DNA from: Microcystis aeruginosa Ma_SC_T_19800800_S464
GTDB lineage: Bacteria; Cyanobacteriota; Cyanobacteriia; Cyanobacteriales; Microcystaceae
Reading direction: 5' to 3'
Assembly (NCBI GenBank): GCA_007095785.1
Contig: SFBL01000080.1
Span: 1-39,134, forward strand
DNA: 39,134 nucleotides
Shown here: piece after piece, positions 1 to 39,134 of the stretch
Layout of the letters: every line of letters begins with the position of its first letter
Position numbering within the stretch: the first letter of the stretch is position 1
Position numbers and translations under genes: made by a program
Notes under the pieces: model-generated
Seen by the model: only the letters and a program-made list of their open reading frames with translations
Databases searched by the model: none
What the model was told of the DNA's origin: nothing

Positions 1-118
1 GGATTAAAGATTAGTTATTGTGACTAACTCTTTTGGTTAGAAAAAGATAAACTTGAGAATCCTCGATCAAATTTATTGACTCAAAATCAGCTATACTTAA
101 TTTAAATGAATCAACCCT

Positions 119-179
119 AGGGGGCAGGGGGGATCGAACCTAAAATCCCTTTTTAATTTAATTATAACCAGCTACTTAA
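119..179. repeat. Left arm of a 61-bp inverted repeat
   Basis: The reverse complement of this stretch matches 1960-2020 with a single mismatch over 61 bases. The two arms bracket one gene (349-1956). The outer end holds half of the REP-like palindrome that is complete at the right arm (GATCCCCCC core). Seen directly in the sequence; what made it is not known. Confidence 0.9.
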
Positions 180-204
180 CTACTTAACTACTTAACTACT
201 TAAC
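173..204. repeat. Four tandem copies of TACTTAAC
   Basis: Four perfect 8-bp copies of TACTTAAC directly abut the inner end of the left inverted-repeat arm. They resemble the short tandemly repeated repetitive sequences common between cyanobacterial genes. Apart from these repeats I see no gene in 1-348. Confidence 0.85.
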
Positions 205-348
205 TGAATCTGCTAGGATGCTATCACAGAATAGAAGACTACATCTATTAATTGCCGAGGCAGAACTAAGTTTAACCGCTCTTTTTTAACCACTTCTATC
301 GCTTTGGGACCCAAAAATTAGGCATTTTCGGTTTACCATAGTCAAAGT

Positions 349-1956
349 GTGCTTTCTAGGCTAATGACTTTGACTAAAACCCCCGTGAGCAGAAACCGTC
401 GTTTTTCCCTACGCAATCTCTTTGAGACTTGCATGGCCCTATTGGTATTATGTAATTATATTCTGGTTATTTTCGATTTAACCTATATTCCCCTGCGAGA
501 TTTTTGGTTACAGGGACGCTTGCAAATAACCTTATTAAGATTTAATGAACCAATAAAACTCGGGCCGATTGCCTTTCAAGAATTGCAAATACCTCCCGAC
601 AAACCCCTAGAAATTCCCTTTGTTAAAGGAATCGCTAATTATGATGTGGTGAAAGGAATTAAACCCTATCGCAGTACCAGTGAATATTTAGAGACGGTTG
701 ATAAACTCAATCAAATAATTAATCAAAAGGTATTTAACCCAGAGTTTAATCTGCAAGAATATCGCCAAGAGATTGAGAAAATTTTAGCCAATTTACGCCA
801 AAAAAGTGTCGATATGATCGATAATAATCCCTTTGCCTCGGCCGAGAAAACTGGGACTTTAGAGAAGATTAAAAATAAAATGCGCTTGCGGGTTTTTAAA
901 ACGGAAAATGTCTCGGCAAAAGCAGCCTTTCAGAAGTTTTGGATTTGGGATTATCTCAGTGAAAATGGCTGGGAAAAAGAGTTGAAATTTTTCAATCAAG
1001 AAATTCAACCTTTAATAGAAACTAATTATTTTCGTCCCCTAGGAGAAGATGGGAGACCGATAGATAACTTTGAGGCGATCGATTTTTTCTTTGGTATCAT
1101 CTTTTTCTGGGAATTTATGCTGAGAACTTGGTGGATTGCTCGCACTCATAAAGGTCTGCGTTGGCGCGAGGCTATGTTATGGCGATGGTACGATATTTTT
1201 CTGTTTGTTCCTATCTGGAGATGGTTACGATTTATTCCTACCGTTATTCGCCTAGATCAAGTTAAAATTATTAACTTAAGGTTGATTAAAGAACAGGCAG
1301 TTAAAGGACTAGTTGCGCTAATTTCTAAAGATATTACTGAGATAATTTTCCTGAGAATCATTAATCAAATACAGGAATATATTCGACGGGGACAAGTGGA
1401 AAAATTTCTTGATCGATCCCTTAATGGTGGCTATAATAATCTCAATGATACTAATGAAGTTATCGAAATTTTTCGGTTAGTAGTTAATAGCACTGTTGAC
1501 AAGGTTTTACCGCAAGTTAAACCAGAAGCAGAAGCTTTAATTAAATACAATATCGAGAAAATTCTCAGTCAAACTCCCGCTTATCAGAGCTTATTGCGAT
1601 TACCCGGCATGAAAGGGTTAAAAACTGACTTGAGCAATCGCCTATCTAGTCAATTGTATCAATCCTTTGTTAATATAGCTGACAAGATTACCCAAGAAGA
1701 TGAAGTTTTTGAGCGTTTATTGCAGCAATTAGTCCAACGTTTCGGGCAATCTCTCGCCGGGGAATTACAATCCCGTCACAGTCTAGAAAGAATCGAGATG
1801 TTATTAATTATCTTCCTAGAAGAAGTCAAATTAAACTATGTACAAGAATTCTCAGATGAAGACTTAGAAACTATCCTCGAACAAACTCGCTTACTCCACT
1901 CTAAAAGTACAGAAATTACCCCAAGAGAAACCATGAATCCTCGTCGTCTTCCCTAA
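349..1956 (+). CDS. Conserved cyanobacterial-type membrane protein, function unknown
   Basis: I do not recognise a named family. The 535-residue product has a hydrophobic segment near residues 25-48, a long polar, helix-rich stretch (50-240), then two closely spaced hydrophobic, Trp-rich segments (about 245-265 and 275-300) ending in a basic, amphipathic helix (RWLRFIP...RLDQVK). A charged helical tail follows. The paired segments plus Arg-rich helix recall ion-channel-like membrane proteins, but no selectivity filter is visible, so this is only a resemblance. The start used is GTG 349; ATG 364 is an in-frame alternative five codons later. The stop lies three bases before the right arm of the inverted repeat, so gene and repeat ends nearly coincide. 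Confidence 0.75.
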   Translation: MLSRLMTLTKTPVSRNRRFSLRNLFETCMALLVLCNYILVIFDLTYIPLRDFWLQGRLQITLLRFNEPIKLGPIAFQELQIPPDKPLEIPFVKGIANYDVVKGIKPYRSTSEYLETVDKLNQIINQKVFNPEFNLQEYRQEIEKILANLRQKSVDMIDNNPFASAEKTGTLEKIKNKMRLRVFKTENVSAKAAFQKFWIWDYLSENGWEKELKFFNQEIQPLIETNYFRPLGEDGRPIDNFEAIDFFFGIIFFWEFMLRTWWIARTHKGLRWREAMLWRWYDIFLFVPIWRWLRFIPTVIRLDQVKIINLRLIKEQAVKGLVALISKDITEIIFLRIINQIQEYIRRGQVEKFLDRSLNGGYNNLNDTNEVIEIFRLVVNSTVDKVLPQVKPEAEALIKYNIEKILSQTPAYQSLLRLPGMKGLKTDLSNRLSSQLYQSFVNIADKITQEDEVFERLLQQLVQRFGQSLAGELQSRHSLERIEMLLIIFLEEVKLNYVQEFSDEDLETILEQTRLLHSKSTEITPRETMNPRRLP

Positions 1957-1959
1957 AAA

Positions 1960-2020
1960 TTAAGTAGCTGGTTATAATTAAATTAAAAATGGATTTTAGG
2001 TTCGATCCCCCCTGCCCCCT
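1960..2020. repeat. Right arm of the 61-bp inverted repeat
   Basis: Reverse complement of 119-179 with one mismatch. It begins three bases after the stop codon of the 535-aa gene and overlaps the REP-like palindrome at 2004-2052. A strong terminator role for the gene is not evident, since the arms pair with each other at long range rather than locally. Confidence 0.9.
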
Positions 2021-2052
2021 TGATAAGGGGGGTGCCGATAGGCGGGGGGATC
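2004..2052. repeat. REP-like nested palindrome
   Basis: Nested palindrome with outer arms GATCCCCCC / GGGGGGATC and an inner CCCCCTTGATAAGGGGG hairpin. The same design occurs complete at 11672-11722 and partially at 7611-7636. A further small palindrome (CTCCCCTTGATAAGGGGAG) follows at about 2052-2071. These are probably REP elements mobilised by the IS200-like transposase relics found elsewhere in the window. Confidence 0.8.
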
Positions 2053-2201
2053 TCCCCTTGATAAGGGGAGTGTCTGATAATTTTTAACGCCTACCTACTT
2101 AGTGATCATTGATTAGGTAATCTTGCTTGATCTTTTGATCACTTTTGTACTAAAATATCCGCTGAAATCCCATTACTCAATTAACCTAATTATCTACTCC
2201 C

Positions 2202-2840
2202 ATGTTAACAAAAATTGTTCTCGGGTTACTTTGGTTATGCTTCGGATTATACGCTTTTTTACTAGCACCCCCCGACCAACCAGATACAATAAATTTAATT
2301 ATCAATCTTTCCACTGGCAAATGGCAAGATATTAACCCGTTAATTATCGCTCTTTTCAACCTGATGGGAGTTTGGCCACTTATCTACACTAGCCTTTTAA
2401 TTATCGATGGTCGTGACCAAAAAATTATCGCTTGGCCTTTTGCTTTTGCCTCCTTTGCCGTGGGTGCTTTCGCTATTTTACCCTATCTAACTCTCCGTCA
2501 ACCCAACAGCAATTTTACCGGTAAAAAAAATCTGGTCATTAAACTTTTAGACTCACCTTGGTTGGGAGTAATTGCCCTAATTACTGCGGCAATTTTAATC
2601 GCTTATGGATTAATCAACGGCAATTGGTCTGATTTTTGGTATCAGTGGCAAACTAGCCGTTTTATTCATGTTATGAGTTTAGATTTCTGTCTTTTAACCC
2701 TATTATGTCCAATTTTGCTGCAAGATGATCTAACCCGACGGGGATTAAAAAATCCTTTCCTGTTGCCAGTAATTTCCCTATTGCCTCTAATCGGTCCGGC
2801 AATTTATTTAATTATTCGTCCTCGCTTAGGGGAGAATTAA
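2202..2840 (+). CDS. Conserved multi-pass membrane protein, unknown function
   Basis: A 212-residue, very hydrophobic product with about six predicted membrane segments (roughly residues 4-22, 46-68, 74-95, 116-138, 152-172 and 184-205) joined by short loops. The look is that of a conserved cyanobacterial/plastid membrane protein of unknown role; I cannot name it. ATG 2202 is followed directly by the first membrane helix, which supports the start. The overlapping frame opening at 2123 is not credible. It stands alone, with 150 bases to the next gene on the same strand, so a shared transcript is possible but not shown. Confidence 0.75.
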   Translation: MLTKIVLGLLWLCFGLYAFLLAPPDQPDTINLIINLSTGKWQDINPLIIALFNLMGVWPLIYTSLLIIDGRDQKIIAWPFAFASFAVGAFAILPYLTLRQPNSNFTGKKNLVIKLLDSPWLGVIALITAAILIAYGLINGNWSDFWYQWQTSRFIHVMSLDFCLLTLLCPILLQDDLTRRGLKNPFLLPVISLLPLIGPAIYLIIRPRLGEN

Positions 2841-2993
2841 GGGTAAATTACCTTCGGGAAACTCGGCCTAGTTATCAGTTGTTTTTTGACCATTTCTTGA
2901 CAAGAGAAGTTCATATTTAACAGAAATTATGCTGAGGTTATCCTAAAATATGAGGAAAGAGATTAATGTCCAGATTAGAAGGAGTGTTTACCC

Positions 2994-3287
2994 TTGTTAG
3001 AGAGTCAAAAACCACCTCGGATTTACTGCTTTCAAGCTGATTATCTTGCCTCCCAACAATTTAACCCCCAAGAGATTCCCGCTTGGTTATCCTTAGAGGT
3101 AAACTGGCAGGGTTATAGAATTCATACCCTACCCTGGGTAGCAGACGTAGCTAGGGTATTAGGATTATTAGCGATCGAAGATACCCCCCAAGGGTGGCAA
3201 GATTATTTAGAAAGCTTGGGATTAGCCAAAATTAGGTTAATGGACAGCGAGGAGTTTTTTGAGGATAAATCTTTATCGGGATGTTAA
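2994..3287 (+). CDS. Small conserved hypothetical protein
   Basis: A 97-residue soluble protein rich in Trp and acidic residues (QQFNPQEIPAWLSLEVNW..., DTPQGWQDYLESLGL). I do not recognise the family. The TTG start is chosen because an AGAAGGAG Shine-Dalgarno lies at about 2978-2985 with normal spacing, and no ATG is available in frame nearby. Its end overlaps the longest open frame of the following phosphatase gene, so the two are probably cotranscribed and translationally coupled. Confidence 0.7.
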   Translation: MLESQKPPRIYCFQADYLASQQFNPQEIPAWLSLEVNWQGYRIHTLPWVADVARVLGLLAIEDTPQGWQDYLESLGLAKIRLMDSEEFFEDKSLSGC

Positions 3288-3334
3288 AAATGCCCTATAA
3301 TTGGCAATTTAGTGATGATTCTACCGGTCAATTT

Positions 3335-3808
3335 ATGCCTTATAAACTACTCTTCGTCTGTTTAGGAAATATCTGTCGTTCTCCCGCTGCCGAGAATATC
3401 ATGACTTATCTGATTGAACAAGAAGGATTAAGCAATAAAATCCTCTGTGATTCTGCGGGGACTGCCGGTTATCATATCGGTTCTCCTCCCGATTCTCGCA
3501 TGAATACGGCCGCCAAAAAACGCGGTATTCCTCTGCAAGGGACAGCTAGACAATTTACCCGCGAAGATTTCGATAATTTTGATCTAATCTTAGCCATGGA
3601 TAAATCCAATTATCAAGATATTTTATCCCTAGATCGGACAGGAAAATATCAAGAAAAGGTCAAGTTAATGTGTGACTATGCTCGTTATCACCCAGAAAAA
3701 GAAGTTCCCGATCCCTATTACGGTGGTCGTGAAGGTTTTGACCGCGTAATCGAGCTACTTTTAGACTCCTGTGGTAGTCTTTTGGAGGAAGTAAAAAACA
3801 AAATTTAA
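3335..3808 (+). CDS. Low-molecular-weight protein-tyrosine phosphatase
   Basis: Hydrolyses phosphotyrosine in proteins through a cysteinyl-phosphate intermediate. The P-loop signature C-X5-R-S is present near the N-terminus (VCLGNICRSPAAE), and the general-acid aspartate sits in the late VPDPYYGG motif, both diagnostic of the family. The 157-residue product from ATG 3335 (MPYKLLFVCLGN) has the usual length and start. The frame is open back to ATG 3281, which overlaps the preceding gene's stop and would add 18 unusual residues. No strong Shine-Dalgarno decides between starts. The upstream small gene may be cotranscribed. Bacterial members often act with tyrosine kinases in exopolysaccharide control, but no such gene is adjacent. 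Confidence 0.93.
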   Translation: MPYKLLFVCLGNICRSPAAENIMTYLIEQEGLSNKILCDSAGTAGYHIGSPPDSRMNTAAKKRGIPLQGTARQFTREDFDNFDLILAMDKSNYQDILSLDRTGKYQEKVKLMCDYARYHPEKEVPDPYYGGREGFDRVIELLLDSCGSLLEEVKNKI

Positions 3809-3822
3809 GTTTTTTCTTTCAG

Positions 3823-4479
3823 CTAATCGATTAATCTATGTTCGAGGGAAAAACGAACCAATTCGGCGCGATTGTTAGTAGTTGTTTTTCTGAGTAAACT
3901 GCTAACATATTTCTCGATCGTGCGAGAACTAAGATGCAGTTTTTGCCCAATTTCACTGTTAGAAAGTCCCCGGGCTAAATGTTCTAACACTTCCCGCTCG
4001 CGATTAGTTAACTTAAAATCGTCCTGTAAAGAAGAAGTTAAAACATCCCTAGTTGTGGGGCTTTCTTCTGGTTTTAATTTCTGATATTGACGTTCACTTT
4101 GCACCATTTGCGCTCGCTCTAAAAGATTGCGAATAACTGCTTTTAATTCCTCCATCTCAAAAGGTTTAGGAAGATAGATATCACAACCCACTTGATAACC
4201 GCGAATTCTTTCCTCTGTTGACCCTCTTTCGGTTAAAAAAATTACTGGTAATAACCTAAATTCTGGCTGTTGCCGCACCTTAGTCACCAAAGAATAGCCG
4301 TCTAAACGCGGCATTTTGATATCCGATACCAAAAGATGGGGATGATAGGTATCCAATAAATTCAAAGCTTCCAAACCATTACTCGCCGCCACCACACTAT
4401 AACCTGCTAATTCTAAATAGTCTTTGACCGCTAGGCGGATACCGGGGTCATCATCGGCAATTAGAATCAAAAGAGGCAT
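3823..4479 (-). CDS. Two-component response regulator, REC plus LuxR/NarL-type HTH
   Basis: A DNA-binding response regulator of 218 residues. The N-terminal receiver domain (about 1-120) shows the acidic pocket DDD at 9-11, phosphoacceptor Asp53 in VSDIKMP, Thr83 and Lys105 (LPKPF). After a linker of about 35 residues comes a LuxR-type helix-turn-helix (about 155-215; LTNREREVLEHLARGLSNSEIG). The arrangement matches NarL/FixJ regulators, including the cyanobacterial and algal Ycf29 group, but I cannot fix the exact orthologue. It is convergent with the phosphatase gene, 14 bases apart. No histidine kinase is encoded nearby, so it is an orphan regulator within this window. Confidence 0.93.
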   Translation of the reverse strand: MPLLILIADDDPGIRLAVKDYLELAGYSVVAASNGLEALNLLDTYHPHLLVSDIKMPRLDGYSLVTKVRQQPEFRLLPVIFLTERGSTEERIRGYQVGCDIYLPKPFEMEELKAVIRNLLERAQMVQSERQYQKLKPEESPTTRDVLTSSLQDDFKLTNREREVLEHLARGLSNSEIGQKLHLSSRTIEKYVSSLLRKTTTNNRAELVRFSLEHRLID

Positions 4480-4797
4480 AGAAATTAACAGGACAAGGTT
4501 TTTTCAGTATTGATAGCCTAGCACCCTCCGCTCGTCACAATTGTCCATCAAGCTACAGAGGCCGTTGTAACTGATATTATACTAGCAGTTAGCAATCAGC
4601 TTTTTCAGTGATCAGTCATCAGTAATCAGTAATCAGATGTGAGTTTTCAGCTTTTTTCTCCTCCTCTCCCCACTCCCCCACTCCCCCACTCCCCCACTCC
4701 CCCATCTCCCCACTCCCCCACTCCCCCATCTCCCCCCGCAACGCGCACGAAGTGGTCTCCCCCACTTCCCCAACCCCTTTTTTACTTTTTACTTAAG
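4480..4797. repeat. Intergenic region with ATCAGTA repeats and a C-rich tract
   Basis: This gap holds short repeats of the TCAGTGATCAG/AATCAGT type at about 4605-4636, followed at about 4660-4760 by a C-rich tract built on CACTCCCC units. The frame of the permease gene stays open through the tract and would encode a Pro/Ser/His repeat, which is an artefact of the DNA repeat. No gene or RNA is recognised here. Confidence 0.8.
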
Positions 4798-5913
4798 ATG
4801 ACAGATTATTTAGTTTCCCTGACAATTTGGGCGGGTATTTACGCGATTTTTGCCCTCGGTTTAAATCTACAATGGGGATTTACTGGCTTAATTAACTTTG
4901 GTCACGTTGCTTTTGCCACTTTAGGGGCTTATGCAACGGTTTTATTAACTTTACAGGGTGTACCGATGATTTTTGCCGCCATTGTCGGGGCGATCCTAGG
5001 GGCATTGTTGGGATTGGCGATCGGTTTTTCCACCCTGAGATTAAGAGCCGATTATCTAGCAATTGTCACCATCGGGGTGTCTGAGTTAATTCGTTTGCTG
5101 GTGCTTAACGAGGATTGGTTAACGAAAGGTAGTTTCGGACTACAACGTTATCCCCTACCTTTGGATATAAATCCCAGTTTTCCCGTCAAATTATTAATTA
5201 TTGCCCTGTTTACCCTGCTTGCTATCTTTGCTCTCTGGCAATTGGGGCGCAATCTGCAACGACAATGGCGCGAAGCGGGGCAAATTAGCGGTAAAAGCTA
5301 TCAACCGACGCAAAAGAGAGCTTTAATCTTTTGGGGGTCGTTAGGGGCGATAATCCTGCTTTTTCTGTATATAAACGGTGTAATTGCCTTGAATGACTAT
5401 AATTACAAAGCGGGGCTGATGGTGGTAGTTTTAGTCCTCCTCGCTCTCGTTTATACTGGTTTAGAATTACTTTTGCGATCGCCTTGGGGACGCATCCTCA
5501 AAGCTATCCGGGAAGATGAAGAAATTCCCCGGGCTTTAGGAAAAAATGTCTTTTGGTATAAGTTACAATCTTTGATGTTGGGCGGTGCGATCGCTGGTTT
5601 AGCTGGGGCTTTTTTAGCATGGCAATTAACCACTATTTACCCGACTAATTTTGAACCATTATTGACTTTTAACGCTTGGATTATTATCATTCTCGGTGGC
5701 TCTGGTAGCAATGCCGGCACCTTACTAGGAGCAGTAATTTTCTGGGCTTACGATTCCCTGACTCGCTTTATTCTGCCCCAATTAGATATTTTTAATGATA
5801 GCCAATTAGGGGCTTTACGGATTATGATTATCGGTCTGCTGCTCATGGTTTTAATGATCTGGCGACCCCAGGGTATCCTCGGCAAAAAAGAGGAGTTAAC
5901 TTTGGGAAGATAA
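4798..5913 (+). CDS. livM: ABC transporter permease, LivM type (branched-chain/neutral amino acid family)
   Basis: Inner-membrane permease of the high-affinity branched-chain amino-acid transporter family; in cyanobacteria such proteins form the N-I/Nat neutral amino-acid system or related importers. The 371-residue product has eight to ten hydrophobic segments and typical LivM motifs: GLNLQWGFTGLINFGHVAF near the N-terminus, LRADYLAIVTIGVSE, and GGAIAGLAGAFLAW with IIILGGSGSNAGTLLGA in the C-terminal half. The start is set at ATG 4798 (MTDYLVSL) because the upstream extension is a C-rich DNA repeat. A middle insertion (residues about 140-175) is charged and not membrane-like. A LivG-type ATPase follows 230 bases downstream, but LivH, LivF and the binding protein are not in the window. 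The exact substrate is uncertain. Confidence 0.9.
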   Translation: MTDYLVSLTIWAGIYAIFALGLNLQWGFTGLINFGHVAFATLGAYATVLLTLQGVPMIFAAIVGAILGALLGLAIGFSTLRLRADYLAIVTIGVSELIRLLVLNEDWLTKGSFGLQRYPLPLDINPSFPVKLLIIALFTLLAIFALWQLGRNLQRQWREAGQISGKSYQPTQKRALIFWGSLGAIILLFLYINGVIALNDYNYKAGLMVVVLVLLALVYTGLELLLRSPWGRILKAIREDEEIPRALGKNVFWYKLQSLMLGGAIAGLAGAFLAWQLTTIYPTNFEPLLTFNAWIIIILGGSGSNAGTLLGAVIFWAYDSLTRFILPQLDIFNDSQLGALRIMIIGLLLMVLMIWRPQGILGKKEELTLGR

Positions 5914-5916
5914 TTT

Positions 5917-5948
5917 CAGTTATCAGTTATCAGTTATCAGTTATCAGT
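5917..5948. repeat. CAGTTAT tandem repeat between livM and livG
   Basis: Four-plus copies of the heptamer CAGTTAT. Two copies of TATTGCAAGAGTGCC follow near 6007-6035, and a related ATTACTG/TTTACTG array lies at about 6090-6130. The same heptamer recurs at 25359-25375 and 32710-32747. The 230-base livM-livG gap consists mostly of these repeats. Confidence 0.85.
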
Positions 5949-6145
5949 ATTAAATAGCAGTTTTCTAAGGAATTAAGCAAAATTAATTACACATTTAAAT
6001 AACCCTATTGCAAGAGTGCCTATTGCAAGAGTGCCTATTGCCTGTCTCAACTAAGAAATTTATTTCCCACGACTACTTACTGTCTTTTCACTGATTACTG
6101 ATTACTGTTTACTGTTTACTGATAACTGATGTTTACTTGATATTT

Positions 6146-6898
6146 ATGTTACTTTCTGCCAAAGGATTATCGAAAAGTTTTGGGGGCATTCGCGCCGTCA
6201 ATAATGCTTATTTGGATGTGCCGCAGGGCAGCATCACCGGGTTAATCGGTCCAAATGGAGCCGGCAAAACCACACTTTTTAACCTTTTATCTAATTTTAT
6301 TCGCCCAGATAAAGGGGAAGTTTTTCTTGATGGTCAGCCCATTCATCAGCTGCCTCCCTATCAAATTGCCCTGAAAGGATGTGTGAGAACTTTTCAAGTA
6401 GCAAGGGTATTATCCAGATTAACGGTGTTAGAAAATATGCTCTTAGCTAGTCCGGGGCAAACGGGAGAAAATTTTCTCAAAGTCTGGTTTCAGGGGGCAA
6501 AAATTCGCCAACAGGAACAGGAAAATCGTGCCAAAGCTTTGGACATATTAGATTCGATTGGTCTAGGGGAGAAAGCGCAGGATTATGCGGGAGCTTTATC
6601 GGGAGGACAGCGTAAATTATTAGAGATTGGCCGAGCGCTAATGACCAAGCCAAAATTAATTTTATTAGATGAACCAGCCGCCGGAGTTAACCCAACTTTA
6701 ATCGCTCAAATCAGCGACCATATTATCGAATGGAATCGTCAGGGAATTACCTTTTTAATTATCGAGCATAATATGGATGTGATTATGTCCCTTTGTCACC
6801 ACGTTTGGGTATTAGCAGAAGGGACAAATTTAGCCGATGGTATTCCCAGCGAAATCCAAAAAAACGAGCGGGTTTTAAAGGCTTATTTAGGAGACTAA
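6146..6898 (+). CDS. livG: ABC transporter ATP-binding protein, LivG type
   Basis: Cytoplasmic ATPase that powers import through LivM/LivH-type permeases. All ABC hallmarks are present: Walker A GPNGAGKTT, Q-loop region, signature LSGGQRK, Walker B LILLDEP, and the switch His in IEHNMD. The length of about 250 residues and the LivG-specific AGVNPTL stretch fit the family. ATG 6146 is preferred over the upstream TTG 6137 because family members begin just before the LSKSFGG motif. It follows the LivM gene on the same strand. Its last 12 bases overlap the convergent hisH gene. Confidence 0.92.
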   Translation: MLLSAKGLSKSFGGIRAVNNAYLDVPQGSITGLIGPNGAGKTTLFNLLSNFIRPDKGEVFLDGQPIHQLPPYQIALKGCVRTFQVARVLSRLTVLENMLLASPGQTGENFLKVWFQGAKIRQQEQENRAKALDILDSIGLGEKAQDYAGALSGGQRKLLEIGRALMTKPKLILLDEPAAGVNPTLIAQISDHIIEWNRQGITFLIIEHNMDVIMSLCHHVWVLAEGTNLADGIPSEIQKNERVLKAYLGD

Positions 6899-7525
6899 AG
6901 CTAATTTTTGCACCTGTTCAACAAAGTTAGCCAGAATTTTTAAGCCATTAGTCGAGGATTTTTCCGGGTGAAACTGCACCGCTACCAAACGCTCACGAGC
7001 GATCGCTGCCGTCACCGTTTGACTGCCGTGGGTGACGGTGGCAGCAGTTACATGACTATCAAGGGGATCGACATAATAGGAATGGACAAAATAGACGTGA
7101 GGGTGCGGGGGTAATCCCTGCCAAAGAGCATGATCCGGCTGGGTGAAGTCTAATTGATTCCAACCCATGTGGGGAATGGTAATGCCAGGTTCCGAGCGAA
7201 AACGGCGCACTGTCCCCGGAATAATCCCTAAACCCGCCTCTTGACCCTCCTCTGATGAGTCAAAGAGAATTTGTAAACCGAGACAGATACCGAGAAAGGG
7301 TTTACCATTAGCGATCGCCGCTTTGATCGGTTTTTCTAGATGACGGCTGCGAATTTGCCGGACAGCAGGATCAAAAGAACCGACTCCGGGTAAGACAATA
7401 GCGTCAGCTTTTTCGAGATCGAGGGGAGAATCGGTAATTTTCGGCACTGCACCCACGGTTTCCAGTCCTTTACAGGCAGAGTGCAGATTTCCCATGTCAT
7501 AATCGATGACAGCGATTAAGGTCAT
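6887..7525 (-). CDS. hisH: Imidazole glycerol phosphate synthase, glutaminase subunit
   Basis: HisH releases ammonia from glutamine for HisF, which forms imidazole glycerol phosphate and AICAR in histidine biosynthesis. The class I glutamine amidotransferase triad is visible: nucleophile Cys81 in GICLGLQ, and the His-Glu pair in QFHPEKSS near residue 190. The N-terminal IDYDMGNLHS and LPGVGSFDPA motifs are specific for HisH. The 212-residue length is normal. It overlaps the 3' end of the LivG gene tail-to-tail by 12 bases. hisF is not in the window, which is common because his genes are scattered in cyanobacteria. Confidence 0.96.
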   Translation of the reverse strand: MTLIAVIDYDMGNLHSACKGLETVGAVPKITDSPLDLEKADAIVLPGVGSFDPAVRQIRSRHLEKPIKAAIANGKPFLGICLGLQILFDSSEEGQEAGLGIIPGTVRRFRSEPGITIPHMGWNQLDFTQPDHALWQGLPPHPHVYFVHSYYVDPLDSHVTAATVTHGSQTVTAAIARERLVAVQFHPEKSSTNGLKILANFVEQVQKLALVS

Positions 7526-7610
7526 TGCTATATACTGAGTAAGCGATAACCCTATTTTAGAGCAATCACGCCGCTAAATTTAAGTCTTGACTCAAAAATG
7601 AAACGCACGA

Positions 7611-7636
7611 CGGGGGAAGCCGAAGGCGGGGGGATC
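7611..7636. repeat. Partial REP-like element at a transposase relic
   Basis: GGGGGAAGCCGAAGGC followed by GGGGGATCACAT matches one half of the complete REP element at 11672-11722. It abuts the same transposase codon as there (the Met-stop after the NWY motif). The other half is missing. Confidence 0.75.
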
Positions 7637-7828
7637 ACATCGCCTTGTACCAGTTGAGAAAGTGCATAATTTTGGGTAAATCTTCTGGTTGGGCAGGTTC
7701 GATCAGATAATGGAGATGATTAGACATGATACAGAGAGCATAAAGCTTAAACTGGTGTTTGTCTAAAGCCTTCTTGATGGCATAAAGAAATACCTCCCGG
7801 CATTCCCGCTTGGATAGTTTGAACTCAT
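7635..7828 (-). pseudogene. Fragment of an IS200-like REP-associated transposase (RAYT)
   Basis: About 65 residues of a Y1/HUH transposase. The fragment reads EFKLSKRECREVF, then ALCIMSNHLHYLIEP with the HUH motif (H-L-H), and LPKIMHFLNWYKAM. It closely matches the central part of the relic at 11330-11981. Both ends are lost: the N-terminal side is joined to Uma2 sequence at about 7827, and the C-terminal side ends in the REP half-element. It cannot be active. Confidence 0.85.
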
Positions 7829-8248
7829 CGAGAATCAAATTTGAACGCCGATTTGGTTATTTGGAATCGTCAAACAAAACTCGGTAAAGTCTTTAGTTCT
7901 TCCACTATATTTACCTTACCCAAGAGGGGTAAACGTTCCCCTGATGTTGCTTGGATTGCTAATGAACGCTGGGAAGCTTTACCCCGAGAAGAACAAGAAA
8001 AATTTGCAACAATTTGTCCTGATTTTGTGATAGAATTAAGGTCGCGCACTGATTCTTTAAGTCAACTCCAAGCAAAAATGCAGGAATATCTCGTCAGTGG
8101 CTTAAGACTCGGTTGGTTAATTGATCCCATTAGTCAACAGGTAGCCATCTATCGCCAAAATCAGGAAGTAGAAATCGTCTCATTACCAACCACCTTATCT
8201 GGGGAGAGCGTTTTACCGAGATTTACTTTAGAATTACCCATTTTTTGA
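7827..8248 (+). pseudogene. 5'-truncated Uma2-family gene
   Basis: Encodes the C-terminal two-thirds of a Uma2-type PD-(D/E)XK restriction-endonuclease-like protein, closely matching residues from about 53 onward of the intact copy at 13431-14009 (HRESNLNADLVIWNRQT here, NRESELNADLVIWNRQT there). The first part, with its start codon, is replaced by transposase sequence at about 7827. The rest keeps the family's SPDVAWI and PDFVIELRS motifs, so decay is recent. It is followed at once by a second Uma2 gene, the same pair order as at 13.4-14.7 kb. Confidence 0.85.
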
Positions 8249-8265
8249 CGACAGGAAATACCAAG

Positions 8266-8925
8266 ATGATAGCAACTACAACGATTTCTCCTCAATTAAC
8301 CATTCCACGCCTAGAAAATGGGGACAAGCTCACTCGTCGTGAATTTGAGCGTAGATATAATGCCATGCCAAATCTGAAAAAAGCAGAACTCATTGAAGGA
8401 ATTGTTTATATTATAGCTTCTCCCCTCAGAATTAAGAACCATGGTGAACCCCATGCTGATATTATAGGTTGGCTAAGTGTGTATAAAGCCTTTACCCCCA
8501 ATCTGCAATTAGGGGATAATTGTACGGTTCGTCTTGATGCGGACAATGAACCTCAACCCGATGCACTATTAAGAATTAAAAATGGTGGACAATCAACGAT
8601 TAGTGAGGATGGTTATGTCGAAGGTGCGCCAGAGTTAATCGTCGAAATTGCAGCGAGTACCGTCTCCCTTGACTTACATCAAAAACTTAAGGTTTATCGC
8701 CGTAACCAAGTGCAAGAATATCTAGTCTGGCGAGTTGACGATGGAGAATTTGATTGGTTTAGATTAACCAATGAAGAATATATTAAACTTGAACCGAACT
8801 CAGAAGGGATAATTTGTTCTCAGATATTCCCTGGATTATGGTTAGATAGAGATGCTTTACTAGCCGGTGACTTAGCCAAGGTTTTAGAGGTTTTGCAATT
8901 GGGAATGGCAAGGATAAAAAATTAA
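8266..8925 (+). CDS. Uma2-family endonuclease-like protein
   Basis: A Uma2 (DUF820) protein of 219 residues, a family with a predicted PD-(D/E)XK nuclease fold that is greatly expanded in cyanobacteria and has no settled function. Supporting motifs are KAELIEGIVYIIASP, the PDALLRI stretch and the ELIVEIAASTVS core with the acidic catalytic-type residues. It is a close paralogue of 14028-14711 and sits behind the same partner. The start is placed at ATG 8266 by comparison with that paralogue; an AGGA lies upstream, and the earlier TTG 8245 would overlap the preceding stop. Confidence 0.88.
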   Translation: MIATTTISPQLTIPRLENGDKLTRREFERRYNAMPNLKKAELIEGIVYIIASPLRIKNHGEPHADIIGWLSVYKAFTPNLQLGDNCTVRLDADNEPQPDALLRIKNGGQSTISEDGYVEGAPELIVEIAASTVSLDLHQKLKVYRRNQVQEYLVWRVDDGEFDWFRLTNEEYIKLEPNSEGIICSQIFPGLWLDRDALLAGDLAKVLEVLQLGMARIKN

Positions 8926-9008
8926 TCTAGTTAGAGTAATCTAAATTTAACAAAAACTTCACGAAAATTCATAAAAAAACTATTGACTTGACGACCAAAG
9001 AAGGAGTA

Positions 9009-9881
9009 ATGAAAACTGATAAAATCTTTTATACCTTATTTCAAGTCTTTCCCGAACTTCTCTTTCAACTGCTAGGAGAATCTCCCAATCTGGCGCAAAA
9101 TTATCAATTTAAATCAGTCGAAATCAAAGAATTAGCTTTCCGACTCGATGGGGTATTTATTCCCGATGCAGACCACCCGGATTATCCGCTTTACTTTGTC
9201 GAAGTTCAATTTCAAAAAGACGAGGATTTTTATTGGCGATTTATGACTCAGATCTTCCTCTATCTCAAGCAGTATAAGCCGGAACGCGCCTGCTGTCCCG
9301 TGATTCTGTGGGGAAAGCGCCGCTTGGACATTGGGTTTCCCATCGCTTACCAAAATTTGCTAAACTTAGAGCGGATACAACGAATATATCTCGATGAAAT
9401 CGAGGCTGAATCTCCTCCCTCTCTGGGGATAAGTATCCTCCAGTTTATCGTCATCAGTGGGAAAAAAGCACCCGAACAGGTTCAATCCTTGATTGAGCAA
9501 ACCCGCCAACAGATTATTGACCCTAACACTCAACGAAATGTTATCGAGTTAATCGAGAAGATTATTATCTACAAATTTCCGCAGAAAAGCCGCCAGGAGT
9601 TAGAAGCTATGTTTAATCTCACGGAATGGAAACAAACCAAGTTTTATCAAGAAGCTAAGGAAGAGGGGAAACTTGAAGGAAAACTTGAAGGGAAACTTGA
9701 AGGAAAACTTGAAGGGAAACTTGAAGGGAAACTTGAAGGAAAACTTGAAGGAAAACTTGAAGGGAAATTAGAAACAATTCCTCTTCTGGTTAGGTTGGGA
9801 CTTAATGAAGAACAAATTGCACGGGAATTAAATCTAAGAGTTGAGATTGTTCATCAATTTATTACCAATCAGAACAATTAA
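9009..9881 (+). CDS. Rpn/DUF2887-type PD-(D/E)XK nuclease family protein with GKLE repeat
   Basis: Resembles the cyanobacterial DUF2887/Rpn group (recombination-promoting nuclease or putative transposase, PD-(D/E)XK fold). The N-terminus MKTDKIFYTLFQVFPELLFQLLG, the FRLDGVFIPD acidic motif and the YFVEVQFQ E-x-Q motif fit the nuclease core; the second domain (about 150-215) is helical. Nine tandem GKLE tetrapeptides near residues 220-255 are encoded by a 12-bp DNA repeat, followed by a short helix-turn-helix-like tail (LNEEQIARELNLRVEIV). AAGGAG lies only two bases before ATG 9009, so the upstream TTG 8988 remains possible. Its role in this strain is unknown. Confidence 0.85.
   Translation: MKTDKIFYTLFQVFPELLFQLLGESPNLAQNYQFKSVEIKELAFRLDGVFIPDADHPDYPLYFVEVQFQKDEDFYWRFMTQIFLYLKQYKPERACCPVILWGKRRLDIGFPIAYQNLLNLERIQRIYLDEIEAESPPSLGISILQFIVISGKKAPEQVQSLIEQTRQQIIDPNTQRNVIELIEKIIIYKFPQKSRQELEAMFNLTEWKQTKFYQEAKEEGKLEGKLEGKLEGKLEGKLEGKLEGKLEGKLEGKLETIPLLVRLGLNEEQIARELNLRVEIVHQFITNQNN
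9666..9773 (+). repeat. Nine 12-bp repeats encoding GKLE
   Basis: Nine in-frame 12-bp units of the form GGRAAACTTGAA (last unit TTA for CTT). Units differ only at synonymous positions. Copy-number change would keep the reading frame and alter only the length of a charged helix. Confidence 0.92.
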
Positions 9882-9982
9882 AACTTTTAAGAGATTGCTT
9901 CGGGGGGTGAAGAAGCAGGGGAGAGGGGGAGCAGGGGAGTACAGGTTGTTGCTCTCATAGTAGGTTGATTCATGAATCAACC

Positions 9983-10095
9983 GGCGTTGCTGATTTGAGA
10001 TATGAATCTTCTTTTGTGGGATTTTTAAAACCTAGACCCAAACTAACTTTTGGATGGGTACAAGGTTGTCATTCATACCTTGATTCAGCAGCGCC
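9983..10095. mobile_element. MITE-like element with imperfect 25-bp terminal inverted repeats
   Basis: Ends GGCGTTGCTGATTTGAGATA (left, 9983) and the reverse complement of ATTCATACCTTGATTCAGCA...(right, ending 10095) match at 20 of 25 positions. The 113-bp body has no credible gene. A nested GATTCATGAATC palindrome lies just outside the left end. It sits 95 bases upstream of the cyanobactin precursor gene. Assignment as a MITE rests only on structure. Confidence 0.6.
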
Positions 10096-10127
10096 CTCTT
10101 TCTTAACAAAAATTGACCTAGAAACTG

Positions 10128-10156
10128 TTGACTTGGATTGGCAGTTTTGCCATACC
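10128..10156 (+). promoter_or_regulatory. Weak candidate promoter for the precursor gene
   Basis: TTGACT (10128-10133) is followed after 17 bases by CATACC, which matches only half of TATAAT. It is the best placed -35/-10 pair I see between the MITE and the precursor start. Position supports it more than sequence does. Confidence 0.3.
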
Positions 10157-10189
10157 GTGAAAAACCAACTGATTGGAGGATTTTACCCC

Positions 10190-10339
10190 ATGAAAACCAA
10201 GAAACTGACACCCCGTAACTCTGCTCCTGTCCAACGGGAAAATGCCGCTACCGTCTCTCGCGATGGCAATGCGATCGCAGCGATCAAGAGCGCAGTTGCT
10301 TTTTATGCGTTTCCTTTTGCGGGAGACGACGCAGAGTAA
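10190..10339 (+). CDS. patE: Cyanobactin precursor peptide (PatE/AcyE/PirE type)
   Basis: A 49-residue RiPP precursor. The leader begins MKTKKLTPRNSAPVQRE, basic and with the LTP...APVQR pattern of anacyclamide/piricyclamide-type precursors as I recall them. The C-terminus is FAGDDAE, the tail recognised and removed by PatG-type macrocyclases in that subgroup. The residue before the tail is Pro42, the usual last core residue when no heterocycle is made. The core therefore ends ...AVAFYAFP; its first residue cannot be read from sequence (5-9 residues is plausible). GGAGGA at about 10175-10180 is correctly placed before ATG 10190. The frame is open further upstream to 9965, but that part crosses the MITE and has no good start. 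No Cys, Ser or Thr lies in the likely core apart from Ser34 at its edge, consistent with the missing heterocyclase. A prenyltransferase gene lies 1.7 kb downstream. Confidence 0.88.
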   Translation: MKTKKLTPRNSAPVQRENAATVSRDGNAIAAIKSAVAFYAFPFAGDDAE

Positions 10340-10498
10340 TGCTCCCGATTCGAGCATCGAACTTCAAATCATGTCAAAAGTCTTTTTCTGCTTGCCAGGG
10401 TGCGCGGTTTGCCCCAACGAATTGACGTACAACCCTTGTTAATTCAGGGCTTTCTGTTACCTGGCACGCGGGAGAAGCAGGGGAGTAGGGGAGAGATC
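10340..10498. other. Gap between precursor and toxin genes
   Basis: No gene recognised. The first bases (GTAATGCTCCCGAT, 10336-10349) and the last (CGCGGGAGAAGCAGGGGAG, about 10468-10486) recur together in compact form at 11218-11265. A 23-codon open frame at 10371 with four Cys (MSKVFFCLPGC...) has no ribosome-binding site and is not called. Confidence 0.6.
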
Positions 10499-10924
10499 TT
10501 AAGGCAAAAGTGTGAAAGCAGAGCAGTGTGCTGGTTGGTAGATGCTAAAGTCGCGATGATCTAGGGTTAGAATGGTGTCGAGTCTGTAGCGTTCGGCGAT
10601 CGCCATTACCGAAGCGTCCACAAAATCGATGCGGCTATCTTGATACTGACGGAGAATAGCAGCAGTTCGGGCAATATCTTCAGGGATTAAGCCAATAACT
10701 TTAAAGCGGCTAATCGGTAGTGACTCCAGGAATTTGAGCAACTGAACCGTACCAGCATCTCGATCAATGAGATAGGCTACTTCGGCCAGTACTGTTTGTG
10801 GTAGATAGATGTGGCGTTGTTGAGCATATACGGCTTTTACGGCGGTATGCTGTTTATCTCTTTGGTTGGCAAGCGCAACGACAAATCCGGTATCAGTAAC
10901 GGTGGTCATGGCTTGGTTGTCCAT
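10499..10924 (-). CDS. vapC: PIN-domain toxin, VapC type
   Basis: A PIN-domain ribonuclease-like toxin. The acidic residues expected for metal binding are visible: the N-terminal TDTGFVVAL Asp, a Glu in VLAEVAYL, and the paired Asp in DFVDASVMAIAE and TLDHRDF. The length (141 residues; about 136 if ATG at codon 6, MTTVTDTGF, is used) is normal for VapC. Its start overlaps the end of the upstream small gene by 19 bases, the usual antitoxin-toxin layout. It lies opposite in strand to the cyanobactin genes and separates precursor from prenyltransferase. Confidence 0.88.
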   Translation of the reverse strand: MDNQAMTTVTDTGFVVALANQRDKQHTAVKAVYAQQRHIYLPQTVLAEVAYLIDRDAGTVQLLKFLESLPISRFKVIGLIPEDIARTAAILRQYQDSRIDFVDASVMAIAERYRLDTILTLDHRDFSIYQPAHCSAFTLLP

Positions 10925-11172
10925 CCCGATTTGGGTCGTATTTCTGCTGCGAGGATGTCTTCAGCGTTGGTAGCTAGATCCGGTGAACCGGAGTAGAGTC
11001 CAACAATGGGGTCTTCATTGACGCTTAAGGGTTCTTGTTGTTGAAGCTGAATGTATTGCCGAATTGCTTCATCCAACAAGGCCTCTAAGGGTTTATTTTG
11101 CTGGTCGGCAAGGGTTAGCAGTTTGGCTAGGGTATCTGGGTTAGGTTTCCAGTTAAGAGTAATGTCTAGCAT
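10906..11172 (-). CDS. Probable antitoxin partner of the PIN toxin
   Basis: An 88-residue protein immediately upstream of and overlapping the VapC-type gene. The N-terminal half (LDITLNWKPNPDTLAKLLTLADQQNKPLEALLDEAIRQYIQ) looks like a short strand followed by helices, as in ribbon-helix-helix antitoxins; the C-terminal half is polar and could wrap the toxin. I infer the role from overlap and layout, not from a certain family match. Confidence 0.75.
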   Translation of the reverse strand: MLDITLNWKPNPDTLAKLLTLADQQNKPLEALLDEAIRQYIQLQQQEPLSVNEDPIVGLYSGSPDLATNAEDILAAEIRPKSGWTTKP

Positions 11173-11195
11173 GGTGGCGTTGCATCCTTAAATTT

Positions 11196-11265
11196 ATTGG
11201 AGGATTTTCCACGCGAAGTAATGCTCCCGATCCTAGCACGAACTCGCGGGAGAAGCAGGGGAGCA
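11196..11265 (+). other. Possible relic of a second precursor locus
   Basis: TTGGAGGATTTT (about 11198-11209) equals the ribosome-binding stretch of the precursor gene at 10173-10184. A few bases later AGTAATGCTCCCGAT and CGCGGGAGAAGCAGGGGAG equal the sequences just after the precursor gene. What is missing is the coding part. This could be a precursor copy whose coding region was deleted, or simply shared repeats. Confidence 0.4.
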
Positions 11266-11329
11266 GGGGAGAGGTTGGGTTTTTCCCCACTTGCCTTTTT
11301 CCTTCGCTCAAGAGTGCTAGAAGACTTGG

Positions 11330-11981
11330 CCGAGGAGAGATGAACCCCTGCCAACAGCTTACTACCCCAGTGGCAACGGGTTGGGGTTGTCTTCTCCTTC
11401 GGTTTGTACCTCTGACAGAAGCCTTTATACTTTCTGGCACAGTCTTCTAAGCTGTCACCAAGTTTTAAGAAAGCAGGATGCCATTGAGTTAAGCCGTCAT
11501 CAGTTAAGCGTTCATAACTGCCGTAATTACTGAAATCATAGAAGAACCCAGAACGCATTTTGGCTGCTTTTGGATTCCCGTGGATGTAGCGCAAGGTATT
11601 TAAAGCCCTGTCTGTATCAGAAGGCGGAAAGCCATCGCAGAAATAGCGCTTTTCCCAAAAGTGTCCTGTGCGATCCCCCCTAGCCCCCCTTGATAAGGGG
11701 GGAAGCCGAAGGCGGGGGGATCACATCGCGGTGTACCAATTAAGAAAGTGCATAATTTTCGGTAAATCTTGCGGTTGAGCAGGTTCAATCAGATAATGAA
11801 CATGGTTAGACATAATACATAAAGCATAGAGCTTAAACTTGTATTTGCTCAAAGCCTTGTTGATGGCATAAAGAAACACCTCCCGACACTCTCGCTTTGA
11901 TAGTTTAAACTCACGATTATTACAGCGTGTGGTGACGTGGTAGGAATAACCAGCTTGTAAATTTCGAGATTTTCTTGACAT
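11330..11981 (-). pseudogene. REP-associated IS200-like transposase (RAYT), split by a REP element
   Basis: Reading leftward from ATG 11981 (MSRKSRNLQAGYSYHVTTRC), the gene encodes the Y1 transposase core with HUH motif SNHVHYLIEP, then stops right after NWYTAM where a 51-bp REP-like palindrome intervenes. Beyond it the protein resumes (TGHFWEKRYFCDGFPPSDTDRALNTLRYIHGNPKAAKM...) and runs to about 11330 (HWGSKLLAG). Removing the palindrome would restore one typical RAYT. An AAAGGA precedes the start. It diverges from the prenyltransferase gene, 27 bases apart, and may have displaced that gene's promoter. Confidence 0.85.
11672..11722. repeat. REP-like nested palindrome inside the transposase gene
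   Basis: Outer arms GATCCCCCC / GGGGGGATC enclose an inner CCCCCCTTGATAAGGGGGG hairpin and the spacer AAGCCGAAGGC. It is homologous to 2004-2052. It interrupts the RAYT reading frame exactly after the NWYTAM codons. Confidence 0.88.
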
Positions 11982-12008
11982 AATTTTTTCCTTTAACATC
12001 TTGAAATC

Positions 12009-12905
12009 ATGATAGTTGCCGAGATTCAAAAAAACTCCCTCAAAGAGCAAAGAATACAATTTATCCGTAATCATCAACAAGCTTTTGATGTTGAGCCGAT
12101 TTATCCTCTGCGGCTATTTGAAGATTTTGTTATGGAAGTTGAAGGCGATTGTAATATTGAAGCCTCCTGTAAGATAGAATTAGATAAACTCATTGCCTCA
12201 CGGTTTATGCTCTTTTTTAAAGATCAGTCCCAAGAATGGCAAAAATGTCTAGCTCAATCTTTAGCTTTTTTTCAGCAAGTTGAAAACCGAGTTGGTGTTC
12301 AATTAGATTATTCCTTATTACAGAAATTTTTAGGACATAACTTTGACTTTAGCAAACTAGAAGTTCTCAGTGCTGGACTTGATTTAAGAACTAATTTAGC
12401 TGATTCTAGTTTAAAAATACACATTAGAATTAAAGATTATCCTGAAAAGCTACAAACTGCTTTCGTTTTAAGTGATGGTGCTGCTGACAGTGATTATTTA
12501 AGTGAATTTGTTGAGTTAATTGGTTTTGATTTTTACTTTAATGGTAAAAGTGAAATCGAAATTTATGCCGAACTTCAAGAAGATGATTTTTTCAGACCAG
12601 AAACCATCAATTTAGTCTGGCGACATTTTCCTGATTCAGTCTTAAACCCTCTCCAAGGATCAAGTTTGTTTTTCACGGGTTTATCAAAAGCAAATAATAA
12701 CGCAGTGCTTTACTATCATCTCAAAGATCGTCAAGGTTTAACCAATTATTTTAAGATTAATGATACAGCCCAAAGAGTTCACAGCTTTTATCAACATCAA
12801 GATATTTTACCTAATATGTGGGTAGGTACTACTCAAAAAGAATTAGAAAAAACGAGAATTGAGAATATTCGGCTTTATTATTACAAATTCTTTAAGATGG
12901 AGTAA
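12009..12905 (+). CDS. patF: Cyanobactin peptide prenyltransferase (PatF/PagF/LynF family)
   Basis: Family members transfer dimethylallyl or geranyl groups from the diphosphate to Tyr, Ser, Thr, Trp or peptide termini of cyanobactins, using an ABBA barrel. The 298-residue product has the usual length and is recognisably similar across its whole length to PagF/TruF/PatF-type enzymes, with landmarks LKEQRIQFIRNHQQAFDVEP, LSAGLDLRTNLADSSLKIH, LIGFDFYFNGKSEIEIYAE, SSLFFTGLSKANN and RVHSFYQHQDILP. Some family members (original PatF) appear inactive, so activity is not certain. It lies downstream of the precursor gene on the same strand, now separated by a toxin-antitoxin pair and a transposase relic. 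The single core Tyr of the precursor is a plausible target. Confidence 0.94.
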   Translation: MIVAEIQKNSLKEQRIQFIRNHQQAFDVEPIYPLRLFEDFVMEVEGDCNIEASCKIELDKLIASRFMLFFKDQSQEWQKCLAQSLAFFQQVENRVGVQLDYSLLQKFLGHNFDFSKLEVLSAGLDLRTNLADSSLKIHIRIKDYPEKLQTAFVLSDGAADSDYLSEFVELIGFDFYFNGKSEIEIYAELQEDDFFRPETINLVWRHFPDSVLNPLQGSSLFFTGLSKANNNAVLYYHLKDRQGLTNYFKINDTAQRVHSFYQHQDILPNMWVGTTQKELEKTRIENIRLYYYKFFKME

Positions 12906-12910
12906 ATTTT

Positions 12911-13375
12911 ATGTTGATGATAGAAATGAATGACTTAAAACAACTCTATGACGTTGATGATGATCAATGGCTGGAACAAACTATTAACTTACTGAAAAAT
13001 CATCAATTCCAACAGCTAGATTTAGATAATTTAATTGAGGAGTTAGAGTATTTGGGTAGAGAGAAGAAAAATGCTGTCGCTAGTCTGTTAGAGCAAATTA
13101 TTCGTCATTTGCTGTTACTGCAATATTGGACAACTGAAGCCGAATATAATGCTGTTCACCGGCAAGAAGAAATCTATAACTTTCGTACTCAACTGAGACG
13201 AACAATCACGACTAATCTCCGCAAGTATTTAAAAGATGAATTAACCTCTATCTATCAAGATGCGCTAGGTTTTGTTAAAATTAAAACAACTAATTTAGTA
13301 ACTTTTCCTACTGAATGCCCCTACTCCCAAGAACAATTACTTGATCGTTCTTGGTTGCCCAATCAAACCCATTAA
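12911..13375 (+). CDS. DUF29 family protein
   Basis: A 154-residue helical protein with the DUF29 pattern: YDVDDDQWLEQTINLLKN, DLDNLIEELEYLGREKKNAVASLLEQIIRHLLLLQYW, and the late TFPTECPYSQEQLLD. DUF29 proteins are abundant in cyanobacteria and have no established function. ATG 12911 lies five bases after the prenyltransferase stop, so it is probably cotranscribed; ATG 12926 (MNDLKQLY) is an alternative start that fits family members better. It is not a known part of cyanobactin clusters, so I regard it as a later insertion. Confidence 0.88.
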   Translation: MLMIEMNDLKQLYDVDDDQWLEQTINLLKNHQFQQLDLDNLIEELEYLGREKKNAVASLLEQIIRHLLLLQYWTTEAEYNAVHRQEEIYNFRTQLRRTITTNLRKYLKDELTSIYQDALGFVKIKTTNLVTFPTECPYSQEQLLDRSWLPNQTH

Positions 13376-13430
13376 CTGACAATCAATCTAAAACAAGAAC
13401 TAAAAATATTGACTTTAAAAATAAAGTATA

Positions 13431-14009
13431 ATGATTACCACCGAACCTATTATCTTAAACCTGAAAACCACCAATTTAAGTGACGAACAGTTTTATCAAC
13501 TGTGCTGTGCTAATGACGATTGGCGACTCGAACAAACTGCCGAAGGAGAATTAATCATTATGCCTCCCATCGGAGCCATTAGTGGCAATCGAGAATCAGA
13601 ATTAAATGCTGATTTAGTGATTTGGAATCGGCAAACTCAACTCGGTAAAGTTTTTAGTTCTTCTACTATCTTTACCTTGCCCAATGGCGCGAAACGTTCT
13701 CCTGATGTTGCTTGGATTGCCAATGAACGCTGGCACGCTTTACCCATAGAAGAACAAGAAAAATTTGCCAGAATTTGCCCAGATTTTGTGATAGAATTGC
13801 GATCACGTACCGACCCCTTAAAATATCTACAAGAAAAAATGCAAGAATATCGAGAAAATGGTGTAAAATTAGGGTGGCTAATTGATCCTGCCAACCAAAG
13901 GTTAGAAATCTATCGCCCCAATCAATCTGTAGAAATTATTGAATTACCAGCAACATTATCAGGAGAAGAAATTTTACCTGGATTCACCTTAAAATTACCA
14001 ATGTATTGA
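13431..14009 (+). CDS. Uma2-family endonuclease-like protein
   Basis: An intact Uma2 (DUF820) protein of 192 residues: LSDEQFYQLCCANDDWRLEQTAEGELIIMPP at the N-terminus, SPDVAWI in the middle and CPDFVIELRSRTDPL with KLGWLIDP near the end. The predicted fold is PD-(D/E)XK nuclease; the biological role is unknown. It is the parent-like version of the truncated copy at 7827-8248. It stands 18 bases before another Uma2 gene, and both lie between the cyanobactin prenyltransferase and protease genes. Confidence 0.9.
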   Translation: MITTEPIILNLKTTNLSDEQFYQLCCANDDWRLEQTAEGELIIMPPIGAISGNRESELNADLVIWNRQTQLGKVFSSSTIFTLPNGAKRSPDVAWIANERWHALPIEEQEKFARICPDFVIELRSRTDPLKYLQEKMQEYRENGVKLGWLIDPANQRLEIYRPNQSVEIIELPATLSGEEILPGFTLKLPMY

Positions 14010-14027
14010 CAAGTAGGAAATACTAAT

Positions 14028-14711
14028 ATGATAGCCACTGTAGCAAAATCTCCTCAAGCAATTCCACTATTAGAAAATGGCGACAACCTCACTCGTTGTG
14101 AATTTGAGCGTAGATATAATGCTATGCCAAATCTGAAAAAAGCCGAACTCATTGAAGGAATTGTTCATCTGATGGCTTCTCCCTTAAGAATTACTAATCA
14201 TGGCAACCCTCACGCTCGTATTATCACTTGGTTAGGTAACTATTGGTCAAGTACGCCAGGAATTGAATTAGGCGACAATTGTACCGTGCGCCTTGATGCT
14301 GATAATGAACCTCAACCCGATGCACTGCTGAGAATTAAAAATGGTGGACAATCAACTATTAGTGAGGATGGCTATGTCGAAGGTGCGCCAGAATTAATCG
14401 TGGAAATTGCTGCTAGTACCGTCTCCCTTGACTTGCATCAAAAGCTTGAGGTTTATCGCTGCCATCAAGTGCAAGAATATTTAGTCTGGCGAGTATTGGA
14501 TGAAGAATTTGATTGGTTTGTCTTAAATGACGAAAAATATGTTACACTTGAACCTAATGCAGAAGGAATATTATGTTCTCAAATATTTCCTGGATTATGG
14601 TTAGGTAGAGATGCTTTATTAGCGGGTAATTTAGCCAGGGTTTTAGAAGTTGTACAATTGGGAATAGCTACAATCCAACATAAATCTTTTGTCAAAAAAA
14701 TATCAGAATAA
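14028..14711 (+). CDS. Uma2-family endonuclease-like protein
   Basis: A 227-residue Uma2 protein, close paralogue of 8266-8925 (shared NAMPNLKKAELIEGIV, GDNCTVRLDADNEPQPDALL, ELIVEIAASTVSLDLHQKL). The C-terminus differs from the paralogue in the last residues (IQHKSFVKKISE). It ends five bases before the PatA-type protease start, so the protease is probably read from the same transcript. No role in cyanobactin biosynthesis is known for this family. Confidence 0.9.
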   Translation: MIATVAKSPQAIPLLENGDNLTRCEFERRYNAMPNLKKAELIEGIVHLMASPLRITNHGNPHARIITWLGNYWSSTPGIELGDNCTVRLDADNEPQPDALLRIKNGGQSTISEDGYVEGAPELIVEIAASTVSLDLHQKLEVYRCHQVQEYLVWRVLDEEFDWFVLNDEKYVTLEPNAEGILCSQIFPGLWLGRDALLAGNLARVLEVVQLGIATIQHKSFVKKISE

Positions 14712-14716
14712 GAATT

Positions 14717-16669
14717 ATGATTCCAGGATTGCAAGCATTACACAAACTAACCCAGGGTTCCCCAGAGATTACTGTTGCCATTCTTGATGGTGTCGTAGAT
14801 ACTCAACATCCCTGTTTTCAGGGAGCAAAATTAACTCGACTGCCCACCTTAGTATTACATGGTGCAACCAGTGGGCAGATGTCCACCCATGGGACTCATA
14901 TTGCTAGTTTAATTTTTGGACAGCCTAATACAGAAATCGAAGGAATTGCCCCTCAGTGTCACGGTTTACTCGTGCCAGTTTTTTCCGATGACCGACGGCG
15001 ACTATCTCAACTAGATTTAGCCCGTGCGATTGAACAAGCCGCCGAAAATGGAGCGCACATTATTAGTATTAGTGGGGGGGCGCTCACCGATATGGGAGAA
15101 GCAGAAGACTGGCTAGAGCGTGCCATTGAAATGTGTAGCCAGAGAAATATTCTTGTCGTTGCGGCTGCCGGAAATGATGGTTGCGAGTGCCTCCATGTTC
15201 CAGCCGCCCTTCCTGCTGTCCTAGCAGTGGGTGCTGTTGATGCTAGAGGGCATCCCCTCGACTTTAGTAATTGGGGGGAAACCTACCAAAATCAAGGCAT
15301 CCTTGCCCCTGGAGAAAACATCTTAGGGGCAAAACCGGGCGGCGGGACAATACAAATGAGTGGCACTAGCTTCGCTGCGCCCATCGTAGCAGGAGTAGCG
15401 GCTTTATTACTCAGTTTGCAAGTGCAGCGGGGAGAAACACCTAATCCCCACGCAGTCAGGGAAGCACTACTAAAAAGCGCCCTTCCCTGTCAATATGCAG
15501 ACAGTGAAAACGAACCAAAATGTTTAGCCGGCCTGTTGAACATTTCGGGGGCAATTAAACACCTAACCGGAGAAACCATGTCCGAAACAATAGAAACCCA
15601 AGCAATAGAAACCCAAGCAACAGTAGAAGCTTCCGGCTGCGGCTGCGGTGGTACACCTGAAACCACCGAGGTTCAACGCCAAAATCTCGAACTGAGTGCC
15701 GCAACCAGCGCACCGGCAATCCCCGTTGTTGCCGCCCAAATTCCCAACCCTGTAACAACCTCTCAAGGAGTATCCATGCCTGAAACTACCACTAAATCTG
15801 TCACCCCTAGCCAAGCTGCTGAACCCGCTGGTGGAATCGTCTATGCCATTGGCACTTTGGGCTATGATTTCGGTACAGAAGCCCGTCGGGACACATTTAA
15901 ACAACTGATGCCCACCGCCGTAATTGGAGGGATTGAAGTTCCCTCTAATCCCTACGATGCCCGCCAGATGGTGGATTATTTAGCCGATAACCTCTCAGAA
16001 GCCAAATCCTTAATCTGGACCCTGAACCTGGAACTTACCCCAATTTACGCCATTGAACCCCTCGGCTCTTTTTCCCGCGAAGTCTATTCGGCTTTACAGG
16101 AACTGCTTTCGGGACAAGTGCAAGCGGAAGACAGCCCCGAATATATCCAGCGTGTCAGTATTCCGGGACGGATTACTGGGCGCACAGTACGCCTGTTCTC
16201 AGGACAAGTTGTTCCCGTCATTGAACCGGATAGCCCCCGGGGAATTTATGGTTGGCACGTTAATACTTTAGTCCGTGCGGCAATAGAAGCTGTTGGTGCA
16301 GAACAAACAGAAGCCCAAGAAAGCCAAATGCGCCGCACTCTGAGTAGTTTCCTCAACCGCATCTACTACGATTTACGCAATTTAGGGCAAACTTCCCAAG
16401 ACCGCGCCCTCAATTTTGCCGCGACCAATGCTTTCCAAGCAGCACAAACTTTTTCTGAGGCTGTGGGTGCAGGGATGGAGTTAGATAGTATTAATGTTTC
16501 TAAGAGTCCTTTCTGTCGGCTGGATAGCGATTGTTGGGATGTACAGTTAAAATTCTTCGACCCAGAAAATAGCCGCCGCGCTCGTAAAGTATTCCGTTTT
16601 ACTATAGATGTGAGTGACCTAATTCCTGTCACCTTGGGCGAGGTTCGTTCCTGGTCTTCTCCTTATTAG
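14717..16669 (+). CDS. patA: PatA-type cyanobactin protease (subtilisin-like)
   Basis: In cyanobactin pathways PatA cuts the precursor between leader and core. The 650-residue protein has an N-terminal S8 subtilisin domain (about 1-285) with Asp24 (AILDGVVD), His58 (THGTHIAS), oxyanion Asn153 (AAGNDG) and Ser218 (SGTSFAAP). A low-complexity linker (about 288-370) contains a CGCGG motif. The C-terminal part holds the two modules shared by PatA and PatG: one from about 374 (IVYAIGTLGYDFGTEARRD) and one from about 530 to the end (RRTLSSFLNRIYYDLRNLG, SPFCRLDSDCWDVQLKFFDPE). There is no helix-loop-helix insertion between Asp24 and His58, unlike the PatG-type partner, which supports the cleavage rather than macrocyclase role. 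AAGGAG precedes the internal Met354 codon (15776). No signal peptide. Confidence 0.92.
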   Translation: MIPGLQALHKLTQGSPEITVAILDGVVDTQHPCFQGAKLTRLPTLVLHGATSGQMSTHGTHIASLIFGQPNTEIEGIAPQCHGLLVPVFSDDRRRLSQLDLARAIEQAAENGAHIISISGGALTDMGEAEDWLERAIEMCSQRNILVVAAAGNDGCECLHVPAALPAVLAVGAVDARGHPLDFSNWGETYQNQGILAPGENILGAKPGGGTIQMSGTSFAAPIVAGVAALLLSLQVQRGETPNPHAVREALLKSALPCQYADSENEPKCLAGLLNISGAIKHLTGETMSETIETQAIETQATVEASGCGCGGTPETTEVQRQNLELSAATSAPAIPVVAAQIPNPVTTSQGVSMPETTTKSVTPSQAAEPAGGIVYAIGTLGYDFGTEARRDTFKQLMPTAVIGGIEVPSNPYDARQMVDYLADNLSEAKSLIWTLNLELTPIYAIEPLGSFSREVYSALQELLSGQVQAEDSPEYIQRVSIPGRITGRTVRLFSGQVVPVIEPDSPRGIYGWHVNTLVRAAIEAVGAEQTEAQESQMRRTLSSFLNRIYYDLRNLGQTSQDRALNFAATNAFQAAQTFSEAVGAGMELDSINVSKSPFCRLDSDCWDVQLKFFDPENSRRARKVFRFTIDVSDLIPVTLGEVRSWSSPY

Positions 16670-16709
16670 TCCTCTCCCCTAAACTCTATCTATTTACCCC
16701 AAAACAACC

Positions 16710-16919
16710 ATGAGACTTCCCAAACAGTCTGCTCCCGTCAAACGTCCCCATTTTATTCATCCCCACGAATGTGTTGATATTGTTCATGGCGATGGAGAAG
16801 ATTTAGTATCTATCTTGGTTAAGTTAGTTCATGGGGCTAACTACAACGATCCGGCACAATTTCAATACCCTCACTATGGCTATCTAAAAATGTCATCCTT
16901 TGGCGGTTTTCGTTATTAG
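16710..16919 (+). CDS. patB: PatB-like cyanobactin cluster small protein
   Basis: A 69-residue protein 40 bases after the PatA-type gene. Its position (second in A-B-C order) and its look (MRLPKQSAPVKRP, ECVDIVHGDGEDLVSILVKLVHGANYNDP) fit the PatB/AcyB/McaB group of small conserved proteins of unknown, apparently non-essential function. The N-terminus shares SAPV-x-R with the precursor leader. The C-terminal tail is Tyr/Phe/Gly rich (YGYLKMSSFGGFRY). I considered it as a second precursor but it lacks the FAGDDAE/AYDGE-type tail. No clear Shine-Dalgarno is present. Confidence 0.72.
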   Translation: MRLPKQSAPVKRPHFIHPHECVDIVHGDGEDLVSILVKLVHGANYNDPAQFQYPHYGYLKMSSFGGFRY

Positions 16920-16965
16920 TATCGACTTCTAAAACCTAACAAAAAACACTGAAGGAAATCAAACA

Positions 16966-17187
16966 ATGGCTGACTCTAAAAGTTCTAAGCAATCAGAAAC
17001 CAATCCGAATGTTGAGCAACCAGAAACAAAAAAATCCAACATTCAACCACAGGAAACAACTCAACCTAAAGCTAAATATATTCCCGCAACTGGGTTAGAA
17101 GATTACGGACGCTGGAAATTGATGTTCCAAGACCGCAAGGCGAATCCCAATGATCCGCCGTTTCGTCGGGGTCAAATTTGGTGTTAA
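16966..17187 (+). CDS. patC: PatC-like cyanobactin cluster small protein
   Basis: A 73-residue protein 46 bases after the PatB-like gene with AAGGA upstream of the ATG. The first 40 residues are a disordered, Gln/Glu/Thr/Lys-rich stretch; the conserved part is the C-terminal IPATGLEDYGRWKL...NDPPFRRGQIW. Position and this C-terminal block fit the PatC/TenC/TruC group, whose function is unknown. It ends in Cys. It converges with a Uma2 gene only 10 bases away. Confidence 0.72.
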   Translation: MADSKSSKQSETNPNVEQPETKKSNIQPQETTQPKAKYIPATGLEDYGRWKLMFQDRKANPNDPPFRRGQIWC

Positions 17188-17197
17188 ACACCTTCCC

Positions 17198-17989
17198 TTA
17201 ATCTTCAGGTTCTATCCCTAATGCCCTTAACTGTTCCGCTAGGCGCTCGGCTCGTTGTCGCTCCTGTTCGGCTCGTTGTCGTTCCTGTTCAGTAGATTCC
17301 TGGGAAGTTAACAACAAGTTACCTTCCCCATCCCACCAGCGAAGCCATGGAAAGAATTGATTTTGGTATTCTCCTTGCCAAATTCCTAACTCTACCTTTA
17401 AAGGAACAATGGGATAATGACCGCGCTGATTAGGAGTCATTTTTTGGTAACGACCATTAACTAACTGGTACATCTCAATCTGGGCCTTGTTAACTTCATA
17501 AATTCCATAAAAAGGAATTTGAATCGCTCGCTCATAGATCCAAAATTTACCCTTAACAGGCGTTTTATCCCGTTCTTCTTCGCCATTGCCAGAGACAAAT
17601 TCTAAGGCAATAACCGGTTCAATGGTTTCTTTCCACATCACAAAGGAACGGCGAACTTGACCATCAATAGTCGTGGGGACATGGGGAACATAAAACCAAT
17701 CGGGAGCAACAGCACCCTTTTCTAGCGATTCTGGATGCTCTGGCAATCGCCAATAAATCCCACAATCTCGACCTAGACAGTAATTACCGTCAGGATGTAA
17801 TTGTTCTAAAAGGGGTGTAATAGTATCCGTTAAAAGGTCTGCTTGGGGAGGCTCTTGATAGTTTTTCACAAAACTTCCATCTTTATCGGGGAGTTGGGTG
17901 TGGTCGGGTAAAGGGGAATCGCAATACACCGTTGCAGAAGGTTCCTGAATTGTGGTTGAGGATTGTACCGTTTGGGTGATTGAACTCAT
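17198..17989 (-). CDS. Long Uma2-family protein with C-terminal coiled coil
   Basis: A 263-residue Uma2-type protein of a longer subgroup. The core shows GNYCLGRDCGIYWRLPEHPESLEKGAVAPDWFYVP and VIALEFVSGNGEEERD, the nuclease-fold region. The end is an Arg/Glu/Gln coiled coil made of two EQERQRA repeats followed by LAEQLRALGIEPED, a common tail of this subgroup. GGGGAATTAAAG precedes the ATG at 17989. It lies opposite in strand between the PatC-like and PatG-type genes and so probably breaks their operon. Confidence 0.88.
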   Translation of the reverse strand: MSSITQTVQSSTTIQEPSATVYCDSPLPDHTQLPDKDGSFVKNYQEPPQADLLTDTITPLLEQLHPDGNYCLGRDCGIYWRLPEHPESLEKGAVAPDWFYVPHVPTTIDGQVRRSFVMWKETIEPVIALEFVSGNGEEERDKTPVKGKFWIYERAIQIPFYGIYEVNKAQIEMYQLVNGRYQKMTPNQRGHYPIVPLKVELGIWQGEYQNQFFPWLRWWDGEGNLLLTSQESTEQERQRAEQERQRAERLAEQLRALGIEPED

Positions 17990-18056
17990 CTTTAATTCCC
18001 CTATTTTTGTTATCTAGCTTTTATTCTATAACTGTTCTTGAAAATCTGTACAAACT

Positions 18057-21056
18057 ATGCCTGATCTCAATGCTATCCCCGGAATGACCGCTCTTCGCTC
18101 CCATACCAAAGGCGATCCACGCATCAAAATCGCCGTTCTTGATGGACCAGTTGACTTAGATCGCGCCTGTTTTCAAGGAGCAAATATTACCCGTATTAAT
18201 CCTTATTGGGCCGAAGAATTTCCCATCGATCCCCAACACTTACAAGCCTTTTTAGATGTAGAAAAAAGTGGCAAAAGTGATGAAGAAAAAGAGGAAATGT
18301 TTAAGGAGGCGATTCCAGATGAAAATATCCGCCAGAGCTTGCATTTGCGCTTCCATGCTAACCATATTATCAGCACCATTTGTGGACAGCCAGATTCACC
18401 GGTAGAAGGGATTGCTCCTAACGCAACGGTGATAAATATTCCCATTGCTTATGGGAATGACGATTTTATCAATCCTCTCAATCTTTCTCGTGCGATTAGC
18501 ACCGCTATTGAACAGGGAGTTAATATTATCCATTGTGCCGCTTGTCACCCAACTCAAAGCGGATTAGCTCACGAATTTATTGATAAAGCGATTCGTCAAG
18601 CACAGGATAATAATATACTCGTTATTGCTCCTGGTGGTAATGATAAAGGAGAGTGTTGGTGCGTTCCTGCGGTGTTAGAAAATGTCCTGACCGTAGGAGC
18701 GATGAAAGATACAGGAGAGCCATTTAAATTCAGTAATTTTGGCGGTAAATATGCGACTCAAGGGATTCTTGCTCCCGGAGAGAATATTCTAGGATCTCAA
18801 CCCGGAACTGATGACCCTATCCGCAAAAAAGGGACTAGCTGCGCTGCTCCAATTGTGACAGGAACGGCCGCTTTATTAATGAGTTTACAATTAGAACAGG
18901 GTTTATCTCCTGATGCAGAAGCAGTAAGAGCAGCCTTGACTAATAGTGCCATTCCCTGCGATCCTAAGGAAGTAGAAGAACCAGAACGCTGTTTACTCGG
19001 AAAAATTAACATTGCTGGAGCTTATGAATTATTAACTGGTCAAAAATTGCTAGAAAATCAATCTTCTGAAACTACATTTGTGTTAACAGGTTCTCCTTCT
19101 GTTCCTCAAAAAACTCTATCCACAACTTATACTGCTAATTTTCCTAGTTTGCTATTTGAAAAAAGAATATCTTTAGCAATTACTAGCTATTTAGGTAAAT
19201 TAATTACCCTTAGTCCCGAAAATAATCAACTCAAGATCCAGTGTAAAACTTTTGAACGTCCGATGGGGTTAGCAGTAAGTGAAAATCAAATTGCCATAGG
19301 AGATGGCTATCAAATTTGGCAGTTACAAAAAAGCACTTCATTAAACGGAAATGATTATTATTTACCAAAAACTATTCACGTTACAGGTGGTATTGATATT
19401 CATGAGATCGAATGGATTGGAAACGAATTGTGGTTTATCAATACAAAATTTTCTTGTTTATCTACCCTTGATGACAACTACAGTTTCGCTTGTCGTTGGA
19501 AACCCCCTTTCATTAAAAAATTAGACGCTCAAGACCGATGCCATTTAAACGGACTGGCAGTCAAAGATAATCGGCCTAAGTATGTTACCATGTTAGCCCA
19601 ATCCCATACCCCTAACGGCTGGAGAGAACAGATGGAAGATGGGGGAGTATTAATGGACATTGAGACTAATGAAGTTGTGGTGCAAGGGTTAAGTATGCCT
19701 CATTCTCCCCGTTGGTATCAGGATAAGTTATGGTTGCTTGAATCTGCAAAAAATAGGATAGGGTATGTTGATTTCAAACATAATCAATTGATTCCTTTAG
19801 CTAATCTTTCTGGATATGCTAGAGGATTAGTTTTTTGTGAAAATTTAGCATTTGTCGGTTTATCTCAAGCACGACATGGAGAATCGAACTCTCAACCAAA
19901 TAGCAAGAATTTATGTGGCATTGCTGTCATTGATCTTCAAACAGGTGAAACGATTGCTTCTTTGTGTTTTGAATCTGGAGTAGATGAAATTTTTGGTGTT
20001 TCTGTATTAGAAGGATCTGGCTTTCCTATAATTCCTGAATGGAATGAGGAAATGTTAGCTAACACTTTTATTTTGCCACAAACTTTTGCTTCTCCTTTAG
20101 TTGTATCTGCTTCAACTAAAGTTGCCCCTTCAGTCATCACCAATACTTCACAATCTCATAGTGAAATAGCTATTTCAGCTAATAATATTTCTGGTGCAGT
20201 TACTCCTAGTCAACGCTCAAACCTCGTTTATGTGTTAGGAACTTTAGGTTATGATTTCGGAACAGAAGCGCGTCGGGATACTTTTAAACAGTTAATGCCA
20301 ACCATCACGATCGATAATATTGAATTACCATCCAATCCCTACGATGCACGACAAATGGTAGATTATTTAGAAAGTAATCTATCAGAAACTAAGTCTTTAA
20401 TTTGGACAGTGAATTTAGAACTAACTCCCATCTATGCAATTAAACCAGTGGGAGCTTTTGCCGCTGAGATTTATCAAGTCATGCAATATATGTTAGCGGG
20501 TCAAATATTGCCAGAAGCTGACGAAGATTATGTGGAAAGGGTGAGTATTCCGGGCATTCTTACCGATGAAACTGTGAAACTATTTTCTGGTCAAATTATT
20601 CCTGTCCTCAAAGTCAATAGTCCCCGGGGAATGTATGGCTGGAAAGTTAATACTTTGATTGAATCAGCCATAGAAACTGTTAGTGCAGAACATGAAATCG
20701 CCGATGAATCTAGGATGCGGCGTTCTCTGACAAGTTTCTTAAATCGTGTTTATTATGACTTACGCAATGTCGGACAAATCGCCCGGGATCGCGCTTTAAA
20801 TTTTGCCGCTACTAACGCTTTTCAAGCAGTACAAACCTTCTCCCAAGCAGTAGCAATAGGAATGGAATTACACAGTATTGAAGTAGAAAAAAGTCCCTTT
20901 TGTCGCTATGGTAGTGAATGTTGGGATGTGAAATTAAAATTCTTTGATCCCGAAAATGGTCTGCGCGCTAAACGAGTTTTTCGCTTTACCATTGATGTCA
21001 GCGATCGCACCCCTGTAACTTTAGGTGAAGTGCGTTCTTGGGCTGTTTCTAAATAG
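18057..21056 (+). CDS. patG: PatG-type cyanobactin macrocyclase with an extra TIGR03032-like domain
   Basis: In cyanobactin pathways PatG removes the C-terminal tail and joins the core ends. The 999-residue protein has an S8 domain (about 1-330) with Asp29, His100, Asn195 and Ser261 (KGTSCAAP). Between Asp29 and His100 lies an insertion of about 35-40 residues, mostly helical and acidic (FLDVEK...SDEEKEEMFKEA), in the place of the capping helix-loop-helix that marks PatG macrocyclases and is absent from the PatA-type partner. Residues about 365-675 resemble the TIGR03032/DUF4915 family (FERPMGLAVSENQIAIGDGYQIWQL, GGIDIHEIEWIGNELWFINT, HSPRWYQDKLWLLES). The C-terminal modules shared with PatA begin at about 722 (LVYVLGTLGYDFGTEARRD) and continue to the end. 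The N-terminal FMN oxidase of PatG is absent, as in clusters without azoles. No ribosome-binding site is evident. Confidence 0.9.
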   Translation: MPDLNAIPGMTALRSHTKGDPRIKIAVLDGPVDLDRACFQGANITRINPYWAEEFPIDPQHLQAFLDVEKSGKSDEEKEEMFKEAIPDENIRQSLHLRFHANHIISTICGQPDSPVEGIAPNATVINIPIAYGNDDFINPLNLSRAISTAIEQGVNIIHCAACHPTQSGLAHEFIDKAIRQAQDNNILVIAPGGNDKGECWCVPAVLENVLTVGAMKDTGEPFKFSNFGGKYATQGILAPGENILGSQPGTDDPIRKKGTSCAAPIVTGTAALLMSLQLEQGLSPDAEAVRAALTNSAIPCDPKEVEEPERCLLGKINIAGAYELLTGQKLLENQSSETTFVLTGSPSVPQKTLSTTYTANFPSLLFEKRISLAITSYLGKLITLSPENNQLKIQCKTFERPMGLAVSENQIAIGDGYQIWQLQKSTSLNGNDYYLPKTIHVTGGIDIHEIEWIGNELWFINTKFSCLSTLDDNYSFACRWKPPFIKKLDAQDRCHLNGLAVKDNRPKYVTMLAQSHTPNGWREQMEDGGVLMDIETNEVVVQGLSMPHSPRWYQDKLWLLESAKNRIGYVDFKHNQLIPLANLSGYARGLVFCENLAFVGLSQARHGESNSQPNSKNLCGIAVIDLQTGETIASLCFESGVDEIFGVSVLEGSGFPIIPEWNEEMLANTFILPQTFASPLVVSASTKVAPSVITNTSQSHSEIAISANNISGAVTPSQRSNLVYVLGTLGYDFGTEARRDTFKQLMPTITIDNIELPSNPYDARQMVDYLESNLSETKSLIWTVNLELTPIYAIKPVGAFAAEIYQVMQYMLAGQILPEADEDYVERVSIPGILTDETVKLFSGQIIPVLKVNSPRGMYGWKVNTLIESAIETVSAEHEIADESRMRRSLTSFLNRVYYDLRNVGQIARDRALNFAATNAFQAVQTFSQAVAIGMELHSIEVEKSPFCRYGSECWDVKLKFFDPENGLRAKRVFRFTIDVSDRTPVTLGEVRSWAVSK

Positions 21057-21199
21057 CCTGAGTCTGCTAAGTACCTAAGCAAAAAATGATTAACCAATAA
21101 GGCCAGGGTTAACTTGTCAAAATTGCACCAAATGTACTTAGCAAAAATGCTGCTCAAATTCAATTATAATTAACTTCTTATTCAAAATTTTAGTTAATT

Positions 21200-22225
21200 A
21201 TGCGTTACAAACTTTTAGGTAATAGTGGTCTGCGGGTTTCCGAACTATGTCTAGGAACGATGACATTCGGGGAAGATTGGGGTTGGGGAGCGGATAAAGA
21301 GGAAAGTCGGGCGGTTTTTCAGGCTTTTGCGGAAGCGGGCGGCAATTTTCTCGATACTGCTAATATCTACACTAACGGAACCAGTGAAACATTAGTGGGG
21401 GAATTTGTCAAGGGCGATCGAGAAAAATGGGTAATCGCCACGAAATATTCTCTCAACACGCGCCCCGGCGATGTCAATGCCTGCGGAAATCATCGAAAAA
21501 ACCTCTTTCAGGCGGTAGAAGCTAGTTTAAAGCGTTTAGGCACTGATTACATCGATTTACTCTGGCTTCATATTTGGGACTCTCTCACTCCTATGGAGGA
21601 AGTGATGCGTGCTTTCGATGATTTGGTCAGGATGGGAAAAGTGCTTTATATCGGCATTTCTGACAGTCCTGCTTGGATTGTCTCCCAAGCAAACACCCTG
21701 GCCACCCTACGGGGATGGACACCCTTTATCGGACTACAAATAGAATATTCTCTCAAGGAACGCACCCCTGAACGGGAATTATTGCCTATGGCCAAAGCAT
21801 TAAATATCGGGGTGACAGCTTGGAGTCCCCTGGGAGGAGGCGTTTTAACGGGAAAATATAATCAACCCAACCCCGTCGATGGTCGTTTAAGCATGACCGA
21901 CCAACCTTTTCAAATTTTTGATCGCGATCTGAAAATTGCCGAGACTGTCCTAGAGATTGCCAGAGAAATCGGCAAATCGCCGGCACAAGTGGCGTTAAAT
22001 TGGCTCAGAAATCGCCCTAACTCCGTAATTCCTATCATTGGCGCTCGAAAATTGTCCCAATTGCAGGATAATCTCACCTGTGTGGATTTTAACCTGACTG
22101 GGGAACAGCTGCAACGACTGGATAATATCAGCGCCATTTCCCTCGGTTTTCCCCACGAACTTTTAGCCAGTCAATTTGTTCGCGATATCCTATTAGGAGG
22201 AGTAGCGGCACAATTGGATCGATGA
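21200..22225 (+). CDS. Aldo/keto reductase
   Basis: NADPH-dependent carbonyl reductase of the AKR superfamily, 341 residues, soluble. The catalytic tetrad is readable: Asp52 and Tyr57 in LDTANIYTNG, Lys82 in ATKYS, and His124 in LLWLHIWD. The C-terminal cofactor region (VIPIIGARKLSQLQDNL) is typical. It belongs to the Tas/YajO-like bacterial group; the substrate cannot be told. Its stop overlaps the start of the next gene (ATGA), indicating translational coupling. It begins 140 bases after the cyanobactin genes and is probably an ordinary core gene at the island edge. Confidence 0.92.
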   Translation: MRYKLLGNSGLRVSELCLGTMTFGEDWGWGADKEESRAVFQAFAEAGGNFLDTANIYTNGTSETLVGEFVKGDREKWVIATKYSLNTRPGDVNACGNHRKNLFQAVEASLKRLGTDYIDLLWLHIWDSLTPMEEVMRAFDDLVRMGKVLYIGISDSPAWIVSQANTLATLRGWTPFIGLQIEYSLKERTPERELLPMAKALNIGVTAWSPLGGGVLTGKYNQPNPVDGRLSMTDQPFQIFDRDLKIAETVLEIAREIGKSPAQVALNWLRNRPNSVIPIIGARKLSQLQDNLTCVDFNLTGEQLQRLDNISAISLGFPHELLASQFVRDILLGGVAAQLDR

Positions 22226-22629
22226 TGGAAGTCTTTGTTTATGGAACCCTGAAACCTAAGGAGAGTAACTATTCTGCCTACTGTGCAGGAAAAGTGATCA
22301 ACTCTAAAACCGCCTACACAAAGGGGCATTTATACCATCTTACCGCCCTCGGTTATCCCGGACTGACCGAGGGCGAGGGCTGGGTGAAGGGAATTTTATT
22401 GACTTTTAACGCAGATTATGATATTGGGCTTTTGGATAGTTTGGAAGATTATCAACCCGGCAGAGCTGCAGAAGAAAACGAGTATCAGCGTCGCAGAATC
22501 CCTATTTATAATCTAGAGCGAGAATTGATCGGCGAGGCCTGGGGATATATGATGACACCGGCAAAAATAGCTATCCATGGCGGTATTTGGCTGCCTTCTG
22601 GTTGGTGGACCGGGAGCGATCGAGAATAG
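22222..22629 (+). CDS. Gamma-glutamylcyclotransferase-like protein
   Basis: A 135-residue protein of the GGCT/AIG2-like fold, which in characterised members cyclises gamma-glutamyl amines to 5-oxoproline. The nucleotide- or substrate-loop motif VYGTLKPKESNY is at the N-terminus, and DSLEDYQPG with the acidic stretch before YQRRRIPIY fits the family. ATG 22222 overlaps the stop of the reductase gene; ATG 22225 one codon later is equally good. Substrate unknown. Confidence 0.87.
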   Translation: MMEVFVYGTLKPKESNYSAYCAGKVINSKTAYTKGHLYHLTALGYPGLTEGEGWVKGILLTFNADYDIGLLDSLEDYQPGRAAEENEYQRRRIPIYNLERELIGEAWGYMMTPAKIAIHGGIWLPSGWWTGSDRE

Positions 22630-22688
22630 GGATGAGGGGGCCGATTCTGTTAAGATATACAAATTAAAAGCTTAATCGTGAAAAAATT

Positions 22689-22889
22689 ATGTATTTACTC
22701 CTAGAAGTGGCCAGTGGCAAATTCCCCGTTTATTTCGTGGCAGTTTATGTGGTCGGTTTTCTCGCTGCTGTCACCATCGGTTCGATCGCTTGGTATAATT
22801 CTAAACGCCCGGTCGGTTGGGAAGATGCCCAAAGACCGGATATTATCCCCGAAGTGAAGACAGGGGTAGATTCGGATTCTCAATCCTAG
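22689..22889 (+). CDS. Small single-span thylakoid-type protein, probably Psb35-like
   Basis: A 66-residue protein with one clear membrane helix (about 16-36, VYFVAVYVVGFLAAVTIGSIAW) followed by a basic then acidic tail (NSKRPVGWEDAQRPDIIPEV). The helix-SKRP-GWE pattern matches, as far as I remember, the cyanobacterial Psb35 photosystem II assembly protein that binds CP47 and high-light-inducible proteins; I cannot confirm this without alignment. It stands alone with short spacers. Confidence 0.65.
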   Translation: MYLLLEVASGKFPVYFVAVYVVGFLAAVTIGSIAWYNSKRPVGWEDAQRPDIIPEVKTGVDSDSQS

Positions 22890-23120
22890 AAAAAGGCAGT
22901 GATCAGTTATTTTAGCCGTCAGCTTTTTTCTCCCTTCTCAGCAGTTATCAGGTTGGTTGCGGGGGCTAAAGACCTTACTAGGCACTGATTTCAGGCATTT
23001 CAGCCTTATTGGCTGTTTAAACGTTTCGCAGCGATGAGAAACACGATCAATCAGCCAAGGTCGATCGCAAATCGCTATGATAGAATATTGGGTCTTTAAT
23101 TTCCGTCCCCTCCCCCTCTT
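22890..23120. other. Intergenic region upstream of der
   Basis: No gene recognised. It has one CAGTGATCAGTTAT-type repeat remnant near 22898 and a short imperfect palindromic stretch (CATTTCAGCCTTATTGGCTG) near 22995. A GATCGCAAATCGC sequence near 23062 is HIP1-like. The der promoter is presumably here but no convincing box stands out. Confidence 0.5.
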
Positions 23121-24479
23121 ATGAAACTGCCTGTCGTCGCTATTATCGGTCGTCCCAATGTGGGCAAATCCACCCTCGTCAATCGTATCGCTGGAGATCA
23201 ACAGGCGATCGTTTTCGACCAACCCGGGATTACCAGAGATCGCACCTATCAACCAGCTTTCTGGTGCGATCGAGATTTTCAAATTGTCGATACAGGAGGG
23301 CTAGTTTTTAACGATGACAGCGAATTTCTCCCTTTAATCCGCGAACAGGCTTTAATCGCCCTAGCAGAGGCAAGTGTGGCGATTTTTGTCGTCGATGGCC
23401 AGGCAGGAATTACCGCCGGCGATCGAGAAATTGCCGCTTGGTTACGACAGCAAAATGTACCGATACTTTTGGCAGTCAATAAATGTGAATCGGTGGAACA
23501 GGGTATCCTGCAAGCGACGGAATTCTGGGAATTAGCCATCGGTGAACCCTTCCCCATCTCGGCCATTCACGGCTCTGGTACAGGAGAACTACTAGATGCC
23601 CTGATTAAATATTTGCCACCCGGGGCGGCAATTCCCGAAAATGAAGAGATTAAAGTGGCAATTATCGGTCGTCCTAACGTGGGTAAATCCAGTCTCCTCA
23701 ATGCTTTAACTGGACAACAACGGGCGATCGTTAGTCCGATTTCGGGAACTACCAGAGACTCGATCGATACTTTAATTGAACGAGAAGGACAGGTGTATCG
23801 GTTAATTGACACCGCTGGCATTCGCCGTAAGAAGAATGTGGACTATGGAGCCGAATTTTTCAGTATTAACCGTGCTTTTAAGGCAATTCGCCGGTCTGAC
23901 GTGGTGCTATTCGTCATCGATGTGCTAGATGGTGTCACCGAACAGGATTTAAAATTAGCGGGACGAATCATTGAAGAAGGGCGTGCGGTGGTGTTAGTGG
24001 TCAATAAATGGGATGCGGTGGAGAAAGACACCTACACCATCAATACTTATACCAAAATGCTCCAAGATCGGCTGTATTTTATGGATTGGGCAGAAATGAT
24101 CTTTGTCAGCGCCATGACGGGGCAAAGAGTCACCAAAATCCTCGAATTAGTCGATATTGCCGCCGAATCTCACCGTCGTCGCGTCAGTACCTCGGTAATC
24201 AACGATGTGATCGAAGATGCGGTTAAATGGCACAATCCCCCCACCACCAGGGGCGGAAAACAGGGGAAACTATACTATGGCACGCAAGTATCCAGTCAAC
24301 CCCCCACGATCGCCCTTTTCGTTAACGATCCCCAGCGCTTTAATGATAACTATCGCCGTTACATCGAAGGGCAATTCCGGCAACAGTTAGGCTTTAAAGG
24401 AACCCCGATCCGCTTAATCTGGCGCGGCAAACCGGCGCGAGAAGTGGAAAAAACGGTTAATAGAGCCACCAAGGTCTAA
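23121..24479 (+). CDS. der: Ribosome biogenesis GTPase Der (EngA)
   Basis: Essential double-GTPase that assists maturation of the 50S ribosomal subunit. The two tandem G domains are plain: first P-loop GRPNVGKS at 10-17 with DTGG and NKCE, second at 183-190 with DTAG and NKWD. A KH-like C-terminal domain (about 355-452) ends in the basic tail [18 protein letters not shown]. The 452-residue length is normal. The following EcfT/CbiQ-type gene starts three bases after its stop, so both form an operon; this pairing is common in cyanobacteria. Confidence 0.97.
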
Positions 24480-24482
24480 TTT

Positions 24483-25358
24483 ATGGATTTATTGCGAAGT
24501 TTGCCCATCGGTCTTTATCTCGATCAACCGATTACCCGACTACATCAACTAGATGCCAGGGTAAAATTTATCTGGTTAATGGCGTTTTTAGCAGCACCTT
24601 TATTAGCTAATCCTTGGTGGCGTTTAGCTTTGGTGGGATTGTTAATGTTGTTAACCCTGTTGGCCCCTATTCCCCCTCGCGTCTGGCGGCAACAGATGGG
24701 CTGGCTGATATTTTTGGCGATTATTGTCTTTCTAATTACTGCTATCACTCCCGATGGTTTAGGGGTGAGTATTCAGCCGCGTTTACCCGATGAAGGGCTG
24801 AATTTACCGCCAGCAAGTGATTATCAGTATGTTTTATGGGATAGAGGCCGTTTATTTGTTACCCGACGTTCTTTGGAATTAGCAGTGAGAATTAGTACCC
24901 TAATTTTTACTTTGATTTATAGCACTAATCTCTTTTTATTGACGACGGCCCCGGAAGAAATTACCGAAGGTTTAGAGAATTTAATGAGTCCTTTACGGCG
25001 ATTTAATGTGCCAGTGACGGAAATTTCTCTGACTCTGACCCTCTCTTTACGCTTTATTCCTCTGGTTTTAGAAGAAGTGCAAAATCTGGCTAGGGCAGTG
25101 CGAACTAGGGCGATCGATTGGCAAAAATTAGGGATTAAAAGAAGTTTAAACGTCTGGTTAACAGTAGTGGAAAAATTACTAGATAATTTGCTTTTGCGCG
25201 CCGAACAAATAGCGATCGCTATGGAGGTTCGCGGTTTTACCAGTCCCAATCAGCATCAAGTACGCTGGCACGAATTAAAGTTAAGATGGGCTGATTTTAT
25301 CGCTTTATTTTTGTTAATTCCCTTTTGGGCAGCCCGATTAGTTTTGGGGGGTTTATAG
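24483..25358 (+). CDS. CbiQ/EcfT-family energy-coupling transmembrane protein
   Basis: Transmembrane T component of an energy-coupling factor transporter, which links substrate-binding membrane proteins to ABC ATPases for vitamin or metal uptake. The 291-residue protein has a cluster of hydrophobic segments in the N-terminal third, another near residues 135-155, and a last one at the C-terminus. Family coupling motifs are seen: ARAVRTRAIDW and AMEVRGFTS (the A-R-G type motif that touches the ATPases). LDQPITRLHQLDARVKF at the N-terminus is typical. No S component or ATPase is adjacent, so substrate is unknown. Confidence 0.9.
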   Translation: MDLLRSLPIGLYLDQPITRLHQLDARVKFIWLMAFLAAPLLANPWWRLALVGLLMLLTLLAPIPPRVWRQQMGWLIFLAIIVFLITAITPDGLGVSIQPRLPDEGLNLPPASDYQYVLWDRGRLFVTRRSLELAVRISTLIFTLIYSTNLFLLTTAPEEITEGLENLMSPLRRFNVPVTEISLTLTLSLRFIPLVLEEVQNLARAVRTRAIDWQKLGIKRSLNVWLTVVEKLLDNLLLRAEQIAIAMEVRGFTSPNQHQVRWHELKLRWADFIALFLLIPFWAARLVLGGL

Positions 25359-25404
25359 CAGTTATCAGTTATCAGATTTGAGTTTTAAGTGTGCAGTATT
25401 AAAT

Positions 25405-25537
25405 AGGGTTGGCTGAATAAATCTAAAAACCTTGTTGGATAATATTTTTAGGCCTTTTTGAAATCAAAAACTGCCAGCCATTGGAGTGATCTACACCCCA
25501 CACCCTGCCCCCGGGAAAAACTTTTTCAGCCAACCCT
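25405..25537. mobile_element. MITE with AGGGTTGGCTGAAT ends
   Basis: A 133-bp non-coding element with terminal inverted repeats AGGGTTGGCTGAA / TTCAGCCAACCCT. The right end (GGGAAAAACTTTTTCAGC) is nearly identical to that of the element at 36597-36773. A CAGTTAT repeat lies just before it (25359-25375). It sits 38 bases upstream of the TPR gene. Confidence 0.8.
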
Positions 25538-25575
25538 AAGTAGAATTTAAAATCATCCCCAGTGAGGAACTAGCC

Positions 25576-26175
25576 ATGAAATCCTTTGCCCTTCTTACCA
25601 CCGTTAGCCTAATCAGCCTTTCCACCCTCGCGACTGTTCGCCCCCTCATGGCGCTAGAGAGCCGACAACCAGCCGAAACCCGGATCGCTCAAGGGAACAA
25701 TCAAGACGCGATCGGCCACTATAACCGGGGAGTTGGCTACATCCAACAAGAAAAATACGATCTCGCCCTCGCTGAATTCACCAAAGCGATCAACATTGAT
25801 CCCCGATTGGCCGAGGCTTACTACAATCGGGGGAATTTTTACAAAGAACAGGGGAAACCAGACCTCGCCCTGTCCGATTACAATCAGGCGCTCAACATTA
25901 ATCCCCGAGACGCAATGGCTTACTACAATCGGGGGAATCTTTACAAAGGACAGGGGAAACCAGACCTCGCCCTGTCCGATTACAATCAGGCAATCAACAT
26001 TAATCCCCGATACGCAAAGGCTTACCTCAATCGGGGGGTTCTTTATTACTCTCGACAAGAAAGGGAAAAAGCGATCAGAGATTTGCGACAAGCCGCCGAA
26101 CTGTTCCGCCAGCAAGGAAACGCGGCGGCCTATGAAGAGATTATGAAATTCCTACGGGAATTAGGCGCGGTCTAG
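25576..26175 (+). CDS. Exported TPR-repeat protein
   Basis: A 199-residue protein with an N-terminal signal-like hydrophobic segment (MKSFALLTTVSLISLSTLA) and a likely cleavage before residue 30. Four tetratricopeptide repeats of 34 residues follow (about 45-185), each with the A-YYNRG--Y---GK-DLALSDYNQA-NINP pattern. TPR proteins are scaffolds for protein-protein contacts; the partner is unknown. Two central repeats are nearly identical at DNA level (102-bp period). ATG 25576 is preceded by GTGAGGAAC with reasonable spacing. Confidence 0.9.
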   Translation: MKSFALLTTVSLISLSTLATVRPLMALESRQPAETRIAQGNNQDAIGHYNRGVGYIQQEKYDLALAEFTKAINIDPRLAEAYYNRGNFYKEQGKPDLALSDYNQALNINPRDAMAYYNRGNLYKGQGKPDLALSDYNQAININPRYAKAYLNRGVLYYSRQEREKAIRDLRQAAELFRQQGNAAAYEEIMKFLRELGAV

Positions 26176-26882
26176 TCCTTTTTGTTGGGTTGAGTCCGTA
26201 GGTGGGGTTGAGCGAATCAATGGGTTAAAGAAAACCTCTCAATTTTAGGGGAAAGCGAAACCCAGCAGTCAACACCTCAATCCGTCTGGATAGGCGATCG
26301 CTTCTCATGACTCATTGTTCGCTTAATTTTTTAGGGGAAGGGTTTTAAAGTTGCTGTTACCTTTATCCTGTATGCTTTTTAGCGAGTAAGGTAAGTAGAA
26401 CATTGCCGAGAGTGCGATCGCTAATTGGCTCCCTCAAACCCCAATCAATTCGTTAACCTCAAAATGGTCTTTTTGTACTAATAAATATTCGAGTAGAACG
26501 CCCAATGCTTTTGCTAGACCACATTTGAGACAATTTATCAAATTTTCGGTTCGAGAAATGAGCGAACGGTAAGTTGTTTCATCCCCTCATTAATAATCAA
26601 CACATGAGGATTTTGAGGAAGATACACGAATTTATGGGCGATGTTCCGGGCATCGAACCCCTCAAAGCCGAACGGTAGGGACTCATACTAAATCCGTTGA
26701 GCATAGGCTACTTATGAGGAGAGGCAAGAGACAGAAGGCAAGAGGCAAAAGGGGGAATAAATAATCAGTTTTTAATAACCGAATTTAGTATCACGCGGTT
26801 TCGTTGAGAAAATTGTCGGAAAAGAGATATTAACTCAGAAAGCGATTATACTCAATGATTGAAGACTATTGGCCGGCGATCG
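26176..26882. other. Long intergenic region with decayed sequence
   Basis: About 700 bases without an intact gene. It includes one minus-strand coding-like remnant (26530-26690, listed separately), several GCGATCGC octamers and, near 26715-26790, a purine-rich GGCAAGAG repeat plus AATAATCAGTTTTTAATAAC, which recurs at 29877-29896. No RNA gene is recognised. Confidence 0.6.
26530..26690 (-). pseudogene. Coding-like fragment, unknown family
   Basis: Reading leftward, one frame is open for about 50 codons without a start: FGFEGFDARNIAHKFVYLPQ, then NPHVLIINEGMKQLTVRSF and a stop. The amino-acid composition looks like a real protein rather than noise, but I cannot place it. Probably the tail of a decayed gene. 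Confidence 0.35.
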
Positions 26883-27494
26883 ATGAACCAAGACAACGAG
26901 ATTAGTCATTTACTAGACCTCATGCCTGCTTCGGGACGGATGATGACGCGCATTGTCAGCAAACCCGAAAGCAGCAAGGTAATCGAAACTAATTTTCCCC
27001 TACCCTGGCAAAGAGGAGTCAGACCGATTCAAATTAATTTTGACCTCTGGCGGCAATTATCAAGGTCCCAACGGGATTTAGTCTTGTTAAGGGCTGTCTG
27101 TGTTTTAACGGCAGTAAAATGGTTTAAACCCGATCTCGATCGAGTAATTGCTCTGGCTGGTATCATCGGTTTAACCGTGGAAACCCTACAAACCGATGCC
27201 GTCGGTATGGCAGTAGCGGGGGGTTTAACTGCCCTGGCAATTAACCGGATTTGGCGGGAAAAACGCAGCCCCCAACGGGAATTAGACGCGGATGAAGCAG
27301 CCCTAAAAGTGGCCGTTAGACGCGGTTACACGGAAACCGAGGCTGCTAAAAGTTTATTATCGGCTATTGAGACTATAGCTGAAATTGAAGGGCGATCGAG
27401 TCTCAATTTTAACGAGTTATTGCGCTGTCAAAATCTGAAAAAATTAGCCAATCTCTCCTTTGTTGGTGTTCCCGATCAGGTGAGACAATCCTAG
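26883..27494 (+). CDS. DUF3318 family protein
   Basis: A 203-residue protein conserved in cyanobacteria and assigned here to DUF3318 from its general layout: N-terminal LLDLMPASGRMMTRIVSKP, LPWQRGVRPIQINFDLW, two hydrophobic helices in the middle (about 82-125, VIALAGIIGLTVETL and VGMAVAGGLTALAI), then AALKVAVRRGYTETEAAKSLLSAIETIAEIEGR. Function unknown; probably membrane-associated. ATG 26883 (MNQDNEISHLL) is preferred to the upstream TTG 26859 because it starts at the conserved part. Confidence 0.82.
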   Translation: MNQDNEISHLLDLMPASGRMMTRIVSKPESSKVIETNFPLPWQRGVRPIQINFDLWRQLSRSQRDLVLLRAVCVLTAVKWFKPDLDRVIALAGIIGLTVETLQTDAVGMAVAGGLTALAINRIWREKRSPQRELDADEAALKVAVRRGYTETEAAKSLLSAIETIAEIEGRSSLNFNELLRCQNLKKLANLSFVGVPDQVRQS

Positions 27495-27714
27495 GGTCAG
27501 TTGTTTTGGCTAAGTAGTCGGACATAAATTCTGTTGTCTATCTTAAGAAATGTAAATGGCCGCAATTCTTACCGACGACCGACTCCTTACCCCACAGTTA
27601 ACTTTACTTTTGTCCAACTACTTATCAGCTTTCTTTTTACTGATTACCGATCACTAACTACTTAAATCCCTAACCTTAAAATAACTACTATAAAAATATT
27701 TTTCCCCTTGCTCA

Positions 27715-29826
27715 ATGGCTGCAATTGACTCTTTAGAAAAAGTCTTAAAACATCACTTTGGCTACGATCAATTTCGACCGAATCAACGCCAAATAATTGA
27801 GGCTGCTTTAAATGATCAGGATTTATTAGTAATTATGCCCACCGGAGGCGGTAAATCTCTCTGTTTTCAGCTACCTGCTTTAATTAAAAAAGGGGTGACG
27901 GTGGTGGTTTCTCCCCTAATTGCTTTAATGCAGGATCAGGTAACTGCTTTAGCTGATAATGGCATCGGGGCAACATTTCTCAATAGTACTTTAAACGCTA
28001 AACAAGTTAGAGAAAGAGAATCTTTAATCCTGCAAGGAAAAATTAAACTGTTATACGTCGCCCCAGAAAGATTATTATCGCCTAGTTTTTTAGAGTTTTT
28101 AGCTGTTATTGATAATTACCTCGGTTTAGCCTGTTTAGCGGTAGATGAAGCTCACTGTGTCTCCGATTGGGGTCATGATTTCCGCCCTGAATATCGACAA
28201 ATTAAACAAGTCCGTCAACGCTTTCCCTCCGTGCCAATTCTCGCTTTAACTGCCACCGCTACCCAACAGGTGAGGGAAGATATTATCCAACAATTAGGAT
28301 TGCGAGATACTTCCATTCATATTGCTAGTTTTAATCGTCCTAATCTTTATTATGAAGTTCAACCTAAAACCAGTAAATCTTATCAGCAATTGTATCAATA
28401 TATTAAAGGACAAAAAGGAGCAGGAATAGTTTACTGTATCAGTCGCAAAACCGTCGATAAAGTTGCTGAACAGTTACAAAAAGATGGTATTGATGCCCTA
28501 CCCTATCACGCCGGTATGGATGATCGGGAAAGAAGCCAAAATCAAACCCGTTTTATTCGGGATGATGTGCAGATTATGGTGGCGACAATTGCCTTCGGTA
28601 TGGGGATTAATAAACCGGATGTGCGCTTTGTCGTTCATTATGATTTACCCCGCAATTTAGAGGGATATTATCAAGAATCGGGCCGCGCCGGTAGGGACGG
28701 AGAACCGGCTAAATGTACCCTCTTTTTTAGTTTTGCAGATGCCAGAAAAATTGAGTATTTTATTAACCAAAAAAGCGAGCAAAATGAACAACAGAAAGCT
28801 CGTCAACAATTGCGACAGGTGTTAGATTATGCCGAAGGGACTGAATGCAGAAGATCGAGTGTACTAGGCTACTTTGGAGAAAGTTTTTCAGGTAACTGTG
28901 GTAACTGTGATAACTGTCGGAATGGTAACAATTCCGAGGATTGGACGATCGAAGCACAAAAATTTTTATCCTGTGTGGCGCGGACGGGACAAAAATTCGG
29001 TATGATGCACATAATCAACGTGCTGAGAGGAGGAAAAGGTGAAAGAATCACCCAATATCAACATCATTTATTATCTACTTATGGCATCGGTAAGGATAAA
29101 ACTGTCGGGGAGTGGAAACGTTTAAGTCGTTCCCTTGTCCAGCAAAATCTATTAGTAGAAACCGAAGACGATTTTAGAATCTTGAAACTTAATCAAAACA
29201 GTTGGGAAGTGATGCGGAAACAACGTTCCGTGTTTATTGCCGTTCCCCAAAAAGCTAACGGTCAAATCTTGGGAGACGACAATCCCAATACGGTGGAAAG
29301 TGATTTATTATTCGATCGCTTGCGACAACTGCGGAAAAAAATTGCCGATAGTCAAGGGGTTCCTCCCTACGTTATTTTCCATGATTCTAGTCTGCGTTTG
29401 ATGGCCCAATCAAAACCCCGGAGTTTAGGGGAGTTTCGTCAAATTTCTGGAGTAGTACAAAGCAAAGTGCAGCAGTATGGTGATATATTTATAGCGGCAA
29501 TTAATGATTTTTGTCAGGATAGTCTTCCCTCTACTCAATTCCTCACTCTCCAATACTATCAAGATGGTTTGAATGCGGAAGAAATCGCTCGCAAAAGAAG
29601 CTTAAAAGTCTCAACAATCTATGAACATTTGGCTAAATTGCTGGAAGCGGGTTACGAAATTGATATTAATCAGTTAGTCTCTAAAAATAAACAGGAATAT
29701 ATTCGTTTAGTGATCAAAAAACTGGGCGATCAATCCCTGAAAACTCTCAAAGAAAATCTGGGAGATAATTATAGTTATGAGGAAATTAAATTAGTTGTTG
29801 CTTGGCAAAGACGACCCCGGCAATAA
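27715..29826 (+). CDS. recQ: ATP-dependent DNA helicase RecQ
   Basis: 3'-5' superfamily 2 helicase for recombination and repair of stalled forks. Helicase motifs are intact: Walker A MPTGGGKS (Lys47), DEAH at 144-147, TATAT, and the motif VI QESGRAGRDG. The RecQ-C-terminal domain has the zinc-binding Cys cluster (CRRSSVLGYFGE...CGNCDNC), followed by a winged helix and an HRDC domain (about 535-610, LFDRLRQLRKKIADSQGVPPYVIF). The end carries a helix-turn-helix of the type seen in cyanobacterial and Gram-positive RecQ (DGLNAEEIARKRSLKVSTIYEHL). Length 703 is normal for this subgroup. No Shine-Dalgarno is evident. Confidence 0.96.
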   Translation: MAAIDSLEKVLKHHFGYDQFRPNQRQIIEAALNDQDLLVIMPTGGGKSLCFQLPALIKKGVTVVVSPLIALMQDQVTALADNGIGATFLNSTLNAKQVRERESLILQGKIKLLYVAPERLLSPSFLEFLAVIDNYLGLACLAVDEAHCVSDWGHDFRPEYRQIKQVRQRFPSVPILALTATATQQVREDIIQQLGLRDTSIHIASFNRPNLYYEVQPKTSKSYQQLYQYIKGQKGAGIVYCISRKTVDKVAEQLQKDGIDALPYHAGMDDRERSQNQTRFIRDDVQIMVATIAFGMGINKPDVRFVVHYDLPRNLEGYYQESGRAGRDGEPAKCTLFFSFADARKIEYFINQKSEQNEQQKARQQLRQVLDYAEGTECRRSSVLGYFGESFSGNCGNCDNCRNGNNSEDWTIEAQKFLSCVARTGQKFGMMHIINVLRGGKGERITQYQHHLLSTYGIGKDKTVGEWKRLSRSLVQQNLLVETEDDFRILKLNQNSWEVMRKQRSVFIAVPQKANGQILGDDNPNTVESDLLFDRLRQLRKKIADSQGVPPYVIFHDSSLRLMAQSKPRSLGEFRQISGVVQSKVQQYGDIFIAAINDFCQDSLPSTQFLTLQYYQDGLNAEEIARKRSLKVSTIYEHLAKLLEAGYEIDINQLVSKNKQEYIRLVIKKLGDQSLKTLKENLGDNYSYEEIKLVVAWQRRPRQ

Positions 29827-29982
29827 GGCCAGAGCAACTCTTTTGATGCAACCCTCCACTTTACAGGCAATAGGCAATAAATAATCAGTTTTTAATAACA
29901 GGATTTAGTATTACAACCAGTGGGTTAATCCGCTCAAAAATTGCTTTTTCTGGGGTTGAAAAAGTTTCAACCCCGATTTTTA

Positions 29983-30123
29983 TCATCCTGGAAAAATAAC
30001 TTCTAGGGGAGCGGGAATCATCTCGCTGCGAAAGTCAAGAATCTGGACTAGGATTAAATAGGCAAAGGCGATTAAAATCGAAATCGCTCCCGTGATAATG
30101 GCGATAATTTTAGCAGAATTCAT
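29983..30123 (-). CDS. Small conserved single-span membrane protein
   Basis: From ATG 30123 the product is 46 residues: MNSAKIIAIITGAISILIAF begins a single membrane helix (about 5-28) followed by LDFRSEMIPAPLEV. Short proteins of this appearance are common in cyanobacteria, with no known function. The frame is open for 19 further codons upstream, but that part looks non-coding. No partner gene on this strand. Confidence 0.6.
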   Translation of the reverse strand: MNSAKIIAIITGAISILIAFAYLILVQILDFRSEMIPAPLEVIFPG

Positions 30124-30386
30124 ATAGTTAAACGTTAATTTCCTGAGATTGCCGCAAAAGCTACCGAAATTTATTCTCATCTAGGATTGCGAGCCTAAAC
30201 AATTCAAACTGAAGATATCTTACAGCACAATTCTCCTGAACGGTTGAGAGAAGGAAGTGCATCTCAGTAAAGCTGTCCCTTGAAAATTTGACAGGAGATA
30301 GTTCTTGTGGTTCAAGACATAGACTAAAGTATATGGTCAAGCTTACAATTATTTTTTATTTGAATCTATACAACCAGCAAAACCCT

Positions 30387-30395
30387 TGCTATAAT
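30387..30395 (+). promoter_or_regulatory. Extended -10 promoter element
   Basis: TGCTATAAT is a perfect extended -10 box (TGn-TATAAT). No good -35 hexamer is seen at 17 bases upstream; TTGAAT at 30360 is too far. Transcription would start near 30402. Confidence 0.5.
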
Positions 30396-30401
30396 CGACA
30401 A

Positions 30402-30498
30402 TATATGGTAGAGAACCAATTCCATCCACTGCATCGGCATCCCCAAAGTTGATCAACCTCGCTTTGTTTTAAGGTAGGCTAAGGCCTGCCTTACTTTT
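30402..30498 (+). ncRNA. Candidate small RNA upstream of the ATP synthase operon
   Basis: An extended -10 box followed about 80 bases later by an intrinsic terminator defines a transcript of about 95 nucleotides. The interval has no convincing open frame and no ribosome-binding site. It could be a free small RNA or an attenuated leader of the ATP synthase beta gene, which starts about 200 bases downstream. I do not recognise a known RNA family. Prediction from signals only. Confidence 0.4.
30471..30497 (+). terminator. Rho-independent terminator-like hairpin
   Basis: AAGGTAGGC, loop TAAG, GCCTGCCTT: a 9-bp stem with one G-U pair, followed by ACTTTTT. No protein gene on this strand ends before it. 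Confidence 0.65.
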
Positions 30499-30698
30499 TA
30501 TCGGTGATCAGCAACCAGTAAGCAGAAAATTGCCATTTAATAGCGATCAGCGATCAGACTGTCCACGGAAAACTCACATCAGATCACTGATAACTGATCT
30601 GATCCCCTAGCGTGATAAGCTGAGTATTGGCTAATTTTACAAAAAATTAAGACTTTCCCCTTGTGGGAGTTATCAGCTAAAACCCAGAGTAGACATAA

Positions 30699-32150
<1,452 letters not shown>

Positions 32151-32224
32151 TTAAAAGTCAGTAGTAACCGCTCAACGCGGTTACTAAACCCAGAAATCTG
32201 CCAAAATTATCGTTATTATCACCC

Positions 32225-32641
32225 ATGAGCATTACAGTACGGGTTATTACACCCGATCGCATTGTCTGGGATAACGTGGCCGAAGAAGTAATCCTACCCA
32301 GTTCCACGGGACAATTAGGTATTCTTAGCGGTCACGCTCCTTTATTAACTGCCCTGAATATTGGCGTAATGCGAATTCGACCGGGGAAAGACTGGGAAAA
32401 TATCGCGGTTTTGGGCGGTTTTGCCGAAGTCGAAAATAATGAGATCAAAGTCCTCGTTAATGGGGCGGAATTAGGCTCAAAAATCGATAAGGAAAAAGCT
32501 CGCGCCGAATACGAACAGGCCCAAACCCGTCTCGATGAAGTCAGTAAAGGGGATGACCGTCGCAAAACTATCCAAGCGCAACAATCATGGCGCAAAGCTC
32601 GCGCTAGATACCAGGCCGCTGGCGGTTTAGTATCGGTTTAA
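32225..32641 (+). CDS. atpC: F1F0 ATP synthase epsilon subunit
   Basis: Central-stalk subunit that couples rotation to catalysis and inhibits ATP hydrolysis (atpE in plastid nomenclature). The N-terminal beta-sandwich is recognised by [25 protein letters not shown] and [13 protein letters not shown]; the two C-terminal inhibitory helices follow ([38 protein letters not shown]). Length 138 is normal. It closes the two-gene operon; a terminator hairpin follows 30 bases after the stop. Confidence 0.97.
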
Positions 32642-32671
32642 ACCAAACCAAATCAAATTAAATTAAAGCAA

Positions 32672-32709
32672 AATCGGGCGGGTTTATATAAACCTACCCG
32701 ATTCTTTTT
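32672..32709 (+). terminator. Rho-independent terminator of the ATP synthase operon
   Basis: A long stem AATCGGGCGGGTTTA / TAAACCTACCCGATT with one mismatch and one wobble pair and a minimal loop, followed by CTTTTTC. Correctly placed after the epsilon gene. Confidence 0.85.
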
Positions 32710-32747
32710 CAGTTATCAGTTATCAGTTATCAGTTATCAGTTATCAG
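32710..32747. repeat. CAGTTAT tandem repeat
   Basis: Five copies of CAGTTAT immediately after the ATP synthase terminator. Same unit as at 5917-5948. The rest of the gap to 32883 holds further GATCGGTGATCACTG-type repeats and no gene. Confidence 0.88.
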
Positions 32748-32883
32748 ATTTGAGGTTTCAGTGAATAATGTTATTGAGAAGTCGCTGTTATCCTCCTGAT
32801 CGGTGATCACTGAAAAAGTTTCCTGTTTTCCGTTGCCTAAAACTGGAGATTTTGTCGCTCCCCATTAAGATAACTGCTATAAA

Positions 32884-33207
32884 TTAATTACTACCACTAA
32901 AAACAACTTCGGGGAATTTTAACTGTGCATCGGCCATGGGGATTTGTCGGCCTTGATTGCGTAACTCTTGCCAAAAATTAATTACTTCTGTGGCTTTGTT
33001 GAGAACATCAACGCGATCGGACTCATCAATCCAGTGTTTTGCTTCTAACTCCTCTTGCAGTTGCTGCCAAGCATCATTGCGCGGCCAGAAAAAATAAGCG
33101 GTCAGGGGGCTAGTTCCTTTGCCGACCACCTGATCTACAGCGATCGCTACGTTCTGATCTAACCACAATACTTTTAAAATAAACTTTGATTCGGAACTGA
33201 CTGTCAT
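32884..33207 (-). CDS. ycf65: Ribosomal protein PSRP-3/Ycf65 family
   Basis: Small 30S-associated ribosomal protein found in cyanobacteria and plastids. The 107-residue product shows the family block [16 protein letters not shown]...[19 protein letters not shown] and the helical TEVINFWQE segment. Length and sequence fit well. It is transcribed toward the ATP synthase operon and has its own start at ATG 33207. The C-terminus (PEVVFSGSN) is a slight extension over plastid versions. Confidence 0.92.
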
Positions 33208-33310
33208 TGTTAATCGTTAATCGTACAATTCTCGATTATATCATCTTTTGACTCAATTTTCCGCAGTCAGTTTTTAACTATTTTTTGCTGTTTTTGCGCC
33301 AATAACCACT

Positions 33311-33733
33311 ATGATTCCCGAAACAGACTCTTTAGCTTCTAAACAAATCGGTGTGGCCGTAATTAAAGATGATCGAGATTTAATTTTAATCGATCGCCGT
33401 CTGGCCAAGGGACTACTAGGCGGTTTTTGGGAATTCCCCGGCGGCAAAATCGAAGGCAATGAAACGGTACAGGAATGTATTAAACGGGAGATATTAGAAG
33501 AAATTGGCATTGAAATCGCAGTGGATAGTCATTTAATCACCATCGATCACACCTATAGTCATTTTCGGGTTAATCTACAAGTATATAACTGCCGTTATCT
33601 CAGTGGGCAAGCAAGAGCGATCGAATGTGAAGAAATCCGCTGGGTAACTATCCAGGAACTAGATAATTACACTTTCCCCGCGGCCAATCAAGAGATTATC
33701 AGAGCCTTAAAAGACATGGTAAACTCGAAATGA
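33311..33733 (+). CDS. mutT: Nudix hydrolase, MutT-like 8-oxo-dGTP diphosphatase
   Basis: Removes oxidised dGTP from the nucleotide pool to prevent A:T to C:G mutations. The complete Nudix box GGKIEGNETVQECIKREILEEIGIE (G-x5-E-x7-RE-x2-EE-x-G) lies at about residues 44-66. LIDRRLAKGLLGGFWEFPGG before it is typical for MutT. Length 140 is close to the usual 130. The next gene overlaps its stop or starts 23 bases later, so both may be cotranscribed. Confidence 0.92.
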   Translation: MIPETDSLASKQIGVAVIKDDRDLILIDRRLAKGLLGGFWEFPGGKIEGNETVQECIKREILEEIGIEIAVDSHLITIDHTYSHFRVNLQVYNCRYLSGQARAIECEEIRWVTIQELDNYTFPAANQEIIRALKDMVNSK

Positions 33734-33756
33734 TTGCTGTTAATCGTCGAGTGATT

Positions 33757-33993
33757 ATGCTTAATCCTTCTATTCGTCAAGAACCCCGCTACGAACCGGC
33801 CGCGGTTATTCCCCTAAAAAAAGACGCTTCCATTGTTGAGTGGTTAGAAAAAAATAATCGCATGATTCCCCGGGATAAAATCGCCGAACCAGATCTGACT
33901 CTCGAAGAAGATGTGGAACTATCTGAACTCATGGATGTCGATGATATCGGTTATGATGACGACGAGGACGAATTAGTCTTAGATGAAGATTAA
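33757..33993 (+). CDS. DUF3134 family protein
   Basis: A 78-residue acidic protein conserved in cyanobacteria: MLNPSIRQEPRYEPAAVIPL then DASIVEWLE and a strongly acidic C-terminus (DDIGYDDDEDELVLDED). ATG 33757 is preferred to 33730, which overlaps the mutT stop, because the family starts at this point. Function unknown. Confidence 0.85.
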   Translation: MLNPSIRQEPRYEPAAVIPLKKDASIVEWLEKNNRMIPRDKIAEPDLTLEEDVELSELMDVDDIGYDDDEDELVLDED

Positions 33994-34038
33994 TCCCGTC
34001 TTCTTTGGCAAATTTTACCCTTATCTGACGCTTTAGTC

Positions 34039-35106
34039 GTGAACGCTAACATTTTTTCCGCCCCTATCTTTAAAAAACCCACTGGAACCCATCTCCTGAT
34101 TCTACTAACGGGATTACTATTTCTGTTAGTAGTTTTTTTTCAGTCCACTAATTCCCTGTTAATCCCCCTGATGGCCACAACGTTAATTAGTGCTGGTCTT
34201 GGTTGCTGGGTAGTACCGATGCTGCGGCGCTTGAAAATGGGTCAGATTATGCGCGAAGATGGTCCCCAAGCTCATTTAAAGAAAGCAGGAACCCCAACAA
34301 TGGGAGGCAGCTTTTTTGTGCCAGTAGCCCTTATTTTCGCTTTAATCTGGTCTAAATTTACTCCTAATGTGGTGGCGGTTGCTTTGCTGACTTTTGCTTA
34401 CATGGGTATCGGTTGGTTAGATGATTGGCAAATTCTGCGTTATAAGTCGAATAAGGGCCTATCTCCCCAGATGAAGTTAATTTTACAGATAACGGGGGCG
34501 GTGCTTTTTTGTCTCTGGATGTTGGTCAATCAGGTGAGTACCGATATCACCCTTTGGGGTCGATTAGTGATTCCTTTGGGCTTTTTCTTCTGGATTTTGG
34601 CGGCATTTGTCCTTGTAGCTGAAAGTAACGCCACTAATCTCACCGATGGGGTGGATGGATTAGCGGGGGGAACAGCTGCGATCGCTTTTTTGGGTTTAGG
34701 TATTATTATCGCTCCTAGTCATCCGGATTTAGCGATTTTCTGCACTTGTTTTAGTGGTGCTTGTCTAGGCTTCATTTTTCATAACCGCAACCCCGCTAAA
34801 GTGTTCATGGGTGATACGGGTTCCCTCGCTTTGGGAGGTGCTTTAGCTGCGGTGGGTTTAATTGCCGGACATCTCTGGGGATTATTTTTAATTAGTGGTC
34901 TGTTCTTTCTGGAATCTCTTTCGGTAATCGCTCAGGTTATCTATTATAAAGCCACAAAAGGACACGATGGCAAGGGCAAAAGATTATTAAAAATGGCTCC
35001 TTTTCATCATCATTTAGAATTAAGTGGTTGGACGGAAACCAAGATTGTGGGAGCTTTTTATCTGGTTAATGCGCTTTTAGTTGTCTTGGCTATTTGGAGC
35101 AGTTAA
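34039..35106 (+). CDS. mraY: Phospho-N-acetylmuramoyl-pentapeptide transferase
   Basis: Integral membrane enzyme that makes lipid I from UDP-MurNAc-pentapeptide and undecaprenyl phosphate in peptidoglycan synthesis. About ten membrane helices are visible. Catalytic and diagnostic motifs are all present: GPQAHLKKAGTPTMGG, the DDW aspartate pair, NLTDGVDGLAGG, FMGDTGSLALGG and APFHHHLELSGW. The start is GTG 34039. Length 355 is normal. It stands outside any mur operon, which is usual in cyanobacteria, and its end meets the convergent IscA/HesB-type gene without a gap. Confidence 0.97.
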   Translation: MNANIFSAPIFKKPTGTHLLILLTGLLFLLVVFFQSTNSLLIPLMATTLISAGLGCWVVPMLRRLKMGQIMREDGPQAHLKKAGTPTMGGSFFVPVALIFALIWSKFTPNVVAVALLTFAYMGIGWLDDWQILRYKSNKGLSPQMKLILQITGAVLFCLWMLVNQVSTDITLWGRLVIPLGFFFWILAAFVLVAESNATNLTDGVDGLAGGTAAIAFLGLGIIIAPSHPDLAIFCTCFSGACLGFIFHNRNPAKVFMGDTGSLALGGALAAVGLIAGHLWGLFLISGLFFLESLSVIAQVIYYKATKGHDGKGKRLLKMAPFHHHLELSGWTETKIVGAFYLVNALLVVLAIWSS

Positions 35107-35430
35107 TTAAGCACTAAAGGAAAGACCACAACCGCAGGTATTTTGGGCGTTGGTATTGGTAAAACGGAAACCACCACCCATGAGATCTTCTGAATAGTCT
35201 AATTTTAAATTTTCTAGATAGCGATCGCTGTCAGGATCGACTAAAATATTAATACCCTGACTTTGATAAAAGCGATCGTTTTCTGCCGCAATATCGGTTA
35301 ATTCGAGATGGTAGTGAAGTCCCGAACAACCGCCGTTTTTTACTGCCAAACGCAGATAGGGACCCCCTAGGCGACGGCTTTGACTCCAACGTTCAATTTC
35401 TCTAGCGGCAGCGGGACTTAATTCGATCAT
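35107..35430 (-). CDS. Iron-sulfur cluster assembly protein, IscA/SufA/HesB type
   Basis: A-type carrier for Fe-S cluster assembly, soluble. The three conserved cysteines are present: GGCSG and the C-terminal CGCG. From ATG 35430 (MIELSPAAAREIERW) the length is 107 residues, the family norm; the open frame upstream adds 22 unconvincing residues. SEDLMGGGFRFTNTNAQNTCGCG is typical. It is convergent with and adjacent to mraY. Confidence 0.94.
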   Translation of the reverse strand: MIELSPAAAREIERWSQSRRLGGPYLRLAVKNGGCSGLHYHLELTDIAAENDRFYQSQGINILVDPDSDRYLENLKLDYSEDLMGGGFRFTNTNAQNTCGCGLSFSA

Positions 35431-35555
35431 TGTTTTTGAGACTATTGTAATAATAATATCAAGTTCTTGTGAAGTTATACCATAGTTGTTGTCCAACTTT
35501 ATGTTAAGAAATATGTGACTAATAAATGGCGGGAGTAGCTGACAATTTTTAACAC

Positions 35556-35588
35556 AGAAAACGGGTTTCTCCGAGAAACCCGTTTTCT
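35556..35588 (-). terminator. Perfect 15-bp hairpin, probable terminator
   Basis: AGAAAACGGGTTTCT and its exact complement around a 3-base loop. On the minus strand it follows the remnant at 35617-35739 and precedes GTGTTAAAAATTG. No T-run, so bidirectional folding or another role is possible. Confidence 0.6.
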
Positions 35589-35616
35589 AGGTGACTTAGA
35601 AGGAGAGCTTAGACAC

Positions 35617-35739
35617 TTAGATAAAGAAGCTACTAACATTAATGCTCCCCAAAGCTGGTAAAGTACCGGTAAATCCAGTGATATTTATTAATAAATCATT
35701 GCTGGATTGGAAGCCAGCAGTGAGAGGAGCGGGTATTTG
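35617..35739 (-). pseudogene. C-terminal remnant of an exported repeat protein
   Basis: About 40 codons without start: QIPAPLTAGFQSSNDLLINI, then TGFTGTLPALGS and a stop after SSFFI. The same 3' end, with a stop inside, lies downstream of the cadherin-like gene (36776-36985). Probably the last piece of a lost calcium-binding/adhesin-type exoprotein. Confidence 0.7.
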
Positions 35740-35797
35740 TCACAGGGGACTTAATTTAAGGTAGCATATAGTTAAATGCGTTTTGTCTGCTAGGATA

Positions 35798-36088
35798 ATG
35801 CTCAACCTTTCAAAAGACATTCATTCTCTAACTGAGTTTAAACGAAACACGACCCAGTTCATAGAGCATCTCAAACAAACCAAAGACCCTTTGGTGCTTA
35901 CGGTTGATGGGAAAGCAGCACTCGTCGTGCAGGATGCGGAATCCTATCAGACACTTCTTGAAGCTGCAGAATTGGTTGAGACGCTTAAAGGAGTCAAGCG
36001 TGGTCTTGAAGAGATGAAGCAAGGCAAAGGTAAGAAGGCAGAGGAATTCTTCTCTGAATTGTTCGATAAACTGGACAGTTCTCCATGA
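35798..36088 (+). CDS. Phd/YefM-type antitoxin
   Basis: A 96-residue antitoxin-like protein. The N-terminal part (LSKDIHSLTEFKRNTTQFIEHLKQTKDPLVLTVDGKAALVVQDAESYQ) is the Phd/YefM DNA-binding fold, and the C-terminal helical, Lys/Glu-rich part would wrap the toxin. ATG 35798 fits the family start; the frame extends to 35783. Its stop overlaps the toxin start (ATGA at 36085). Because the toxin frame is broken, the module may be an orphan antitoxin now. Confidence 0.88.
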   Translation: MLNLSKDIHSLTEFKRNTTQFIEHLKQTKDPLVLTVDGKAALVVQDAESYQTLLEAAELVETLKGVKRGLEEMKQGKGKKAEEFFSELFDKLDSSP

Positions 36089-36418
36089 GCCAAAAGTATC
36101 AAGTGGTCATACAACCAGCAAGCACAACAGGGAATTGAAAAAGCCTATCTGTGGTTCAGTAAAGATTCTCCTCGAAAAGCGAGGTTGTGGCTAGAAGGAT
36201 TGTACAAAGCAATTCTGTCACTAGAGCAAATGCCTTACCGTTGTTCACTTGCTTTTGAAAATAATTTCTTGGAGGAAGAAATCCGACAACTTATTTATGG
36301 TAAGGGACGTAGTGCCTACAGAATTCTCTTTACCATCACTGGCGATATTGTGCAGATTCTTTTCGTGCGCCACGTTGCACAAAAGCCTTTGTCAAGTCAA
36401 GAAGATGAAGAAGAGTAG
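36085..36418 (+). pseudogene. RelE/ParE-type toxin with a frameshift
   Basis: The gene begins MSQKYQVVIQPAS and then hits a stop after 16 codons. One frame over it continues as QQGIEKAYLWFSKDSPRKARLW...EEIRQLIYGKGRSAYRILFTITGDIVQILFVRHV, the ParE/RelE fold with its RILF and VRHV core strands. The break is around 36115-36125 in a short CAGCAAGCACAACAG stretch. A one-base error or real mutation would both explain it. Confidence 0.85.
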
Positions 36419-36596
36419 AGGTCCATGGCATACCATTGTTGTCCTAAATTGTGACGGCAAAGTTTTGATAGTTAAGGTTATACATTTTTCTTTATTTGTG
36501 GCAGACATCTTACTGTCCTCTCCCAAAAAGGGAGAGGGGTTGTGGGTGAGGGTAATTAACCATCTCTGCCATTATTTTAGAAAAAAGGCATTAATT
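36419..36596. other. Gap between toxin relic and MITE
   Basis: No gene recognised. It has a CCTCTCCC-AAAAA-GGGAGAGG palindrome near 36518-36540, a widespread cyanobacterial repeat type that may act as a terminator. Confidence 0.5.
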
Positions 36597-36773
<177 letters not shown>

Positions 36774-36775
36774 AA

Positions 36776-36985
36776 TTAAACAAAGAAATTACCCACCGGA
36801 ATACTCCCTAAAGCTGGTCAAGTACCAGCAAATCCAGTGATATTTATTAATAAATCATTGCTGGATTGGAAGCCCGCAGTGCTACCATTAATCGGAAACG
36901 GCAATGAGTCCTCTGGGGCGACAAATGACGGCGATTCGCAGTTAGAAAAAGACAACCACCCGCAACTCCCAGAGGAAAAGGTTTG
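36776..36985 (-). pseudogene. Second C-terminal remnant of an exported repeat protein, with internal stop
   Basis: About 70 codons without start: SSGSCGWLSFSNCESPSFVA, PEDSLPFPINGSTAGFQSSN, DLLINITGFAGT, a stop, then PALGSIPVGNFFV and a final stop. The last 35 codons match 35617-35739, which lacks the internal stop. It lies directly downstream of the cadherin-like gene on the same strand. Confidence 0.7.
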
Positions 36986-37004
36986 TCAGACCAGCAAAAG
37001 ACGA

Positions 37005-39134
37005 TTAAGCAATAAAATTAAACGCCAAAATCCCATCATTAAAGTCGTTATCGCTGATATTGGGTAAGTTACCAGGTAAATCCTCAAAGCCAAAGATATT
37101 ATTCCCCCTTGACCGTAAATGTTCCGCACCATCGGGATTTGCCGCCCCAAAGGAGAAATAGGCCACCTCATGACTCATAAAGTTTTCTAGGGTAGCCGCC
37201 ACGTTATCGGGATTTTTGGACAAAAATGCTTGGATACTCCCTTGCAGACTTCCTCCCAGATTGCCGCCATTGGCAATCACAAAGGGTGCGTAGCGTCGCC
37301 CCCCTTCCAACAACACATCCCCAAATTCAGCGGCGGTGGTGCTTTGGTTTGCCCCTTCCCCACTGGCCCGCAAAATGAAGTTATTCACCGCTTGACTTAA
37401 GGCGGTGCGCGCATAACCCACTTGACTGGGTTGAATTAACTCTGTCGCGTTGCCATCTCCATCTAAATCGAGGCTGTCAAAAACGGCTCCGTTATCATCG
37501 GCCACTGGATAGAGACCGACAACGTTATTAAAGAAAGCTCCCGTCTGTTGAAGTCCTTCCTCAATCGCTTTGACCTGTATGCTACCGGGCAAGTCACTAA
37601 AGTTGAAAACCAGAGAACCTTGTCCATTGCCCGTATCTTTAAATTCAAGGGTTTCGGGACTAACGGCTTGGTCGGGTAGATTGGTAATTCCTAGGGTGAA
37701 ATTAACCGTTGCGTCTGGTGCGGCACTGGGAGCCGGGTTGAGGGTGGTGTCCGTCACCGCCACCGTCAGATTATAGAGGGATTGGGCTTCAAAATCGGCC
37801 TTACCGATGAAGAATAATTCCCGGCCACGAATCTGGAAACTGCTCTGATCGTTCCCCAGCAAAGAAAGGCTATTTGTTCCCAGGGCATCATCGCTGATCT
37901 GAATATCGGCAACTTTTAAACCTTGACTGGTATCGGTATTTTCAGCGATCGCCTTGGTGCTATTGGCAAGAATTAGGGCTGTGGGAGCTTCATTGACATC
38001 GGTGATGTTTAAAGTCAAGGTTTGGGTGAGATCGGGGGTGACACCAACGGTTGGATCATCCACATTCACAGTGACTTCGTAACTGTTTTGAGCTTCAAAA
38101 TTAGGGGTAAAACCGACATAGAAAAGTGCCGAATTCTGAATTAAGAAGCGCTCCCTATCCCGTCCCGTGAGGAAGAGATTATTGGTTCCTAAACCATCAT
38201 CTTCAATCAGGAGGTCGGCGACTTTAAATTCTGGGGTGACATCGACATTTTCAGCTAACTCGGTGACAACATTTTGGAAAATTAGGGCTGTGGGAGCTTG
38301 ATTACTAGGATTTTCATTGACATCATTAACAGTAATGACCAGGACTTTTTCAAAACCTAGTCCTCCTTGGTCAGTTGTTTTAACTCGAATACTGTAACTA
38401 TTCTTGGTTTCAAAATCAGGGGAATTATTAATCTGTAATTGATTCCCCACAATCGAGAATGCAGTATTATCTGTATCTCCTGTTCCTGCTATTAAGCTAT
38501 AGGTAAAGGTATTACCAGTATCGGGGTCTGTGCTAGAAAATGTTCCAATCACTGTATTGGGAGCAACATTTTCATTTACTGTGGTCGCACTTAATGCTAA
38601 ATTTGTTGGAGCTTGATTACTAGGAGTTTCATTGAGGTCATTAACAGTAATCGTTAGGACTTTCTCAAATTCTAGTCCCCCTTGGTCGGTGGTTTTTACT
38701 CGAATACTGTAACTATTCTTGGTTTCAAAATCAGGGGAATTATTAATCTGTAATTGATTTCCTACAATCGAGAATGCAGTATTATCTGTATCTCCTGTTC
38801 CTGCTATTAAGCTATAGGTAAAGGTATTACCAGTATCGGGGTCTGTGCTAGAAAATGTTCCTATCACTGTATTGGGAGCAACATTTTCATTTACTGTGGT
38901 CGCACTTAATGCTAAATCTGTGGGAGCAAGATTCCCAGGAGTTTCATTGACATCATTGACAGTAATGACCAGGACTTTTTCAAATTCTAGTCCCCCTTGG
39001 TCGGTGGTTTTAACTCGAATACTGTAACTATTCTTGGTTTCAAAATCAGGGGAATTATTAATCTGGAGTTGATTCCCCATAATCGAGAATGCAGTATTAT
39101 CTGTATCTCCTGTTCCTGCGACTAAGCTATAGAT
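37005..39134 (-). CDS. Large cadherin-like repeat exoprotein with C-terminal DUF4114 (partial)
   Basis: The reading frame is open through the right edge, so the N-terminus lies outside the window; at least 709 residues are present. From the edge inward it has three near-identical 105-residue cadherin-type repeats (SATTVNENVAPNTVIGTFSS, DPDTGNTFTYSLIAGTGDTD, NSYSIRVKTTDQGG), then two more diverged ones (ALIFQNVVTELAEN, ALILANSTKAIAEN). The C-terminus is a DUF4114-like domain ending GFEDLPGNLPNISDNDFNDGI. Such proteins are secreted, calcium-binding, often adhesive. The listed start at 39080 is only an internal Met. No secretion signal is visible in this part. Confidence 0.9.
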   Translation of the reverse strand: MYSLVAGTGDTDNTAFSIMGNQLQINNSPDFETKNSYSIRVKTTDQGGLEFEKVLVITVNDVNETPGNLAPTDLALSATTVNENVAPNTVIGTFSSTDPDTGNTFTYSLIAGTGDTDNTAFSIVGNQLQINNSPDFETKNSYSIRVKTTDQGGLEFEKVLTITVNDLNETPSNQAPTNLALSATTVNENVAPNTVIGTFSSTDPDTGNTFTYSLIAGTGDTDNTAFSIVGNQLQINNSPDFETKNSYSIRVKTTDQGGLGFEKVLVITVNDVNENPSNQAPTALIFQNVVTELAENVDVTPEFKVADLLIEDDGLGTNNLFLTGRDRERFLIQNSALFYVGFTPNFEAQNSYEVTVNVDDPTVGVTPDLTQTLTLNITDVNEAPTALILANSTKAIAENTDTSQGLKVADIQISDDALGTNSLSLLGNDQSSFQIRGRELFFIGKADFEAQSLYNLTVAVTDTTLNPAPSAAPDATVNFTLGITNLPDQAVSPETLEFKDTGNGQGSLVFNFSDLPGSIQVKAIEEGLQQTGAFFNNVVGLYPVADDNGAVFDSLDLDGDGNATELIQPSQVGYARTALSQAVNNFILRASGEGANQSTTAAEFGDVLLEGGRRYAPFVIANGGNLGGSLQGSIQAFLSKNPDNVAATLENFMSHEVAYFSFGAANPDGAEHLRSRGNNIFGFEDLPGNLPNISDNDFNDGILAFNFIA
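38300..39134. repeat. 315-bp tandem repeats inside the exoprotein gene
   Basis: A marker stretch GCAGTATTATCTGTATCTCC occurs at 38461, 38776 and 39091, giving an exact 315-bp period (105 codons). The units differ at few positions, indicating recent duplication or gene conversion. Confidence 0.92.

What the first reader, a model, noticed from the sequence alone, without database searches (positions are those of the whole stretch)
10190..10339. A 49-aa cyanobactin precursor gene, easy to miss because of its size
Sequence shows a small gene with a good ribosome-binding site (GGAGGA), a basic leader with SAPVQR, and the tail FAGDDAE after a Pro. Known anacyclamide/piricyclamide-type precursors use this tail. 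The core (ending AVAFYAFP) appears hydrophobic and rich in Ala/Phe. I know of no described cyanobactin with this core, but cannot search.
Basis: partly seen in the sequence, partly recalled or inferred. Interest (0 to 1): 0.88.

Follow-up and report, generated by a model that had tools for sequence, protein, structure and literature searches.

The report
Piricyclamide precursor gene in Microcystis
A bloom-forming cyanobacterium carries a small gene, with its processing enzymes nearby, for a ring-shaped peptide of a known family, with a ring sequence seen in nothing we searched; the ring-closing enzyme beside it carries an unexpected extra domain.

Summary
Window 10190-10339 (+) encodes a 49-residue cyanobactin precursor of the anacyclamide/piricyclamide family (TIGR04446, 82 bits, cut-off 35), the only one over cut-off in its genome. 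It heads a Microcystis-type pir cluster: PirF, PirA, PirB, PirC, PirG, as published for M. aeruginosa PCC 7005 (PMC3428304). Predicted product: cyclo(KSAVAFYAFP), [M+H]+ 1082.567, probably O-prenylated on Tyr39 (1150.630), because PirF has Phe in the donor pocket like C5-using PagF, not Gly like geranylating PirF. This is a new member of a known kind; the core is in no paper of the held library. More unusual is PirG: a complete DUF4915/TIGR03032 domain sits in its protease-to-PatG_D linker. The same linker holds a kinase in two other genomes and a methyltransferase in a third; 23 of 27 measured linkers are plain. The searches made found no paper on this. No transcript or product was tested.

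The parts
10128..10156 (+). promoter-like pair: TTGACT (10128-10133), 17 nt, CATACC (10151-10156)
   Evidence: TTGAC stands in 16 of 19 pirE upstream rows printed (13 of 15 after removing duplicate rows). The generic scan reported no promoter-like site in 9880-10600; the second hexamer matches the consensus at only 3 of 6.
10175..10180 (+). ribosome-binding site GGAGGA
   Evidence: sequence; TTGGAGG stands before the ATG in 8 of 19 rows printed, duplicates included
10190..10339 (+). pirE-type cyanobactin precursor, 49 aa
   Evidence: TIGR04446 82 bits, cut-off 35
10190..10285 (+). leader, residues 1-32, ending GNAIAAI
   Evidence: comparison with precursors bearing published cores
10286..10315 (+). 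predicted core KSAVAFYAFP, residues 33-42
   Evidence: same spacing as 8 of 8 published cores found in fetched precursors
10316..10336 (+). C-terminal tail FAGDDAE
   Evidence: FAGDDAE ends 43 of the 49 precursors collected; the search pattern itself asked for a tail of this kind. Removal by PirG is inferred from PatG.
11197..11244 (+). probable scar of a second precursor gene: ribosome-binding region next to a pirE 3' end, coding part missing
   Evidence: blastn 35 bp, 85.7%, E 3.7e-4 between 11211-11244 and 10329-10363, with TTGGAGGATTTTCCAC at its left end
12009..12905 (+). PirF prenyltransferase, 298 aa, Phe at position 222
   Evidence: TIGR04445 400.6 bits, cut-off 140; PDB relatives PagF 5tty and PirF 6pgm; pocket residue
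14717..16669 (+). PirA protease, 650 aa
   Evidence: TIGR03895 927.1 bits, cut-off 421; D/H/S motifs present
16710..16919 (+). PirB, 69 aa
   Evidence: TIGR04220 131.1 bits, cut-off 55
16966..17187 (+). PirC, 73 aa
   Evidence: TIGR04447 52.4 bits, cut-off 30
18057..21056 (+). PirG macrocyclase-protease, 999 aa
   Evidence: TIGR03895 839.2 bits; best solved match 4h6x, the PatG protease; D/H/S motifs
19137..20030 (+). DUF4915/TIGR03032 domain in the PirG linker (aa 361-658)
   Evidence: DUF4915 361.5 bits, cut-off 35; absent from PirG of G388, G357 and G237

Best explanation
The gene is pirE of a piricyclamide (cyanobactin) cluster in a Microcystis-type genome. [quoted passage not shown] PirG cuts before FAGDDAE and joins Pro42 to Lys33, giving a ten-residue ring. 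PirF then probably adds a C5 prenyl group to the oxygen of Tyr39, the only Tyr in the core. Shown here: the gene, its family, the cluster, D/H/S motifs in both proteases, the leader-core spacing and the pocket residue. Inferred from known enzymes: each cleavage, the ring closure and the prenylation. Open: whether the DUF4915 domain inside PirG adds a further change.
For: TIGR04446 82 bits against 35. Genes F, A, B, C and G over curated cut-offs. Gene order F, ORFs of 192 and 227 aa, A, B, C, G as in the published PCC 7005 cluster, with a 154-aa DUF29 ORF where PCC 7005 has one of 465 aa. All 8 published cores found in fetched precursors start at the same spacing and end in P before FAGDDA; two of the 8 were detected by LC-MS by the authors. 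PirF has Phe at 222 as PagF, where PCC 7005 PirF has Gly; a single small-to-large change in the pocket sets C10 or C5 use (PMC10946513, passages; PMC12076493, passages). A related genome with the core published as C5-prenylated, ILGEGEGWNYNP, also has Phe there.
Against: No transcript or mass was tested. The second promoter hexamer matches only 3 of 6 and the scan called no promoter. The gene stands about 1.7 kb from pirF, with a PIN-domain ORF and a transposase-like ORF between. Another precursor here has probably been lost, and several published pir genes are broken, so this cluster may be silent. The insert in PirG might impair cyclization. Six of the eight published cores used are themselves predictions by the authors, so the spacing rests firmly on two. 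The position of the pocket residue (222) is recalled; the three papers opened do not print it, though a solved PagF chain with Ala at that position exists (6pgn).
Confidence: 0.85

Rival explanations
1. The cluster is a decaying remnant: pirE is intact, but no product is made, because of insertions, a lost sister precursor and a macrocyclase with a foreign domain.
For: A probable scar of a second pirE at 11197-11244; other ORFs between pirE and pirF; broken relatives: G386 PirG lies in two frames with a TAG in one piece, G389 PirF holds 4 stops; NIES-843 was published as inactive (PMC3428304).
Against: The window's E, F, A, B, C and G match their family models over their length and A and G keep D/H/S motifs; PirG is 95.6% and 95.8% identical in DNA to G388 before and after the linker; the insert keeps 56 of 64 family-conserved columns.
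Confidence: 0.2
2. The product is the geranylated (C10) or unmodified ring, not the C5-prenylated one.
For: Piricyclamides occur unmodified, prenylated and geranylated (PMC3428304); the window PirF is 86-100% identical to geranylating PirF in 30-residue windows starting at 1-121 and 97-100% in those starting at 241-256.
Against: The middle segment with the donor pocket is nearer to PagF, with Phe at 222.
Confidence: 0.3
3. The core begins at another residue, e.g. Ser34, or Ile32.
For: PirA specificity was not tested here; six of the eight published cores used are predictions.
Against: 8 of 8 fit one spacing, among them the two detected by LC-MS.
Confidence: 0.1

Closest known systems
Piricyclamide (pir) clusters of Microcystis aeruginosa PCC 7005 and NIES-843 (PMC3428304)
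   Same: precursor family, tail, genes F, A, B, C, G, no heterocyclase seen in the cluster, ORFs of 192 and 227 aa between F and A, PirB 69 aa and PirC 73 aa
   Different: core KSAVAFYAFP; one precursor instead of up to four; none between pirC and pirG; PirG 999 aa with a DUF4915 domain against 689 aa; Phe instead of Gly in the PirF donor pocket
Anacyclamide (acy) and prenylagaramide (pag) clusters
   Same: one family model covers anacyclamide and piricyclamide precursors; PirF here matches PagF over its whole length
   Different: leader and core; for example the Nostoc locus L045 has leaders MTKKN... and MSKKN...
Patellamide PatG
   Same: protease/macrocyclase, PatG_D and PatG_C domains
   Different: PatG has an oxidase domain (PMC4663559, passages; its N-terminal place is recalled); PirG here has none and carries DUF4915 in the linker

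Membership tests
anacyclamide/piricyclamide precursor (TIGR04446) | score over the curated cut-off over the full model | tested here: met
   82 bits, cut-off 35, model 1-51
anacyclamide/piricyclamide precursor (TIGR04446) | core ends in Pro followed by FAGDDAE; conserved leader, hypervariable core | tested here: met
   49 distinct complete precursors compared by eye, 15 of the Microcystis type split into leader, core and tail
cyanobactin cluster, piricyclamide type | A and G proteases, B and C genes beside the precursor | tested here: met
   TIGR03895 twice, TIGR04220, TIGR04447, all over cut-off
cyanobactin cluster, piricyclamide type | F prenyltransferase | tested here: met
   TIGR04445 400.6 bits, cut-off 140
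cyanobactin cluster, piricyclamide type | no PatD heterocyclase and no oxidase in G | tested here: inconclusive
   No oxidase domain reported in PirG and no further large ORF between F and G, but neither the rest of the window nor the genome was searched for PatD.
cyanobactin cluster, piricyclamide type | cyclic peptide product | not testable with these tools
   needs LC-MS
C5 (DMAPP) cyanobactin prenyltransferase, PagF type | large residue at the donor pocket | tested here: met
   Phe at 222 as in PagF 5tty; PirF 6pgm has Gly. That 222 is the switch position is recalled.
PatG macrocyclase | subtilase with D/H/S motifs, PatG_D and PatG_C | tested here: met
   aligns with PatG protease 4h6x from residue 6 to 330, including the stretch before the catalytic His; that this stretch forms the macrocyclase cap is recalled

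The most novel reading that the evidence does not exclude
The linker of cyanobactin macrocyclases is a socket for exchangeable tailoring or regulatory modules (DUF4915 here, protein kinase in G312 and G153, methyltransferase in G451), and DUF4915 is an undescribed tailoring enzyme that modifies the KSAVAFYAFP ring, so the product carries a change not yet known in cyanobactins.
Probability: 0.22. Interest if true: 0.72.

Novelty: new member of a known kind. Interest (0 to 1): 0.42.

Why it matters
It adds one predicted ring peptide, with exact masses to look for. PirF differs from its published counterpart mainly in the segment that holds the donor pocket, which ties a natural sequence difference to prenyl or geranyl use. 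And a macrocyclase with an exchangeable middle module would make the role of an unstudied domain family (DUF4915) testable by mass spectrometry on a small, gene-encoded product.

Tried and rejected
Chance ORF: rejected by family score. Longer 124-aa ORF from a TTG at 9965: mechanical extension; the family model starts at the ATG at 10190. Further precursors in the genome: none over the cut-off. Relatives of the precursor in viral contigs, plasmid and phage records: none; of the DUF4915 domain in viral contigs: none. Structure of the DUF4915 domain: a single-sequence model of mean pLDDT 38.9, discarded, no fold search made. Solved relatives of DUF4915 by profile: nothing significant, best E 0.15. 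Reported masses in PMC10147050: none of the three m/z strings and no piricyclamide in the main text.

Full report
What is there. NCBI's curated model for anacyclamide/piricyclamide precursors (TIGR04446) matches its whole length with 82 bits against a cut-off of 35. In its own genome, 4.77 Mb in 240 contigs, it is the only match over the cut-off.

Where it is. Of 12 loci found in named genomes, 5 are Microcystis, among them the best four. 8 of 12 genomes of the genus have a precursor over the cut-off, as do 16 of 386 genomes sampled from the phylum. One genome of the genus, G386, has precursors from contig position 32581, and PMC3428304 gives 32581-52235 for the pir cluster of M. aeruginosa NIES-843, so G386 is very likely that strain (inference).

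The cluster. Downstream lie PirF (12009), a 154-aa DUF29 protein, two ORFs of 192 and 227 aa, PirA (14717), PirB (16710), PirC (16966), a minus-strand ORF of 263 aa and PirG (18057); the Pir proteins exceed their curated cut-offs. PMC3428304 (three of five parts of its text read) lists for PCC 7005 PirF, ORFs of 465, 192 and 227 aa, PirA 645 aa, PirB 69 aa, PirC 73 aa, PirE4, an ORF of 271 aa and PirG 689 aa. I found no precursor between PirC and PirG in the window. Between pirE and pirF lie a PIN-domain ORF with a short neighbour, a transposase-like ORF (my reading of the sequence, not tested), and, at about 11197-11244, a probable scar: the ribosome-binding region of a pirE gene next to the 3' end of one, the coding part gone (the 35-bp match has E 3.7e-4).

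The core. I took 31 core sequences from the two tables of PMC3428304 and looked for them in 49 distinct complete precursors from the fetched loci (the pattern misses unusual tails). Seven were found there, and an eighth, TFCDLATKQCYP, in precursors ending FAGDDAV. In all eight the core starts after a seven-residue stretch: GNAIAxx|, RNAIAPM|, GNAIIQL|, GNVITPA| (ANMITPA| in a second copy) or GTGLTPL|. ILGEGEGWNYNP and TFCDLATKQCYP were detected by LC-MS by the authors; the other six are their predictions, so the spacing rests firmly on two. The same spacing gives KSAVAFYAFP in the window. Its calculated [M+H]+ as a ring is 1082.5669, with C5H8 1150.6295, with C10H16 1218.6921. No paper of the held library contains the ten letters; but a search for FAGDDAE found none either, although this tail is shared by published precursors, so such word searches are weak.

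Prenylation. The window PirF is related to PagF (5tty) and PirF (6pgm). In 30-residue windows it is 86-100% identical to PirF for windows starting at 1 to 121, 37-57% from 136 to 211, 77% at 226, and 97-100% at 241 and 256; to PagF it is 67-93% throughout. So the segment with the donor pocket is of another type than in PCC 7005. The residue at 222 is Phe, as in PagF; PirF 6pgm has Gly. That one small-to-large change sets geranyl or prenyl use is stated in PMC10946513 and PMC12076493 (passages). Neither prints the position; I recall it from the 2018 paper they cite, which I did not read, and 6pgn, a PagF chain with Ala there, fits. Among the Microcystis copies with this column, Phe is in the window, G388, the broken copy of G389/L036 and two partial copies of G357 (one also in L039); Gly is in G386; two copies of other genera have Leu and Ser. 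G357 and L039 also hold the core ILGEGEGWNYNP, published as C5-prenylated in another strain. The DNA comparison with G386 shows the same drop in the middle. Exchange by recombination is likely, not shown: no breakpoint test was run.

PirG. The 999-aa PirG has subtilase, PatG_D and PatG_C domains and, between them, a DUF4915/TIGR03032 domain of 361.5 bits. PirG of G388, G357 and G237 has 696-698 aa and a plain linker. Against G388 the window's gene is 95.6% identical in DNA before the linker and 95.8% after it; the insert has 36% G+C against 43% and 40% in the flanking parts measured. The insert keeps 56 of 64 columns that are at least 95% conserved in 29 other family members. Its best matches outside the window, at 44-49% identity, lie in proteins of other make-up (those printed); 51 of 386 sampled genomes have a relative of the domain, and I did not check whether any other one lies in a PatG protein.

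In G312 the same linker holds a protein kinase domain (PF00069, 97.5 bits), in G153, of another family, a kinase as well (99.3 bits; the two linkers are 46% identical), and in G451 a methyltransferase (PF08241, 68.5 bits). I read 31 sequences. The linker was measured in 27: 4 hold a folded module, 23 are plain (53-149 residues). Four of the 31 were not measured, one of which (G657) looks like the A type. The 8 were chosen because their frames were long, from a listing that was cut, so the share of modules in nature is not known. Against a clean story: no PirF was found in the G312 genome, and I saw no PirA-sized frame in the stretch fetched around its PirG; the G451 gene begins at a contig end and its GTSxAAP motif was not matched by my pattern.

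Literature on the modules. No paper of the held library names DUF4915, TIGR03032 or PF16261. Searches that combined cyanobactin and PatG with kinase, methyltransferase domain, von Willebrand, inserted domain or linker listed nothing whose title or printed abstract start describes such a fusion; I did not open those papers. The 2015 review PMC4663559 has no occurrence of kinase in its main text. Subscription papers are mostly not held.

Verdict. The precursor is a new member of a known kind, well supported. Production is untested. The inserted domain in the macrocyclase is the part that a specialist might not expect, and its function is open.

Noticed in passing
window 19137-20030: Complete DUF4915/TIGR03032 domain inside the PirG linker, absent from PirG of G388, G357 and G237.
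   Followed up: partly
L106 12457-15339 (G312); L142 838-3924 (G153): PatG-type macrocyclases with a protein kinase domain in the same linker; the two linkers are 46% identical.
   Followed up: partly
L184 (G451): PatG-type protein with a methyltransferase domain in the same linker; the frame begins at the contig end.
   Followed up: no
L108 6138-7157 (-), L110 12921-13907 (+): PirC-type ends behind a long N-terminal part that reads like a von Willebrand A domain; Pfam support is below cut-off in one and absent in the other.
   Followed up: partly
window 12009-12905: PirF looks mosaic: ends nearer to geranylating PirF, middle nearer to PagF.
   Followed up: partly
window 11197-11244: Probable scar of a lost second precursor gene.
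   Followed up: partly
window 10499-11172 (-): PIN-domain ORF (PF01850, 50.5 bits) with a short upstream neighbour, between pirE and pirF; a toxin-antitoxin pair is only a guess, as the neighbour matches no model over its cut-off.
   Followed up: no
window 9660-9770: DUF2887 protein with a run of LEGK-type repeats near its C-terminus.
   Followed up: no
window 9911-9940, 10470-10495, 11249-11273: Similar G-rich short runs (GAAGCAGGGGAG-like) between genes.
   Followed up: no
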